Source of the DNA: Archangium gephyra
Lineage (GTDB): Bacteria; Myxococcota; Myxococcia; Myxococcales; Myxococcaceae
DNA length: 64,000 nt
Reading direction: 5' to 3'
Assembly (NCBI RefSeq): GCF_001027285.1
Contig: NZ_CP011509.1
Location: 3,046,501-3,110,500, forward strand
In this document: positions 1 through 64,000 of the stretch, piece by piece
Numbering within the stretch: position 1 is the first letter of the stretch
How the letters are laid out: each line of letters begins with the position of its first letter
Notes under the pieces: model-generated
What the model was told of the DNA's origin: nothing
Database searches by the model: none
The model's input: the letters and a program-made list of their open reading frames with translations, nothing else
Program-made: the position numbers and the translations under genes

Positions 1-2114
1 GCGGAGTACTCCGGCACCAGGTTGAAGGCCACGCCGCCGGCCACCACCACGTCGGCCTCGCGGTTGGCCAGCGCCATCATCGCGGCGTGCACCGCGACGA
101 GCGAGCTGGCACAGGCCGCGTCCACCATCAGCACGCCGCCGGTGAAGTCGTGGATGGCGGCCAGCCGCGCCGCCACGGGCAGGCTGGAGTAGTACTGGGA
201 CGTGTTCTCATCCAGCGGGGGCAGCTTGCCCACCACGCGCTGGCGGACCGCGTCGAGCAGCGGGGCCGACTGCTCGGCGGACATGCCCTGGGCCCGCAGG
301 GCCTCGGCCGCCATGGCCAGGTAGCGCTCCAGGACGAAGCGCAGCTCGGTCTCGAACTCCTTCGCGCGCACCGGCAGCTGGCCCACCACCACCTGCACAC
401 GCCGCCCGTTCCACATCCCGGGCTCATGGCCCGCCTGTCCGAGTGCCTCCTCCGCCGCCTTGACGAAGAGGGGCACGGCCGGATCCAGCGCCGCGGCCTG
501 GTTGGGCGGCAGCCGGAGCCAGCGCGCATCCGGCGAGGGCAGGTCCACCGTACCGGCCAGCCGGGGCACCATCTCCTTGGGCCCCATGAGCGCGCCCAGC
601 AGGTGCTGGGCATCGAAGCGCGAGGTGGGCAGATCTCCAATGGCATCCGCCTTGGAGACGATGTTGGTCCACAGGGCCTGCGAGTCCGGAGCGCCCGGGG
701 CGATGGCGCCCATGCCGACGATGGCGAACTTCTGGTTGGGCGGACGCACCGGGCGGATGTCCGCCCACGTCTCGTGGGACGGCGCGGGCCCGAGCAGCGC
801 GTGGTAGGCGATGTTGCTCCACCCCAGCGAGCTGACGCCCACGTAGCTGCGCGGCGTCAGCTTCATGGGGCGGGTGAGGCACTCCAGCGAGCCCTCGGTG
901 CCGTGACGCGGTGAGGTGAGGCCGGCCACGGGCGCGCGCACGCCTCCGTGCAGCGACAGCGCCGCGCGCATCACCGAGACGAGCCCGCTGGCCGCCTGCT
1001 GGAAGCCCACCTGCGGGGCCGCGGTGGAGAAGGTGAGGGGCTCGGTGCGCGTGGCGTTGAGCGCGGCCTTGAGGCCGATGAGCTCCTGGTCCTCCAGGCC
1101 CGGGACGCCGCACGCCTGCAGCTCCACGTGCCGCACCAGCTCCGCCTCGATGCCGGCCATGTCCAGACAGTTGCGCGCGGCCTTGTCCACCATGCGCGAC
1201 AGCCGGGAGAGGCCCTGCTTGAGGTTCACCTCGGCGCTGACGCCGTGCAGGACGGCGTAGATGCGCTGCTTGTCCGCCAGCGCGTCGTCCAGGCGGCACA
1301 GCACCAGGGCCACGGCGCCCTCGCCGGGCAGCGTGCCCGAGGCGCGTCCGTCCAGCGCGAGCAGCTCCTGCTCGGCCAGCCAGCCGCGCGCGGAGAGCAT
1401 CCCGAAGGAGGAGGGGCTGAGCAGCGGAGACACCGCGCCCACCACCGCCACGTCACAGTGGCCGAGCTGCAGCGAGAGCGAGGCGAACTTGAGCGCCGCC
1501 AGCGAGGAGGCCGTGCCCGCGTCCACCGCGAGGTGCCCGCCGCGCGTGTCCAGGAGGCCCGAGAGGCGGCCGGCCACGATGGTGGCCGTGGTGGGCACGG
1601 ACTCGGGGGTGATGGGCGGGGCATGCTGCGCGATGTAGCCATCCACCGCCTGCAGCAGACGGGCCTGGTCGCCGCGGCCCTGGAGGATGGCGGCCAGGTG
1701 CTCGCGGAACTCCGGAGCGCGCACGCGCACCGTCTGGTCCACCTTCACGTCCACGCCCAGGCCGGTGGCGCCCAGGTAGATGGCGCACCGGCCACCGGGG
1801 CTCTTGTCGGGGCCATAGCCCGCGTCCTGCGTCGCCTGCAGCAGCGTCAGGTGGAGCAGCCGCTCCATGCGGTGCATCTTCTCCACCTGGTTGGGCGGCA
1901 GGCGGAACTGCTTCCAGTCCTTGCCCTCCTCGGGGGCGAAGCCGCCCACCAGCGGATGGCTCAGGCCGAGCCCGGCGCCCCATTCCGCGGGAGCCCGTGT
2001 CAGGGCGCGCATCCCCTCCAGGGACTGGTTCATGAAGCGCGACGGGGAGTCGGCGCCGGGCAGGCGGCACCCGAGCCCGATGATGGCCAGAGGGATGTGC
2101 GTGGAGGAGGTCAT
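1..2114 (-). CDS. Pfa-like type I synthase subunit with tandem KS domains (3' end beyond window)
   Basis: Probably part of an iterative secondary-lipid or polyketide synthase. About 704 residues are visible and the frame stays open to the left edge. The N-terminus (IIGLGCRLPG) begins a first ketosynthase fold. Its active-site segment reads DAGTASSL near residue 200, with Thr where the catalytic Cys should be. The two His motifs are also gone (ELQACG for CHGTG; APQVGF for SNIGH), so it resembles a chain-length-factor-like KS. A second KS starts near residue 460 (FAIVGMGAIAPG) and keeps Cys in DAACASSL near residue 664, just before the edge. The ATG overlaps the stop of the preceding dehydratase-like gene as ATGA, indicating translational coupling. 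Start and KS family are clear. The product and remaining domains cannot be seen. Confidence 0.85.
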   Translation of the reverse strand, partial: MTSSTHIPLAIIGLGCRLPGADSPSRFMNQSLEGMRALTRAPAEWGAGLGLSHPLVGGFAPEEGKDWKQFRLPPNQVEKMHRMERLLHLTLLQATQDAGYGPDKSPGGRCAIYLGATGLGVDVKVDQTVRVRAPEFREHLAAILQGRGDQARLLQAVDGYIAQHAPPITPESVPTTATIVAGRLSGLLDTRGGHLAVDAGTASSLAALKFASLSLQLGHCDVAVVGAVSPLLSPSSFGMLSARGWLAEQELLALDGRASGTLPGEGAVALVLCRLDDALADKQRIYAVLHGVSAEVNLKQGLSRLSRMVDKAARNCLDMAGIEAELVRHVELQACGVPGLEDQELIGLKAALNATRTEPLTFSTAAPQVGFQQAASGLVSVMRAALSLHGGVRAPVAGLTSPRHGTEGSLECLTRPMKLTPRSYVGVSSLGWSNIAYHALLGPAPSHETWADIRPVRPPNQKFAIVGMGAIAPGAPDSQALWTNIVSKADAIGDLPTSRFDAQHLLGALMGPKEMVPRLAGTVDLPSPDARWLRLPPNQAAALDPAVPLFVKAAEEALGQAGHEPGMWNGRRVQVVVGQLPVRAKEFETELRFVLERYLAMAAEALRAQGMSAEQSAPLLDAVRQRVVGKLPPLDENTSQYYSSLPVAARLAAIHDFTGGVLMVDAACASSLVAVHAAMMALANREADVVVAGGVAFNLVPEYS

Positions 2115-3061
2115 CGCGGAGAGAGGCTCTTGACGAATGACTGCCAGGCGAGACGGGGAAGGGTGGGGGCGACGTCCTCGGTGGGCAGCGAGGCCATGCC
2201 GATGCCGCGCAGCTCGAGCACGGGGATGCCGTCCTGGCCCAGGAGGTGGGCGTCGAAGGAGGCCAGCCCGCTGCTGGCGCCGCACAGGCGGGCGTCACAC
2301 ATGAGGCGCTCGTCGCGCCGGGGCATTCGGAACCAGGTGGCCTCGGAGATGGCCATCTCGCGCGAGCCCTCGCCGGAGAAGGCGTACCAGAGCCACTTCA
2401 CCATGTGCAGCGCGCCCTCCATGGCGGCGGGCGCCACCTGGATGCGGCTGGCGGGCAGCACCTTGGACAGCACGCGCGGGTGGACGAGCCCCCCCTGGAT
2501 GCGGCCCAGCTCGCACAGCCGGGCCCAGGAGATGACCTGGAGCGACTCGGGCACGTCGCCCTGTCCGCCCGCCGAGGTGTAGAGCTGCCGGCCGTTCTGG
2601 AGATTCTCCGACTTGGGGGCCAGCATCTGCTGCTGCTGGGGCCAGGGCGCGGGCCCGTACGCATGGGCGAACTGAAGCACGGCGCGGCAGACGGGGATGG
2701 GCTCCTCGGAGGCCTCCTCGTGTCCCGCGCTGGCGCTGGCGCTCACCACCTCCATCGACAGGAAGACCGACACCTCACCGTCCCCCTCGCGGCGGGCACG
2801 CCCCACCAGCCGCGCGGCGGACGAGGGCTGAGAGGAGCGCAGGAACCAGCGCACGTCCCTCATCCCCACCAGCACGCGGTCCGGGTACACGAGCGCGCCC
2901 ACCTCGGCCAGGAACTCCAGCTCCATCGAGGCGGGCAACGGCCGCATCTCCTCGTCGAGCTCCCGCGGCAGGTGCACGTCGCGCTTGGCGACGGCGCTCT
3001 CGCCGCGGAAGACCTCGGAGACATCCTCCAGAAGCGGGTATTGGGAGGTATCGGGTTGCAC
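2111..3061 (-). CDS. dehydratase-like (PKS_DH, double hot-dog) protein of the synthase operon
   Basis: A 316-residue protein between the two KS proteins. The stretch LPASMELEFLAEVGALVYPD, followed by an arginine-rich strand region and a hydrophobic C-terminal half, resembles the N-terminal hot-dog of PKS dehydratases. I do not see a clean HxxxGxxxxP catalytic motif, so it may be a non-catalytic or divergent DH. The upstream megaenzyme ends 3 nt before it, and its own stop overlaps the next start by 4 nt (ATGA), so the three genes form one transcript. Its likely role is beta-hydroxyacyl dehydration on the ACP-bound chain, inferred mainly from context because neither megaenzyme shows a visible DH. 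Confidence 0.6.
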   Translation of the reverse strand: MQPDTSQYPLLEDVSEVFRGESAVAKRDVHLPRELDEEMRPLPASMELEFLAEVGALVYPDRVLVGMRDVRWFLRSSQPSSAARLVGRARREGDGEVSVFLSMEVVSASASAGHEEASEEPIPVCRAVLQFAHAYGPAPWPQQQQMLAPKSENLQNGRQLYTSAGGQGDVPESLQVISWARLCELGRIQGGLVHPRVLSKVLPASRIQVAPAAMEGALHMVKWLWYAFSGEGSREMAISEATWFRMPRRDERLMCDARLCGASSGLASFDAHLLGQDGIPVLELRGIGMASLPTEDVAPTLPRLAWQSFVKSLSPR

Positions 3062-3064
3062 GGT

Positions 3065-6000
3065 CTAGTGACCCTTCACGATCTGCTGGGCGAGCTCGCT
3101 CAGCGAGCGGATCGACTCCGTCTCCGGCGCGGCGACACCCAGTCGCGAGGACATCGCCTCGGCCAGCTTGCGCACCTCCCCGTCCTTCACCCCCGCCTGG
3201 CGGAGATCCATGGCGAGGAGCGCGTCGCGGACGGAGCGCGGACCGCCATTGCCGGAGCGCTTCGCGGGCGGCTCGGCGGTGACGGCGGGAGCGGCGGCCC
3301 GGGCGGGAGCCGGGGCGGCGGACGCGGTGCCCACGCCCAGCTGCTGCGCGCGCTCGACGATGTGCTCGATGACCTTGCGCAGGGTGTTGAAGTCCCGCAG
3401 GGCGCGGCTGGGGTCGCGCGTGACGCCGAAGGCCTCGCGGGTGCGCGCGAAGATGTCCACCTGCTTGACGGTGTCGATGCCGAGGTCCGCCTCGAGGTCG
3501 AGGTCGAGCTCCAGCATGTCCTCGGGATAGCCCGTCTTCTCCACCACGTTGCGCAGCAGCACCTCGCGCACCTGCTCGAAGAGATCCAACGAGGCGGCGA
3601 TGGTGGAGGTGGGCATCACCGGGGCGGCGGGAGCGGGAGCCGGAGCGGCGGGGGCCGGAGCCGCCGGAGCGGGCCGGGCCGCCACGGGGGCCGGAGCCGG
3701 AGCCGGAGCGGGCGCGGTGGCCGCGGTGGAGACGGCACCCGTGGCGATGATGCGCTCGACGATGTGCTCGACGACCTTCTGCAGGGTGTTGAAGTCCCGC
3801 AGGGCGCGGCTGGGGTCGCGCGTGACGCCGAAGGCCTCGCGGGTGCGCGCGAAGATGTCCACCTGCTTGACGGTGTCGATGCCGAGATCCGCCTCGAGAT
3901 CGAGGTTCATCTCCAGCATGTCCTCCGGGTAGCCCGTCTTGGCCACCACGGTGTCCAGCAGCACGCGGCGGACCTCCTCCTCCAGTGCGATGGACTTCTG
4001 CACCGTGGTCACCTGATGGGCGGCCGGAGCGGGCTCGGCCACGGGTGCCTTCGTGGGGGCGGGGGCGCTGCCCACCGCGGCCTGGCCCGTGCGCAGCTGC
4101 TCCACGAGCGCGACGATGGCATCGAACGTCCGCAGGTTCTCCGGCTGGGCCACGGAGGCATCCACGCCGAACTCGCGGCCCAGGGCGATGGCCACCTTCA
4201 AGGCGGTGGCGGGCTCGAGTACTCCCTCGAGCGGCAGCTGCAGCAGCGCCTGCTCCACCTCGGCCACAGCGCCCGCGGCATCCTCCGAGAGCTGGCCGAC
4301 GCCATTCACGAATGAATATCCCACCACGCGCTTGAACTGTTCCATGTCACCTACCTTGGGATGAATCGATGCGATGGCGCCATGCTGCTGTCCCTTGAGG
4401 ATCTCCCGGGTGAACTGGGTGAGAGACCACTTGGGCCCGGCCTCGATGAAGATGCGGGCGCCCTGGTTGTGGGCCTCGCCGAGGGCCTGGCGCAGGCGCA
4501 CGGGCTCGACGAACTGGCTGGTCAGGAACGCCGGGTACTCACGCAGCGGCCGGTCGCCGTAATCCGCCGCGTCGATGGTGGAGATGAGGCGCACCGCGGG
4601 GGCGCGGAAGGCCAGCCCCTGCAGTACCTTCTGATAGGCCGGGCGCGCCGCGCCGATGAGCTCCGAGTGGTAGCCGTGCGAGACGGCCAGCACCGTGCAT
4701 TCGATGCCCTGGGCGGTGCAGCGTTCCACCAGGCCGGGCAGGGCGTTGCGGTCCGCGGACACGATGCAGGCGCGCGGTCCGTTGTCGGCCGCCAGGGTGG
4801 CGTAGCCGGGCAGGCCCTCGATGAGGGAGGGCACCTGCTCGGAGGGGCACGCGAGCGCGGCCATCTGCCCGGGATCCTCGGTGGGCATCTCCAGCACGGC
4901 CATGGTGCGCGAGTGGATGGCGCGCAGGCCCTCCTCGAGGGTGAGGCTGCCCGCGGCCACCAGCGCCGCCAGCTCGCCCGCGCTCTGGCCGATGACCATG
5001 TCCGCGTGGATGCCGTGGGCCACCAGCAGCCGGTAGAGGGCCACGTTGACCAGGAAGACGGCCGCGTGGATGTCCTCGTCGTTCTGCCGGTAGTTCTTCG
5101 CGTCCTCCGTGTAGAAGCTGCTCGTCAGCGTGCGTCCGGTGAGGCGCAGGTAGACGCGGTCCGCCTCCTCCAGCGTCCGGGCCACCACGGGGTAGGCACG
5201 GGCGAGCGGGCGCAGCATGTTGGCGTACTGGCCGCCCTGGCCGGGGAAGGTGATGGCCACCTTGGCGCCGCGCAGGGGCGCGTCCGGGCCCGCCGCGAAG
5301 ATGCCGGACTGGCCCAGGGGCTCCGTGTCTCCGCCGGCCTCCAGCGTCTTGCGCAGGAAGTCGCGCTTCTTGCGCAGCTCCTCGCGGGTGCGCGCGGTGA
5401 TGGCCACGCGCCAGGGGCCCTCGGGCGTGTGGCGCGTGTCCTCCAGCGGGCCCTGCTGCTCGCACAGGGCGTTGAGCTGCTCCAGGCACGCGCGCGCGTC
5501 CGCGCCCGCCACGGCGACGAGCTTCGGGTCTCCCTCCGCCGGCTCGCCCTCCTTCTTGTTCGGAGGCGAGGGCGGCCCCTTGTACTCCTCGAGGATGGCG
5601 TGGAAGTTGGAGCCGCCGACGCCGAAGGAGCTGACACCGGCGCGGCGCGGCGCCCCACCCGCGGGCGCGGGCCACTCGCGGTTGTCCGTCACCACCTCGA
5701 CGCCCTGGGGAATCTTCGGGTTGCGCGGCTCGCTCTTGAGGGAGCGCGGGAGGATACGCGCCTGCATGGCGCGGGTGACCTTGATCATCCCGGCCGCGCC
5801 GGCCGCGGCGTTGAGGTGGCCGATGTTGGACTTCACCGAGCCGATGAGGATGGGGCGGGTGCGGCCCTCGCTGTAGGCGTTGTGGGTGGACTTCGTCTCC
5901 ACCACGTCACCCAGCGCGGTGCCGGTGCCATGGCACTCCACGTAGTCCACGCTCGCGGGGGGCACGTTGGCGGCGGCCAGGGCGCGGCGCATGGCGAGCG

Positions 6001-8362
6001 TCTCACCCATCTCGCTGGGAGGCAGCACGGAGCGGCCCTTGCCATCGCTGGAGCCGGCGATGGAGCGGATGACGGCGTGGATGCGGTCCTTGTCGCGCTC
6101 GGCGTCCGACAGCCGCTTGACCACGAGGATGCCAGCACCCTCGCCGGGGACGAAGCCGTCGGCCTGGGCGTTGAAGGGCTGGCTGCCCTTGGCGGACAGG
6201 GCGTTGAAGCGGCAGCCGGCGATGTAGAACTCGGGCGACATGTCGGCCCACACACCGCCGGTGAGTACCACGTCCGCCTCGCGGTGCTGCAGCAACTTCC
6301 AGGCGCCGTGGAGCGCGGCCAGCGAGCTGGCACAGGCCGAGTCCATCACCATGTGCGGCCCGTGGAAGTCATAGAGCGCGGAGATGCGGCCGGCGTTGAG
6401 GCTGCCCAGGTAGCCGGTGAGGCTGTCCTCGCTGATGGGCGGCAGGCCCGCCTTGTAGCGCTCCTCGGCGTTGCGCAGGATGAGGCCGCGCAGCTCCTCG
6501 GGCAGGCCGGACTTCTCCATCGTCTCGCGCAGCTCCCGGGCGAACTCGGCCCAGCGCACGCGCGTGTCGGCGAGGAACTTGATGCCCTGGTACGGCAGGA
6601 AGCCCAGCGCCAGCGCCACCCGGTCCCGGTCCCACTTGTCCGGCGAGTACCCCGCGTCCTTGAGGGCCTGCTCGGCGCTCAGCAGCGTCACCACGTGCGA
6701 GGGGTCCAACGAGGCCCAGGCCGCGGGAGGAATCCGCATCTCCATGGTCGGCGTGGGCATCTCCTCCAGCCAGCAGCCGAGCTTCGTGTACGTGCGGTCC
6801 TTGCGATCCGGGTGGTGGTAGCGCTCCACCTTCCAGCGATCCTTGGGCACCTCGCGCGTGGCGTCGTGGCCCTCGAGCAGCCGCTTCCAGAGCGACTCGA
6901 TGTTGGGGGCGCCGGGGAACATGCCGCCCATGCCGACGATGGCCAGCGGCTCGGCCTGGCGGCGGCGGGGGGCGGCCTTGCGCTCGGTGCCGGGCTGCCA
7001 GGCCTCCAGCACCGCGTGGAAGTTGTTGCCGCCGAAGCTGAAGGAGCTGACGGCCGCGCGCGGCAGGGTGCCGGCGCGGAACGGCTGCGCCTTGCGGGGG
7101 ATGAAGAAGGGCGTGCGCTCCAGCTCCAGCTTCGGGTTGATGCGCTCCACGCCCGGCTGGGGCGGAATCTGCCCGTGGTGCAGCGAGAGCACGGCCTTGA
7201 GCAGCCCGGCGCCACCCGCGCCCGCGCGCAGGTGGCCGATGTTGGCCTTCACCGAGCCGAGCGCGATGGAGCCCGGCCCGCCCGCGTACACGCTCGCCAG
7301 CGCCTGCACCTCGCTGACGTCGCCCACCGGCGTGCCCGTGGCATGGCACTCCACGTATTGGATGGAGTCCGCCGCCACGCCCGAGTCCTCGAGCGCGCGG
7401 CGCATGGCCAGCGCCTGGCCCTCGCGCCGGGGCGCCACCAGCGACTTGCCCCGTCCGTCCGACGAGCCACCCACGCCGCGCAGCACCGCGTAGATGGTCT
7501 CTCCATCCCGCTCCGCGTCCTCCAGCCGCTTGAGGGCGAACAGCGTCACGCCCTCGCCCAGCAGCGTGCCGTCACACTCGTCCGAGAAGGGCTTCACGTG
7601 GCCCTTGTGGGACAGCCCGCCCAGCTTGGAGAAGGCGATGAACTCCAGCGGCGTCAGCATCTCGCTCACGCCACCGGCCACCGCCAGGTCGAACTCGCCG
7701 TCCCGCAGCCCGCGCACCGCCAGATCCAACGCCGCCAGCGAGGACGAGTACCCCGCGTCCACCGAGTAGTGCAGCCCCTTGAGATCGAACTGCATGTTGA
7801 TGCGGCCCACGGCCACGCTGGCCGAGGAGCCCACCACGTTGTCGTCGCTGCACTCCTTGAGGCGCGAGCGCAGCCGTTGGGCGGTGACCTCGAGCACCTC
7901 CTGCTGCCGGCTGGTGGGCAGCGCGTTGAACTCCTCCGTGGCGCGCACCGCGTCCAGCATGTCCTCCAGGCGGATGTGCATGCCGCTGTCGCGCTGCCAG
8001 CCGAGGCTGGTGGCGCCGAGGATGATGCCGGTGGTGTCCCGGGGCAGCACACGCACCTCGGAGAGCGCCTGGGTGCCCGCCTCCAGGACCATCCACTGGA
8101 AGGGGTTGACCTGTTGGGCGTCCGCCGGGGTGACCTTGTACTTGCGCCAGTCGAAGACGAAGTCGTGGATGAAGCCGCCCAGCTCCGCGTGGGCCCGGTC
8201 CGGCATGGTGCGGTCCGGGTGGAAGTAGAGCGAATGGTCCCAGGCGCGCGAGGGCACCTTCGAGAGTGACACCCTGCCCGTGGAAACGCTGGCCCAGAAG
8301 TCGGAAACGCGGAGGGCGTTCGGCAGGACGCAGCCCAATCCTACCACGGCGATGGCATCCAT
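3065..8362 (-). CDS. Pfa-like megasynthase KS(inactive)-KS-AT-ACP-ACP
   Basis: 1765 residues. The start at 8362 (MDAIAVVGLGCVLP) follows a GAGAGAA stretch. A longer open frame upstream adds non-homologous residues and was not used. KS1 (about 1-430) reads VDAGYSSSL near residue 202, with Tyr replacing the catalytic Cys, although CHATGT and KANIGH remain. KS2 (about 470-900) is intact: DSACASSL near 674, CHGTGT near 809, KSNIGH near 844. An acyltransferase follows (FPGQGGQY near 1036; GQSAGE, Ser nucleophile, near 1122). Two nearly identical ACPs lie near 1462-1540 and 1597-1672, separated by an Ala/Pro linker. Both carry LGIDTVKQ, with Thr where the phosphopantetheine Ser is expected. No KR or ER is visible. 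The arrangement resembles PUFA-type secondary lipid synthases; the product is unknown. Confidence 0.88.
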   Translation of the reverse strand: MDAIAVVGLGCVLPNALRVSDFWASVSTGRVSLSKVPSRAWDHSLYFHPDRTMPDRAHAELGGFIHDFVFDWRKYKVTPADAQQVNPFQWMVLEAGTQALSEVRVLPRDTTGIILGATSLGWQRDSGMHIRLEDMLDAVRATEEFNALPTSRQQEVLEVTAQRLRSRLKECSDDNVVGSSASVAVGRINMQFDLKGLHYSVDAGYSSSLAALDLAVRGLRDGEFDLAVAGGVSEMLTPLEFIAFSKLGGLSHKGHVKPFSDECDGTLLGEGVTLFALKRLEDAERDGETIYAVLRGVGGSSDGRGKSLVAPRREGQALAMRRALEDSGVAADSIQYVECHATGTPVGDVSEVQALASVYAGGPGSIALGSVKANIGHLRAGAGGAGLLKAVLSLHHGQIPPQPGVERINPKLELERTPFFIPRKAQPFRAGTLPRAAVSSFSFGGNNFHAVLEAWQPGTERKAAPRRRQAEPLAIVGMGGMFPGAPNIESLWKRLLEGHDATREVPKDRWKVERYHHPDRKDRTYTKLGCWLEEMPTPTMEMRIPPAAWASLDPSHVVTLLSAEQALKDAGYSPDKWDRDRVALALGFLPYQGIKFLADTRVRWAEFARELRETMEKSGLPEELRGLILRNAEERYKAGLPPISEDSLTGYLGSLNAGRISALYDFHGPHMVMDSACASSLAALHGAWKLLQHREADVVLTGGVWADMSPEFYIAGCRFNALSAKGSQPFNAQADGFVPGEGAGILVVKRLSDAERDKDRIHAVIRSIAGSSDGKGRSVLPPSEMGETLAMRRALAAANVPPASVDYVECHGTGTALGDVVETKSTHNAYSEGRTRPILIGSVKSNIGHLNAAAGAAGMIKVTRAMQARILPRSLKSEPRNPKIPQGVEVVTDNREWPAPAGGAPRRAGVSSFGVGGSNFHAILEEYKGPPSPPNKKEGEPAEGDPKLVAVAGADARACLEQLNALCEQQGPLEDTRHTPEGPWRVAITARTREELRKKRDFLRKTLEAGGDTEPLGQSGIFAAGPDAPLRGAKVAITFPGQGGQYANMLRPLARAYPVVARTLEEADRVYLRLTGRTLTSSFYTEDAKNYRQNDEDIHAAVFLVNVALYRLLVAHGIHADMVIGQSAGELAALVAAGSLTLEEGLRAIHSRTMAVLEMPTEDPGQMAALACPSEQVPSLIEGLPGYATLAADNGPRACIVSADRNALPGLVERCTAQGIECTVLAVSHGYHSELIGAARPAYQKVLQGLAFRAPAVRLISTIDAADYGDRPLREYPAFLTSQFVEPVRLRQALGEAHNQGARIFIEAGPKWSLTQFTREILKGQQHGAIASIHPKVGDMEQFKRVVGYSFVNGVGQLSEDAAGAVAEVEQALLQLPLEGVLEPATALKVAIALGREFGVDASVAQPENLRTFDAIVALVEQLRTGQAAVGSAPAPTKAPVAEPAPAAHQVTTVQKSIALEEEVRRVLLDTVVAKTGYPEDMLEMNLDLEADLGIDTVKQVDIFARTREAFGVTRDPSRALRDFNTLQKVVEHIVERIIATGAVSTAATAPAPAPAPAPVAARPAPAAPAPAAPAPAPAAPVMPTSTIAASLDLFEQVREVLLRNVVEKTGYPEDMLELDLDLEADLGIDTVKQVDIFARTREAFGVTRDPSRALRDFNTLRKVIEHIVERAQQLGVGTASAAPAPARAAAPAVTAEPPAKRSGNGGPRSVRDALLAMDLRQAGVKDGEVRKLAEAMSSRLGVAAPETESIRSLSELAQQIVKGH
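3379..3886. repeat. identical 106-nt duplication inside the two ACP domains
   Basis: Positions 3379-3484 and 3781-3886 are identical base for base, 402 nt apart, and cover the centre of each ACP including the LGIDTVKQ segment. The flanking ACP sequence and the Ala/Pro linker differ. This indicates a recent tandem duplication or ongoing gene conversion of the carrier domains. It is also a likely assembly trouble spot. Confidence 0.9.
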
Positions 8363-8764
8363 ACAGGTTCTCTCTGTAGACCGGGCCTGACCCAGGAGGG
8401 GGGATCCTGCTTGGGCGATGACCTCGGGGGAGTCCAATCCTACCACGCGGCTCGTGCCGTGGAGGGGGATGTGAAGGCGTACATATCCAGCCTGGGTGGC
8501 GAGCACGACCCAGGGAGCGGGCTGCCTGGCCGCCTGGAGGGCGATCACCCGGGCTTTGTTGACCGGGAGAGCAGCGACGCGCACTCACATTGACGGCCTG
8601 TCAGGCAGTCCTACTCCCCGCGCGACAGGCTGGCGCGGGGGCGCCGTTCCACTCCTCGCGAAAGGCCCGTCCTGCCTCGGGGCCCCGCGTGTCCCGGCGT
8701 TGGGCGCGGGGGTTGCACAAGCGGCCCGCTGGCCTGACGGAAGGCCACACGCGAGGAGAACGAC
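8363..8764. promoter_or_regulatory. 402-bp divergent intergenic region between synthase operon and gspG
   Basis: No gene is supported here. The segment must hold the promoter of the minus-strand synthase operon and that of the plus-strand pseudopilin. I see a short palindrome, GCCTGTCAGGC, near 8596, but no promoter boxes I would defend. Open frames crossing it have no recognisable content. Confidence 0.4.
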
Positions 8765-9196
8765 ATGAGCCTGAAGAAGACGCGCAGCACGCAGCGCCGC
8801 CGCCCGCGCGGCATGACCCTCATCGAGATCATGGTGGTGATCACCATCCTCGGTCTCATCATGGCCGCGGTGGGCGTGGCCGTCATTCCGCAGCTCGACG
8901 AGGCCAGGCGGGACACCGCGCGCCTGGACATCGCCAACCTCCACAACGCGTTGAAGCTCTACTACGCGAAGAAGGGCAAGTTCCCCGACACGAGCACCGG
9001 CCTGCGCGCGCTGGTGGAGACGCAGACGCTGGAGCAGATGCCCAGGGATCCCTGGGGCAACGAGTACGTGTACCTCAGCGAGGGCGGCAAGCCCGTCATC
9101 ACCTCGTATGGCGCGGACAGCTCACCGGGTGGAGAGGGCGCGGACGCGGACGTGTCCTCGCGCGACCTGCAGAAGGACGCCGTGGCGCACAGGTAG
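8765..9196 (+). CDS. gspG: type II secretion major pseudopilin GspG
   Basis: 143 residues. It begins with a basic leader ending in Gly and the prepilin methylation motif G|MTLIEIMVVITILGLI (cut before Met17, Glu at position +5 of the mature protein), then the long hydrophobic helix. The C-terminal half has the GspG signature: FPDTSTGLRALV, PRDPWGNEYVYL, TSYGADSSPGGEG. In that family this end forms the calcium-binding loop of the periplasmic pseudopilus. GAGGAGAACGAC precedes the ATG. No other gsp genes are nearby, so this is an orphan copy outside a secretion operon. It could serve a separate pseudopilus or supplement a distant system. Confidence 0.92.
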   Translation: MSLKKTRSTQRRRPRGMTLIEIMVVITILGLIMAAVGVAVIPQLDEARRDTARLDIANLHNALKLYYAKKGKFPDTSTGLRALVETQTLEQMPRDPWGNEYVYLSEGGKPVITSYGADSSPGGEGADADVSSRDLQKDAVAHR

Positions 9197-9298
9197 CCGG
9201 TGGTGCGGCCGGAAGGGCAACCGCCATGTCCCCAGCGCGCGCGTGGGGGCATCGCGCGTGCGTCTCCGGACCTACCTTCCTGGGTGCGGAGGTGGATC

Positions 9299-9703
9299 AT
9301 GGGACGCACGATCGAGATTCCGAGGGAGACCTGGGCCGTCTATTTCGACAACCTCACCCGGCGGGCGCTGAGCGAGCCCGTCCGGATCGAGGTGGAGAAC
9401 CGGGACATCGGAGATCAGGAGCTGACGCGCAGGCTTCCCCTGGTGGGGATCGACCTGGAGACGAAGGGCTCGGAGGCTGGCGACATCGAGGTGACGGTGG
9501 GGGACGAGCGCCGGGAGCTCCTGCACCACATCGACGACGCGGTGCGCGTGTACCTCAAGGTGGACGACGAGGGGAACATCGACTGCCTGGAGATCGAGGA
9601 CCGGGACAACGGCAAGACGCTCCTCTTCTTCGAGGGGAGCGGGGTGCCGGCCCAGTTCCAGCAGGGCTCCCCGGGCTTCGAGGCGTCCGCCCCGAGCCCA
9701 TGA
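9299..9703 (+). CDS. DUF5335 family protein
   Basis: 134 residues starting at the ATG after GGAGGTGGATC. An in-frame GTG about 100 nt upstream was rejected because the family begins with the R-T-I-E-I-P-R-E-x-W-A-x-Y-F pattern seen here at residues 3-16. The protein is acidic and probably cytosolic, with the conserved LPLVGIDLETKG core and a DAVRVYLKVDDEG segment near the end. No biochemical role is established for the family. A hairpin lies downstream, consistent with a single-gene transcript. Confidence 0.75.
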   Translation: MGRTIEIPRETWAVYFDNLTRRALSEPVRIEVENRDIGDQELTRRLPLVGIDLETKGSEAGDIEVTVGDERRELLHHIDDAVRVYLKVDDEGNIDCLEIEDRDNGKTLLFFEGSGVPAQFQQGSPGFEASAPSP

Positions 9704-9738
9704 GAGGACTCGAGGGGCAGGGCCCCTGAGTGGCCGTT

Positions 9739-9768
9739 CCCCCGCCCACGCGTGCTCGCGGGCGGGGG
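9739..9768. terminator. bidirectional hairpin between convergent genes
   Basis: A perfect 9-bp stem (CCCCCGCCC at 9739-9747 and GGGCGGGGG at 9760-9768) with a 12-nt loop lies between the end of the DUF5335 gene and the end of the minus-strand binding-protein gene. There is no U-tract, as is common in such GC-rich genomes. Confidence 0.6.
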
Positions 9769-9781
9769 GTGCTCCCGCCTA

Positions 9782-11200
9782 CTACGGAGGCGGCTCGAGG
9801 TTGGACGAGATGGTGACGAAGCCCGAGTCGCCCACCTGCCACAGCTCCACGGGGGCGCGCGCCTCGCCGTTGGCATCGAAGTTCAGCGGGCCGCTGGCGC
9901 CCTCGATGTTGACGCCGCGGCCCGCGGCCAGCTCCGCCGCGAGGTAGGTGAAGTTGGAGTTGGTGAGCTGGGTGCTGGTGCTGCTCGTGCCGCTGGAGAC
10001 GCGTGTGAGGGCCTCGGCCATCTTCGCTCCCGTCACCGCGTTGGAGGTGCTCAGGGAGTAGGACGCGCCCAGGGCCAGCAGGTACATGGCGTCATAGGCG
10101 TTGGAGGTATAGGCGTACGCGGCCGGGTCCTTCTTGTACTTGTCATTGAAGCGCGCGCTGAAGGTGCTGAAGGCCTGGCCGGTGCCCTGGGCCGGGGCGG
10201 TGCCGTAGAAGCCTCGGGCCTGGCTGGCCGCCAGCGTGTCCGCCAGCACGGCCGCGTCCTTCACGCTGTCGGAGAAGAACCAGTGGTGGCCGCTCTCCCG
10301 CTTGAGGTTGGTCCGGGTGGACGCCTCCCGGAGGATGGCCGTCGCGTCATCCGCGAAGCCGATCAGCACGGTGACGGTCGGGCCGTACGTCATGTCGAGC
10401 GAGTCCAGCACCGGCTTCACGTCGCTGCCCCGCTGGTAGAGGAAGGTGCGGTTGGGGATCCGCGCCGAGCCGGTGCTGAGCTGCTCGGAGATGATGTTGG
10501 AGAGGCCCTGGCCGTACGGATCCTCCACGTAGAGGATGCCCACCTTGCTCGGCGTGGTGCCACCGAAGAGGTCGCTCCGCGTGCGCAGCAGGTGGGCGAT
10601 GACGCTGCCCTGGATGGCATCCGAGGGCGAGGTGCGCCACAGCAGGCCCACCGGGCCGCCGTTGGTGTCCTCCTTCACCGTGAGCTCCGTCGAGGAGGCG
10701 CTGTAGCTCATGGTGAGCACGCCCGCGGGGATCGTCACATCCGCCACCCCGAGCGTCTGGCTGCTGCCGGCCGTCAGCACCGCGGCCACCTTCTTGTCGT
10801 TCACCAGCCATTGCGCCTGCTTCTTCGCGACGTCCCGGCTGCTGCCGGTGTCGCAGAAGTACAGGGCGATCTTCCTGCCGCCGAGGGTCCGCTGATTGAC
10901 CTCCTCCAGCGCGAGCAGCGCGGCGTTGAAGCCCTGCACGTCGGACTCGTCCTCGCTGGCTCCCGCCTCCGGGCTGGTGTGGAGGGGGAAGAGGCCGCCC
11001 ATCCGGACGGCATCGGCGTCGGTGGAGCCATAGGGCTCGGCCCGGCAGCCGGCGGGCAGCGGCAGGCACACCCGCTGCGTGCACACCTGATCGCTCTGGC
11101 AGTCCGCGCTCGTCTCGCACTCGTCGAGCCCGGCCGCCGTGGTGAGGCTGCACCCGGCGGCCAGCACCGACATCACTCCCGTCAAGAACAGCGCGCGCAT
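9782..11200 (-). CDS. ABC-type branched-chain amino-acid-binding-like lipoprotein
   Basis: 472 residues. The N-terminus MRALFLTGVMSVLAAGC carries a lipobox (LAAGC), so the mature protein is a lipoprotein. A short Cys-rich segment (CETSADCQSDQVCTQRVC, about 28-45) follows. The rest is a periplasmic type I binding fold of the Leu/Ile/Val receptor class: GGLFPLHTS, AAVLTAGSSQT, VLTMSYSASSTEL, KVGILYVEDPYGQG and YTSNAYDAMYLLAL match the family strands. No permease or ATPase is adjacent, so uptake is not implied. The start overlaps the stop of the preceding TPR gene by 1 nt (TGATG). Ligand sensing with that partner is an inference. Confidence 0.85.
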   Translation of the reverse strand: MRALFLTGVMSVLAAGCSLTTAAGLDECETSADCQSDQVCTQRVCLPLPAGCRAEPYGSTDADAVRMGGLFPLHTSPEAGASEDESDVQGFNAALLALEEVNQRTLGGRKIALYFCDTGSSRDVAKKQAQWLVNDKKVAAVLTAGSSQTLGVADVTIPAGVLTMSYSASSTELTVKEDTNGGPVGLLWRTSPSDAIQGSVIAHLLRTRSDLFGGTTPSKVGILYVEDPYGQGLSNIISEQLSTGSARIPNRTFLYQRGSDVKPVLDSLDMTYGPTVTVLIGFADDATAILREASTRTNLKRESGHHWFFSDSVKDAAVLADTLAASQARGFYGTAPAQGTGQAFSTFSARFNDKYKKDPAAYAYTSNAYDAMYLLALGASYSLSTSNAVTGAKMAEALTRVSSGTSSTSTQLTNSNFTYLAAELAAGRGVNIEGASGPLNFDANGEARAPVELWQVGDSGFVTISSNLEPPP

Positions 11201-12018
11201 CAGAAGCTCACCTCCACACCGGCTCCGGTGCCCTGGGGCGCCGACGTCAGCCGGACCTTGCCGGGTTTCGCCACGGGCTCCTTGGGGTAGAGCAGGACGG
11301 CGGCCACCGCGCCCACCAGTCCCACCCCGAAGCCGATGTCCGCCACCAGTGCGTTGCTCCGGGTGGCGCTCTTCGCCGCCAGCTTCTCGTCCAGCGCCGT
11401 GGCGGAGTTGAACGCGGTGCGCGAGCCATTGGCCTGCAACCCGAAGAAGGCCCCCAGGCCCGCGCCCGCCAGCGCCACACCGCCCAGGGCGATGGACGTC
11501 ACCTGCATGCGCTTGCGCGAGGCCTGCGCCTCCTCGTACGCCACCTTCAGCCGCTGCTGGTTGGCCTCGTCGGTGCGCCGGGCCTCCACCCGCTCGGCCT
11601 CCGCCCGTTTCCGGGCCTCCTCGTTCTCCGCCCGCAGCCGCTTGCGCTCGCTCTCCGCCTCCGCCGCCGCCTTCTGCTCCTTCTCCTTCTGCAGGCGCAG
11701 CCGGTCGATGGACAGGCGCGAGCGCTTGCGCAGCTGCGCGTCCTCCCCGTCCGTCAGGTACTTCTCGTAGTAGGAGATGGCCTCCGTCTCCTTGCCGGCC
11801 TGATCGTACGCGCGGGCGATGTTGTAGATGATGCGCGTGTCGTCCAGGGACTCGTTCGCCTTCTCCAGCAGCGCCGCGGCCTCCAGGTACTTCTTCTGGT
11901 CGTAGAGCCGCTCGGCCTGCTTGATGAGCTCCTTGGGGTTGCGCGAGCCACCCCGCTGGGCATGGGCGGGGGCGGGCGCGAGCAGGAAGGCCGCCAATAA
12001 AACCAAGACCAATCGCAT
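11200..12018 (-). CDS. periplasmic TPR/coiled-coil protein with C-terminal membrane segments
   Basis: 272 residues from the ATG at 12018, which gives a clean signal peptide (MRLVLVLLAAFLLAPAPAHA). The track-style upstream ATG would add ten residues before it. Residues about 30-105 form TPR-like helices (AERLYDQKKYLEAAALLEKA, RIIYNIARAYDQAGKETEAI). A highly charged Glu/Lys/Arg coiled coil follows (about 110-175). Two hydrophobic Gly/Ala segments complete it (VTSIALGGVALAGAGLGAFF and VADIGFGVGLVGAVAAVLL). This is a common myxobacterial architecture with no assigned function. It is the first gene of a two-gene unit with the binding lipoprotein, so a shared envelope role is likely. Confidence 0.75.
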   Translation of the reverse strand: MRLVLVLLAAFLLAPAPAHAQRGGSRNPKELIKQAERLYDQKKYLEAAALLEKANESLDDTRIIYNIARAYDQAGKETEAISYYEKYLTDGEDAQLRKRSRLSIDRLRLQKEKEQKAAAEAESERKRLRAENEEARKRAEAERVEARRTDEANQQRLKVAYEEAQASRKRMQVTSIALGGVALAGAGLGAFFGLQANGSRTAFNSATALDEKLAAKSATRSNALVADIGFGVGLVGAVAAVLLYPKEPVAKPGKVRLTSAPQGTGAGVEVSF

Positions 12019-12058
12019 GGTTGCGGAGCCTACTCCTGAACTCCCCACCGGGCGAAGG

Positions 12059-12121
12059 GGGCCCGCAAACGGCGGGGCCGCCCCACCTGGTGGCGGGACG
12101 GCCCCGGAAGACGGCGGGCCC
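12059..12121 (-). terminator. long GC-rich hairpin after pckG
   Basis: The outer arms GGGCCCGC (12059-12066) and GCGGGCCC (12114-12121) are perfectly complementary. A near-perfect inner stem (GGGGCGGCCCC-type) lies between them. It sits immediately downstream of the PEP carboxykinase stop codon and upstream of the TPR gene, so it probably separates the two transcripts. Confidence 0.6.
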
Positions 12122-12137
12122 TACACGGGCCGGTGGC

Positions 12138-13931
<1,794 letters not shown>

Positions 13932-14067
13932 TCGCTTGTCTCCTCAGTTGGTGGGCGAACCTTCCCGGGAGCCCCTTGTAAAAGCAACAACGCCCCGGGG
14001 TGAATCCCGTCCCGCCGCTGCCACGTCCCTTCAATTTCACTTATTGAACCCCCACTATTCAGTAGCA

Positions 14068-14111
14068 GACGTTCGAGCGGACGAGGCTCTCGGTTAGCGG
14101 ACGTTCGAGCG
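14068..14111. promoter_or_regulatory. direct repeat GACGTTCGAGCG x2 in pckG/transporter divergent promoter region
   Basis: The 12-mer GACGTTCGAGCG occurs at 14068-14079 and again at 14100-14111, spaced 32 nt start to start (about three helical turns). It lies in the 217-bp region between divergent pckG and the transporter. A locally A/T-richer stretch (TTATTGAACC, CACTATTCAGTAGC) is just upstream. The spacing suggests a dimeric operator, but no regulator is known. Confidence 0.45.
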
Positions 14112-14148
14112 CCGAGGGGTCTCACCTCCGGGCACATGAGGACCCAGG

Positions 14149-16014
14149 TTGGGCGGCGTGACCATCGCCATCGTGCTGGGCATCGTGCTGGTTGCCCTGG
14201 TGCTCTTCTCCATTGATGTGGTGCCCATCGAGGTGAGCTCGCTGGTCATCGTGTGCCTGCTGGCGGTCACCGGGGTGCTGACGCCCGAGCAGGCGTTCGA
14301 GGGATTCAGCAACGACACGGTCATCTTCATCTTCACGCTGCTGGCGATGACGGAGGGGCTGGCCAGCACGGGCGTGGTGCACATGGTGGGGCAGCGGCTG
14401 GCCTTCTTCGCGCGCTTCGGGCACCAGACGTTCGTGCTGGCGATGATGGTGGTGGTGGCGATGTTCTCCTCCGTCGTCTCCAACACGGTGACGACGGCGG
14501 CCTTCCTGCCGGTGGCCATCGGCGCGGCGCACCGCGCCAAGGTGCCCAAGAGCAAGGTGCTGCTGCCGCTGGCGTACGCCTCCATGCTGGGGGGCATGGT
14601 GTTCCTGTACGGCACCTCCACCAACCTGGTGGCGTCGGCGGCCTTCCCGCGCTTCGGGCTGGCGCCCATCGGGGTGGCGGAGCTGTCGCCGGTGGGGTTT
14701 CCGGTGGCGGTGATCGGCATCCTCGTGGTGGTGCTGCTGGGGCCGGTGCTGCTGCCGGCGCGGGTGGGCAAGGGCACGGTGGCCGACTGGTCCCTGCGCG
14801 ACTACCTCACCGAGGCGGAACTGCCGCCGGACTCACGCTACGCGGGCAAGGCGCTGGCGGAGATCACGGAGGGCCTGGGGCTGCGCGTCATCGGACTGGT
14901 CCGGGAGGGACAGTCGCTGCCGGCCGTCCCGACGTACCGGCTGGTGGGGGACGAGCGGCTCATCATCGAGGGCAACCGCGAGGACATCCTGCGGGTGAAG
15001 GACCTGAAGGGCATCGAGATCCGCCCGGACATGCTGTTGTCGGACACGGACCTGAGGCCCCAGGACACGCTGCTGGTGGAGGCGACGGTGCCCACGGGCA
15101 GCCCGCTCATCGGCCGCAGCCTGAAGGAGACGCTCTTCCTGGAGCGCTACGGCCTGGTGGCGCTAGCGCTGCACCGCAAGCCCGCCATCCAGCGGTTGAC
15201 GAAGCTGCAGCTGCTGGGGCGGCTCTTCGGCGGACAGTCGTTGTCCTCGCTGCCCTTGTCGGCCGGTGACGTGCTGCTGCTGCGCGGCCCGCGGGACAAG
15301 GTCCAGGAGCTGTCCGACGGCGTCAACCTGCTCATCCTGGGGGACGTGGCGTACCAGCCGCCGCGCTACGGCAAGTCGCTGCTGGCGGTGGTGCTCTTCC
15401 TGGGGGCGCTCGGGCTAGGCACCTTCAACGTGGTGCCGCTGTCGGTGGCGGGGCTGGCGGGGATGCTGGCGATGATCGCCACCGGGTGCGTGGACGCGCG
15501 GCGGGCCTTCCGCGTGGACTGGCGCGTGGTGCTGCTCATCGGCTCCATGCTGGCGCTTGGCCTGGCCATGGAGGAGAGCGGGGCGGGCAGGTTCCTGGGC
15601 AACCACGCGGCGCGGCTCGGCGAGTACGGTGGCCCGCGCACGGTGCTGCTCCTGATGATGGCGCTCACCATCATCCTATCCGCGCCCATGAGCAACCAGG
15701 CCGCCGCCCTGGTGATCCTGCCGGTGGCGGTGGGCGCCGCCCTGAAGCTGGGCGTGGATCCGAGGCCCTTCGCCATCGGCGTGACGCTGGCGGCCAGCTG
15801 CTCCTTCATCACCCCGCTCGAGCCGAGCTGCGTGCTGGTGTACGGCCCGGGCCACTACCGCTTCACCGACTTCTTCCGGCTCGGCACACCCCTGACGGCC
15901 TTGCTGCTCGCCTTCCTGGTGGCGGTGGTGCCCCTGGTGTGGCCCTTCCACAAGGCGGGGCCCGAGCCGGCTCGCGGCCGGGAGCCGGTGAGCGAGCGGA
16001 TGGTGCCGGAGTAG
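14149..16014 (+). CDS. SLC13/DASS-type anion or dicarboxylate transporter with RCK-type domains
   Basis: 621 residues. A TTG start at 14149 is chosen because GAGGACCCAGG precedes it; the next option is the GTG at 14158. The N-terminal half has hydrophobic helices with the family hairpin (SNTVTTAAFLPVAIG, YGTSTNLVASAAF). A soluble insert at about 225-405 contains two RCK_C-like segments (YAGKALAEITEGLGLRVIGLVREG; IGRSLKETLFLERYGLVALALHR). The C-terminal half repeats the hairpin (MSNQAAALVILPVAVG, TPLEPSCVLVYGPGHYRF). Related proteins move sulfate, dicarboxylates or other anions, so substrate cannot be fixed. The divergent pckG makes a C4-dicarboxylate plausible. Confidence 0.85.
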   Translation: MGGVTIAIVLGIVLVALVLFSIDVVPIEVSSLVIVCLLAVTGVLTPEQAFEGFSNDTVIFIFTLLAMTEGLASTGVVHMVGQRLAFFARFGHQTFVLAMMVVVAMFSSVVSNTVTTAAFLPVAIGAAHRAKVPKSKVLLPLAYASMLGGMVFLYGTSTNLVASAAFPRFGLAPIGVAELSPVGFPVAVIGILVVVLLGPVLLPARVGKGTVADWSLRDYLTEAELPPDSRYAGKALAEITEGLGLRVIGLVREGQSLPAVPTYRLVGDERLIIEGNREDILRVKDLKGIEIRPDMLLSDTDLRPQDTLLVEATVPTGSPLIGRSLKETLFLERYGLVALALHRKPAIQRLTKLQLLGRLFGGQSLSSLPLSAGDVLLLRGPRDKVQELSDGVNLLILGDVAYQPPRYGKSLLAVVLFLGALGLGTFNVVPLSVAGLAGMLAMIATGCVDARRAFRVDWRVVLLIGSMLALGLAMEESGAGRFLGNHAARLGEYGGPRTVLLLMMALTIILSAPMSNQAAALVILPVAVGAALKLGVDPRPFAIGVTLAASCSFITPLEPSCVLVYGPGHYRFTDFFRLGTPLTALLLAFLVAVVPLVWPFHKAGPEPARGREPVSERMVPE

Positions 16015-16141
16015 GGGGTTCCACCCGGGGACCGGGGCACCCCCACCCCGTCCTACTCCAGGCGGGAGGTGTCTGCTAAAAGACACTCCATCCTCGCCGC
16101 CTCCTCGGCGGGCGAGGGCCATTCCCTGCCTGGAGATGTGG

Positions 16142-19100
16142 ATGATGCATGGCTCCTCCTCGTTCGCGCGATTGGTCGCGTGGAGCGTGCTGCTGCTCGG
16201 TCTGTCCGTTGGATGTGGTGCGGGTTGTGGCACGGACCCGGTGACGCCGCCGGCGACACGCGAGATGCCGGATGCGGACCGCTCGGCGGTGGAGGCCAGC
16301 AAGTCCCTGGCGATCCGCGCCAACGGAGAGGACGTCGTCGACATCCAGGTGACGGTGCGCGAGGAGGATGGGACGGCGCTGGCGGGCCGGACCGTGAAGG
16401 TGACGGTCTCCGGTGAGGGCAACACGGTGCTGCAGCCCGCGGGCACCACGGACGCGCTGGGCGTGGCCGTGGCCCGGGTGTCGTCCACCGTCGCCGGCCT
16501 CAAGACGGTGACCGCCTCGGTGGAGGCCGAGGGCGGACCGGTGACGCTGACGTCGCGGCCCTCGCTCGAGTTCGTCGTGCTGCCGGCCTCCAGGCTGGCC
16601 TTCACCCAGACGCCCACGGGCGGTACGGCCGGCGCGGCGCTCGGGGCCGTCGAGGTCTCCATCCAGAACGCGGATGGCGAGACGATGACGGGCGCCACGA
16701 ACACCGTGACGCTGGCGCTCGGCTCCGGTCCGGCGGCCGCGGTCCTGGAGGGGACGGTGTCGGTGGCGGCGGTGAAGGGCGTGGCGCGCTTCTCCGGGCT
16801 GATGCTGAAGAAGGCCGCGCCGGGCTACACCCTGGTGGCGAGCGGCGCGGGGCTGACGGGCACGACGAGCCCCTCCTTCGCCGTGGCGTCCGCCGCGCCC
16901 GCCTCGCTGGAGGTGGCGCAGGTGGCGGCCACCGTGACGGCGGGGGCGGCGCTCAGCCCCGAGGTGTCCGTGCTGGACGCCTTCGGCAACAGGGTGTCGG
17001 GCTACACCGGCACCGTGCGTTTCTCCTCCACGGACGGCTCGGCCACGCTGCCGGCGGACTACGTCTTCACCGCGGCCGACGCGGGCAGCCATGTCTTCAC
17101 CGGCGCGCTCGTGCTCAAGCAGGCAGGGGCGCGGCGGTTGACGGTGCGGGACACGGCCCAGGCGGCCCTCACCTCCACTCGCGAGGTGGGTGTCGTGCCC
17201 GGTGCCGCCGCGAAGCTCGTCTTCCTCGGGCAGCCCTCCGACCGTTTCGTCCGCCAGACGTTCGGCGTGCAGGTGGCGCTGACGGACTCCTTCGGCAACC
17301 GGGTGGCCACCCGCGCGCCGGAGGTGACGCTCGGCCTCGACAAGCCCACCGGGACGCTGGCGGGCCTCACCCCCGTGACACCGGTGGAGGGCGTGGCCTC
17401 CTTCTCCGGTCTCTCCATCGCCGAGGATGACTCGGGCTATGTGCTGACGGCCTCGGGAGCCGGGCTGGCCCCCGCTTCCAGCAACGCCTTCACCATCACC
17501 GACAACCAGGCGCCCACCGCGCCGGCGCTCACCTTCACGGTCAACGGCATCGACTCCATCACCGTCCATTGGAAGGCGGCCGGCGATGACGGTCTGCTCG
17601 GACAGGCGAGCAGCCACGAGCTCGTCTACTCCACGGACCCGGGCCTCGCCGGGGCCCTTCCGGTGGTCCTGGGCTCGCCCAAGCCGGCCTCCGCGCTGGA
17701 GTCGGCGACGCTCTCGGGCCTGATCCCCGGCACCACCTATTACGTGGCCCTGAAGGTGACGGACAACGCCGGCAATTCGGTGCGCGTCACGGGCTCGGCC
17801 ACCACGCCGGACCCGGAGGCCTCCCAGCTCGTCTTCCTCGAGCAGCCTCGCAACGGGACGGCTGGTGTGCCGCAGCTGACTCCCGCCGTCCAGGTGGCCA
17901 TCCAGGACGCGGCCGGCCGCATCGTGAGCGGCGCGAGCCTCACCGTGACGCTCACCGTGAAGGGGGTCTCGGGCTTCGGTCCCTTCACCGTGGCCGCCAA
18001 CAAGGGGGTGGCCACGTTCGATGGTTCCAGGGCCGTGCGGATCGACAAGGCGGGGGAGGACTACTTCCTGGAGGCCACCGCGAGCACCGCCTCGGGCACC
18101 CCGCTCATCCCCGCCACCAGCAACCTCTTCCGCATCTCCCATGCCACGGCCGCGCGCCTGGTGCTGTCCGGCTCGAGCCCCGTCGTCTCCGGCACCGAGC
18201 ACAACGCCACGGTGACGGTGGTGGACTCCTTCGACAATGTCGCGGAGGGCTACACCGGCACGGTGACGCTCGCCTCGGGTGACGCCGACGCCTCGCTGCC
18301 GGCGGGCCACGCCTTCGGCGCCACCGACAAGGGGCAGTACACCTTCCCTGGCATCGTCCTGCGCACGCCGGGCACGCAGACGCTCACCGCGTCCTCCAGC
18401 GACGGGCTGACGAGCAACACGCTGGAGGTGGAGGTGAGCCCTCCGCCTCCGGACACGCTGGTGCTCACGGGCCCGCCGGGCACGGTGAAGGCGGGCGACC
18501 CGGTCATGCTGAAGGTCGAGGTGTTCGACGGCTTCGGCAAGCCCAAGACTGGCTACACCGGCACGGTGCGCTTCACCTCCACGGACGGCAAGGCCGCGCT
18601 GCCGGCGGAGTACACCTTCACGCCCGCCGATCTGGGCACCAAGGAGTTCCCCGTCACGCTGTTCACGGCGCGCACGCTCCCGCACTCCGTGACGGCCGAG
18701 GACAAGGGCTCTCCGGCGCTCACCGCCACGGCCAGCATCCAGGTGACGTGGGCCGAGCTGGCGCGCTTCGTGGTGGAGGCACCGGCCTCCGCGAAGGCGG
18801 GTGACCCGGTCACCGTGAAGGTCACCGCGCTCGATGCCCACGACAACCTCGTGGAGGACTACCTCGGGACGGTGGGTTTCTCCTCGGAGCCCACGGGCGC
18901 CGAGCTGCCGGCGGACTACACCTTCGTCCCGGCGGACAAGGGCAGCGCCCTCTTCACCTTCACACCGAAGAAGGCCGCCTCCACCACGTTCACCGTGACG
19001 GACGCGGCCCTGGGCAGGAGCGGCTCCGATACGGTGGCCGTCACCCCCGCCTCCGCGATGCAACTCGTCATGACGGTGACGCCGTCGGGGCCCGTGGTCG

Positions 19101-21742
19101 CGGGCACCGCGCTCACCGTCGACGTGACGGCGATGGACGACTTCGGGAACGTGGCCACCGGCTACACGGGCACGGTCCACTTCGCGTCGAGCGATGCGAA
19201 GGCCGCCCTGCCCGGTGACACCGCGTTCGTCCCCGGTGACTCCGGCCACAAGACCTTCTCCGTGACGCTGAAGACGGCCCGGGTGGATGCCCAGACGCTC
19301 ACCGTGAAGGACGTGGCCAGCGCCTTCCTGGCGGCGGAGACCTCCCTCCGCGTCGACGCCGGTCCGGCCGCGAAGCTCGCCTTCCGCGATCAGCCTGGCA
19401 GCTCCACCCGGGTGCGTGAGTCCCTGGGGTCCGTGAGCGTGGTCGTCACGGACGGGTTCGACAATGTCGTCGACGTCTCGGAGCCGGAGCTCTCCCTGCG
19501 CCTGACCGGTGGCAATCCCGCGGCCGTGCTCGGCGGCATGGTGCCGGCCAGCCCCTCGGGTGGCATCGCCACCTTCGGCTCCCTCTCCGTGGATCAGCAG
19601 GGCTCGGGCTTCCAGCTCGAGGCCACGGGTGGGGCGTATGCGCCCGTCTCCAGCGTGGCCTTCTCCATCGTGGACGACGTCGCGCCGAGCGCTCCGGTGC
19701 TCGCCGAGGTGAGCAAGACGAGCGTCCGGGTGGAACTGCAGTGGAACCTCGTGGGCGATGACGCCATGGCCGGCACCGCCTCCAGCTACGAGCTGCGCTA
19801 CGCGACGAGCCCCATCGATGACTCGACGTTCGGCTCCGCCTCCTCCACGGGAGTGGTGGTGAGCCCGCTGGGAACGGGCAGCGGCATGTCGGGCGTCATC
19901 ACCGGACTGAGCCCCGACACCACGTACCACTTCGCGCTGAAGGTGAAGGACGACGCGGGCAACGCGAGCGTGCTCTCCGTGCTGAGTGTGAAGACCCGCG
20001 TGGACCCATGCGCCGGGTACACCTGCACGGCGGCCTCGCCCACCTGCGCCCCGGATGGGGTCTCGCGCATCACCTACTCGTCGACCTGCGTGGTCGTGGA
20101 CGATGCCGCCACCTGCCAGGAGTCGCAGACGACCACCGCCTGCCCGGGCACCGACGCCGTCTGCTTCAAGAGCGCCTGTGACACGGCGGCGAAGCCGGGC
20201 GCCAACGCGCTCCGCGTCTCCGAGGTGATGCACACCTCCTCGGCCGGCACCACGGAGTACGTCGAGCTGACCAATACCACCAGCGCCCTGCTCAACCTCA
20301 ACGGCCTCTCGGTCACCATCAAGGGCAGTGGTGGCACCACCCGGGGCTCCTTCACGGTGGGCTCCGGCAGCGTGCCGGCGATCATCGACCGCAAGGGCAC
20401 CTTCGTCCTGGCACAGGACAAGGACACGGCTACCAATGGTGGCGTCTCCGCGGACTTCGCCTACGGCTCCAGCATCGACCTGGACAAGGAGGGGCAGCTC
20501 CAGCTCGTCAGTGGTGGCACCGGGGTGGAGGACTTCACGTACACCCCGAGCTTCCCGCAGACGACGGGCCGCGCGATGAACCTCTCGTCGCTCGTGGTGG
20601 GCACCCCGGCCAGCGCGCATCCCTGGTACTGGTGTGACTCCGAGCTGACGGCGCTGCTCTCGGGCGGCGACTACGGTACGCCCAACGCCGTCAACTCCTC
20701 GTGCGGCATCGCGCCTGCCGCTCCCGTGGATTACTGCGCCATCCAGTACCCCAAGACGTTCCCGTCCGGCGATGGCGTCTACCCGGCCACCGTCACTCCC
20801 GGCTCTTCGTGGACCCTCTTCAGTCAGTTTCAAGAGCCCGGCCTCACCGACCGGAACACGAAGGGCAACGACGGCTATCCGCATGTCTTCGCCGAGCTGG
20901 GCTACGGCACGGACGCCACCAACCCGGCGGGCTGGACGTGGACGGCGGCGAGCCCCAATGCCGGCTACTCCAGCGCGTCCAGCAACAACGACGAGGTGCA
21001 GGGGACGCTGAGCATTCCCACGGCGGGCACGTACAAGTACGGCTTCCGCTACCGGCTCCTGGATCCGGCCACGGGCACCTATTCGCCCTATACGTACTGC
21101 GACCAGAGCGGGGCCGTGACGCCTCCGGCGGGCACCTACGGCACGGTGACGGTCGCCACGCCGCCACCTCCCGTCTTGACCAGTCACCTGGTCATCAGCG
21201 AGCTCGCTCCGGCGGGCCCGTCGGGAGCCGGTGACGAGTTCGTCGAGCTCCACAACCCGACCAACGCGGACGTGTTCCTGTCCAACTGGACGCTCCAGTA
21301 CAAGGCGGCGAACGGTTCTTTGTACGCGACGAGCTACACCTTCTCGATCGGCGCGAAGATTCCCGCTCGCGGCTATTACCTGCTGGAGTTGTCCGGCGGC
21401 ACCTACTCCGGTACCACCCTCTCCAATGGGTCCTACAGCCAGGCGATGGCCGGGCCTGGTGGCCATGTGCGCCTCGTCCAGGCGGATGGAGTGACGGTGG
21501 TGGACACGGTGGGGTACGGCACGGCGAACGCTCCCGAGGGCAGCGCCATCACGGGGACCCTGGCCACCAGTGGCAGCTACGAGCGCAAGGCGGTCTCCAC
21601 CTCGACCGCGGCGACCATGGCCGTGGGGGGCGGCGACGCCACCCGTGGCAACGGGCACGACAGCGACAACAACGCGAATGACTTCGTGTTGCGCACGACG
21701 CGTCAGCCGCAGAACTCCGCGAGCGCCACGGAGCTCCAGTAG
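16142..21742 (+). CDS. giant surface lipoprotein with Ig-like, FN3 and lamin-tail domains
   Basis: 1866 residues. The ATG at 16142 has GGAG 6 nt upstream. The signal peptide ends in a lipobox (LGLSVGC). An invasin-like (Big_1) domain comes first (about 50-150). Five related modules follow, each with DxFxNxxxGYTGTVxFxSxDxxAxLPxxYxFxxxDxGxxxF, centred near residues 286, 703, 803, 905 and 1007. Intercalated strand-rich modules begin RLAFTQTPTGG or KLVFLGQP. Two fibronectin III domains start near 456 and 1179 (TTYYVALKVTDNAGN, TTYHFALKVKDDAGN). A Cys-rich linker (about 1285-1345) and two lamin-tail domains (LRVSEVMHTSS near 1353; HLVISELAPAGPSG near 1680) complete it. It is probably an outer-surface adhesin or matrix protein. 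No sortase or PEP-CTERM tail is seen. Full antisense frames here are composition artefacts. Confidence 0.85.
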   Translation: MMHGSSSFARLVAWSVLLLGLSVGCGAGCGTDPVTPPATREMPDADRSAVEASKSLAIRANGEDVVDIQVTVREEDGTALAGRTVKVTVSGEGNTVLQPAGTTDALGVAVARVSSTVAGLKTVTASVEAEGGPVTLTSRPSLEFVVLPASRLAFTQTPTGGTAGAALGAVEVSIQNADGETMTGATNTVTLALGSGPAAAVLEGTVSVAAVKGVARFSGLMLKKAAPGYTLVASGAGLTGTTSPSFAVASAAPASLEVAQVAATVTAGAALSPEVSVLDAFGNRVSGYTGTVRFSSTDGSATLPADYVFTAADAGSHVFTGALVLKQAGARRLTVRDTAQAALTSTREVGVVPGAAAKLVFLGQPSDRFVRQTFGVQVALTDSFGNRVATRAPEVTLGLDKPTGTLAGLTPVTPVEGVASFSGLSIAEDDSGYVLTASGAGLAPASSNAFTITDNQAPTAPALTFTVNGIDSITVHWKAAGDDGLLGQASSHELVYSTDPGLAGALPVVLGSPKPASALESATLSGLIPGTTYYVALKVTDNAGNSVRVTGSATTPDPEASQLVFLEQPRNGTAGVPQLTPAVQVAIQDAAGRIVSGASLTVTLTVKGVSGFGPFTVAANKGVATFDGSRAVRIDKAGEDYFLEATASTASGTPLIPATSNLFRISHATAARLVLSGSSPVVSGTEHNATVTVVDSFDNVAEGYTGTVTLASGDADASLPAGHAFGATDKGQYTFPGIVLRTPGTQTLTASSSDGLTSNTLEVEVSPPPPDTLVLTGPPGTVKAGDPVMLKVEVFDGFGKPKTGYTGTVRFTSTDGKAALPAEYTFTPADLGTKEFPVTLFTARTLPHSVTAEDKGSPALTATASIQVTWAELARFVVEAPASAKAGDPVTVKVTALDAHDNLVEDYLGTVGFSSEPTGAELPADYTFVPADKGSALFTFTPKKAASTTFTVTDAALGRSGSDTVAVTPASAMQLVMTVTPSGPVVAGTALTVDVTAMDDFGNVATGYTGTVHFASSDAKAALPGDTAFVPGDSGHKTFSVTLKTARVDAQTLTVKDVASAFLAAETSLRVDAGPAAKLAFRDQPGSSTRVRESLGSVSVVVTDGFDNVVDVSEPELSLRLTGGNPAAVLGGMVPASPSGGIATFGSLSVDQQGSGFQLEATGGAYAPVSSVAFSIVDDVAPSAPVLAEVSKTSVRVELQWNLVGDDAMAGTASSYELRYATSPIDDSTFGSASSTGVVVSPLGTGSGMSGVITGLSPDTTYHFALKVKDDAGNASVLSVLSVKTRVDPCAGYTCTAASPTCAPDGVSRITYSSTCVVVDDAATCQESQTTTACPGTDAVCFKSACDTAAKPGANALRVSEVMHTSSAGTTEYVELTNTTSALLNLNGLSVTIKGSGGTTRGSFTVGSGSVPAIIDRKGTFVLAQDKDTATNGGVSADFAYGSSIDLDKEGQLQLVSGGTGVEDFTYTPSFPQTTGRAMNLSSLVVGTPASAHPWYWCDSELTALLSGGDYGTPNAVNSSCGIAPAAPVDYCAIQYPKTFPSGDGVYPATVTPGSSWTLFSQFQEPGLTDRNTKGNDGYPHVFAELGYGTDATNPAGWTWTAASPNAGYSSASSNNDEVQGTLSIPTAGTYKYGFRYRLLDPATGTYSPYTYCDQSGAVTPPAGTYGTVTVATPPPPVLTSHLVISELAPAGPSGAGDEFVELHNPTNADVFLSNWTLQYKAANGSLYATSYTFSIGAKIPARGYYLLELSGGTYSGTTLSNGSYSQAMAGPGGHVRLVQADGVTVVDTVGYGTANAPEGSAITGTLATSGSYERKAVSTSTAATMAVGGGDATRGNGHDSDNNANDFVLRTTRQPQNSASATELQ

Positions 21743-21766
21743 TCCCTCGTCCCACGGACGCTTCTC

Positions 21767-21797
21767 GAGGCCGTCCCGGGCACACCGGGGCGGCCTC
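21767..21797. terminator. strong hairpin between convergent genes
   Basis: The arms GAGGCCGTCCCGG (21767-21779) and CCGGGGCGGCCTC (21785-21797) pair over 13 bp with a single G-U, loop GCACA. The hairpin lies between the end of the giant lipoprotein gene and the end of miaE, and can serve both directions. Confidence 0.75.
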
Positions 21798-21802
21798 TTG
21801 CT

Positions 21803-22426
21803 TCAGTGGATAGCGGCGCGCAGGCCGATGCGCTCGAGCACCTCGGCCTCGAGCACGAGCAGTTCGTCCAGCCGCGTGCGCACCGGGGCCTCGTCTCCGC
21901 CCGCCGCGGTGACGGCCAGCCGGAAGAAGAGGGACTGGTGGCCATCCTCGGACTGGGCCAGCTCCCCGTAGAAGCGGCGCAGCATGGGGTCCTCGAGTCC
22001 CTCGGCCAGCAGCGAGAGGCGCTCGCACGAGCGGGCCTCGATGACGGCGGCCACCAGCAGCCGGTCCACCCGGCGCCCGTCCGCGGAGGTGCGGACGAAC
22101 TTCTGCAGGCCCTGGGCGTACGGGTCTCCCGCGTCGCGCCCCAGCGTCAGCCCCCGGGCCGCCATCAGGTCCAGCACGCGGGCCAGGTGCGCGCTCTCCT
22201 CGCGCGCCAGCCGTGCCATCTGCGCTGGCAGTCCGGGCAGGTCCGGGTACACCTGCAACAGCGAGAGGGCATTGGCCGCCGCCTTCTTCTCGCAGTGGGC
22301 ATGGTCCACGAGCACCTCGTCGAAGCGCTCGAGCGCCAGCGGCAGCCAGCGGGGATCCGAGGGGACTCGGAGGATGACGGGGCCCTCTCCGGACAGGGGA
22401 CGGCGCTCAGGGGTGGGACGGGACAT
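21803..22426 (-). CDS. miaE: tRNA-(ms2io6A)-hydroxylase MiaE
   Basis: 207 residues, typical for MiaE. The enzyme hydroxylates the isopentenyl group of 2-methylthio-N6-isopentenyl-adenosine at tRNA position 37 using a non-haem diiron centre. The carboxylate-bridged helices are visible: DEVLVDHAHCEKKAAANAL, AREESAHLARVLDLM, AAVIEARSCERLSLLA and LAQSEDGHQSLFFRLA. Together they supply the Glu and ExxH ligands of a ferritin-like four-helix bundle. GGAG precedes the start. It is the last of several minus-strand genes and converges on the lipoprotein gene through a hairpin. Confidence 0.9.
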   Translation of the reverse strand: MSRPTPERRPLSGEGPVILRVPSDPRWLPLALERFDEVLVDHAHCEKKAAANALSLLQVYPDLPGLPAQMARLAREESAHLARVLDLMAARGLTLGRDAGDPYAQGLQKFVRTSADGRRVDRLLVAAVIEARSCERLSLLAEGLEDPMLRRFYGELAQSEDGHQSLFFRLAVTAAGGDEAPVRTRLDELLVLEAEVLERIGLRAAIH

Positions 22427-22474
22427 GGTGCACTCCGGCGAGGGCGCGGAGTGTAACCGCCCCGCTCCCGGACG

Positions 22475-23311
22475 CTACTCCGCCAGCACCAGGCGCTGGG
22501 TGCGGCCGGCCAGGTAGCCCACCTTGCGAGCGATCCGCGCCAGCGACTCGTCCTTCTCCTCCACCCGGAGGGTGAGCCTCGGCAACGACGACAGCAGGAA
22601 GCGGGAGATCTGCCCCAGGCACAGCGTGGCGTGGCCCTTCCCCCGCTGCGAGGGCACCGTGTACAGGTTCTCCAGCTCGGCCCCGAACTGCGAGCGGCTG
22701 CCGATGTCCACCTTGAACACCATCTCCCCGTTCTCTTCCAACACGTAGGTGCGCCTGGCCCTCACGCGCTGCGCCACCCGCGCCTCGAAGTGGGGATCCT
22801 CCGCCAGCGCGTCCCGGCCGTAGATCTCCTGCACCGCCCCGAGCGCCAACGGCAGCAGGCGCGGCACATCCTCCTCGCGCGCCAGCCGCAGCAGCGGGTT
22901 GGTGAACGGCCCCATGTCATCCGCCGACACCGCGAAGAGCCGGTAGTTCTTCGACAGCCGCGGCTTGCCCGGACACAGGCTGCGCACCAGCGCGTCCACC
23001 GCCGGCTTCTCGCCCACCGAGGCCTTGAGCCTCACGCGCTCGGCCAGCGCGTCCGCGATCACTCCCGTGGCCGAGCCGTCGCTCGCCGAGGGCACCATCA
23101 GTCCGCCCCCGCCTCCCACGAAGAGCGCCGCCGTGAGCGTCTTCCCATCGAAGCGTCCCCAGTACGAGAAGCTGCTGCGGTGGTCCGCCGGCGCGATGCC
23201 GAACTCCTGCAGCAACCCCAACAGGTAGAGGTTCTGCGCCGGATCCTTGGCGAGCAGCGCCCGCAGCGCATCGGTGTCCGTGGGGGCGAGTTGTTGGACC
23301 GTGATGGGCAT
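22475..23311 (-). CDS. GNAT-type N-acetyltransferase with DUF4081-like N-terminal domain
   Basis: 278 residues. The N-terminal part (ALLAKDPAQNLYLLGLLQEFG, SYWGRFDGKTLTAALFVGGGGGLMVP) matches a DUF4081-type domain that often precedes GNAT folds. The C-terminal half has the acetyl-CoA pyrophosphate loop in ELENLYTVPSQRGKGHATLCLGQ (Q/RxxGxG/A as QRGKGHA) and a final strand LTLRVEEKDESLARIARKVGYL. The substrate is unknown. Its neighbours on the same strand are miaE and the frameshifted membrane protein gene. No strong ribosome site is seen before the ATG, so the start is moderately certain. Confidence 0.8.
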   Translation of the reverse strand: MPITVQQLAPTDTDALRALLAKDPAQNLYLLGLLQEFGIAPADHRSSFSYWGRFDGKTLTAALFVGGGGGLMVPSASDGSATGVIADALAERVRLKASVGEKPAVDALVRSLCPGKPRLSKNYRLFAVSADDMGPFTNPLLRLAREEDVPRLLPLALGAVQEIYGRDALAEDPHFEARVAQRVRARRTYVLEENGEMVFKVDIGSRSQFGAELENLYTVPSQRGKGHATLCLGQISRFLLSSLPRLTLRVEEKDESLARIARKVGYLAGRTQRLVLAE

Positions 23312-23355
23312 GGGGTGGAAACCGGCCTACTACACCATACGTCCCGCCGGGGTTT

Positions 23356-23912
23356 TCAAGGGCCTCCACGCTTCCCGGGCCGGAAGTGGAACGGATGCGT
23401 CAGCGTGAGCGGCTCTTTCCCAGGTGGGGCGGAAAATTGTGTGTCGGCGAAAGCATCGAGCAGGCAGGCATGCACGAATGGGTCCTGCACGGTGCTCTCC
23501 ACCACCTCGCTGCCCTGGAAGTGGCCGCGCTCGCCCCTCGCCTCCAGGGTGAAGCGCAGCCTCACTGTCTGTGGACCCAGGTGGCGCACCGAGGCGTCCG
23601 TGAGGCACTCGCGCACCAGCGGCTGCACGGATTGGAGCGCCACGCGGACCTCCTCCTCGCTCCAGGTGCCCGGCGGAAGCTCGAGCCTCGGCTCCTCCTC
23701 CAGCGGTGGAGCGGGGAGCGGTGGTGGCGCGGGAGGCGGCCTCCGCGCGGGCGCCTCGGGGACGGGGCGGGGGAGGGCGGCGCGGGCGGCGGCGAGGCCG
23801 GGACGTCCACGGCCACGGCGGGCGCCGGCGTGTCCCGCGTGAGCCAGAGTGCCAGCGCGCTCAGGGCCACGAAGGGGATGACCACCCAGAGGAAGACGGC
23901 TTTGCCCCGCAT
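23356..23912 (-). pseudogene. frameshifted single-TM proline-rich protein (one base missing in a C run)
   Basis: The first reading frame starts at 23912 with MRGKAVFLWVVIPFVALSALALWLT, a membrane anchor, then a Pro/Ala-rich stretch. Near 23758-23761 (CCCC on the minus strand) the sensible frame changes: it continues as PEAPARRPPPAPPPLPAP, then a folded C-terminal domain (VALQSVQPLVRECLTDASVR to FHFRPGKRGGP). Adding one C restores a single 185-residue frame. The C-terminal domain resembles the TonB/AgmX-like C-terminal modules of many myxobacterial envelope proteins, but I cannot name it. The gene begins 8 nt after gluQ, so the two were probably cotranscribed. This is either a true frameshift or a homopolymer sequencing error. 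Confidence 0.75.
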
Positions 23913-23920
23913 GTGCACCT

Positions 23921-24868
23921 TCAACCTCCGAGGCCCAGCGCCTCCTTCAACAGTGCCTCCCGGGCCACGACGGGCGAGCGGGGGAGCAGCTCGGGCCGGA
24001 AGCGCCGCACCAGCTCCTGCAACGTCACCGGCGCGCCGTCCCCCAGTCCACTCCACGCCGCGAGCAGCCCGAGCACCCGCTCCACGGCGATGCCCCGCTC
24101 GCGCAGCTCGGCCACCGCGAAGGCGCCCTCCCGCTTGGCCAGCCGCTTGCCGTCCTCCCCGAGCACCAGGGGCACGTGCCAGAAGCGAGGGGGCGTCAGG
24201 CCGAGCGCCTCGTGGATTTGAAGCTGTCTCGGCGTGGACGTCAGCAGGTCATCTCCCCGGAGCACGTCGGTGATGTGGCTGGCCGCGTCGTCCACCACCA
24301 CGGCGAGCTGGTAGCTGGCCACCCCGTCATTGCGGCGCACCACGAAGTCGCCCACCAGCGTGGCCACGTCCTGGCACGTGCGGCCATGCAGCCCGTCCTC
24401 GAAGCACCACTCGCCGGGGGCCGCCCGGAAGCGCAGGGCCGGCACACGCGTCCGGGCCCGCTCGGCCCCGGCCTCGGGTGTCAGGGGGGCGCAGGTGCCC
24501 GGGTAGCGAGGCCCTTCGTCGCTCAGTCCATGAGGGGCGCTCGCGGCCCGGGCGATCTCCGCGCGCGTGCAGAAGCACGGGTAGACGCGGCCCGTGCGCT
24601 CCAGCTTCTCCAGGGCCTCCCGGTAGACGTCATCACGCTGGCTCTGCACCAGGGGCGTCTCGTCCCAGTCCAGGCCCAGCCACTCCAGGTCCCGGTACAG
24701 GTCGTCGAGGAACTGCGGCTTGCAGCGCGCGCGATCCAGGTCCTCGATGCGCAGCAGGAACTGGCCTCCGGCCGCACGGGCCTGGAGCCAGCCGAGCAGC
24801 GCGCTGCGGGCATTGCCGAGGTGGATGCGGCCGGTGGGGCTGGGGGCGAAGCGTCCGCGGAAGCTCAT
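23921..24868 (-). CDS. gluQ: glutamyl-Q tRNA(Asp) synthetase
   Basis: 315 residues from the ATG at 24868 (MSFRGRFAPSPTG); a longer upstream frame adds 30 unrelated residues. The protein activates glutamate without tRNA and transfers it to queuosine in the tRNA(Asp) anticodon. It is a truncated class I GluRS catalytic core lacking the anticodon-binding domain, which fits its length. Visible are the HIGH-like HLGN motif after FAPSPTGRI, the Glu-binding LRIEDLDRAR, the zinc-binding Cys set (CFC at about 110, C in YPGTC) and the KMSKS-equivalent KRLAKR near 240. It is the upstream partner of the frameshifted membrane protein. Confidence 0.92.
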   Translation of the reverse strand: MSFRGRFAPSPTGRIHLGNARSALLGWLQARAAGGQFLLRIEDLDRARCKPQFLDDLYRDLEWLGLDWDETPLVQSQRDDVYREALEKLERTGRVYPCFCTRAEIARAASAPHGLSDEGPRYPGTCAPLTPEAGAERARTRVPALRFRAAPGEWCFEDGLHGRTCQDVATLVGDFVVRRNDGVASYQLAVVVDDAASHITDVLRGDDLLTSTPRQLQIHEALGLTPPRFWHVPLVLGEDGKRLAKREGAFAVAELRERGIAVERVLGLLAAWSGLGDGAPVTLQELVRRFRPELLPRSPVVAREALLKEALGLGG

Positions 24869-25040
24869 GGAGGTCGCTGGCAGACTAACGCGCCCGGGGA
24901 GGGCTGGCTGCTTCCTGCCTGACCCCAGGCCGGACGATGCGCAGGTTTCCGTGGCCATGGAAGCCGCGGAAGGTTACTCCCCGGCCCTGGACAGGGCGGG
25001 AGGGCCCGCCCGCCTGCCCGGTGTGCCCTGGATGACCGTG

Positions 25041-25904
25041 ATGCGCTTCCTCCATTGCTCCGATGTCCACATCACCGCCGACTACTTCTCCCTGCCCTTC
25101 TTGAGGCTCGGCTGGCGGCGGTGGGCCGCCATGGCCGAGCTGTCCGTGGGCGGGCGCAAGAAGGCCTACGCGCGGGCTCCCGAGACGCTCGCCGCCATCG
25201 CCAGCGACATGGAGCCGCATGGGGTGGACCACTTCATCCTCTCCGGCGACGTCACCGCGTATGCGCTGGAGCCCGAGTTCCAGCTGGCGCGCGAGTCGCT
25301 CGGCGCGTTGGCCGAGGATCCCGGCCGCTGCACCGTCATCCCCGGCAACCACGACGTCTTCACCCCGGGCAGCCACCGCAAGGGCCGCTTCGCGCGGCAC
25401 TTCGGCCACCTGCTGGAGAGTGACCTGCCCGAGTATCGCCGCGAGGGCGCCTTCCCCTTCGTGCGGCTGGTGGGAAAGGAGGCCGCGGTGGTGGGCCTGC
25501 TGTCGGCGCGGGTGCCCTCCCTGCCGGGCATCGCCCATGGCCACATCGGCCCGGCGCAGCTGGACGGGCTCGCGGCGCTGGTGAAGGACCCGAGGCTCGC
25601 GGGCCGCGCCGTGCTGGTGGCGGTGCACCACGCTCCGCTCACCCACCATGGCCGGGCCGACAGCTACTTCCACGGACTGCGGGACGCGGAGGCGCTCTTC
25701 CGGTTGATTCCGGGGCCTCGCTACGCGGTGCTCCACGGCCACATCCACAAGCGCTACCACCACCCGTCCACCGCCGAGCGCCCGCACATCTTCAGCGCGG
25801 GCTCCTCCACCCAGGCGGGCCGTGAGGGCTACTGGGTCATCGAGGTGAAGGACGGCCAGGTGGTGGGCGGGCAGAAGCACGTGCCCGGTGGGGCGCCGCA
25901 CTGA
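25041..25904 (+). CDS. calcineurin-like metallophosphoesterase
   Basis: 287 residues. The five family motifs are present in order: FLHCSDVHI, ILSGDVT, GNHD (near 104), AVHHAPLTHH and LHGHIHKR, which ligate two metal ions. The start at 25041 has GGA about 8 nt upstream. The ATG at 25032 would add three residues and has no ribosome site. The family includes cAMP phosphodiesterase-like enzymes of the CpdA type, which share the DVH/GDVT/GNHD/HxH layout, but the substrate cannot be read from sequence. It converges on the sensor kinase gene with a 16-nt gap. Confidence 0.85.
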   Translation: MRFLHCSDVHITADYFSLPFLRLGWRRWAAMAELSVGGRKKAYARAPETLAAIASDMEPHGVDHFILSGDVTAYALEPEFQLARESLGALAEDPGRCTVIPGNHDVFTPGSHRKGRFARHFGHLLESDLPEYRREGAFPFVRLVGKEAAVVGLLSARVPSLPGIAHGHIGPAQLDGLAALVKDPRLAGRAVLVAVHHAPLTHHGRADSYFHGLRDAEALFRLIPGPRYAVLHGHIHKRYHHPSTAERPHIFSAGSSTQAGREGYWVIEVKDGQVVGGQKHVPGGAPH

Positions 25905-25920
25905 GGGAGCGCGGGGCCGT

Positions 25921-28505
25921 CTACTTCGCCGGAGTGCCCTCGCTCCCCACGGAGCGGCGGGGAAGCCGCACGGTGAAGGAGGTGCCCTCCGCCTCGCTGG
26001 AGCGCACCTCCACGGTGCCGCCGTGCGCGGTGACGATCTGCTGGACGATGAAGAGGCCCAGCCCCAGGCCCGAGGAGGCGGGGTGCTCCACGGCCCGCTG
26101 GAAGGGCTCGAACATGGAGGAGAGCGCCTCCGCCGGAATGGGGGGGCCCTCGTTGTGCACCTCCAGGCTCACGGTGTCCTCCTCCTCCCGGAGCACGAAG
26201 TCCACCGCGGTGTCCTCGGGGCTGTACTCGAGCGCGTTCTTGCCCAGGTTGCCGAACGCCTGCGCGAGCCGGTCCGGGTCCCACTCGCCCTGGAATCGCC
26301 CCTGGGCCGTCAGCCTCAGCTTGCGCTCGGGGTGGCCGGCCTCCAGCTCCTCCATCACGTTGCGGCAGAGGTGACGGAGGTTGATGGGCCGCGGGTGGAT
26401 GGGGATGCCGCCCCCAGCCGCCCTCGCGTGAAGTCGAGCAGATCCGAGATCATCCGCCCCATCCGCTCCGCGCTGGTGGTGATGCGGCGCACGGCCCTCA
26501 GGTGCTGCTTCTCCACGGCCTCGGAGTGCAGCAGCGTGCTGGCGGACAGGAGGATGGCGTTGAGCGGGGTGCGCAGATCATGGGAGACGATGCCCAGGAA
26601 GCGCTCGCGGAACTCCGCCGTCCGGCGCAGCTCCTCCTCGGCCTGCTTGCGGTCGGTGATCTCCACCACCACGCCGCCCAGGCCCAGCGGAGGACCCTTC
26701 ACGTCCTGCACCCGGTAGTAGCTCACCAGCCAGTAGCGCTGGACGCCCGGGGTGGCGGGCGTCTCTCCCGTCAGCTCCAGGTCCACCACGGGCTGTCCCG
26801 TCTCCAGCACGCGGTGGAAGATCGGCTCCAGGGTGGGGGCGAGCTCCGGCAGCACCTCGCGAATGGAGCGCCCGAGGTGGTCGGCCACGGAGCGCCCATT
26901 CATCTCCGCCAGGCGCTCGTTGAGGCGTACATAGCGCAGCTCCGTGTCCCAGAAGACGAGCCCCACCGGCGCCATGTCCATGAGGAGGTCGAGCCGGGCC
27001 AGGTGGAGGTGCGCCTCGGCACGTGTGCGCTGCTCGGCATCGTAGAGGCGGCTGCGCTCCACCGCCTGGGCGCACTGGCCGGCCAGCACGCGCATGAAGG
27101 CCAGCTCCTCCGGGGAGAAGGGGCGCCGCTCGCGGAACGTCAGGCCCATGGCTCCGAGCACCTGGCCCTCCGCCTCCAGGGGCAGGGTGGCGAAGGCCCC
27201 ATAGCCCTCCTTGCGCGCGAGCTCCCCCCACTGCGGGTAGTCGGCCAGGAAGTGCTCCACCGCCTCGTAGAGCACGGGCGCGCGCGTGCGCACCGCCTGG
27301 CGGAACATCACCGGCGAGTCCGCCGGGAAGCGGGTCCATTCCCGCAGCTCCTCGTCGCGGTGGCCATGGGCCTCCAGCATCTCGAACCACTGGCCGTCCG
27401 CCGAGAGCAGGCCGATGGAGCCGCCCATGGCCCCCAGGGCCCGCACCGCCTTGTCCAACACCACGCGGGCCACGTCCGTCGTGGTGAGTGCCTGGGACAG
27501 GGCGGCCGTCACCGACTGGAGCCTCACGGCGCGCTCCTCCTGCGCCCGCACACGCGCCAGCGCCTCCCGCTCGCGCGCCACCAGCTGCGCCTGGACAATG
27601 AGGCTGGCGGCCCGGCCCACCATCACCCGGAAGAGCAGCTTGTCCTCGTTGGAGAACTCGTGGGCGGTGCGGCTGCCCATGTACGCCACGCCGACGACCT
27701 GCTCCCCATCCAGCAGCGGCACGCCGTAGAGGGCCTGGATGTTCCGGGCGCGCAGCGCCGGGCTCTTCACCAGGGGATCCGTCGAGGCCGAGCGCAGCTC
27801 CTTCGGCCGCCGCTCGGCGGCGATCGTCCCGGCGAAGCCCTCGCCCACCTTCAGACTGAAGCCCGTGGACTCCTCCTCCCCCAGCCCCACCGAGGCGCGC
27901 TCCCGAAGCATGTCCCCGTCGCGGAGCAACAGGGCGAGCGCGTCCACCGACTCGGTGCTCTCCAGGATGACCCGCAGCAGCCGGGGCAGGAACCGGTCCA
28001 GGTCCTCCGTGCCCAGGGCCGCCTCCGAGAGACGATCCAGGGCCACCAGCGTCCGCTCGCGGGCACGCGCGTAACGGGCCACGGCGGTGACGACGGCCGT
28101 GTCGAACGTCTCGTTGAAGCGCAACATCTCCCGCACCAGCACCCCGGCGTTCCGCTCTCCCACGTACTCGCTGTAGAGCCGGAGGATGCACGCGCGCAGC
28201 AGGGCGTACTCACCCGCTACCTGCTCCAGGTCGAACCCGGCATCCAGCCGGTCGAGCGCATGCACCTCGGGGAGCTCCTCGAGGGTGTGGTGCTCGCCCG
28301 TGTGGACCGTCTCCACCACGTCGGCGAGGCGGTCGAGGAGGCCCGGCAGGTGGTCCAGGAGCTGGGGCCGGGAGAGGCCCTGGATGCCCGGCAGCAGGCA
28401 GGCTTCCCCCGCCCACGTCTCGAGCACCCGGGTGCGGTGCTGCCGGATGAAGTCACATAACTGAAGGGGCCCCTCGAGGCCGGTGGATGTCTCGCTCCCT
28501 GCCAT
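25921..28505 (-). pseudogene. cytosolic sensor histidine kinase (GAF-GAF-PAS-HisKA-HATPase), split by a one-base loss
   Basis: The first frame runs from 28505 and includes a helical N-terminal domain resembling RsbR-type sensor domains (about 10-150). Two GAF domains follow (about 165-305 and 335-485). Next is a PAS/PAC domain (about 505-630, ending VVVEITDRKQAEEEL). The H-box is GIVSHDLRTPLNA, with the His near 653. At 26411-26415 (five C on the plus strand) the frame breaks after FTRGRLG. The other frame continues with INLRHLCRNVMEELE, N-box FGNLGKNALEYS and G-box GLGLGLFIVQQIVTAHGG to 25921. One extra base restores 861 residues. No transmembrane segment is present. It is a true pseudogene only if the missing base is confirmed. 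Confidence 0.85.
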
Positions 28506-28535
28506 GGAGTCAAGATAGGGACGTCCCCCCGGCGG

Positions 28536-28549
28536 GGGCGGTACCGCCC
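28536..28549. terminator. 14-nt perfect palindrome between kinase and downstream gene
   Basis: GGGCGGTACCGCCC is perfectly self-complementary. It sits just upstream of the sensor kinase start and 2 nt beyond the stop of the next minus-strand gene, so it may end that short transcript. An operator is equally possible. Confidence 0.35.
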
Positions 28550-28550
28550 G

Positions 28551-28931
28551 TCAGGCCTGGAGGCGCGGGGCCGCGTAGCGCCGCACGAAGTGGATCCACC
28601 GGCGCTCATCCACCTCCACCTGCCACTCGCTGTTGGGCGTCAGCGGCAGGCGCTGCTTGAGGAAGGCCTCCAGATGATCCGCGGCCTTCACCGGGGTGAG
28701 GCCGGGCGCACGGAAGGCCACGCGCAGGAAGACCTCGAGCGAGGGCGCGACCTCCAGCACCGTGTAGATGCGCAGCGAGCCCACGCGCCGCTGGTAGCGC
28801 ACGTCCTGCGGGACAGTGGCGGCCGCCTGCTCGGTTGGCTGAAGCGTCAGCCAGTTGGACGGCTCGAGGGCGAACTCGAGCAACTCGGTGCTCGCCTCTT
28901 CCAGCGTTGCGTGCTCGTGGATGGAAAGCAT
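28551..28931 (-). CDS. hypothetical protein, 126 aa
   Basis: The start at 28931 is supported by GGGAGGTGGGC immediately upstream; the open frame extends further but loses this site. The protein is soluble, with an acidic N-terminus (MLSIHEHATLEEASTELLEFAL), a central strand-rich part (VRYQRRVGSLRIYTVLEVAPSLEVFLRVAF) and a basic C-terminus (WIHFVRRYAAPRLQA). I recognise no family. It is the only gene between the flavoprotein and the kinase on this strand. Confidence 0.65.
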   Translation of the reverse strand: MLSIHEHATLEEASTELLEFALEPSNWLTLQPTEQAAATVPQDVRYQRRVGSLRIYTVLEVAPSLEVFLRVAFRAPGLTPVKAADHLEAFLKQRLPLTPNSEWQVEVDERRWIHFVRRYAAPRLQA

Positions 28932-29058
28932 GCCCACCTCCCTGTGTGGCCGTCCGCCGGAAGAATGTGCCCACGTGCCAAGGGCGTGCAAGGGGGCGGG
29001 GACCCCTTCGCGGTGCGTCATCCCGAGACGTCATCCATGTGTCAGAGGTGTGTGCTAC

Positions 29059-30255
29059 TCAGCCCCCACGTGCCACTTCCGCGACGAAGCGCCAGGAGAT
29101 GTGCGTGGCCTCGCCGGCCAGGATGTCGCTGAGCTCGCCGCGCACGGACGTGCTGCGGTTGGCCGTGCGGAAGACGCGGTCCAGCAGCCAGGGCCGCTCG
29201 AAGGCCCACATCAGCCGGCGGTTGAGGTGGAAGGCGGTGCGGAAGCGCGTCTCCCAGCGCCGCGCGTAGCCGCTCAGTCCCCGTGCCGAGAAGTCCCCGG
29301 CCGCCACGGCCTCGGCCACCGCCTCGGCGGCGAAGGCGCCCGACTCCAGGGCGAACTCGATGCCCTCGCCGGTGAGCGGGTTGACGAAGCCGGCCGCGTC
29401 TCCCAGCAGCAGCGCCCGGTCGAATTGGGTGTGCTGGGAGAAGGAGCCGTAGGGCAGGTGGTGGCCCTTCACCTTGCCCACGCGCCGGGCCCCGGCCAGC
29501 TCCGCCGCCACACGCGGGCTGGCGCAGAACTTCTCCAGCAGTGCGGGCAGTTTCGCCTCGGAGGCGTCGAGCTGGTCCGCCCGCATGCCCAGCCCCACGT
29601 TGGCCCGGCCGTCCGGCAGCGGGAAGATCCACCCGTAGGCGGGCAGCAGCTCCTTCTCCCAGAAGAAGGCGAAGCTGCGCGGGTGGGAGAGGCGGACGTT
29701 CTCGTAGTAGGCGCGGACGGCGAAGGCGCCCTCGTGACGCGGGAAGTCGGGAGCCCCGAGCGCGCGCCGCACCACCGAGGGGGAGCCATCGCACCCCAGC
29801 ACCAGGTCCGCGCGCAGCGGCTCGCCCTCCCGGCAGCGCAGGAGGACACCGTGCGCGTCCCGCTCGATGCCGTCCACGAGCACGCCCTCGCGCAGCTCGG
29901 CGCCGGCCTGGACGGCGCGCCGGACGAGCCGCTCATCGAGCACCTGGCGGGTGATGACGCTGGCCTTGCCGCCGAAGAGGCGCGAGGGGATGGTCTCCTC
30001 CAGGACGACGCCCCCGGGGGAGAGGGCATAGACGGAGTCCACGGGGGCGGCGTCGGCGCTGGTGGGCAGCGCGCCGAGACCCAGGCGCTCCAGCATCCAC
30101 AGGGTGCGGGGCGTGCAACCATCCCCGCAGATCTTGTCCCGGGGGAAGCGGTTGCGCTCGAGCAGCGTCACCCGGGCACCCTGCTGCGCGAGGAACGTGG
30201 CCGCGGAGGAGCCGGCCGGCCCCGCGCCGACGATGGCGACGTGGAGGGATGTCAT
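29059..30255 (-). CDS. geranylgeranyl reductase family FAD-dependent oxidoreductase
   Basis: 398 residues. The start at 30255 (MTSLHVAIVGAGPAGSSAA) puts the Rossmann GxGxxG at residues 10-15; the longer open frame upstream runs into the neighbouring kinase gene. Further family motifs are RNRFPRDKICGDGCTPRTL (CGDG, typical of geranylgeranyl reductases), DLVLGCDGSPSVVRR and the FAD-binding LLLGDAAGFVNPLTGEGIEFALESG. Members reduce isoprenoid double bonds or act as related flavin monooxygenases. Which applies is unknown, but a role in isoprenoid lipid or quinone chemistry is plausible. Confidence 0.88.
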   Translation of the reverse strand: MTSLHVAIVGAGPAGSSAATFLAQQGARVTLLERNRFPRDKICGDGCTPRTLWMLERLGLGALPTSADAAPVDSVYALSPGGVVLEETIPSRLFGGKASVITRQVLDERLVRRAVQAGAELREGVLVDGIERDAHGVLLRCREGEPLRADLVLGCDGSPSVVRRALGAPDFPRHEGAFAVRAYYENVRLSHPRSFAFFWEKELLPAYGWIFPLPDGRANVGLGMRADQLDASEAKLPALLEKFCASPRVAAELAGARRVGKVKGHHLPYGSFSQHTQFDRALLLGDAAGFVNPLTGEGIEFALESGAFAAEAVAEAVAAGDFSARGLSGYARRWETRFRTAFHLNRRLMWAFERPWLLDRVFRTANRSTSVRGELSDILAGEATHISWRFVAEVARGG

Positions 30256-30302
30256 CGCGCGCGTTGTAGCGCCTGGGTCCCGGCCCCGCCAGCTTCCTCC
30301 CC

Positions 30303-32798
30303 TCAGGGGCCGTGGACCGCGGAGGGTGGCTCCGGCCGGGCCGTTTCCCGAGGGGAGCGCTCCTCTCCCTCGCGCGCCTCCCGGGCCGGCTCGAGCGGCA
30401 GCTCCAGGGTGAAGACGGCGCCGGCTCCCGGCTGGCTCTCCACGTGGATGTCGCCTCCGAACGCGCGGGCGATCTCCCGGGAGATGTAGAGGCCCAGCCC
30501 CAGCCCGCCGTACTGCCGCGTGGACACCGCCCGCTCGAAGCGCCCGAAGATGCGCTCGAGATCCTCGGGCGCGATGCCGATGCCCTGGTCCCGGATGCTC
30601 CAGCGCGCGCGCCCTCCCGAGGTGGTGACGTGCAGGTCCACCGGGTGGCCCACGCCGTACTTCAGCGCGTTGGTGATGAGGTTGGTGAGCACCTGCTCCA
30701 GGCGCATCCGGTCCCACTGGCCGGTGGTGGGGCCCGCGGTGGTGACGCGCAGTGTGCAGCCGGCGGCCCGGGCCTGCTCGGAGAAGCGCTCGGCCAGGTC
30801 GCGCGTCAGCTCCACCAGGTCCACCTGCTCCAGCCGCAGGCGGAGCCGTCCGGAGGTGAGGCGGGAGACATCGAGCAGATCATCCACGAGCCGGGACAGG
30901 CGCCTCACCTGGGCCAGTGCCTTGTCCACCTTGGGCATGAGGCGGCCGGTGCCCACCCCGTCGCCACTGGTGGCCAGCGCGCGCTGGAGCGTCTGCAGGT
31001 GCAGGCGCAGGGGCGTGAGGGGCGTGTGCAACTCGTGGGAGGCCACGGAGAGGAAGTCCTCGCGCAGGCGCACCGCCTCCTGGGACTGGCGGTAGAGCCG
31101 GGCGTTGTCCATGGCCACCGAGGCGCGGCGGGCCAGCTCCCGGGCGAGCGCCAGCTCATGCGGGCCGTACTGGAAGCCCGGCGTGTCCGAGACGAGCAGC
31201 AGGGCCGCCAGCGTCTGCCCGCGCACGGAGATGGGGAGGGCGATGGCGGTCCGCGTCCCGAGCCGCCGCAGCAGCTCCGGGTAGCGCGCGTCCGAGTCCC
31301 GGGCGTGACGCAGGGCCGCGAGGGCCTCGTCCGCGAGCAGGGGCCCGCCGGTGCCCAGCACCCGCACGGTGGGCTGGGGCGAGCTCCAGTCCGGAGGGGT
31401 GAGCTCCGCCAGCTCCCGCAGCAGCTCCTGCCGGGCCGGCTCCTGGTGCACCCAGGCCGCGCGGTGCAGCTGGCCCGCGTCATCCACCCTGTCCACCAGG
31501 CACCACTGCCCCAGCTGGGGAATGGCCAGCCGCGCCACCCGCTCCAGCGTGCGCGTCTCGTCGAGCAGCTCCGCCAGTTGCGTGCCGGCCTCGATGAGGA
31601 AGTGCTGCGTCTCCTCGGCGCGCTTGCGCGCGGTGATGTCCACGAACGTCGACACGATGCCCACCCGCCTGCCGCCCTGGCACATGGGATAGGACCAGCG
31701 CTCCACCGGGAACCACGTGCCGTCCTTGCGCCAGATGAGATCGTCCTCGCCGTGGTCCTCGGTCCCGTCGCGCAGGGCGTGGAGGATGGGACACTCGCTC
31801 CGGGGATAGGGCGAGCCATCCGCGTACGAGTGGTGCCACAGCTGGTGCGCATCCTGGCCCAGCAGCTCTCCGGCATCCGTGTAGCCGAGCATCCGCAGCG
31901 CGGAGCGGTTGACGAAGGTGCTGCGCCCCTCGAGGTCCAACCCGAAAATGCCCTCCGCGGCCGAGTCGAGCAGCAGCCGGATGTGGGACTCGCGCTCCTC
32001 GAGCTGGGACTGGGTGGTGCGCAGGCGCTCGGCCATCTCGTCGAAGGCGCGCCCCACCAGGGACAGCTCGTCGTGCCCGGTGAGTCCGCTCCGGGCCTCC
32101 CAGTCACGGGCGGCGAAGCGCTGGGCGGTGGTGACCAGACGGGCCACCCGGCGCGTGAGGACGAAGTGGAAGAAGAGCCAGAGCAGCCCCGCGAGGACCG
32201 CGAGCAGGGCACTGCGCTGCACCACGCTCGCGAGCACCTGGTCGCGCGCCTGCTTCTTGAGGACGGAGAGATCCCTCCACACCACGAGCATCCACACCCG
32301 CTCGGAGGAGAGCTCGCCGGAGTCCTCGGACACCATCACCGGGTAGCGGGCCACCAGGGCCTCGCCATCCGGGGTGGGCTGGGTGCTGCCCGCGAGGTGC
32401 TCTCGGGCCCGCTGGAGAAGGGGCTCCGCCTCCGGGCGGAACAGCTCGGGGTGGAGTGCCCGGCCCTCCTGTCCTATCTCCACGCGCCGGGTCGAGGCGA
32501 CCACCCGGCCGGTGTCATCGAGCAGCAGGGCGATCTTGATGTGTGGATCCGTCCCGAGGCTGGCGACGTCCTCCTGGACGCGCTCGGGCTGACGCAGGTT
32601 CAGGAGGAGCTCCAGGTGATCCTGCTGCTCGCTCATGCGCTGGGTGAGCTCCTGGTGGGTGTACTCCTCCACCCGGCGGCAGGCCTGGCGCGTGTTGTGA
32701 TGCAGATCGTGGAGGCCCACCGTGATGGCGAACAGCAGCAGCACCGCCGGGATGGTGACGCGAAGAGGCGGAAGGGGTGGTGGCCGGGAGCGCTTCAT
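30303..32798 (-). CDS. membrane sensor histidine kinase (sensor-HAMP-PAS-GAF-HisKA-HATPase)
   Basis: 831 residues from the ATG at 32798. TM1 is at about 12-30 (ITIPAVLLLFAITVGL-like) and TM2 at about 190-212 (ALLAVLAGLLWLFFHFVL), enclosing a periplasmic sensor of roughly 160 residues. A HAMP region follows (RRVARLVTTAQRFAARDWEARS), then PAS/PAC (about 270-395), GAF (about 410-570), HisKA (SVASHELHTPLTPLRLHL, His near 590) and a complete HATPase (NLITNALKYG, DQGIGIAPEDLERIF, GGLGLGLYISREIARAFGG). Its start overlaps the stop of the upstream binding-lipoprotein gene by 1 nt (TGATG), so the pair is coupled. No response regulator is adjacent. Confidence 0.93.
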   Translation of the reverse strand: MKRSRPPPLPPLRVTIPAVLLLFAITVGLHDLHHNTRQACRRVEEYTHQELTQRMSEQQDHLELLLNLRQPERVQEDVASLGTDPHIKIALLLDDTGRVVASTRRVEIGQEGRALHPELFRPEAEPLLQRAREHLAGSTQPTPDGEALVARYPVMVSEDSGELSSERVWMLVVWRDLSVLKKQARDQVLASVVQRSALLAVLAGLLWLFFHFVLTRRVARLVTTAQRFAARDWEARSGLTGHDELSLVGRAFDEMAERLRTTQSQLEERESHIRLLLDSAAEGIFGLDLEGRSTFVNRSALRMLGYTDAGELLGQDAHQLWHHSYADGSPYPRSECPILHALRDGTEDHGEDDLIWRKDGTWFPVERWSYPMCQGGRRVGIVSTFVDITARKRAEETQHFLIEAGTQLAELLDETRTLERVARLAIPQLGQWCLVDRVDDAGQLHRAAWVHQEPARQELLRELAELTPPDWSSPQPTVRVLGTGGPLLADEALAALRHARDSDARYPELLRRLGTRTAIALPISVRGQTLAALLLVSDTPGFQYGPHELALARELARRASVAMDNARLYRQSQEAVRLREDFLSVASHELHTPLTPLRLHLQTLQRALATSGDGVGTGRLMPKVDKALAQVRRLSRLVDDLLDVSRLTSGRLRLRLEQVDLVELTRDLAERFSEQARAAGCTLRVTTAGPTTGQWDRMRLEQVLTNLITNALKYGVGHPVDLHVTTSGGRARWSIRDQGIGIAPEDLERIFGRFERAVSTRQYGGLGLGLYISREIARAFGGDIHVESQPGAGAVFTLELPLEPAREAREGEERSPRETARPEPPSAVHGP

Positions 32799-33769
32799 CA
32801 CCGGAGCTCCCCGAGCGCCTCGAGGGGCCGCACGTCCAGCAGTTGCTCGGGCCGCACCGGCTCGCGCAGCAGTTCCTGCTCCAGCATGAACAACTGCAGG
32901 CGATGCGCCGAGCCGAGGAGGGGAGAGGAGGGGTGTTGCAACAGGGCGTGGTTCTCCTCCCGGGTGGGGTGCCGCAGCAACTCCAGCATGGCGGCGAGCT
33001 CGGCGGGGCTCGTGTCGAGGCGGGGACTCATCCGGGCCACCGCGTCCTCCGGGTGCTCGTCCAGGTGGCGCAAGGCCCGGAACCACCCCTGGAGCATGTG
33101 CCGCACCCGCTCCGGGCTCTTCTCCAGCACGTCCTCGCGCACCACCAGCAGGTCCACGATCTCCCCCGGAAGGTGGCTGCTGTCGAAGAGCGGGTGGGCG
33201 CCCCGGGTCATCAGCCTGCTGCGGAAGGGCTCGAAGGTGACGACGGCGTCCACCTGTCCCGACGTATAGGCGTGCTCGTGTTGATCCACCGGGATGCGGA
33301 GGATCTCGATGTCCGAGGGCTGGAGTCCCGCCTTCGCCAGGGCCTGGCCCAGCAGGTACGTGCTCACCGACAGGTCCTCCACCGCCACGCGCTTGCCCCG
33401 GAGGTCCTCGAGCCGCCGCACCTCGGGCCGCGCGAGGAGGGCATCCGCCCCGTCCGAGTAGTCCAGGACGAGCACCGCCCGGGGCTCGAAGCCCTGCTGT
33501 TGCAGCTGGAGGGCCATGTCGAGCGTGACGTTCACCGCGTCGATCCTCCCGTTGCGGAAGTCGCGGTTGACCTCGGCCAGGGAGGAGTACTCGACCAGGC
33601 GGATCGAGCCGTCGTCGAGGTAGCCGAGGTCCCGGGCGAGGAAGAGGGGCTCGCTTCCCGGCCAGAGGAAGGTGCCGACGCGCAGGGGTTGCTCCGCCAC
33701 GGGCGCGCAAGCGGACACCAGCACGAGGAGGGACAGCAGCAGACCGGACACGCTGACGAGGCTTCGCAC
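32798..33769 (-). CDS. NMT1/THI5-like substrate-binding lipoprotein, coupled to a sensor kinase
   Basis: 323 residues with a GTG start at 33769. The signal peptide ends in the lipobox LVLVSAC. The mature part is a type II periplasmic binding fold: LRVGTFLWPGSEPLFLARDLGYL, VNVTLDMALQLQQQGFEPRAVLVLD, LEDLRGKRVAVEDLSVS and VDAVVTFEPFRSRLM. These match SsuA/ThiY-like proteins that bind aromatic or sulfonate-type ligands. No ABC permease or ATPase follows. Instead the next gene is a membrane histidine kinase overlapping by 1 nt, so ligand presentation to that kinase is the likely role (inference). Confidence 0.87.
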   Translation of the reverse strand: MRSLVSVSGLLLSLLVLVSACAPVAEQPLRVGTFLWPGSEPLFLARDLGYLDDGSIRLVEYSSLAEVNRDFRNGRIDAVNVTLDMALQLQQQGFEPRAVLVLDYSDGADALLARPEVRRLEDLRGKRVAVEDLSVSTYLLGQALAKAGLQPSDIEILRIPVDQHEHAYTSGQVDAVVTFEPFRSRLMTRGAHPLFDSSHLPGEIVDLLVVREDVLEKSPERVRHMLQGWFRALRHLDEHPEDAVARMSPRLDTSPAELAAMLELLRHPTREENHALLQHPSSPLLGSAHRLQLFMLEQELLREPVRPEQLLDVRPLEALGELR

Positions 33770-33886
33770 GGAGACTCTTCCTGGAGCACCTCGTCAAACG
33801 CTTGGGACGCGGGCGGAGCGCCGCAAGGCTCCCCGGGCGGGCACACCGGGAAGCGCAGTCCTGTCCGGCGGCCCTGGCGCGGGGCC

Positions 33887-34975
<1,089 letters not shown>

Positions 34976-35146
34976 CGTCACGGAGCGATAACACACCTGG
35001 GCGTCCGGCTCATGGGGAGCGGGCGGCCGGACAGGCCCTGGGCCGGTCCCTCCTGACCGTCCAGTCCAGGATTCGTGCACGGCCGTCTGGAGCCTGGACA
35101 GTCAAGGGGGGATGTGGGAGCGGTCCCCAGGGTTTACTGTCCGGAT

Positions 35147-36574
35147 GTGAGATTCGAGCAGCGGTGGGATGTACTGGTGGTCGGTGGAGGAGCCAGCGGC
35201 ACGCTGCTGGCGGCTCAGCTTCTGAGGAAGGCCTCGGGTCCCCTCCGGGTGGCCCTGCTGGAGCGCACGGGGCGTGTGGGTCCCGGCCTCGCCTACTCCA
35301 CGGAGAACGCCAGTCATCTGCTCAACGTCCCCGCCGGGAGGATGAGCGCCTTTCCAGAGGAGCCCGAGCACTTCCTGCGGTGGATCCGCCGCCTCGAGCC
35401 GGACACGGCCCCGGGCGACTTCGTCCAGCGCAGGCGCTACGGCCAGTACCTGGAGGCGGTGCTGCGCGAGGCGCGCGAGGGCGCGGCTCCCGGAGTGAGC
35501 CTGGAGATCCTCCAGGGCGAGGTGGTGTCCCTCTCCCAGGTGGGGGAGGGCGCGCGGGTGGTGCTGGCCCGGGGCCCCGCGCTGGAGGCGAGCACGGTGG
35601 TGCTGGCGGTGGGCAACGCCCTGCCCGCGGACCTGCCGGTGGGGGACGGGGGCCTGTATGCGAGCCACCGGTATGTCCGCTCGCCCTGGATGGAGGGCGC
35701 GCTGCGTCATGTGCGGCCCCACCACTCGGTGCTGCTCATCGGCACGGGCCTGACGATGGTGGACACGGTGCTCTCGCTGGCCGAGCGCAACCACGAGGGG
35801 CGCATCCACGCCCTGTCCCGGCACGGGCTGCTTCCGCAGGTGCACCGTCCCGGCGTGGTGGCGGGCCCTCCCGTGGCCGTGGACGAGCCCCACCGCGTCC
35901 GCTCCATCCTGGGCGCGCTGCGCCACCAGTCCCAATGCCTGGGCGAGGGCGGAGACTGGCGCGCGGTGATGGAGGCCCTGCGGCCGGTGACGGCCTCGCT
36001 GTGGCGCGGCCTGCCGGAGCCCGAGCGGCGCCGCTTCCTTCGCCACCTGCGCGCCTTCTGGGACGTGCACCGCCACCGGATGGCGCCCGCGGTGAGCGAC
36101 ACCCTCGAGCAGCTCCAGCGTGCCGGTGTGCTGCGCATCCACGCGGCCCGCGTGCGCGGCTTCCAGCTCTCGGACGAGGGCTGGGTGCTGGCGCGCGTCC
36201 GGCCCCGGGGCGTCTCGCGCGAGGCCACGTTCCGCGTCCAGCACGTCATCAACTGCACCGGCCCGGATGCCTCCATCGGCCGGGGACACCCGCTGCTGCG
36301 CGGGTTGCTGGAGTCCGGGCTCGCCCGCTCGGACGCGCTGGGGCTCGGCCTGGCCACGGACGCGGAGGGGGCGCTGCTCGACGCGCGGGGCCGCGCCTCC
36401 CCCGTGCTCTTCACCCTGGGCCCCCTGCGCCGGGGCGACTTGTGGGAGACCACGGCCGTCCCCGAGATACGGGGGCAGGCGCTCTCCCTCGCGCGGCGGC
36501 TGTTGGAGCACCTCGCCTCCCGCCCCGCCGTGTCCGCCTCCGAGTCCTCTCCTCCACCCACGCCCTTTCCCTAG
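35147..36574 (+). CDS. FAD/NAD(P)-binding oxidoreductase (FAD-NAD(P)-binding_9 type)
   Basis: 475 residues if the GTG at 35147 (VRFEQRWDVLVVGGGASG) is used. An in-frame ATG at 35075 adds 24 residues that look non-coding. The N-terminal Rossmann motif VVGGGASGTLLAAQLL is followed by family hallmarks: GPGLAYSTENASHLLNVPAGRMSAFP and HFLRWIRRLEPDTAPGDFVQRRRYGQYL. A second nucleotide-binding loop is LLIGTGLTMVDTVLSL, and the C-terminal part has HVINCTGPD. Proteins of this type are of unproven substrate. The downstream GCS2-type ligase starts 36 nt later on the same strand, suggesting an operon. Confidence 0.8.
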   Translation: MRFEQRWDVLVVGGGASGTLLAAQLLRKASGPLRVALLERTGRVGPGLAYSTENASHLLNVPAGRMSAFPEEPEHFLRWIRRLEPDTAPGDFVQRRRYGQYLEAVLREAREGAAPGVSLEILQGEVVSLSQVGEGARVVLARGPALEASTVVLAVGNALPADLPVGDGGLYASHRYVRSPWMEGALRHVRPHHSVLLIGTGLTMVDTVLSLAERNHEGRIHALSRHGLLPQVHRPGVVAGPPVAVDEPHRVRSILGALRHQSQCLGEGGDWRAVMEALRPVTASLWRGLPEPERRRFLRHLRAFWDVHRHRMAPAVSDTLEQLQRAGVLRIHAARVRGFQLSDEGWVLARVRPRGVSREATFRVQHVINCTGPDASIGRGHPLLRGLLESGLARSDALGLGLATDAEGALLDARGRASPVLFTLGPLRRGDLWETTAVPEIRGQALSLARRLLEHLASRPAVSASESSPPPTPFP

Positions 36575-36610
36575 GGCGCCACACCCCCGCTCCTCACACC
36601 TCCTCTTCCT

Positions 36611-38098
36611 ATGGGACTTCAAATCCAGAAAGAGACGTTCGAGCCCGAGGAGTACGAACGCTTCAGCCAGCGGCTCGCGGACAGCCTGGAGGCGCTCCAG
36701 CAGGTGCTGGCGCGGCCCGGCTTCGGCGTGGGGCCGCGCACCATCGGCGCCGAGCTGGAGATGTTCCTGGTGGACGCCGCGGGCTTCCCCCTGCCGGTGA
36801 ACCGGCAGGTGCTGGGCCAGACGATGGATCCGCGGGTGACGGTGGAGATCGACCGCTTCAACCTCGAGTGCAACCTGCGGCCGGGGCCGCTGGCGGGGCG
36901 TCCCTTCACGGCGATGCGCGAGGAGTTCGAGAGCGCGCTGGCCGAGGTGCGGCGCGCGGCGGCCACGCAGGGCGCGCGCGTGGCGGTGACGGGCATCCTC
37001 CCCACGCTGCGCGAGAAGGACCTGGGCCTGGGCGCGATGACGGCGCTGCCGCGCTACCGGGCGCTGTCGGCCGCCATCCGCCGCCGGCGCCGCGAGGAGC
37101 CGCTGCGCGTGGTCATCGGCGGCGAGGACTCGCTCACCCTGGAGTGGGACGACGTGACGCTGGAGGGCGCCAACACCTCGCTGCAGTACCACCTGCGCGT
37201 GGACCCGGCGGACTTCGCGCGCATGTACAACGCGGCCCAGCTGGCCACGCCGGTGGTGCTCGCGGTGAGCAGCAACTCGCCCTTCCTCCTGGGGCGGCGG
37301 CTGTGGGACGAGACACGCGTGGCGCTCTTCCGCCAGGCGGTGGATGACCGGGGCGAGCCCCAGTCCGAGGCGCCGCAGCACGGGCGCGTCACCTTCGGCC
37401 ATGGCTGGGTGCGTCAGGGCCCGCTGGAGCTGTTCGCCGAGTCGGTGGCGCTCTACCCGCCGCTGCTTCCGGTGCTGGGGCCGGAGTCCCCGCTGGAGTG
37501 TCTGTCCCGGGGCGGCCTGCCCCGGCTGGACGAGCTGCGGCTGCACCAGGGCACCGTGTGGAGCTGGAACCGCGCCATCTACGACCCGAGCGGTGACGGC
37601 CATGTCCGCATCGAGCTGCGCGCGCTGCCCGCGGGCCCCACGGTGGTGGACATGCTGGCCAACGGCGCGCTGCTGCTGGGCCTCACGCTCGGGCTGAGCC
37701 AGGACATGGAGGCGCTGCTGCCGGGGCTGCCCTTCCCCTGTGCCCGGGGCAACTTCATCCGAGCGGCGAAGGAAGGTCTGGACGCCAAGCTGCTGTGGCC
37801 CGAGCGCCACGCGCCCTCTCCGCGCCTGGTGCCCGCCGCAGCCCTGGTGGAGCGGTTGCTGCCGGTGGCCCGCGCGGGGCTGGTGGACGCCGGGGTGGAC
37901 ACCGAGGAGGCGGACGGGCTGCTCTCCATCATTGCGGCCCGGATTCGCGCCGGGTGTACCGGGGCACGTTGGCAACGGAAGATGTTGGCCCGGTTGGAAG
38001 CCCACATGCCCCGGCAGGACGCTCTGGCGGCCCTGCTGGAACGTTACATGCTCCTGGCTTCGTCCGGCAGGCCGGTCCACGAGTGGCCACTGGAATGA
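36611..38098 (+). CDS. glutamate-cysteine ligase family (GCS2-like) ATP-dependent carboxylate-amine ligase
   Basis: 495 residues. The pattern IGAELEMFLVD near residue 43 is the strand carrying the metal-binding acidic residues of the GCS2 fold. Further typical segments are EIDRFNLECNLRPGPLAG, GEDSLTLEWDDVTLEGANTSLQYHLRV, VLAVSSNSPFLLGRRLW and HVRIELRALPAGPTVVDMLANGALLLGLTLGL. Family members join glutamate to an amine such as cysteine. This longer, stand-alone type is common in myxobacteria and not clearly gamma-glutamylcysteine synthetase. It lies downstream of the FAD protein gene with a short gap. Confidence 0.8.
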   Translation: MGLQIQKETFEPEEYERFSQRLADSLEALQQVLARPGFGVGPRTIGAELEMFLVDAAGFPLPVNRQVLGQTMDPRVTVEIDRFNLECNLRPGPLAGRPFTAMREEFESALAEVRRAAATQGARVAVTGILPTLREKDLGLGAMTALPRYRALSAAIRRRRREEPLRVVIGGEDSLTLEWDDVTLEGANTSLQYHLRVDPADFARMYNAAQLATPVVLAVSSNSPFLLGRRLWDETRVALFRQAVDDRGEPQSEAPQHGRVTFGHGWVRQGPLELFAESVALYPPLLPVLGPESPLECLSRGGLPRLDELRLHQGTVWSWNRAIYDPSGDGHVRIELRALPAGPTVVDMLANGALLLGLTLGLSQDMEALLPGLPFPCARGNFIRAAKEGLDAKLLWPERHAPSPRLVPAAALVERLLPVARAGLVDAGVDTEEADGLLSIIAARIRAGCTGARWQRKMLARLEAHMPRQDALAALLERYMLLASSGRPVHEWPLE

Positions 38099-38195
38099 AG
38101 TGAGGGGAATCCCGCTTCGAGACTTGCGGCCTGCCCCCTTCCTTTGCGACGCTCGGCTCCATCTTCCATGCCCCTCGTTGCGTTGGTCTGCCCTG

Positions 38196-39302
38196 GTGAG
38201 TGAGCCTGTTGCTGCGAAGGTCCTCGTCGTCGAGGACAACCGGACGATGCTGGCCTTGATGCAGTACTACCTGAGCAAGGACTTCACGGTGTTCCTTGCC
38301 CGGTCCGCTGAAGAAGCACTTGAAGTCCTCCAGCGGGAACAACTGCACGCGGTCGTATCGGATCAAAATCTTGGTGACGGGCTGATGGGGGTCGACCTCC
38401 TCAAGCGCGTCGCCGAGCTACAACCCCATGCCGCGCGCATTCTGGTGACGGCGTCCCAGAAGCTGGAGGACGCGCAGAAGGCCATCAATGAAGCGCGTGT
38501 GAACCACTTCCTCACGAAGCCGTTCACGGAACAGGAGTTGAAGAACACGGTGGGCCAGGCGGTCCACAACGCCGCCCTCCTGTCCATCCGCGACAAGATG
38601 GTGCAGGAGCTCAAGGACCAGCTCGGTCTGGGCCGGGGCGCCGCCGCCAAGCCCGCCGTGGGCAAGCCGGGTGCGCCCGCCGCGACCCCCCGGCCCAAGG
38701 TGGCGGAGCCCCAGAAGATCGATGCCAAGGGCGCTCCTTCCCAGTCGCTCATCCCCGAGAGCGAGCGGCTGGCGTTCCGGGACGGTCTGACGAGCCTCTA
38801 CAACCACCGCTACTTCCAGGAGGCGCTGAGCGCGGGCCTGCTGAGTGCGCGGCGGCGGGAGCAGAAGCTGGCGCTGGTGCTCATCGACATCGATGGCTTC
38901 CGCCGCTTCAACCTCTCGCGAGGCTACGCCGAGGGCGACAAGCTGCTGCGCCGGGTGGCGCAGATGGTGACGGACATGATGGAGGACCCCGTCACCCATG
39001 CCCGGAGCGACAACTCCTCGGAGATCGCCGCCCGGTACGACTGGGACGTGTTCGGCGTCATCCTCTGCAATGCCGACGTGGAGCGGGCGCGTACCTACGC
39101 CGAGAAGCTCCGCAAGGCGGTGGAGGAGCTGGACTTCCCGGAGGGCACCGGCAGCGACGTGGGCGAGGTGACGGTGACGGCCGCCGTGGCCGTCTTCCCG
39201 GACCAGGCCCGCAACGAGCAGGAGCTCATCTCCGCCGCCGAGAAGGCCCTGCGCTCCTCGAAGGCGGGCGGTCCCAACCGCGTGGTGTTGGCTCCTCGCT
39301 AG
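38196..39302 (+). CDS. response regulator with degenerate GGDEF output domain
   Basis: 368 residues from the GTG at 38196 (VSEPVAAKVLVVEDN); the longer open frame reads back through the previous gene. The receiver domain (about 8-125) has the acidic pair EDN, phospho-acceptor Asp in VVSDQNLGDG and Lys in FLTKPF. An Ala/Pro/Lys linker (about 150-185) leads to a diguanylate-cyclase fold (FRDGLTSLYNHRYFQEAL, LALVLIDIDGFRRFN, TVTAAVAVFP). Its signature reads RYDWDVFGVI where RYGGDEFxVI is expected, so catalysis is unlikely. It may act as a c-di-GMP or protein-interaction module. A hairpin follows 6 nt after the stop. Confidence 0.9.
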   Translation: MSEPVAAKVLVVEDNRTMLALMQYYLSKDFTVFLARSAEEALEVLQREQLHAVVSDQNLGDGLMGVDLLKRVAELQPHAARILVTASQKLEDAQKAINEARVNHFLTKPFTEQELKNTVGQAVHNAALLSIRDKMVQELKDQLGLGRGAAAKPAVGKPGAPAATPRPKVAEPQKIDAKGAPSQSLIPESERLAFRDGLTSLYNHRYFQEALSAGLLSARRREQKLALVLIDIDGFRRFNLSRGYAEGDKLLRRVAQMVTDMMEDPVTHARSDNSSEIAARYDWDVFGVILCNADVERARTYAEKLRKAVEELDFPEGTGSDVGEVTVTAAVAVFPDQARNEQELISAAEKALRSSKAGGPNRVVLAPR

Positions 39303-39308
39303 TAGGAC

Positions 39309-39330
39309 CCGCCCACGTGTCGGTGGGCGG
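39309..39330 (+). terminator. hairpin after response regulator gene
   Basis: The arms CCGCCCAC (39309-39316) and GTGGGCGG (39323-39330) pair perfectly over 8 bp with a 6-nt loop, starting 6 nt after the stop codon. Confidence 0.6.
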
Positions 39331-39413
39331 ACAGGTGCTCGACAGGGCCGGCGGCACGCCGGTCCCCTCCCTGGGATGGTGGCTCCCACCCCCTTCCCTG
39401 GGAGAGTCGAGCC

Positions 39414-40313
39414 ATGAAGACGTCCGTTGTGAGGCCGTGGATCGCCAGCCTGGCGCTCGCGGCCGTGTTGAGCGGGTGCCCGCAGCAGGAGCCTCCCAAG
39501 GAGGACCCGGTCCAGACACCGGTGGCCCGCCATTCCTACGTGTCCTTCGCGGCACTCGGCACGCCCACGCCGCTGCAGGTGGCGGGACGGCTGAGCATTC
39601 CCACGGGCGCGCAGGGCAAGGTGCCCGCGGTGTTGATTGCCCATGGCTCCGGTGGCGTGGACACCCGCGGCAGCTACCACGCGCAGGCGCTGCTCGCGGC
39701 GGGCATCGCCACGCTGGAGATCGACATGTGGGCCGCCCGCGGTCTGTCCGGAGGCGCGGAGGGCCGGCCGAGGGCCGTGGCCGAGACGCTGCCCGATGCG
39801 TGGGGGGCGCTGAAGTACCTGTCCGCGCACCCGTCCATCGACGCCTCGCGCATCGGCATCATGGGTTTCTCGTGGGGCGGGCTGATGTCCATGCTGAGCG
39901 CCACCCGGAAGTACGCCGCGGGCGCCGAGCCGGGGCAGCGCTTCGTGGCGCACGCGCCCTTCTATCCGGTGTGCTGGGCCTACAACCGCGTCCCCAGCTA
40001 CGAGTTCGGCGAGCTCACGGGCTCTCCCATCTTCATCCAGGCGGGCGAGGCGGATCAGTATGACGATCCGGACTCGTGCCAGCGGCTGGTGGACAGCCTG
40101 TCGCCGGCGGATCGCGAGAGCGTGTCGTTGACCATGTACCCGGGGGCCACGCACGGGTGGGATCGGCTGGAGCCGGCCATCCGCATCACCGACCCGTACT
40201 CGCACACGGGACGGGGAGGGGAGGTGGACATCGCGCCCTCGCCGGAGACGGCGGAGACGTCACGGCGGGCCGTGGTGGACTTCTTCCGGAAGCGGTTCGG
40301 CCTGTCGCCCTGA
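39414..40313 (+). CDS. dienelactone-hydrolase-like alpha/beta hydrolase lipoprotein
   Basis: 299 residues. MKTSVVRPWIASLALAAVLSGC is a lipoprotein signal (lipobox VLSGC), so the enzyme sits in the periplasm or outer membrane. The catalytic triad is visible: Ser in the nucleophile elbow GFSWGG (near 146), Asp in QAGEADQYDD (near 208-212) and His in PGATHGWD (near 243). The oxyanion strand is VLIAHGSGG. The layout matches the dienelactone hydrolase family; the substrate is unknown. A monocistronic unit, converging with the RDD gene. Confidence 0.85.
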   Translation: MKTSVVRPWIASLALAAVLSGCPQQEPPKEDPVQTPVARHSYVSFAALGTPTPLQVAGRLSIPTGAQGKVPAVLIAHGSGGVDTRGSYHAQALLAAGIATLEIDMWAARGLSGGAEGRPRAVAETLPDAWGALKYLSAHPSIDASRIGIMGFSWGGLMSMLSATRKYAAGAEPGQRFVAHAPFYPVCWAYNRVPSYEFGELTGSPIFIQAGEADQYDDPDSCQRLVDSLSPADRESVSLTMYPGATHGWDRLEPAIRITDPYSHTGRGGEVDIAPSPETAETSRRAVVDFFRKRFGLSP

Positions 40314-40338
40314 GCCGGACGCGGGCCGCCGCGGGCGG

Positions 40339-40368
40339 ACGGGCCCACGCCTCAGCGCGTGGGCCCGT
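40339..40368. terminator. 12-bp perfect hairpin between convergent genes
   Basis: The arms ACGGGCCCACGC (40339-40350) and GCGTGGGCCCGT (40357-40368) pair fully, with a 6-nt loop. The right arm covers the last codons of the RDD gene, so the terminator is partly inside the coding end. Confidence 0.7.
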
Positions 40369-40969
40369 TCACCACGACGACCTTCGTGTCGGCGAGATGA
40401 TCATGCAGGCAGCGGCGCCCGGCGGTGAGGACGGGGAGCGCGTTGGCGAGGGCGAAGAGGCCGAAGGTGGGGAAGATGAGGACGGCCGGCACGAGGTTGC
40501 GCAGGAGGAGGAGCCGGCCGAGCTCGACGGGGCTCCCATCGGTGCGCACCACCTGGATGCCCAGCAGGCGCTTGCCGAGGCTCTGCCCCGTCGTGAGGAG
40601 CAGGTAGAGCTGCCAGGCCACCATCGACAGGCTCGCCAACATTCCCCCCATGACGAGGACGAGGAGGAGGGACGCCACCTCCTCCTCTGTGCGTCCCCTG
40701 CCCAGCAGGACTCCGAGGAGGGCCGCGCCGGCAATCGGGAGGGCCGAGGCCAGGCGGTCCACGAGCGTGGCGGCGAGACGGGCGCCCGGAGACGCCAGCG
40801 GCAGCTCCGGAGTGCAGCGCACGCAGTAGCCGCGGCGCTCGGCCTCCACCCGCTGGCACAGCTCACAGGCATAGCTGCCGCAGCGGGCGCAGATGAGGGC
40901 GGCGGGGCGCTCGGGGTGCGTGGCGCACAGCGCGCCCGGGGTGGGGAGGAAGGGCTCGCCGGGTGTCAT
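40352..40969 (-). CDS. RDD family membrane protein with N-terminal zinc-ribbon-like Cys cluster
   Basis: 205 residues. The N-terminus holds Cys/His pairs in CATHPERPAALICARCGSYACELC and YCVRC, like a small zinc-binding (B-box-type) module. The RDD domain begins at RLAATLVDRLAS (Arg, Asp) with hydrophobic helices at about 75-92, 102-125 and 155-185, and contains QSLGKRLLGIQVVRTDG, a typical RDD loop. Function of the family is largely unproven; some members are ion exchangers. The ATG lies 4 nt after the stop of the LytTR regulator gene, so the two are probably cotranscribed. Confidence 0.85.
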   Translation of the reverse strand: MTPGEPFLPTPGALCATHPERPAALICARCGSYACELCQRVEAERRGYCVRCTPELPLASPGARLAATLVDRLASALPIAGAALLGVLLGRGRTEEEVASLLLVLVMGGMLASLSMVAWQLYLLLTTGQSLGKRLLGIQVVRTDGSPVELGRLLLLRNLVPAVLIFPTFGLFALANALPVLTAGRRCLHDHLADTKVVVVNGPTR

Positions 40970-40973
40970 GGCC

Positions 40974-41750
40974 TCAGGCTCCGGACTCGTCCTCGGTGCC
41001 GCGGCGCAGGCCGAGCATGCGGCGCAGCTCGCGGGCGGACTGGCGGCTCACCTCCACGGTGTGGCCCCGGGCGGTGCGCGCGAGGTACCCGCCCGTCTCC
41101 AGCGGCTCCAGCCGGGTGACGTGGGCGAGGTTGACGAGGGCGCGGCGGTGCACCCGGTAGAAGCCATCGGTGGGCAGCCGATCCACCAGCTCCTGCAAGG
41201 TGAAGTCGGTGAGGAAGTCGCCCTGCGAGGTGAAGACGGTGACGAGCTCGTCCTCGAGCGTGGCGTGGGAGATGGTGCCGGGATCCACCAGGACGATGCC
41301 CTGGCGGGTGGGGATGGGCAGGCGGGCCAGGGGCCGCGCGAGCTGCTCGATGGCGGAGCCCTTGCCCGGCTCCGGGGCCTTGGCGGCGAGCCGGACGCGC
41401 ACGCGCTCCAGGGCCTTCTGCAGGCGCGAGGCCTCGACGGGCTTGAGGACGTAGTCGATGGCGCCGTGCTCGAAGGCCTCCACGGCGTGGTCGGCGTGGG
41501 CGGTGACGAGGATGACGTGGGGGCCGCCCGCGGGCAGCAGCGCGAGCGCGTCCATGCCGCTGAGGCCGGGCATGTGGATGTCGAGCAACACCACGTCCAC
41601 CCCACCGGCGCGGACGGCCTCGAGCACGGCCTCGCCATCGGAGGCCTCCCCGCACACGGTGATGTCGGGGAAGGCCGTCAGCAGGCGCGAGAGACGCTTG
41701 CGAGCGACGAGCTCGTCATCGGCGATGAGGACGGACAGGGGAGGGCTCAC
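40974..41750 (-). CDS. LytTR-family response regulator
   Basis: 258 residues from the GTG at 41750 (VSPPLSVLIADDELVARKRL). The open frame further upstream translates a REP-like repeat and was excluded. The receiver domain has ADDE, phospho-acceptor Asp in VVLLDIHMPGLSG, the conserved Thr/Ala of VTAHADHAVEAF and Lys in VLKPVEASRL. The C-terminal DNA-binding LytTR domain (about 155-255) shows DFLTDFTLQELVDRLPTDGFYRVHRRALVNLAHV, the family core. No histidine kinase is adjacent. It is the first gene of a pair with the RDD membrane protein. Confidence 0.9.
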   Translation of the reverse strand: MSPPLSVLIADDELVARKRLSRLLTAFPDITVCGEASDGEAVLEAVRAGGVDVVLLDIHMPGLSGMDALALLPAGGPHVILVTAHADHAVEAFEHGAIDYVLKPVEASRLQKALERVRVRLAAKAPEPGKGSAIEQLARPLARLPIPTRQGIVLVDPGTISHATLEDELVTVFTSQGDFLTDFTLQELVDRLPTDGFYRVHRRALVNLAHVTRLEPLETGGYLARTARGHTVEVSRQSARELRRMLGLRRGTEDESGA

Positions 41751-41800
41751 GGGGCGGAGTCTAATCCCGTCGAGCCCGCTCCGCGAAGGTGCCCCATTTC

Positions 41801-41934
41801 CCCTCTCCCTTCGGGAGAGGGACGGGGTGAGGGTGCCACGCATCCCGGGTTGCTCCCGTGGCGCCAACCGTGGGCCACGGGTTGAAGCACGGGCCCGGAC
41901 ACCCTCACCCCCGCCCTCTCCCGGGGGGAGAGGG
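41801..41934. repeat. inverted pair of REP-like palindromic elements
   Basis: The element at 41801-41834 has the form CCCTCTCCC-TTC-GGGAGAGGG followed by a GGGGTGAGGGT tail. A second copy lies inverted at 41901-41934 (ACCCTCACCC head, CCCTCTCCC/GGGAGAGGG-like stem). The arms are 66 nt apart. The pair occupies most of the 195-bp gap between the LytTR gene and the GMC oxidoreductase. The same element recurs at 52.8 kb. Confidence 0.85.
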
Positions 41935-41945
41935 AGCAATCAGGC

Positions 41946-44900
41946 TCAGGCCACCGCCTTCCTCGCGGCCGCGACGGCCGGCACGCCCTGCGGCTTGGCG
42001 GGCGCCTGCGTCTGGTCCAGGTGCTCGAGGATGTGGCCGTAGACGTCCCGGGCCGCGTTCTTCCCGAAGATGCAGTCGATGTGGCCGTACTCGGGGATGA
42101 GGACGCGGGAGTAGAGCGCCGAGCCGTTGACCTCGCTCAGGGCCTGCACCGTCTTCTCCGTGCTCTCCGGCAGGAAGCACTGGTTGCGGGCGCCGTGGAT
42201 GAAGCGGATGGGGATGGCCATCCGGTCCAGGTGCGGCACGTAGACGTTGTCACCATTCGCATCCACCACCCGGCCATGGTTCACCATGAGCGCCAGGCCC
42301 TCGAACGCGGTGATGGTCGCCGCGCCGAACAGCTCGTGCATGTACTGGTGCGTCATCTCGTTGAGTTGCTCGTGCCGGTAGAGCAGCGAGTAGAGGAAGC
42401 TGATGCGGTGGCACACCGCGCTGTCGCAGTGCTCGTCCTTGCCCACCGGGTAGGCCGCGAGGAACTTGTCGTAGACGCGCTCCAGGGCGCCCTCGCCCTT
42501 GAGGGCGTTGGTGGTGAGCGACTTGATGCCCATCAGGTTCAGGAGCTGGGGCAGGTGCAGGCCCGACTTGAGCGACACCAGCGGGGGCGTCACCACGTGG
42601 GTGGAGATCTGCGAGCAGACCGCGGAGCGCACGCCCTGGAGGCCCGCCAGCATGGCCATGGTGAAGGTGGTGGAGCCGTAGCAGTGGGCCACCACCTGGA
42701 TGTCCGCGGCCCCGGTCAGCTCGCGCACCCGGGCCACCGCCGCCGGCCAGTCCTTGGTGGCCACGTCATCGGCCGTGTACTGCGCCGCGGACGCGGGCAG
42801 CAGGGTGCTGGAGCGGTAGTCCAGCAGCCACACGTCGTACCCATGGGCGCAGAGGTACTCGAGCAGGTTGGTGTCGATGGTGTCCGTGGAGAAGATGCGG
42901 CTGGACACGCCCAGGCCGTGTCCCAGCAGCACCGGCCCCTTGCTGCCGGCCTGGTAGCGCGACAGCAGCAGGTCCACCCCGTCCGACGTCTTGACGCCGA
43001 ACAGCTGGGGCGCGGGCGCGCGCAGCGGGCGGCGCTTGCGCGGCGGCGCATTCGGGTCGATGAAGTCCAGCTGCCCGAGCAGCCCTCCGTAGTAGTCGTA
43101 CAGGATGCCCGTGAAGTACTGGCCGAACTCCATCGCCAGCCGGATGCGCTCCTCCGCGTTCTTCGCGTTGAAGACGTCCATGGTGGTGAGCTGCCGCATG
43201 AAGTCCTCGGGGGCGATCTTCAGCACGCCCCGGCCCAACACGGTGCCCGACTCGTCCTGGCCCTCGTACACGGTGATGAAGAGGGTGGTGGTGTCGTGCC
43301 ACATGTCCGCGATGGGCCGCTCCTTGATGACCTTGAAGCCCTTGAAGAAGAAGGTGCGGCCATCATCCGCCGTCAGCCGCATCTGGTACTTCATCAGCCG
43401 GGTGTCGGCGGCGTTGGGATCCTGGACGAACAGGTTGAACACGCCCTGGGTGGCGGTGAGCGGCTTGTCCGAGAGCCTGGGCGCCTTCACCGTGCCCACC
43501 ATCCGCGCGGCGTGGTCCGGCGCCTTCATCATCTTCTCGAGGTCCTCCGAGATGATGGTGAGGGTGAACTCGAAGGGCGAGCCCAGCAGCTCGCCGCGCG
43601 AGGCCGCCGCCTCGTAGTTCTCGTCCTGGGCGGGCGAGAAGAAGCCCTTCATCGTCTCGGTGAAGCGGATGCCCGGCTTGCGCTGCTGGGGATCCACCGG
43701 GATGGGGCCCTTCTTCGAGTAGTCGATCGTCCAGCCCCGCTGCGCGGCGATCCGCATGCTGCAACGCTCGGAGAGCGCGGAGATGGTGAGCAGCGGGTTG
43801 ACGCCCAGCGAGGTGGGGACGACGGCGCCGTCGCACACGTACAGCCCCTCGTGCGTCTGGTCACCCGTGCTGGAGGCGAAGACCTTGTTCTCGTGGTTGA
43901 CCACGCCCTGCTCGGCGCTGTCGGCCATGTTGCAGCCGCCCAGCGGGTGCACGGTGATGAGGCTCTTGCCGAGCAGCTCGTTCCAGATGGGGTCTCGCGT
44001 GTAGATGCCGCGGAGCGCCTGGGTCGTCTGCACCAGCCGCTTGTCCACCTTCTCGAAGATGGGCCGCGAGCCCACTCCCGGCCAGTGGATGCGCAGCCGG
44101 TCCTCCTCCAGCTTCATGGTGCCGCTGCTGCCCTGGCCCTCATGCCCCATCACCAGGAAGGTCTGCGTGTGCTTGACCGCGCCGTGGTAGGCGCCGTGCA
44201 CCGCGCTGTCGAGCTTGCGCATCTCCTGCTCCACCGCCTGGCCGGGGGCGGTGTTGGTCCCCATGAGGTCGGCGGCCGTGCCCAGCATCGCGGGCAGGAT
44301 GGGCGCCAGCGCGCCCGGGACGGCGCCCTCCTCGATGATGATGTCGTCCTCCAGCTTCTCCTGGTTGCGGATGTCGATGATGCCCGTGATGGTGGGACCC
44401 ACGGGCCCCACCTCGCTCGGGGGCCGGATGCCGAACCCGATGCCGTGGATGGCCGTCTCGTTGTTGTAGGCGAAGCCCAGCACGTCCCCGTTTCCGCTGA
44501 AGCCATGGCCCAGCCGCTCGGACACCGGCAGGCCCTTCTGCTTGGAGCGCAGCAGGATTTCCGTGGAGCCCAGCGCGCCCGCCGCCAGCACCACGAGGTC
44601 CGCCGACACGGTCAGCAGCGGGGCGTCGAACTTCTCCCGGCCGGTGTCCAGCACCTGGAAGTGGACCAGCCACTTGCCGTTCTCCCCCCGCTCCAGGTAG
44701 CGCACGCTCGTCTCGCAGAAGATCTCCGCGCCGTGCCGCCGGGCATCCGGCAGGTAGTTCATCAGCACCGTGTTCTTCGCGCCCACGTTGCAGCCGGAGC
44801 AGCAGTCGCCACAGTTGTTGCAGGCCTTCTGGAACACGCCCGCTTCATTCACCCCATCCTCGAAGGTGACGTTGATGGCGGTGCGGTAGAACTTCTGGCC

Positions 44901-45413
44901 CATGGCCTCGGCGGACTTCTGCATCGCCTCCAGCTTCTTCAGCTTGGGGTAGGAGTCCGGGTAGGGCCGGGGCCGCAGCATGTCCTCCGCGAGCTTGTAG
45001 CCGGCGTTGATGGACTCCTGCTTCTCGTCGCGCAGCGCCTTGGGCCAGCGGGGATCCTCGAAGACGCGGGCCTCGGCGCGGATGGAGACGTTGGCGTTGA
45101 TGAGCGAGGTGCCGCCCAGGCCACAGCCCACCAGCACGTTCATGTCCGGGTTGCTGTGGAGATCGAACAGGCCCGTGCGCGAGCCGATATGGCCGGCGGG
45201 CATGTCCATCTGCATCTCCTCGAGGGCCTCCGGTGTGGTGTCCGGGAACTCGCCGGGCTGGCGCTCGCGGCCGCGCTCCAGCACGCAGACACTCTGGCCG
45301 GCGCGAGACAGGCGGGACGCCGTGATGGCGCCGCCGTAACCCGAGCCGATGACGACGACGGTGTAGTGGGGACGGATGTCCTCGATGGGCGAGGCGAGGC
45401 GATTGGAATTCAT
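41946..45413 (-). CDS. GMC oxidoreductase fused to a C-terminal alpha/beta hydrolase
   Basis: 1155 residues. The N-terminal FAD domain has VVIGSGYGGAITASRLSRAG. A Cys cluster CNNCGDCCSGCNVGAKNT follows near 208, as in cholesterol-oxidase-like GMC proteins. The C-terminal GMC signature is HPLGGCNMADSAEQGVVNHENKVF near 505, with SLGVNPLLTISALSERC. Residues about 570-800 form a linking domain (FSPAQDENYEAAA, TADDGRTFFFKGFKVI). The last third is an alpha/beta hydrolase with GHGLGVSSRIF, the nucleophile elbow VVAHCYGS and His in EYGHIDCIFG. The fusion suggests oxidation and hydrolysis of a bulky sterol- or lipid-like substrate (inference). A metallophosphoesterase gene lies 42 nt upstream on the same strand. 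Confidence 0.9.
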   Translation of the reverse strand: MNSNRLASPIEDIRPHYTVVVIGSGYGGAITASRLSRAGQSVCVLERGRERQPGEFPDTTPEALEEMQMDMPAGHIGSRTGLFDLHSNPDMNVLVGCGLGGTSLINANVSIRAEARVFEDPRWPKALRDEKQESINAGYKLAEDMLRPRPYPDSYPKLKKLEAMQKSAEAMGQKFYRTAINVTFEDGVNEAGVFQKACNNCGDCCSGCNVGAKNTVLMNYLPDARRHGAEIFCETSVRYLERGENGKWLVHFQVLDTGREKFDAPLLTVSADLVVLAAGALGSTEILLRSKQKGLPVSERLGHGFSGNGDVLGFAYNNETAIHGIGFGIRPPSEVGPVGPTITGIIDIRNQEKLEDDIIIEEGAVPGALAPILPAMLGTAADLMGTNTAPGQAVEQEMRKLDSAVHGAYHGAVKHTQTFLVMGHEGQGSSGTMKLEEDRLRIHWPGVGSRPIFEKVDKRLVQTTQALRGIYTRDPIWNELLGKSLITVHPLGGCNMADSAEQGVVNHENKVFASSTGDQTHEGLYVCDGAVVPTSLGVNPLLTISALSERCSMRIAAQRGWTIDYSKKGPIPVDPQQRKPGIRFTETMKGFFSPAQDENYEAAASRGELLGSPFEFTLTIISEDLEKMMKAPDHAARMVGTVKAPRLSDKPLTATQGVFNLFVQDPNAADTRLMKYQMRLTADDGRTFFFKGFKVIKERPIADMWHDTTTLFITVYEGQDESGTVLGRGVLKIAPEDFMRQLTTMDVFNAKNAEERIRLAMEFGQYFTGILYDYYGGLLGQLDFIDPNAPPRKRRPLRAPAPQLFGVKTSDGVDLLLSRYQAGSKGPVLLGHGLGVSSRIFSTDTIDTNLLEYLCAHGYDVWLLDYRSSTLLPASAAQYTADDVATKDWPAAVARVRELTGAADIQVVAHCYGSTTFTMAMLAGLQGVRSAVCSQISTHVVTPPLVSLKSGLHLPQLLNLMGIKSLTTNALKGEGALERVYDKFLAAYPVGKDEHCDSAVCHRISFLYSLLYRHEQLNEMTHQYMHELFGAATITAFEGLALMVNHGRVVDANGDNVYVPHLDRMAIPIRFIHGARNQCFLPESTEKTVQALSEVNGSALYSRVLIPEYGHIDCIFGKNAARDVYGHILEHLDQTQAPAKPQGVPAVAAARKAVA

Positions 45414-45455
45414 GGAGACAGTCCTGGTGGAAGCGAAGAAGGGGGAGGGAAGGGG

Positions 45456-46724
45456 TCAGGCGGCGGGGGTGGCGATGCGCCCCGGACCGCTCATGTCGAT
45501 GCTCTTGGGAGCCGTGAGCGGCTCGGCGGCCACCTGGTAGCGGCCGCCCTCGCCGGTCACGTACCGGGTGCTGACGGTGAAGCGCCGCTCGGCCTCGTCG
45601 ATCTCCACCTCGGTGAAGGTGCAGTAGCGGCGCTTGTCCTGGAGCCGCATGTCGGGCTCGGACGGGCAGTTGAAGCCGCAGTTGGCGTAGAGGCAGTCGC
45701 CGAGGAAGAGCTGGTGCTCGTCCTCGTCCACGGGCACGTGGGTGTGCCCCATCACCACCACCTTGTGGTTGCCCTGGTTGCCCAGCCGCTCGGCGAAGTG
45801 GACGATGGAGTTGAGCGCATCCACCTCGGCCAGGGCGAGCTCGCCGGCGAGGGGCCCATAGAGCTCCTTGGACTTGCTCGCCGTCTGCTCGTAGCTCGCG
45901 AGGATGGACGGGTAGGCCTTCACCACGTCGGCGGCGGTCAGCCGCGTGCCATCGAGCATGTGGAAGGTCAGGTCGCTCTTCTGGCCGGTGAGCTCGAGCA
46001 GCGAGCTGAGCACCGCGTCCGAGAGGGAGAGACTCTTGAGCTTCAGCTCCTCGAGCAGCTGGTGCAGGGCATCCTTGGCCAGGGGCCAGCCGGTGGGGTC
46101 TCCACTGCCGGGGAGGGAGGCCGCGGTGGAGCCGGGCGGCATCTTGGCGAGCTGCTGGACGGACCACAGCGCCGCCATGCGGGTGATGAAGTGGGCGAAG
46201 GGGATGCCGTTGCGGGGGTTCTGGATGAAGTCGGGCGCGTTGAGCAGGGAGTAGATGTGCCCATGGGTGCAGACGATGCCGCCGCGTCCGGCGGGCGGCT
46301 GATACAGCGGCGTGCGCACGTAGTGGGGAGAGCGGCCCTGCTCATCGCGGATGAGGGCCACGTCCTCGGCGGTCACGGACATGTCGTGGTTGCCACCCAC
46401 GTAGGTGACCCGGCCATCGAGGGCAGTGAGTACCGCGCCCAGCGCGCCCGGAATGCGCTGTCCGTCCACCATGCCTCCGAAGATGCGGGGGTTGGCTGCG
46501 GCGATCTCCGCGAAGGTCGGGGGGGTTCGGGAGGGCTCGTAGGTCCACTGGTCCACGAGGTCACCCACCACCACCAGCTCCTGGATGGAGCTGGCCTGCT
46601 GCTGGAGGTACTCGAAGGCGGCGAGCAGGTACGGCTCGTGGAGCGAGCGCTGGTACCAGTTGGTCGCGGCGTTGGTGCCGATGTGGATGTCGCTGAAGAA
46701 GACGATCTTCGATTTCTGAGGCAT
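45456..46724 (-). CDS. calcineurin-like metallophosphoesterase, 422 aa
   Basis: Metal-binding motifs in order: FFSDIHIGTNA, VVGDLVDQW, YVGGNHDMSV, CTHGHIYSLL and VMGHTHVPVDED. Between the third and fifth lies a helical insert of about 150 residues, so the protein is larger than simple phosphodiesterases. No signal peptide is seen, so it is cytosolic. A G-rich stretch (GGGGGG) precedes the ATG. It sits directly upstream of the GMC/hydrolase fusion with a 42-nt gap, which argues for a shared operon. Substrate unknown. Confidence 0.82.
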   Translation of the reverse strand: MPQKSKIVFFSDIHIGTNAATNWYQRSLHEPYLLAAFEYLQQQASSIQELVVVGDLVDQWTYEPSRTPPTFAEIAAANPRIFGGMVDGQRIPGALGAVLTALDGRVTYVGGNHDMSVTAEDVALIRDEQGRSPHYVRTPLYQPPAGRGGIVCTHGHIYSLLNAPDFIQNPRNGIPFAHFITRMAALWSVQQLAKMPPGSTAASLPGSGDPTGWPLAKDALHQLLEELKLKSLSLSDAVLSSLLELTGQKSDLTFHMLDGTRLTAADVVKAYPSILASYEQTASKSKELYGPLAGELALAEVDALNSIVHFAERLGNQGNHKVVVMGHTHVPVDEDEHQLFLGDCLYANCGFNCPSEPDMRLQDKRRYCTFTEVEIDEAERRFTVSTRYVTGEGGRYQVAAEPLTAPKSIDMSGPGRIATPAA

Positions 46725-46813
46725 GGACCCCCCGAGGGCGCGCGCGGCTGGCCTGAACCAGCGGCATGGGTCGGCATGCTACGCCAGGTGCGGGCTGGGG
46801 CGTATGACGCGGC

Positions 46814-47188
46814 TCACTCGGCTGCTGTGAGCCCCGTCACAACCCACTGCGGGCCCGTAGCAGGATGTCCACCACGCGGGGCAGGGCGGCCCCGGTGGTA
46901 CTGGCGAAAGTGCTGCTCGGCCCCGGCGTCCAGGCGGGTGGGGTCCAGGTCCTCGAGGATGACTCCGTGGATTTCCTCGGAGGGCTCGGAGAGAGGGACG
47001 AGGGGGAGGCGCTGCTCGGCGGCCAGACGCGCGAAGAAGACGTCCAAGGTGGGGCGGGCGTGCTCGAGCCATCGGCCGATCGCGGTCCCGTCATCGTCTG
47101 GAGGCGGCGCGTAGGACACGGAGATGCCGCTGCCGACGAAGAGGGCGTAGGACTCGCTGTCGAGTTGCGCGCCTGCCTGCCCGCTCAT
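46814..47188 (-). CDS. hypothetical protein, 124 aa (C-terminus possibly out of frame)
   Basis: A strong ribosome site (AGGAGG, 7 nt before the ATG) supports the start. The N-terminal part (ESYALFVGSGISVSYAPPPDDD, RWLEHARPTLDVFFARLAAEQRLPLVPLSEPSEEIHGVILEDLDP) looks like a real protein. The last 30 residues (RGRPAPRGGHPATGPQWVV...) look less natural than the neighbouring frame, which reads LPRVVDILLRARSGL and ends at 46837. A one-base error near 46885 would join them. I recognise no family. Confidence 0.55.
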   Translation of the reverse strand: MSGQAGAQLDSESYALFVGSGISVSYAPPPDDDGTAIGRWLEHARPTLDVFFARLAAEQRLPLVPLSEPSEEIHGVILEDLDPTRLDAGAEQHFRQYHRGRPAPRGGHPATGPQWVVTGLTAAE

Positions 47189-47285
47189 GCGCTTGCCTCC
47201 TGGGTGACGACGGAGGAGTCAAACATGCTTCCCGTGGGGCGGGGGAGTGCAAGAGTCGCCGGTTGCACTCCAGGGAGGGTCCTTC

Positions 47286-47402
47286 ATGAAGAAAGCAGCC
47301 GAGGTGGTGAAGGAGATCAGCGAGGCACTCCGGGAGGTGGACGAGCAGCTCCGCCACCATTCCTATCCCGAGGCGCTGGAGCGGGGCGAGGTGACTGGAT
47401 GA
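47286..47402 (+). pseudogene. 38-codon remnant resembling the N-terminus of a TenA/heme-oxygenase-like protein
   Basis: GGAGGG precedes an ATG that opens a 38-codon frame: KKAAEVVKEISEALREVDEQ then LRHHSYPEALERGEVTG and stop. From family memory, TenA-like (thiaminase II/PqqC fold) proteins begin with a helix of this kind followed by a HPYLEALExGxxP-type segment. Here the frame ends where that family would continue for 200 residues. The surrounding 353-bp gap (47189-47542) holds nothing else I can support. It is therefore probably a gene stub left at the boundary of an inserted toxin cassette; a genuine small protein is the alternative. Confidence 0.4.
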
Positions 47403-47542
47403 CGGCTTGGGCCGACTGATGGTTTCGACATGGCCGACGTGCCATTGCCGGACCTCCGTGGCGACGAACACATGCAGTCCGGTTTGGTGAACCTGCCTTG
47501 AGCAAAAAGCGGGTTTCCATGCCGAGCCTATACTGCTGCTTC

Positions 47543-48874
47543 ATGCAACCAAGCGTAACGCCATGCCGCTCGCTCAGGGGGGAGCAGAGGCTTCGTGGGT
47601 GGAGTAGGATTGCTCTCCTGTTGCTTCTCACGGGGTGTGCCGCAACGCCTTCATCAGGGGGGGCTGCGTGGTATGGGCAGACAGGTTCTGTCAGCGCCCA
47701 AGACTTCCTCGAGACGGCAAGAGCCGGGTATCAAGCTGTCGAGGTTGACTTCGAGGTACCCACACCTCAGCGGGCAGAGGCGTTGCGCCAGCGCGGCGTC
47801 CAACTGCCCCAGGTCTCCTCGGAGCTGGTCGAGCCCCGAGTGCATCGGGACTTCGTCGAGCGGCGTGTGGCAGCCGTGGGCTTCGTCCTCGGCACGGGAG
47901 GATACCTTCTCTATTGCGAGGGGTTGCCGATGCCCGTGCTCGTCCCCGAGTCACACGTCGACATTGGGCTCACGGATGCGGTGCCGCTCAATGCCTCCAT
48001 CTACCCGGACCGGGACACTGCCCTGGCGGATATGGCAGCCGGTCTTCTCAGCTCAGGACACGCGAGGTTCGCCTGGTACCGCGGAGCCGGAGGGGCGCTC
48101 ATCGTGCCTACCCTCTTCTCTCCGGCCACCACACCCCGCATTGCCCGGGCGATGCTTGAGGTACGCAAGCACTTGGGTGAAACGGCCCAGCGCGAGCTGA
48201 AGGTGCTGTTGTTGACCCTGACGGGCACCAAGGTTCTGCAGGGAGTCTTCTCTCGCGTGGTGCGGCTGGGCACGGAGCCAGCACCACTTCCATCCTCGCC
48301 CCGTCCACTCTCCAGGAAGGAGGGACTTGGAGGCGATGCCGTGGCGCCGCAACAGCAGGTGACGCGAGCCGTTGCACCCGCTCAACAATCCGTTCCCCCG
48401 TCAGCAGCCTCTGTTCCCGCACCAGCAGCACCCGCCTCCGCGCCAGCCCCCACGACAGTATCACCCGCGCCATCACCGGGACTGGTCCAGGCGCTCACTG
48501 GCAACAACCTGACTCGGCCGGTAGCTCCTGGCCCGCGCCTTCCCCAGGATGTCGCGGTCAGCCCAGCGGTGCCCAGGGTGCGTGACACGAAACGTCCCAT
48601 CGGCTCCAGCCCAGGCCAGAACGCACAGCTCAAGGCGGACATCAAGTACCTGGATGGCATGGGCGCCACGAACATCCGGGTGAACCAGCAACAACTCACC
48701 ACCGAAAGCCGCCAGCGCGTAGGTATCAACCGGCCCGACCTGCAGTTCGACTATAACGGCCGCCGCTACCATGTGGAGTATGACTCGCCCACGTCGGGCC
48801 GTGGCCCCGGCCACCAGTCGCGCCTCACGTCCAACGACCCGGACGCGGAAACCATCCTCCTCATAGTGCTCTGA
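47543..48874 (+). CDS. lipoprotein toxin candidate with C-terminal PD-(D/E)xK-like nuclease motif (SitA-like)
   Basis: 443 residues from the ATG at 47543 (earlier TTG/ATG options at 47498 and 47519 have no better ribosome site). The N-terminus has a basic stretch then IALLLLLTGC, a lipobox. Residues about 30-250 form an unrecognised domain (VHRDFVERRVAAVGFVLGTGGYLLYCEG). A Pro/Ala linker (about 275-315) follows. The C-terminal domain (about 355-443) reads LKADIKYLDGMGATNIRVNQ, then GINRPDLQFDY and YHVEYD, a PD-(D/E)xK-like arrangement near 397-411. Lipoprotein plus linker plus nuclease tip plus adjacent gene is the layout of SitA toxins moved by outer-membrane exchange in myxobacteria. Assignment to that system is inference. 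Confidence 0.65.
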   Translation: MQPSVTPCRSLRGEQRLRGWSRIALLLLLTGCAATPSSGGAAWYGQTGSVSAQDFLETARAGYQAVEVDFEVPTPQRAEALRQRGVQLPQVSSELVEPRVHRDFVERRVAAVGFVLGTGGYLLYCEGLPMPVLVPESHVDIGLTDAVPLNASIYPDRDTALADMAAGLLSSGHARFAWYRGAGGALIVPTLFSPATTPRIARAMLEVRKHLGETAQRELKVLLLTLTGTKVLQGVFSRVVRLGTEPAPLPSSPRPLSRKEGLGGDAVAPQQQVTRAVAPAQQSVPPSAASVPAPAAPASAPAPTTVSPAPSPGLVQALTGNNLTRPVAPGPRLPQDVAVSPAVPRVRDTKRPIGSSPGQNAQLKADIKYLDGMGATNIRVNQQQLTTESRQRVGINRPDLQFDYNGRRYHVEYDSPTSGRGPGHQSRLTSNDPDAETILLIVL

Positions 48875-48891
48875 CAGACGAGGCTCACCCC

Positions 48892-49623
48892 ATGGCCGAA
48901 AACATGAAGGGACTGCTCCTGGATGACCGCTGGGCGCCTGTCACTTCGGAACTGGGGTTTCTGGAGACCGATGCGGAGCATGCCGCTCGCGCCTTCGCGG
49001 CATGGCAGGCAGGACTGTTGGCGTCTCGTGGCATCTCCGTGGAGGCGCGCCTGGTTTCAGGCTCACTGGAGCAGGCCCTCTCCGCCCTGCTGCCCCTGAC
49101 CACTCCAGAGATACGGCGGCACCTCTTCATCCCGACGCGCAGCCCATGGACGGCGTACGTCGAGAATGCGCGCGGAGGAACCGATGCTACGAGCGCCATG
49201 CGCTACATGGCCCGGACACTGGGCTGCCGGAGCTTGCGTGTGGTCGCCGTGCCCCACACCTATCGCAAGGGCAAGGGCCGGTACGGTGCCGTGATGCTCT
49301 CGGTGTACGGCCCGAATGAGACGGAGTGGCTCAACCAGGTGCGGGCCCTCGCCGTGTCCAATGACGGAGGCCACTGGGTCTTCGACCAGTTCGGTGAGCC
49401 CTTCCCCTTCGAGAAGGTGGAGCCATACCAGGCCCGCCGGGTGCGGGACCGTTTCACTTTCGAGATGCTCAAGGAGTACCTGCATCACCTGGGGCTGTCG
49501 CCCTTCGAGGAGAGCTTCTATCTGCCGGAGGGCGCATCCGCCTGGCTGGTAGAGAAGACAGGCCCGGTTGCCTCTACTCATGAGGAGTTCACCCTGGAGC
49601 AGGCCAGGGCGGAAGTTCTCTGA
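48892..49623 (+). CDS. candidate immunity protein for the lipoprotein toxin
   Basis: 243 residues, starting 17 nt after the toxin stop. No signal peptide or transmembrane segment, so cytosolic, which is where a nuclease toxin would have to be neutralised. The protein is acidic at the N-terminus (MAENMKGLLLDDRWAPVTSE) and rich in aromatic residues (SPWTAYVENA, WVFDQFGEPFPFEKVEPYQA, FEMLKEYLHHLGLSPFEESF). I recognise no enzyme motif. The immunity role rests on position, spacing and localisation alone; an accessory or modification role is possible. Confidence 0.55.
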   Translation: MAENMKGLLLDDRWAPVTSELGFLETDAEHAARAFAAWQAGLLASRGISVEARLVSGSLEQALSALLPLTTPEIRRHLFIPTRSPWTAYVENARGGTDATSAMRYMARTLGCRSLRVVAVPHTYRKGKGRYGAVMLSVYGPNETEWLNQVRALAVSNDGGHWVFDQFGEPFPFEKVEPYQARRVRDRFTFEMLKEYLHHLGLSPFEESFYLPEGASAWLVEKTGPVASTHEEFTLEQARAEVL

Positions 49624-49717
49624 GACCGTGACGAGGATTACAGGGCCCAGCAGTGCCGGGTCTCAGGGTCATCGGGGCCAGCTTCGGACTCCTTGGGTCC
49701 GATGGGAATGGGGTGCT

Positions 49718-50413
49718 TCAGCGTGCTGAGCGGTTCCGGGCCCCACGGGACGAGCGCGGAGATGGCACTTCCACCACGGAGTCCCCGGCGATGGCGAAGA
49801 GGCGCTCGCCCGCGCGGGGGCGGATGTCCATGCCCCCGGTGAAGGCGCTGAAGGCGGGCAGTACGCCCACGTCCGTGCCCAGGTGGAAGCACGGCAGTCG
49901 CAGCCGGTCCGCCCCGCTGTTCAGTCGCACCGTGGGGTGGAGGTGGCCGGCCCAGACGTAGTGCCCTCGCGCGGCCTCCGGGTGGTGCGCGAAGCGGAAG
50001 GGGCCCTCGTCGAGGTGCGGCTCCAACATCTCCATCCGCCACGCGGCCGGTAGTGCATCCAGGTGCCGATCGTGGTTGCCGCGCACCAGCACCATCTCCA
50101 CGTCGTGGCCCGTGCGCCAGTCGGCCACTCTCCGCACCACCTCGGGCGTGACGCCCCGGCGCGAGTGGACCAGGTCCCCCACCAGCAGCAGCCGGCGCGC
50201 CCCCGTGGCTCGCAAGGCCGCGGAGAGCCTCGCGAGGTCATCCTCCAGCACCTCGGGCGGCAGCGGAATGCCGTGCTGGTGGAAGCTCTCCGGCTTGCCC
50301 CAGTGCAGATCCGCCACCGCGAGCACGCCGCCCTCGGGCCAGTACAGGGCGCGCTCGGGGCGCAGCTCCACCTCGGTGCCGCCTAGGCGGACAGGGAGTC
50401 CTCGCGCAGCCAT
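49718..50413 (-). CDS. pdeM: ligase-associated DNA damage response phosphoesterase PdeM
   Basis: 231 residues from the ATG at 50413, with AAGGAGAA directly upstream. This start overlaps the end of the helicase gene by 31 nt, consistent with coupling. Metallophosphoesterase motifs: AVADLHWGK, VGDLVHSRRG, VRGNHDRHL, FAHHPEAARG and WAGHLHPTV. In its family it works with an ATP-dependent ligase, an Lhr-type helicase and an MBL-fold exonuclease, all encoded upstream here. It is the last gene of that set. The C-terminal tail after GDSVVEV is short and basic. Confidence 0.9.
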   Translation of the reverse strand: MAARGLPVRLGGTEVELRPERALYWPEGGVLAVADLHWGKPESFHQHGIPLPPEVLEDDLARLSAALRATGARRLLLVGDLVHSRRGVTPEVVRRVADWRTGHDVEMVLVRGNHDRHLDALPAAWRMEMLEPHLDEGPFRFAHHPEAARGHYVWAGHLHPTVRLNSGADRLRLPCFHLGTDVGVLPAFSAFTGGMDIRPRAGERLFAIAGDSVVEVPSPRSSRGARNRSAR

Positions 50414-52845
50414 TTCTCCTTCATTCGCTCCACCCGCTCCGCCAGCGACTCGTTGGAGACAGTGGCGCCGATGCGCTCGACGACGAGCGGGAAGCCCAAC
50501 GGCGTGGGCCGTGGGACGTGGACACATTCCAGCGTGGAGCCCTCCAGTCGCTCCAGCGTGCTCACCAGCCGCACCTGCTCGAAGTGCTGCTCCAATACCT
50601 CGCGCCGGGCCTGGGCGAGCAGCAGGTGGTCCGGCTCGTAACGCGCGAAGACGTCATAGAGCAGGCCCGCGCTCGCCTGTACCTGGCGCGTGGACTTGCG
50701 CGCCCCGGGCAGCCCCGGCAACACCAGCCCCGCCACCCGCGCCACGTCCCGGAACTGACGCCGCGCCAGCTCGCCCAGGTTGACGCTCTCGAGGATGTCC
50801 TCCACCAGCCGCTCGCGGGTGAAGAGCGCGGGACGCAGCGCCTCCTCGAAAGGAAAGTGCGAGGGCGTGAGCAGCTCCAGGCCGTAGTCGTTCACCGCGA
50901 GGCTGAAGGTGGCCTTCTGCAGCCGCGTGAGGCGCAGGGCGAGCAGCGCCGCGAGGCCCTCGTGCACCAGCCGCCCCTCGAAGGGGTAGAGGAAGAGGTG
51001 GTGGCCCTCGCGCGTCTGGCACAGCTCGGCGAGGCAGGCGTCTCGCGCGGGCAGCCGGGACAGGCGCGCCTGGGCCTCCAGCACGGGGCGCGCCGCTTCG
51101 AGCTCGGCGTTGTCGAAGTGCCCGTGGCGCACGGCGTGGAAGGTCCGGCGCACGGCGGCGGCGAGCGAGCCGGACAGCGGCAGCCGTCCTCCGCTCCAGC
51201 GGGGCGTGGCCGAGGCGCGCTCCTTCGCGGCCTTCACATAGGCGGTGAGGTCCTTCATGAGGCGGAACTCGAGCCGCTTGCCCGCGAAGAGGAAGGTGTC
51301 ACCCGGGCGCAGGCGGCTCACGAAGGTCTCCTCCACGGTACCGAGCCGGCCCCCCTTCAGGTAGCGCAGCTCCACGGAGGCGTTGGCGGCGATGGTGCCC
51401 ACGTTGAGGCGGTGGAGCCGGGCCACGCGCGTGTCCGCCACCACGTACCGGTCCTCCAGCCGCTGCACGCGGCGGAATTGCGGATAGGCGCGCAGCGTGG
51501 GGCCGCCCTCTGTCACCAGCACGAGTGTCCGGTCGAAGTCCTCCTCGGACAGCGCCTGGTAGGCGAGCGTGTCCCGCACCTCGGCGAGCAGGGCGTCCCG
51601 GGTGAAGCCGCCGCCGAGCGCGCAGGTGACGAGGTGCTGGGCGAGCACATCCAACGGCTGGCGCAGGGGCGCGCGGGGCTCCACTTCGCCCCGGGCGAGC
51701 GCCTCGCGGGCGGCGCTCATCTCCACCAGCTCGAGGGCGTGGGTGGGGACGAAGAGGAGCTGCGCGGTGGCGCCGGGGCGGTGGGCGCTGCGGCCGGCGC
51801 GCTGGAGGGTGCGGGCGATGCCCTTGGGGCTGCCCACCTGCACCACGCGCTCCACGGGGCCGAAGTCCACCCCGAGGTCCAGCGAGGAGGTGGCGACGAC
51901 GAGGCGCACGCTGCCGTCCTTGAGCCCCCCCTCCACGCGCTCGCGGGCCTCGCGGTCGATGGAGCCGTGGTGGAGGGCGAGCACGTCCTCCCACTCGGGG
52001 TGGAGGAAGCGGAGCCCCTCGTACCAGCGCTCGGCCTGGGAGCGGGTGTTGGTGAAGAGGAGGGTGGAGCAGGCGGGGTCGAGCCAGTCCGCCACCTTGC
52101 GCAGCATGGAGAAGCCGAGGTGGCCGGCCCACGGGAAGGCGTCGACGGAGTCCGGCAGGAGGGTCTCGACGCGGACGGGGCGGGCGAGCCCGGCGCGGAT
52201 GAAGGCGGGCGTGGCGTGGGGGCCCACGGCGGCGCGAGCGGCCTCGTCGAGGTTGGCGAGCGTGGCGGACAGCGCCCAGGTGCGCAGGGCGGGGGCGAAG
52301 CGGCGCAGCCGGGCGAGGGCGAGCTCCACCTGGGTGCCGCGCTTGGAGCCGAGCAGCTCGTGCCACTCGTCGATGATTACGCAGCGCAGGGTGGCGAAGA
52401 GCTCGTGCGCGCGCTCGTTGCACAAGAGGAGCGAGAGGGACTCGGGCGTGGTGATGAGGACTTCGGGGAGCCGCTCGCGTTGGCGCCGGCGCACGGAGGC
52501 GGAGGTGTCTCCGGTGCGGCTCTCCACGGTGATGTCGGCCTCGAGCGCGGACAGGGGCGCGTTCAGCGCGAGCTCGATGTCCCGGGAGACGGCGCGCAGG
52601 GGCGTGACATAGAGGATCTGCAGCCCCTTCTGACGATGCCGGGCGACCTCGGCGAGGGGCCCGATATAGGCGGCATAGGTCTTCCCGGCGCCGGTGGGCA
52701 CATGGATGAGCCCACTCCGCCCCTGGGCGTACGCCTCCCAGGCCTCGAGCTGAAAGGGAAACGGTTCCCACCCCTGTCCCCTGAACCAGGAGATGAGCTC
52801 CTCTCCCTCGCCCTCCGGGAGAGGGGTCGGGGGTGAGGGTGCCAC
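50383..52845 (-). CDS. ligase-associated DEXH-box helicase (Lhr-type)
   Basis: About 820 residues. Motif I is PTGAGKT, motif II DEWH (DEXH), then SATLAN (motif III), FTNTRSQAE (IV), VVATSSLDLGVDFG (V) and QRAGRSAHRPG (VI). The winged-helix and Lhr C-terminal domains follow. The family normally starts shortly before the WFRGQGWEPFPFQ segment. Here no ATG lies there: upstream codons translate REP-like repeats. The GTG at 52845, between two repeats, is the only reasonable start and gives a first 15-20 residues derived from a repeat. The helicase acts with the ligase, PdeM and exonuclease in DNA repair. It lies 82 nt after the ligase gene. Confidence 0.9.
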   Translation of the reverse strand: MAPSPPTPLPEGEGEELISWFRGQGWEPFPFQLEAWEAYAQGRSGLIHVPTGAGKTYAAYIGPLAEVARHRQKGLQILYVTPLRAVSRDIELALNAPLSALEADITVESRTGDTSASVRRRQRERLPEVLITTPESLSLLLCNERAHELFATLRCVIIDEWHELLGSKRGTQVELALARLRRFAPALRTWALSATLANLDEAARAAVGPHATPAFIRAGLARPVRVETLLPDSVDAFPWAGHLGFSMLRKVADWLDPACSTLLFTNTRSQAERWYEGLRFLHPEWEDVLALHHGSIDREARERVEGGLKDGSVRLVVATSSLDLGVDFGPVERVVQVGSPKGIARTLQRAGRSAHRPGATAQLLFVPTHALELVEMSAAREALARGEVEPRAPLRQPLDVLAQHLVTCALGGGFTRDALLAEVRDTLAYQALSEEDFDRTLVLVTEGGPTLRAYPQFRRVQRLEDRYVVADTRVARLHRLNVGTIAANASVELRYLKGGRLGTVEETFVSRLRPGDTFLFAGKRLEFRLMKDLTAYVKAAKERASATPRWSGGRLPLSGSLAAAVRRTFHAVRHGHFDNAELEAARPVLEAQARLSRLPARDACLAELCQTREGHHLFLYPFEGRLVHEGLAALLALRLTRLQKATFSLAVNDYGLELLTPSHFPFEEALRPALFTRERLVEDILESVNLGELARRQFRDVARVAGLVLPGLPGARKSTRQVQASAGLLYDVFARYEPDHLLLAQARREVLEQHFEQVRLVSTLERLEGSTLECVHVPRPTPLGFPLVVERIGATVSNESLAERVERMKEKWLREDSLSA

Positions 52846-52895
52846 GTGTACTCGGGTTGAACCCTCTCCCTCTGGGAGAGGGACGGGGTGAGGGT
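52801..52895. repeat. tandem pair of REP-like elements at the helicase 5' end
   Basis: Copies at 52801-52840 (stem slightly expanded) and 52862-52895 (CCCTCTCCC-TCT-GGGAGAGGG plus GGGGTGAGGGT tail) point the same way. The tail of the first is followed by GCCACG, as after the 41801 copy, so the conserved element extends beyond the palindrome. The pair fills the ligase-helicase gap and its first copy lies inside the probable helicase coding region. Confidence 0.85.
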
Positions 52896-52927
52896 CTACA
52901 CGGGGACCCGTGCGACTCCGTGAGCGC

Positions 52928-54523
52928 CTACGCGGGGGCATGGAGCAGTTCCTTGAGACGCTCGAGAGAGTCCGCGTCACGCGGGGTCTTGTCCGAGCGC
53001 CAGCGGGCGATGCGCGGAAAGCGCAGGGCAATCCCCGACTTGTGGCGGGGAGAGGCGGCGATGCCCTCGAAGTGGAGCTCGAAGACCTGGAGGGGCTCGA
53101 CGGAGCGGACGGGGCCGAACTTCTCGCGCGTGTGCCCGCGGATCCACCGGTCGAGCCGGGCGATCTCCTCGTCCGTCAGGCCCGAGTACGCCTTGGCGAT
53201 GGGCAGCAATTCCTCACCGTTCCACACGGCGAACGTGTAGTCCGTGTAGAGCGAGGCCCGCCGCCCGTGGCCGGGATGTGCGTAGAGCAGGATGGCGTCG
53301 ACGGTGAAGGGATCGATCTTCCACTTCCACCAGTCCCCGCGCTTGCGGCCGTGCTGGTAGGGGGACTCGAGGCGTTTGATCATGAAGCCCTCGACGTTGC
53401 GCGAGCGGGACTCATGCCGGGCCTCGGCGAGGGCCTCCCACGTGGGGGCCGTGATGACCGGTGACACGGGGAACATCGGCCTGTCGCGCAGCAGGGCCTC
53501 CAGGCGTGCGCGGCGCTCGCGCAGCGGAAGCGGGCGGAGGTCCTGTCCCTCCTGCTCGAGCAGGTCGTACGCCATGAAGGCGGCGGGAGCCTCGGCGAGC
53601 ACCTTGGCGGTGAGCTTCTGGCGGCCGATGCGGCGCTGGAGGAGGCTGAAGGGGAGGGGTTGCCCCTCGGCGTAGGCGAGCACCTCGCCATCCAGCACGG
53701 TGCCATCGGGGAGGCTGGCGGCGGCCTCGGCGATCTCCGGGAAGCGCTCGGTGATGAGCTCCTCGCCGCGGCTCCACAGGTAGACGCCACCCTGGCGGCG
53801 GATGAGCTGGCCGCGGATGCCATCCCACTTCCACTCGACGAGCCAGGCGTCGCGCTCGCCAAGCTGGGCCGGAGGCTGCTCCAGGGGGCTGGCGAGATAG
53901 AACGGATAGGGGCGCGAGCGGTCCCCATCGGAGACATCCGGGGCGACGAGCTGCTCGAAGAAGGCACGCGAGGGAGCCCAGGTGCCCATGAGCCGGTGGG
54001 ACACGGCGGCCGGAGGCAGTCCGGCGTGCTGGGCCAGGGCGCGGACCACGAGCGTGTCGGAGACGCCGACGCGCAGCTCGCCGGTGAGCATCTTGTTGAA
54101 GAGGAACAGCTCGCGGCGGGGGAGCACGTGCCACCAGCCGGTGACGCGCTCGCGCTGCTCGGGGAGGGAGAGCCCGCCGAGGGGCAGCAGGCGCTCCTCC
54201 AGCCAGCGGGACAGGGGCAGCTCTTCGGTGGCGGCGGGACGCTCGGTCTGGTCGAGCAGGAGGGCGATGACCTCGGCGAGGTCCCCGACGACGGCGTACG
54301 TCTCGTCGAAGAGCCACTCGGGGGTGTCGGTCAGCTCGCGCACCCACTGGCGCAGGGCCTTGGAGGGGATGAGGCGCTTGAGGCGGCGGCCGGTGAGGAA
54401 GAACAGCCCCCACGCGGCGTCCTCGGGGGGCGTGTCACGGAAGTAGCCCACCAGCGCCTCCACCTTGGCGTTGGTGGAGGTGGTGGCGTCGAGCGCCTCG
54501 TAGAGATCCGCGAGCCGGTGCAC
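52928..54523 (-). CDS. ATP-dependent DNA ligase (ligase-associated repair set)
   Basis: 531 residues with a GTG start at 54523. The nucleotidyltransferase motif I reads EWKWDGIRGQ (Lys adenylated, near 227), motif III FMAYDLLEQ, motif IV VEGFMIKRL and motif V DWWKWKID. A helical N-terminal DNA-binding domain (about 1-200, FNKMLTGELRVGVSD) and a C-terminal OB domain (about 425-525) complete the standard bacterial form. The ribosome site GGAGGA, 8 nt upstream of the GTG, lies inside a copied piece of the exonuclease gene's 3' end. The exonuclease itself is now 2.2 kb away. Confidence 0.94.
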   Translation of the reverse strand: MHRLADLYEALDATTSTNAKVEALVGYFRDTPPEDAAWGLFFLTGRRLKRLIPSKALRQWVRELTDTPEWLFDETYAVVGDLAEVIALLLDQTERPAATEELPLSRWLEERLLPLGGLSLPEQRERVTGWWHVLPRRELFLFNKMLTGELRVGVSDTLVVRALAQHAGLPPAAVSHRLMGTWAPSRAFFEQLVAPDVSDGDRSRPYPFYLASPLEQPPAQLGERDAWLVEWKWDGIRGQLIRRQGGVYLWSRGEELITERFPEIAEAAASLPDGTVLDGEVLAYAEGQPLPFSLLQRRIGRQKLTAKVLAEAPAAFMAYDLLEQEGQDLRPLPLRERRARLEALLRDRPMFPVSPVITAPTWEALAEARHESRSRNVEGFMIKRLESPYQHGRKRGDWWKWKIDPFTVDAILLYAHPGHGRRASLYTDYTFAVWNGEELLPIAKAYSGLTDEEIARLDRWIRGHTREKFGPVRSVEPLQVFELHFEGIAASPRHKSGIALRFPRIARWRSDKTPRDADSLERLKELLHAPA

Positions 54524-54526
54524 GGG

Positions 54527-54551
54527 TCAGTCCTCCGTCTCGCCCTTCGAG
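54527..54551. repeat. left copy of direct repeat flanking an inserted toxin cassette
   Basis: TCAGTCCTCCGTCTCGCC at 54527-54544 is identical to 56736-56753; after a one-base difference the match continues for five more bases (TTCGA). On the minus strand this copy reads as the end of the exonuclease gene (GETED-stop) placed 3 nt before the ligase start, where the real exonuclease end would be expected. Confidence 0.85.
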
Positions 54552-54559
54552 CCGTTCAT
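54527..54559 (-). CDS. 10-codon leader ORF left in front of the ligase gene
   Basis: The frame reads MNGSKGETED-stop. The last five residues equal the C-terminus of the exonuclease (EGETED). AAGAAAGGTC precedes the ATG at 54559, and the stop lies 3 nt before the ligase GTG. It may be translated and keep the ligase coupled to upstream translation after the cassette separated it from the exonuclease. Expression is unproven. Confidence 0.4.
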   Translation of the reverse strand: MNGSKGETED

Positions 54560-54646
54560 TGACCTTTCTTGATAACGAGCAGGGGGTGGTGCGGCCAGGA
54601 GGGGGGCGGGAAGGCAGGCGCCCTGCTGCTCGGCTATGCTCCGGAC

Positions 54647-56302
54647 ATGACGGCCCCGTCGAAGGGTGGCAAGCGCCAGAAGTCCTCGGAACGGCCCCGG
54701 TCCAAGCAGGGCCTGCCCCTTCAAGTGTCTGGCGAGTACTTCAAGCTCGTTCCTCAGGGCTCGGCCCTGGTTGTCGTCAAGGTCGCGCCCGGGGGGCTCC
54801 AGGGCTCCTCTGGTGACGTCCTCACCCGCGAACAGCTCGAGGAGTTGCTGTGGAGGAACTCCATCCCAACGGTGACGAGCTCGGCACTATCGGGGTACCT
54901 CAACAGCCTGTACTCCCTGCCTGGCTTCGAGAGTCATGCTCCGGGCCCGTTCTCCTTGAATCCAGGCATGAGCCCGATCTCACGGAGTGGCTGGCGCGGA
55001 AACCTCGGAGAGCTTTCGTCCCAGCGCGGGGGAATGATTCCGCAGCAGGACCTCAATGCCCTGCGCCACAATCATCCCATCTTCGATCTGCGCGACCACC
55101 GGGGCGGCCTGAACTCGGTGAAGACGAGCGTGCGCTCGGCGGACACGCGGGGAGACGCGTTCGAGACCTATCTGCGCGGGCTGCGCGACATCGTGGGACT
55201 GCGTCCCGAGACCTACGAGGCCGCGCGAGCGGCCCTGTATCCCCAGCTCCCAGCAGATGCGGGCCGGGCCTTGATGCTGCGCAACGGATACGTCTCCGTG
55301 AACGAGGACCACGTCGAATCGTTCCGGGCCGCGCTGCGCAACCCCGACACCTACCGCAGGCAGTCGTATCGGGAGATCGCGGACAGGTTGCTGGAGATGG
55401 AGCCGGTACGGATTGGCGGGACGGTGTACCGCGCCTACCAGAACCTCGAGAACACGGGCAGAGGCACGGGGACTTCGGCCGAGGTGCGCCGACAGGTCGA
55501 AGCCGCGCTCGCTTCCCTGCGCGAGAAGATCGCCAGCCGCGTCCGGGGCAACGGCATCACCTCCCAGCACCTCGTCAACCTGGAGCGATTCCGCCGGCAG
55601 GTCGCCGCTGCCAACCCCCAGATGACACCCGCGGAGGTCGAGCGCTGGGTCTTCCCGGAGCTCCTCCTGGTGGCGAGGCATGGGGGAGGCGTGCGCGGAA
55701 ACGCCGTCGCTTCCGGTATCGCGGGCGGGCGCGGTGCGGCGGGTGGTGCCCTGGTCTCCGTCATTTTCGAAGGCGGTCACCTGGCCTATGAGTTCCGCAA
55801 TCAGCAGCATGGGCAGCAGCCCGAGACCTTGCCGCGGCTGTTGAGGGCAGGTGTCGCGGGCGGAGGGGCTGGTCTGGTGGGTGGTGCCACCCAGAGTCTC
55901 GTCACGGCCAACGCAGGGAGCACTTTGTCTCGCCATATGCTTGGCCAGGGCTCGAGTGCTCGGTTGGCGGCGGGAACGGGCCGCGCGGTGGGTGGATTCG
56001 CGGGAGGTGCGTTGGCCGCACCGGTCTTCACGATGGCCTCGCTCGCACTCGACGGCCAAGAGCACAGCCGTACTGACTACGTTGCAACGGGGACGCGAGC
56101 CTTTGTTTCTGGCGGCCTGGGCTCCGCTCTGGCCGCGGGCGTCGTGGGCGCCATCTGGGGCTCCGAGGTGCCTGTCTTGGGAAATGCCGTGGGATTCATC
56201 ATCGGCTTTGCCGGGTATTATGTCGTGGACGCCCTGACCGGTGAGCAGGTGGAGCAGGGCGTCCGCCGTACCCTGGACAGCCCGCCAGGGGGTGGACGTT
56301 GA
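54647..56302 (+). CDS. candidate membrane-acting toxin with glycine-rich hairpin C-terminus
   Basis: 551 residues from the ATG at 54647. No signal peptide; the N-terminus is basic and disordered (TAPSKGGKRQKSSERPRSK). Residues about 25-110 form a small domain (YFKLVPQGSALVVVKVAPGG, LTREQLEELLWRN). A helical middle (about 140-345) follows. The C-terminal 200 residues contain four glycine/alanine hydrophobic segments near 351-378, 397-421, 442-470 and 482-531 (for example GGFAGGALAAPVFTMASLAL and VLGNAVGFIIGFAGYYVVDAL). Such glycine-zipper hairpins occur in pore-forming effectors. A small two-TM protein gene follows, as expected for immunity to a membrane toxin. Function is inferred; no family recognised. 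Confidence 0.55.
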   Translation: MTAPSKGGKRQKSSERPRSKQGLPLQVSGEYFKLVPQGSALVVVKVAPGGLQGSSGDVLTREQLEELLWRNSIPTVTSSALSGYLNSLYSLPGFESHAPGPFSLNPGMSPISRSGWRGNLGELSSQRGGMIPQQDLNALRHNHPIFDLRDHRGGLNSVKTSVRSADTRGDAFETYLRGLRDIVGLRPETYEAARAALYPQLPADAGRALMLRNGYVSVNEDHVESFRAALRNPDTYRRQSYREIADRLLEMEPVRIGGTVYRAYQNLENTGRGTGTSAEVRRQVEAALASLREKIASRVRGNGITSQHLVNLERFRRQVAAANPQMTPAEVERWVFPELLLVARHGGGVRGNAVASGIAGGRGAAGGALVSVIFEGGHLAYEFRNQQHGQQPETLPRLLRAGVAGGGAGLVGGATQSLVTANAGSTLSRHMLGQGSSARLAAGTGRAVGGFAGGALAAPVFTMASLALDGQEHSRTDYVATGTRAFVSGGLGSALAAGVVGAIWGSEVPVLGNAVGFIIGFAGYYVVDALTGEQVEQGVRRTLDSPPGGGR

Positions 56303-56318
56303 GCGTGGGGTGCATGCC

Positions 56319-56723
56319 GTGAGGAAAAGCGCCGTGAAGAATCGCACCCCGCTGTGGTTGATCGGACTGGGTGTGTGGGGCGTGGCCTTTGGGGCCATCT
56401 CGTGTTTCTGGCTCTACCACAGCAGCCGCCAAGGGCTTTCAGGTCAAATTGACTGGCCGGGTCTGGCCGTGATGGCACTCGGGCCCGCGGGCCTGGTGGT
56501 GATGACCATGCAGCGCATCCGGGCGCGACCCACACCCGAGCAACGGGCCGCGCTCTCGGCGATCTTCGCGGCGGGGCCCGGGACCATCGGTGCGGTCGTC
56601 GTCACGAGGAATGGGGTCCCCGAGGTCCTCGCGACCGTGCGCAGCACGGAGGAGTACCTGGCGCTCGCGGGCTCGGGCCAACTGCCCCCCGATCATTTTG
56701 TCTACCTGCCCGACGACGTCTGA
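56319..56723 (+). CDS. two-TM protein, candidate immunity partner
   Basis: 134 residues from the GTG at 56319, 16 nt after the toxin stop; GGGG lies about 9 nt upstream (GTG 56310 or 56292 are alternatives). Two membrane segments are seen: PLWLIGLGVWGVAFGAISCF (about 9-30) and WPGLAVMALGPAGLVVMTM (about 43-62). A soluble C-terminal domain (about 70-134, GTIGAVVVTRNGVPEVLATV) completes it. I recognise no family. An inner-membrane immunity role is suggested by position and topology. Confidence 0.55.
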   Translation: MRKSAVKNRTPLWLIGLGVWGVAFGAISCFWLYHSSRQGLSGQIDWPGLAVMALGPAGLVVMTMQRIRARPTPEQRAALSAIFAAGPGTIGAVVVTRNGVPEVLATVRSTEEYLALAGSGQLPPDHFVYLPDDV

Positions 56724-56735
56724 GCGCCGTGCGCC

Positions 56736-56758
56736 TCAGTCCTCCGTCTCGCCTTCGA
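56736..56758. repeat. right copy of direct repeat, in situ 3' end of the exonuclease gene
   Basis: This is the genuine end of the exonuclease coding sequence (GETED-stop on the minus strand), matching 54527-54551 over 18 perfect bases and about 24 in total. The two copies bound a 2.2-kb segment holding exactly the toxin and immunity candidates. Confidence 0.85.
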
Positions 56759-57761
56759 AGGGAGTGGAGAGCGGTGCGGCGTCGATGCCCAGGTTCTCGC
56801 GCAGGTAGCGGGCGAGTGTGTCACTGGAGCCATGGGTGACGAGGATGCGCGAGGCGCCCGTCTCCTTCGCGGTGCGCAGCAGTCCCGGCCAGTCCGCGTG
56901 GTCCGAGAGGACGAAGCCCCGGTCATAGCCCCGGCGGCGCCGGTTGCCGCGCACCCGCATCCACCCCGAGGCGAAACCCGTCTCGTGCTCGCCGAAGCGG
57001 CGCATCCACGTGGAGCCCGCGGCGCTGGGCGGTGCCAGCACGAGCGCTCCCGCGTACGAGGTCCCCTTCTCCAGCTCGGCCACGGGGCGGGTGGGGAGCA
57101 TGCGCACGCCGGCCTCGCGGTAGCTCTCCACCAGCGCATGTGTGGCGCCGTGCACCAGCACCTCACGGTCCGTGATGCGGGCCAGCTCGGCGAGCAGCCG
57201 CTGCGCCTTGCCCAACGCGTAACAGAAGAGCACCGAGGCCTTGCCCGCCTCGCGGTTGCCGTCCCACCAGCGCAGCACCTCCTGCGCGACGAGCCGCGTG
57301 TCGTCCCAGCGGTAGATGGGCAGGGCGAACGTGGCCTCGGTGATGAAGGTGTCACAGCGCACGGGCTCGAAGGGCAGGCACGTCGGGTCCGGGTCGCGCT
57401 TGTAGTCGCCGGACACCACCCACACCTCGCCCCGGTGCTCGATGCGGATCTGCGCGCTGCCCAGCACGTGGCCCGCCGGGTGGAAGCTGACCGTCACCTC
57501 ACCGAGGTTCAGCCGCTCGCCGTAGCCGAGCGTGGAGATGGTCGCCTCCGCTCCCAGGCGCTTGCGCAGCAGGCCCATGGAGGGACTCGCGCCGAGGTAG
57601 CGCTGGCTTCCCCAGCGGGCGTGGTCCCCATGCGCGTGCGTGATGAGGGCGCGGGCCACGGGCCGCCAGGGATCGATGTGGAAGTTCCCCTGTGGGCAGT
57701 AGAGCCCATCGGAGGTGACCGTCACGAGAGGCTGCCTGTCGAGCACGGGGGAGACGTTCAT
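56736..57761 (-). CDS. ligase-associated DNA damage response exonuclease (MBL fold/beta-CASP)
   Basis: 341 residues. The metallo-beta-lactamase motif HAHGDHARWG (HxHxDH) is near residue 42. It is followed by FHPAGHVLGSAQIRIE and VVSGDYKRDPDPTC, with late motif LSDHADWPGLL and a C-terminal VTHGSSDTLARYL. These are the metal ligands and beta-CASP residues of the exonuclease in the ligase/helicase/PdeM repair set. Its normal partner, the ligase, should begin 3 nt after its stop; instead a 2.2-kb opposite-strand cassette intervenes. Confidence 0.92.
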   Translation of the reverse strand: MNVSPVLDRQPLVTVTSDGLYCPQGNFHIDPWRPVARALITHAHGDHARWGSQRYLGASPSMGLLRKRLGAEATISTLGYGERLNLGEVTVSFHPAGHVLGSAQIRIEHRGEVWVVSGDYKRDPDPTCLPFEPVRCDTFITEATFALPIYRWDDTRLVAQEVLRWWDGNREAGKASVLFCYALGKAQRLLAELARITDREVLVHGATHALVESYREAGVRMLPTRPVAELEKGTSYAGALVLAPPSAAGSTWMRRFGEHETGFASGWMRVRGNRRRRGYDRGFVLSDHADWPGLLRTAKETGASRILVTHGSSDTLARYLRENLGIDAAPLSTPFEGETED

Positions 57762-57894
57762 CCAGTCTCTGGGATAACGCTCCCGGGGCAGTGCGGCGAC
57801 GGGACGGGCTGGAATACCGAGGCCTCCTCACCTGCCTGCTCTCCTGGCGGAAGAGAGTCCCGTATAAGGAGGTTGGGTCCCTGAACGGTGTGAG

Positions 57895-58875
57895 GTGCCG
57901 GTGACGGTGTCGCGAACAGAGGTCGAGCGGAGTCATCCCGGCGCGGTAGCGTCCTCCCGGAGGCTCAACGAGGGCTACGCCTACCGTGAGCAGCTGGGAG
58001 CTCGGGCGCGAGGACAGAGCACGCTCTCCTATCTGATCGCCGCGTATCAGCACTCGCCGGAGGCGGTGTGGCGGGAGCGGCTCGCCCGGGGCGAGGTCCT
58101 GCTGGAAGACAGCCCCGCGACGGGCGAGGAGCACCTCAGGCCCGGCCAGTGGCTCGTCTGGAACCGGCCTCCCTGGGAGGAGCAGGACGCGCCGCGCGAC
58201 TATTCGCTCGTGCACGAGGACGAGGCGATCCTCGGGGTCCTCAAGCCGAGCGGGCTGCCGATGATGCCGGGCGGGAACTTCCTCCTCAACACCCTGCTGG
58301 GCGTCGTCCGGGAGCGTTTCCCGGAGGCGAGCCCCCTGCACCGGCTGGGACGCGGCACCTCGGGAATCGTTCTCTTCGCTCGCACCCACGACGCGGCGGC
58401 GAAGCTGTCACGCGCCTGGCGCGAGCACGAGGTGGACAAACGCTACCGGGCGCTCTCGAGCGGCGTGGCCACCCAGGAGCGCTATGACATCACGGCGCCC
58501 ATTGGCATGGTGGCGCATCCGCGGCTGGGCACGACCCATGGAGCGACTCCAGGCGGCAAGGCCTCCCGGAGTCTGGCGCGCGTGCTCGAGCGGCGCACGG
58601 CGAGCACCCTCTTCGAGGTCGACATCCTCACGGGCCGGCCCCAGCAGATCCGCATCCACCTGGCCGCCATCGGTCATCCGCTCGAAGGCGATCCCCTCTA
58701 CGCCGCGGGGGGCGTGCCTCACGCCGAGCAGCCGGGCCTGCCCGGAGATCTCGGCTACCTGCTCCATGCGGAGCGCCTGTGCTTCGTGCATCCGCTCTCG
58801 GGGGAGCGCCTGGAGCTGCGCGCCCCCGTGCCGCGCGAGTTGCGAGGGGAGGGCGAAGGCCCACTCCCCGCCTGA
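57895..58875 (+). CDS. RluA-family pseudouridine-synthase-like protein lacking the usual catalytic Asp
   Basis: 326 residues with a GTG start at 57895 (other GTGs just downstream are possible). The fold is clear: [20 protein letters not shown], then [25 protein letters not shown] and [25 protein letters not shown]. In active RluA enzymes the motif is HRLDRxTSG, with Asp as catalytic nucleophile; here Gly takes that place (near residue 156). [10 protein letters not shown] form also occurs in some cyanobacterial and plant relatives, from memory. An N-terminal S4-like region (about 35-95) precedes it. Either an alternative acid is used or it binds RNA without isomerising it. Confidence 0.85.
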
Positions 58876-58887
58876 GCGCCCCCTCGG

Positions 58888-59151
58888 TTACTCGTCCTTG
58901 GGCTCGTCCCGCTTGGGCACACCGCGTCCGCCGTGCTTGTCGAACTCGTCGGACAGGCCCCGCTCCAGGCTCGTGTCATTCCAGGGCACGCCGACCTCGG
59001 AGCGCTGGCCTCCGTTCTGTTCGGTCACGTCGTTCAGGTGCTCGGCCCGGCCCTCGGCGGGAACCCGGTCACCGTGCTCCTCGGGGTCCTTCTGCTTGTT
59101 GGGGTCCACGGGGATTCCCATGGGTCGCTTGAGCCATTCCTTCTTGTCCAT
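58888..59151 (-). CDS. small charged hypothetical protein, 87 aa
   Basis: The start at 59151 (MDKKEWLKRPMGIPVDPNKQ) has GGAG about 10 nt upstream. The protein is very hydrophilic, rich in Asp, Glu, Lys, Gly and Pro, with no hydrophobic core, so probably disordered. No family recognised. It converges on the RluA-like gene with a 12-nt gap. Confidence 0.6.
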   Translation of the reverse strand: MDKKEWLKRPMGIPVDPNKQKDPEEHGDRVPAEGRAEHLNDVTEQNGGQRSEVGVPWNDTSLERGLSDEFDKHGGRGVPKRDEPKDE

Positions 59152-59341
59152 GGCGTCGCTCCAATCGTGAGTGTCCGCGCCACGTGTTCCGGAAATGGAC
59201 ACGCGTCGTCCCCTCATCGTGTGCATCGCGAGACACCGGGTAGGGCTGCCCTCCTTGCGCTCCGTGGAATGGCTGGAGAGCGGGCATGGAGGCGAGCGAT
59301 GGTTGGGGCGGCAATGGGCCGGAAACGGTCAGGGGGACGAG

Positions 59342-60544
59342 ATGCCACTTGTGGATCGGCTGCGGAACGAGACCCAGGCGCACCATGCGTGTGTGGAGGC
59401 ACTGCCCTGCTTCCAGGCCCTCTCCACCCGGACCCTGCCGTCCGAGACGCATCGGGCCCTGCATCAAGCACTCGCCCTCCTTCATGAGGCGCTGACGCGG
59501 GCGCTCGCCGCCACGTCCCCTCCCGTCCTGGTGGCACTCGGGGCCGAGGCGCCGTCCTTCCATCCGCTCCTCGAGCAGGGCCTCGTCTCCAGCGCGCCGC
59601 ACGACAGGCTCGAGAGCCCTGTCCTCATCGGCGCCATCGCGCTCGGGGAGCGGATGCGTTCCGTGGCGCACCGGGAGCCGCTGTCATTGCTCGGCTACCA
59701 TTACGCGCTGCGCCTGGCCCTCCTGCCTCTTTCCGGTGCGTCGCCCTGGAGCGGGTTCGCTCAACGGCTCGAAGGCATGGCCCTGGTGGCCGCCGAGGAA
59801 GAGGGGGTGCTTCGGGCGGCCGTCGAGACCTTCTCCCTCGTCCAGAATCTGCTCGACGCGCTCCATCCGCCTCGCGAGCACCCGCCCACCTGGTGGCTCA
59901 ACCGGGATGCCGGAGGCCATCCCATCACCACGGAGCTCGACGAGCTGCGCGCCGCCCTTCGCGCCGCCGAGGCCACCTGGGAGGAGTTCCCCTATTACGC
60001 CTGGCGCTATGGCGAGCACGGCCGCCGGTTCTCCTGGAGCGACAGCGCATGGCTGGTGACGCTTGGCGGACAGGGCGAGGCGCAGGTGTGGCGGCACATC
60101 TCCTGGCTGGGGGGACTGCTGGCCAGCCGTGGCATGCCGCGCCTCATGCTCGAGCGCCACCTGCGGGTGCTCTCCCAGGAGCTCATCCACGCGAAGCCCG
60201 CGCGCCGGAAGGCCTACGACGTGCTGGCCCGGGTCGCCGAGCGCATGGCCGAGGAGCGGCGCCGGATCCTCGGCGACGACGAGCTGCGCATGTTCGGGGA
60301 GGACTTCGACACGCGCGTGGGACCGGAGTGGAGCCAACGGCTGCCGGGGGCGGGGGTGCTGCTGGGGGCCGCCGTGGCGGACGAGTACGGGGGGCTCGCC
60401 CAGGCGGTTCCGAGCCTCGCCTCGTGGATGCGCGAGCCCTCGCGCTTTCCCACGCCGTGGATTCGCGCGGTCGAGCAGACCCTGCTGCGGGCACGCTCGC
60501 TCTGCCGGGTCCGTTTCCCCTCCGGCGTGGCCGGACGGGAGTGA
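59342..60544 (+). CDS. heme-oxygenase-like protein with a C-terminal domain of about 210 residues
   Basis: 400 residues from the ATG at 59342, preceded by AGGGGGACG. The first 190 residues match bacterial heme oxygenases: LRNETQAHHACVEALP carries the candidate proximal His, and LLGYHYALRLALLPLSG-like and AAVETFSLVQNLLDAL helices follow. The remaining half (FPYYAWRYGEHGRRFSWSDS, QVWRHISWLGGLLASRGMPRLMLERHLRVL, GVLLGAAVADEYGG) matches nothing I know and more than doubles the usual size. It could be a heme-degrading enzyme with a partner or sensory domain. No phytochrome gene lies in this window. Confidence 0.7.
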   Translation: MPLVDRLRNETQAHHACVEALPCFQALSTRTLPSETHRALHQALALLHEALTRALAATSPPVLVALGAEAPSFHPLLEQGLVSSAPHDRLESPVLIGAIALGERMRSVAHREPLSLLGYHYALRLALLPLSGASPWSGFAQRLEGMALVAAEEEGVLRAAVETFSLVQNLLDALHPPREHPPTWWLNRDAGGHPITTELDELRAALRAAEATWEEFPYYAWRYGEHGRRFSWSDSAWLVTLGGQGEAQVWRHISWLGGLLASRGMPRLMLERHLRVLSQELIHAKPARRKAYDVLARVAERMAEERRRILGDDELRMFGEDFDTRVGPEWSQRLPGAGVLLGAAVADEYGGLAQAVPSLASWMREPSRFPTPWIRAVEQTLLRARSLCRVRFPSGVAGRE

Positions 60545-60555
60545 CGCTGGCGGGC

Positions 60556-61326
60556 TCAGCGCTGTACCGGCTCGTCCTTCCAGAGCGCGAAGCCGCCCAG
60601 CAGCCCGGCGACGTTCTCGGTGATTTGCACGTTCTCCGGGAGCGGGGCGTCGAGCAGCCGGGCGTTGCCGCCTCCCACGTAGATCTTCCGCGGGTTCCAG
60701 ATGGGCTGGATCTGCTCCAGCACCTTCTGCACGTGCTTGACCCACTTCTTGTGGCCCACGCGCTTCAGCGCGGCGTTGCCCACGTACTCCTCATACGTCT
60801 TCCCATGGCGGAACGGGTGGTGGGCGAGCTCCAGGTTGGGCACGTACTTGCCATCCACGTACAGCGCGCAGCCCATGCCGGTGCCCAGCGTGAGGACCAT
60901 CTCCACGCCGCGTCCCTCGATGACACCGAACCCCTGCACTCCCGCGTCGTTGAGCACGCGCGTCGGGCGGCCCGTGAGCTTGGACAGCTCCTCGGCGAGG
61001 TTGAAGCCCGCCCAGCTCTTGTTGAGGTTGGGCGCCGTCTTCGTCACTCCCTCCTCCACCACGCCGGGGAAGCCCACGGAGACGCGGTCGAACGAACCGA
61101 GGGGCTCGATCAGCTTCGTCAGTGCGCCCAGCACGGCCTTGGGGGTGGCGGGCTTCGGCGTGACCACCCGCTGGCGCTCGGTGAGCGCCTTCCCATCCGG
61201 TCCGAGCACGAGGGCCTTGAGTCCGCTTCCCCCGATGTCGATGGCCAACGTCCTGGGACCGGGGGCGGCGGTCTCCCGTGCGGTCTTCTTGCGGGGCGAC
61301 GGTTCGGGGGCCTCGTCGGGGGACAT
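60556..61326 (-). CDS. ppgK: polyphosphate-glucokinase-like ROK family kinase
   Basis: 255 residues (start at 61326, GGAGGAACCG upstream). The ROK nucleotide-binding loop is LAIDIGGSGLKALVLGPDG near 25. Family motifs follow: VSVGFPGVVEEG, TLGTGMGCALYVDGK, then LELAHHPFRHGKTYEEYVGNAALKRVGHKKW and KIYVGGGNARLL. The last two are the typical pattern of polyphosphate glucokinases, which phosphorylate glucose from polyphosphate and/or ATP. The N-terminus has a basic, disordered lead. It converges on the heme-oxygenase-like gene. Confidence 0.85.
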   Translation of the reverse strand: MSPDEAPEPSPRKKTARETAAPGPRTLAIDIGGSGLKALVLGPDGKALTERQRVVTPKPATPKAVLGALTKLIEPLGSFDRVSVGFPGVVEEGVTKTAPNLNKSWAGFNLAEELSKLTGRPTRVLNDAGVQGFGVIEGRGVEMVLTLGTGMGCALYVDGKYVPNLELAHHPFRHGKTYEEYVGNAALKRVGHKKWVKHVQKVLEQIQPIWNPRKIYVGGGNARLLDAPLPENVQITENVAGLLGGFALWKDEPVQR

Positions 61327-61465
61327 CGGTTCCTCCAGCGGTGGAGCGCCAGTGTAGGGCCCGCCACCCGGACGGCAACGGTTCCGGTCTCGGCGCGCGC
61401 CGGGCCGTATGCGATTGGACATGTCGCGAAGCCGCGTAGGATGGGCTCCTTTTTCTGGAGACCCC

Positions 61466-62083
61466 ATGAATCGGACTCTCGGCTGTGTGATGGCGTGTCT
61501 GGTGCTGTGCCTGCCGTGGTCGCTCCGGGCTCAGGAGTCCGGGGGCGGCGCGGCGGAGCTCGAGGCCACCCATCAGGCGCTGCGCACCATCAAGAGCGAC
61601 ATGGAGCAGGCGCTCAACGCGCAGGACCTCGACAAGCTGCTCTCGCACGTCCATCCGAACGTCGTCTTCACCACGATGAACAACGACGTGCGCGTGGGCA
61701 AGGACGCCATCCGCTCCTACTACGACAAGATGATGAAGGGCCCGGACCGCGTGGTGCAGAAGCTCACCGCGAAGTTCGAGGTGGACGAGCTGACGCGCCT
61801 GTACGGCAACACGGGTGTCGCCCAGGGCTCCTCGGCCGACCACTACGTGCTCACCGATGGCACGGACATCACCGTCAACTCCCGGTGGACCTGCACCCTC
61901 GTCAAGGAAGGCGACCGGTGGCTCATCGCCGCCTTCCACTACTCGACCAACGTGTTCGACAACCCCGTGCTCGGCATGGTGAAGCGCACGGCGCTCGTCT
62001 ATGGCGGCATCGCCGTGGTGGCCATGCTCCTCGCGGGCATCTTCATCGGCCGCTTCACGGCGCGCCGGAAGGCCACGAGCTGA
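61466..62083 (+). CDS. NTF2/SnoaL-like domain protein with signal peptide and C-terminal anchor
   Basis: 205 residues from the ATG at 61466 (GGAGACCCC upstream). A cleavable signal (MNRTLGCVMACLVLCLPWSLRAQ) is followed by an NTF2-like domain (about 30-155: ALRTIKSDMEQALNAQDLDK, HPNVVFTTMNNDVRVGKDAI, VNSRWTCTLVKEGDRWLIAAFHYS). The C-terminal membrane segment is ALVYGGIAVVAMLLAGIFIG plus basic tail. The soluble domain is therefore periplasmic and held to the inner membrane. Function unknown. Its end overlaps the end of the opposite-strand gene by 29 nt. Confidence 0.8.
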   Translation: MNRTLGCVMACLVLCLPWSLRAQESGGGAAELEATHQALRTIKSDMEQALNAQDLDKLLSHVHPNVVFTTMNNDVRVGKDAIRSYYDKMMKGPDRVVQKLTAKFEVDELTRLYGNTGVAQGSSADHYVLTDGTDITVNSRWTCTLVKEGDRWLIAAFHYSTNVFDNPVLGMVKRTALVYGGIAVVAMLLAGIFIGRFTARRKATS

Positions 62084-63560
62084 CCCCGGCCGCCTCGCGC
62101 AGGAACGGGAGTTTCCGGGGCAGGCGCTTCGCCCAGAAGCCCTCGATGGAGCGGTGGAACAGCCGCAGCAGGGCCACGCCGGAGCGTCCCTCCAGCCCGG
62201 CCAGCTCCACCGCCGACTGGTCGAGCAGGGCGCGCGCCCTGCCGTGCTCGGCCACCAGCCAGGCCCGTCCCGCCACCGAGCTCACCAGGTCCTCGTAGCG
62301 CAGGGGATCCAGACCCTCGGCCCGTACCGCTCGCGTCACCTCGGCTGGCACGTTGAGCAGGCCCTTGCGAAGGTCTTCGTGCAGGTCCCGCAGCGTGGAG
62401 CACCAGCCGAACGCCTCGAGCAGGGACGGCGCATCGGACGCACGGACGTCGACTCCGGCCACGTGCAGCATCAGGCCCACCGACAGCAGGAAGGTGTCCC
62501 GGTGGTGGGCGCGGAGGGCCTCGGCCTCGAGCTCCTGGCGGTGGAGCACGCGCTCGCGGTCCCTCCGCATGATGCGCACGAGCCGCACGGCATCGGCGCG
62601 CGCCCCCTCGCCTTCGAGCCCGGTGAGGAACTCGCGGCCCAGCGTGGAGGCCACGTCCGTGCCGCTCCAGTGGCCGGTCTCCACCTGGACGAGAAGGGCG
62701 TCCACCCACGCGAGCGGCTCTCCCGGAATGGGGCGATCCCCATCCAACACGTCATCCACCAGTTGGAGGAAGCAGAAGCCCGTCCGGGCCACCCGGGTGG
62801 CGCGCCACCGGGGCAGCGAGTAGCGGTAGAGGCCCAGGGCGATCAGCAGGTAGCGCGGGTGGCGGCGGGAGAAGTGGTACAGCTCCCGGGCGCAGAGCGC
62901 CTCCACCCGGAGCGTCTCGAGGAAGTCCGAGCGGGAGGCGCGGGCCAGCACGAAGCGCCACGTCCCCCAGGCGAGGAGCGCGCCCGCCACCAGGTCGGCC
63001 AGGTGGTGCTCGTGGATGAGCAGGGTGGACGCCGCGATGGCCGCGGCCCAGAGGCCGAACAGGCTCCGGGCGAGCCAGCCCCCGCGCTCGCCATAGGCCA
63101 GGGCGGCCGTGCACGCGAACGCCACGTGCAGCGAGGGCAGGTAGTTGCGCTCGAGGTTCATGGTGTCGGCCAGGAAGAAGACGCTGGCCCAGCTCCCGCT
63201 CACCTCGCGGGGCGGCCACGCCACCTCGACCGGGAGCACCAGGAAGCAGGCGGCGCCCACCACCGTCTCCAGACAGAGCGCGAGCACGAAGGGCACCATC
63301 TCGCGCCACGTCCGGAAGACGAGCAGCGAGAGCAGCAGCAGCACGTCCATGCTCACGTAGACGGCCGCCCAGGCGGGTACGAAGGGGATGTGCCGCTCGA
63401 AGGGCAGCTCCACGTGCACGCCCCCCGTGTAGAAGCCCGTCACCGCGCTCGCGCCGCCGTACACGAGCAGGAAGAAGAGTGAGAAGCCGAGCGCCATCGC
63501 GCCCGTGAGGACGAGTTCGTCACGGCGGGGCCAGCCCAGGAGGGGAGGGCGCGCGCTCAT
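62055..63560 (-). CDS. PAP2-type membrane protein fused to an isoprenoid (squalene/phytoene) synthase-like domain
   Basis: 501 residues. The N-terminal half (about 1-215) has five or six membrane helices and partial PAP2 phosphatase motifs: NYLPSLHVAFACTAALAYGE (PSxH) and LIHEHHLADLVAGALL (HxxxD). The C-terminal half (about 225-501) resembles trans-isoprenyl/phytoene synthases: FLQLVDDVLDGDRP is a DDxxD-type metal site near 268 and DLHEDLRKGLLNVPAEV a second acidic site near 395. A phosphatase joined to a prenyl-diphosphate synthase could handle a membrane isoprenoid (inference). The ATG overlaps the desaturase stop by 4 nt (ATGA). Confidence 0.78.
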   Translation of the reverse strand: MSARPPLLGWPRRDELVLTGAMALGFSLFFLLVYGGASAVTGFYTGGVHVELPFERHIPFVPAWAAVYVSMDVLLLLSLLVFRTWREMVPFVLALCLETVVGAACFLVLPVEVAWPPREVSGSWASVFFLADTMNLERNYLPSLHVAFACTAALAYGERGGWLARSLFGLWAAAIAASTLLIHEHHLADLVAGALLAWGTWRFVLARASRSDFLETLRVEALCARELYHFSRRHPRYLLIALGLYRYSLPRWRATRVARTGFCFLQLVDDVLDGDRPIPGEPLAWVDALLVQVETGHWSGTDVASTLGREFLTGLEGEGARADAVRLVRIMRRDRERVLHRQELEAEALRAHHRDTFLLSVGLMLHVAGVDVRASDAPSLLEAFGWCSTLRDLHEDLRKGLLNVPAEVTRAVRAEGLDPLRYEDLVSSVAGRAWLVAEHGRARALLDQSAVELAGLEGRSGVALLRLFHRSIEGFWAKRLPRKLPFLREAAGVSSWPSGAP

Positions 63561-64000
63561 CGCTCCTCCACGGGAGCGGGGAGGGGCTGGGGGCCTCGCC
63601 ACATGGACAGCCAGATGCGCAGGAAGGAGGGGCGGGGCACGTCCTCGTCCACGTAGCGGCCCAGGTAGAGCCAGGGCACGCGCGGGTGCCGGTGGTGGGC
63701 GCGGTGGTAGTGGTAGTTGAGGAACAGCCAGCGCACGGGCGTGGCCACGCGCAGGTCCCACGCTCCGTCGCGCACGTGCAGCGGGGACCAGGCATGGTCC
63801 GCGTACTGGAGCGAGCTCCAATTGACGGCGAACGCCGCGTAGCACAGCGCCTGGCCGGACAGGTTGAGGTCCAGCGCGAGCACCAGCCCGGCCTGCACGG
63901 CCAGCATGAGCAGGAGCTCGAGCCGGATGGTGGCGCCCGGCGCGTCCTCGAGCCGTCCGAGGTAGGCGTCGGCACCGGTCTGCTCGCCGTAGCGGGTGCC
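63557..64000 (-). CDS. membrane fatty-acid-desaturase-like protein (5' end beyond window)
   Basis: The last 147 residues are visible; the frame is open to the right edge. It shows hydrophobic helices (LLLMLAVQAGLVLALDLNLSG, ALCYAAFAVNW) and the terminal histidine box NYHYHRAHHRHPRVPWLYL (HxxHH), as in di-iron membrane desaturases, hydroxylases and carotenoid ketolases. A second His lies in YADHAWSPLHV. Which reaction cannot be decided from this part. It is translationally coupled to the PAP2/isoprenoid synthase fusion, so a lipid or carotenoid pathway is likely. Confidence 0.8.
   Translation of the reverse strand, partial: GTRYGEQTGADAYLGRLEDAPGATIRLELLLMLAVQAGLVLALDLNLSGQALCYAAFAVNWSSLQYADHAWSPLHVRDGAWDLRVATPVRWLFLNYHYHRAHHRHPRVPWLYLGRYVDEDVPRPSFLRIWLSMWRGPQPLPAPVEER

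Follow-up and report, generated by a model that had tools for sequence, protein, structure and literature searches.

A compact operon of Archangium gephyra with a defective ketosynthase in front of an intact one in two synthases, and with carrier proteins carrying threonine at the phosphopantetheine position

Why should a megasynthase carry a ketosynthase (KS) without its nucleophile directly in front of an intact one, and why twice in the same operon? This question is raised by a locus in the single-contig genome of Archangium gephyra (12.49 Mb), of which a stretch of 64,000 nucleotides (positions 3,046,501-3,110,500, in the following the window) was analysed. The operon lies on the minus strand and consists of the genes A, B and C and a PPTase gene; it was completed with sequence from left of the window. 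Gene A (3065-8362, 1765 aa) was read from the ATG at 8362, the open frame reaching to 8584, and shows the Pfam domains KS1-KS2-AT-ACP-ACP. Gene B (2111-3061, 316 aa) encodes a homologue of double-hotdog dehydratases (DH). The N-terminal part of gene C occupies positions 1-2114; the gene extends 3.3 kb beyond the window edge, ends at genome position 3043233 (window -3267) and reads KS1-KS2-KR-DH by Pfam. The initial annotation had seen no KR in 8 kb and looked for the reduction in the unseen part or elsewhere. The absence turned out to be an effect of the window edge and the unseen part to be the source, since both KR and DH lie to the left in C. The motifs of the KR are retained, as judged by eye, as are the His and Asp motifs of the DH. 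C is followed by the PPTase gene with 4PPT_N and ACPS domains. Three bases separate the stop of A from the start of B, and B and C overlap by stop and start codon (ATGA); thus the genes look translationally coupled. No thioesterase was detected in A, B or C by Pfam. The acyltransferase (AT) domain of A (4301-5248) contains the motifs GQSAG and HGYHS, GQSAG replacing the usual GHSxG in all six A proteins inspected. A divergent pseudopilin-like gene (8765-9196, GspG-type by eye) adjoins the operon.

The catalytic residues of the KS domains were read from an alignment to FabF and FabB of E. coli, for 43 loci, with identical sequences counted once and matches of fewer than 250 model positions excluded. 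A-KS1 (6995-8362) has Tyr at the nucleophile position and retains the other three residues (Tyr-His-Lys-His), and A-KS2 (5576-6952) is complete (Cys-His-Lys-His). C-KS1 (774-2096) reads Thr-Gln-Ala-Phe, and C-KS2, with its first part at 1-737 and the remainder left of the window, is again Cys-His-Lys-His. Hence, the defective KS precedes the intact one in both proteins, but the two dead domains differ: A-KS1 lacks only the Cys, C-KS1 all four residues. The replacements of Cys by Tyr and Thr, the loss of both His in C-KS1 and the Cys of both second KSs had been named in the initial annotation and were confirmed by the alignment, which adds the loss of the Lys in C-KS1. The pairing in cis with the defective copy first, described there as occurring twice, is conserved in 10 orthologs of A and 11 of C. 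At the nucleophile position of A-KS1 Tyr was found in eight of ten orthologs and Phe in two (G002 and G005), with His-Lys-His in all ten. C-KS1 showed Thr-Gln-(Ala in ten, Thr in one)-Phe in 11/11 orthologs, and KS2 was complete in every ortholog of A (10/10) and C (11/11). If a chain-length factor (CLF) or KS-beta is taken as a KS-like domain that stands beside a live KS and has lost the catalytic residues, this description applies to C-KS1 fully and to A-KS1 only for the Cys. AlphaFold models of KS1-KS2, calculated with only six alignment rows each, reached a pLDDT of 36.7 for A and of 35.3 for C of Archangium violaceum (L013), too low for the models to be used. In genome G076 an open frame of 2757 aa (L060, 7519-15789) contains two adjacent KS domains, both with Cys-His-Lys-His.

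Orthologs of C-KS1 with at least 77% identity were found in 11 of 195 Myxococcota genomes, A. gephyra included. The next matches (36-42%) were in G044, G084, G087 and G076, and larger KS-KS clusters from other genera within the family gave best matches of 31-36%. All three named records in which gene C was found, those of the own genome possibly excluded from the search, belong to Archangium. The order A-B-C-PPTase was observed in all ten Archangium-type regions; of the eleventh C-bearing genome (G008) C alone was found, on a contig of 5.7 kb. A chemotaxis-receptor-like MCP gene (L001, 13989-16031, to the left of the window in A. gephyra) runs convergent to the operon in ten of ten Archangium-type regions, that of L016 aligning in two pieces. 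The MCP gene beside the G044 locus was rejected as a shared trait and is taken as coincidence, because the two genes align at only 26% over the signalling part.

The plan of two genes A and C recurs in two other Myxococcota families, recognized in G044 and G071 from a full Pfam domain reading and in G084 from its KS and ACP motifs. As in Archangium, A is KS1-KS2-AT-ACP-ACP and C is KS1-KS2-KR-DH in these compact loci. KS1 of A reads Phe-His-Lys-His in all three; KS1 of C reads Ser-Arg-Val-Phe in G044 and G084 and Ala-Arg-Ala-His in G071. Unlike the Archangium-type regions, those of G044, G084 and G071 showed no match to gene B. Plasmid records matched the KS didomain of A in 1292 cases and C-KS1 in 438, all below 60% identity. 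Two adjacent full KS domains of the A/C kind were found in none of the six plasmid records examined; a Persicobacter record, in which a weaker KS-like domain comes after a KS, was taken as PfaC-type with the live KS first.

A further degenerate part is found between A and C. Gene B had no Pfam or NCBIfam match at 0.01 and no plasmid match. It aligns with the DHs of C, but the His segment is gone and Glu stands for Asp in 8/8 rows. A weak match (26% identity, E 1.9e-4) was found to the DH portion of a protein with KS-KS-DH layout in G033. Judged from this alignment, B is a third, putatively inactive paralogue beside A-KS1 and C-KS1. Orthologs with at least 77% identity occur in 8 of the 59 genomes searched, A. 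gephyra included, and in all six of the genus.

The carrier proteins of A also deviate from the expected type. ACP1 (3740-3982, ends approximate) and ACP2 (3359-3562) both read LGIDTVKQ, with Thr (codons 3872-3874 and 3470-3472) where the phosphopantetheine Ser is expected, i.e. GIDT and not GIDS. The motif [DE]LG[IV]DTVKQ occurs at exactly two sites in the 12.49-Mb genome, both within A; among 189 Myxococcota genomes 49 contain it, and the reversed control pattern did not appear among the matches listed. With a motif scan permitting Ser or Thr, the ACPs found in the ten A orthologs were all Thr-type (two each, one in G124), as were those found in G044, G084 and G071. In the Stigmatella-type cluster of G126 all five ACPs are Thr-type, two of them with different residues after the Thr. 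Thr-type ACPs also occur in three long proteins with a single KS (Nonomuraea L092, G191 and G192), which lie outside the KS-KS clades. Ser was found in the ACPs of seven PfaA-like proteins, five above the cut-off of TIGR02813, that of G039 below it, plus that of Persicobacter. It was also found in two type P proteins, from Beijerinckia, listed as type P (PMC3098273), and from Methylosinus, which adjoins Beijerinckia in the tree. In the available part of one publication Ser is treated as required for ACPs (PMC13291983), and a literature search short of most subscription journals gave, among the papers listed, no report of ACPs with Thr for Ser. As LGIDTVKQ contains no Ser, a functional ACP of this kind would have to carry its arm on Thr. 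Common to a large family, the Thr-type ACPs challenge the rule that phosphopantetheine is carried on serine.

The origin of the KS pairs was investigated with a maximum-likelihood tree of 70 rows. Nine of the original 79 rows were removed, namely five CLFs and two KSs of G076 for their long branches and two Calothrix KSs, which fell among modular KSs; six rows of the tree were flagged for odd composition, including Anaero_A1, A2, C1 and C2. The 21 first-position KSs formed one clade (bootstrap 100/SH-aLRT 99); a second clade (97/97) held the 21 second-position KSs. Both clades include the multi-KS-KS clusters of other myxobacteria and are set apart from the KSs of PfaA-like, PfaC, type P, modular and FabF/B type. 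A1, A2, C1 and C2 were each monophyletic across the Archangium-type loci, G044 and G071. Duplication of a KS in place was rejected by the AU test within A (A1+A2, p-AU 0.0001) as well as within C (C1+C2, p-AU 0.004). Thus, KS1 and KS2 have long been joined, and duplication copied the two together. A joint clade of KS1 and KS2 was absent from the best tree but was not rejected by the AU test (p-AU 0.385). In a quick tree of all 79 rows, for which the boundaries of the PfaC CLF domains had largely been placed by eye, these CLFs nested with the first-position KSs (SH-aLRT 99); grouping them with the PfaC KSs was not rejected (p-AU 0.21), and long branches may attract dead domains.

Decarboxylation of the KSQ type needs both His and the Lys. 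These residues are kept in A-KS1 of all ten orthologs and of G044, G084, G087 and G071, and the same set is found in the first KS of D1-type proteins from larger clusters. A-KS1 might act as a KSQ-like decarboxylase, converting malonyl-ACP to acetyl-ACP for priming, so that C-KS1 alone would serve as scaffold or length factor. We consider this unlikely, though worth keeping in mind: the nucleophile is replaced by the bulky Tyr or Phe and not by Gln, and A-KS1 clusters with the other first-position KSs, the fully degenerate ones included.

Furthermore, the relation to PUFA synthases was examined. The initial annotation had read the locus through their KS plus CLF. In favour of this reading, TIGR02813 (PfaA) is the best NCBIfam match of both A (876.3 bits) and C (443 bits), and the KS1 lineage agrees with it. 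A PUFA synthase likewise has a KS in cis with a KS-like domain without active residues, combines KS, AT and tandem ACPs on a single polypeptide, in PfaA with the AT and the ACPs after the KS as in A, and works iteratively. The KS-CLF didomain '6riw ORF10' is presumably PfaC of Moritella. The structure of the KS-CLF of M. marina is known; CLF domains in general are described as devoid of active residues, and the PfaA KS accepts other chain lengths than the PfaC KS-CLF (PMC9702510). Shulse and Allen sorted Pfa-like clusters into 20 types; the tables in the available part of that paper (PMC3098273) list Plesiocystis and Sorangium as type L but have no entry for Archangium, Stigmatella, Myxococcus or Anaeromyxobacter. 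Other parts of the reading did not hold. Both scores stay below the cut-off of 1010.1 bits, and a search of the A. gephyra genome for an enoyl reductase of the PfaD type gave no TIGR02814 match. In PfaC the live KS comes first and the CLF second, in A and C the dead one comes first, twice. The ACPs of PUFA synthases carry Ser, those of A carry Thr. In addition, the KS2s lie outside the PfaA and PfaC KS clades, and none of A, B and C has a FabA-type DH by Pfam. It is thus very improbable that the locus encodes a true PUFA synthase whose domains have been rearranged.

Two KSs in one protein are also found in PigJ, which takes part in MBC synthesis for prodigiosin. The PigJ model NF053555 matches A with 338.3 and C with 193.1 bits, far from its cut-off of 900, and to our knowledge PigJ differs by having no AT, ACP or KR.

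Purifying selection acts on the dead domains as it does on the live ones. In six genome pairs dN/dS was 0.10-0.34 for A1 and 0.14-0.41 for C1, compared with 0.18-0.60 for A2 and 0.03-0.40 for C2. Together with the replacement residues kept in orthologs and the layout kept across families, these values make it hardly credible that the first KSs are merely decaying and serve no function, as the loss of all four residues in C-KS1 might suggest.

Probably, the dead KS in front of each live KS is its length-setting partner. We think it rather probable that A, B and C form an iterative synthase of polyene type, related to PUFA synthases and the dawenol system, with CLF-KS pairs in the reverse of the PfaC order. 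KS1 would be the CLF-type partner of KS2, giving each polypeptide its own KS-beta/KS-alpha pair, provided that the two domains are also paired in space. The AT would load malonyl units onto the tandem ACPs of A. By analogy to the PfaA KS and the PfaC KS-CLF, the two pairs may share the condensations by chain length, and KR and DH of C would process each round. Since no enoyl reductase is seen in the operon, the chain would stay unsaturated, and we expect a polyene or a polyenoyl lipid to be made. Several observations speak against this polyene synthase with CLF-type partners: one first-position KS keeps its Cys in several genomes with related clusters, the His-Lys-His of A-KS1, unlike C-KS1, fits a decarboxylase too, the placement of the PfaC CLFs with KS1 is not decisive, and a thioesterase for the release of the chain is not among the Pfam domains of A, B and C. 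It is possible, and for us nearly an even matter, that the locus stands for a distinct class of iterative synthases. In such a class phosphopantetheine would be borne on Thr and attached by a cognate PPTase, and each live domain type (the two KSs and the DH) would have a dead paralogue (A-KS1, C-KS1 and B) setting chain length and geometry. Both paralogous proteins have the presumed length factor fused ahead of the live KS, whereas PUFA synthases have the opposite order. As a single operon of 12 kb, the locus suits the question by what means chain length is set by a KS-beta partner in enzymes of type I.

The dawenol polyketide synthase of Stigmatella aurantiaca DW4/3-1 was reportedly described by Osswald et al. 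in 2014. The KS-KS clusters of other myxobacteria were compared with the occurrence of its gene cluster, BGC0000044 (PMC12211065), whose product has been termed a 'PUFA-like PK' (PMC8767328). In the available part of a study on Corallococcus, similarity to the dawenol cluster is given as 88% for C. soli, 88% for C. terminator and 22% for C. sicarius, and none is given for nine other type strains (PMC9323933). In the genomes tentatively assigned to the positive strains (G034, G122 and G116) C-KS1 matched strongly (E 8.7e-41 to 5.5e-42), and the Thr-ACP motif was present in 3, 3 and 2 places, respectively. Six negatives (G109-G113 and G115; G112 matched only roughly) gave only weak matches to C-KS1 (E 1.6e-28 to 5.5e-21) and no Thr-ACP motif. 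KS-KS clusters thus followed dawenol occurrence in 3/3 positives and 6/6 negatives, with the matching of strains to genomes tentative and 3 of 12 unmatched. By this occurrence, and not by comparison with the deposited record, the KS-KS clusters of Stigmatella, Corallococcus and Myxococcus appear to be dawenol-type. In the dawenol-like loci L086 (14710-18663) and L066 (10596-14453) one first-position KS keeps the Cys and has Tyr for the last His, with Ser and Glu occurring at this place in G019, G034 and G116; these domains are thus defective in another manner.

As far as sequence comparison allows, the A/B/C locus is a compact variant of this dawenol-like KS-KS kind and, by the tests made, not a PUFA synthase. 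Of the refuting case named in the initial annotation, a well-described family with known product and the same architecture, the tree bears out one half: the KSs stand with clusters that match the occurrence of dawenol, a known product, but the gene architecture differs. With the dawenol-type assigned by occurrence, both have KS tandems whose first member is defective and whose domains fall in the same two clades, Thr-type ACPs, and KR, DH and PPTase in the cluster. Dawenol-type clusters contain three (G126) or four (G137) KS-KS proteins over about 19 kb. That of G126 comprises a separate AT, KS-KS-AT, five ACPs with KR, an AAT-DH protein, KS-KS, KS-KS-DH and a PPTase. Archangium has two KS-KS proteins and a pseudo-DH in about 12 kb instead, the most compact type of KS-KS synthase among the clusters compared.
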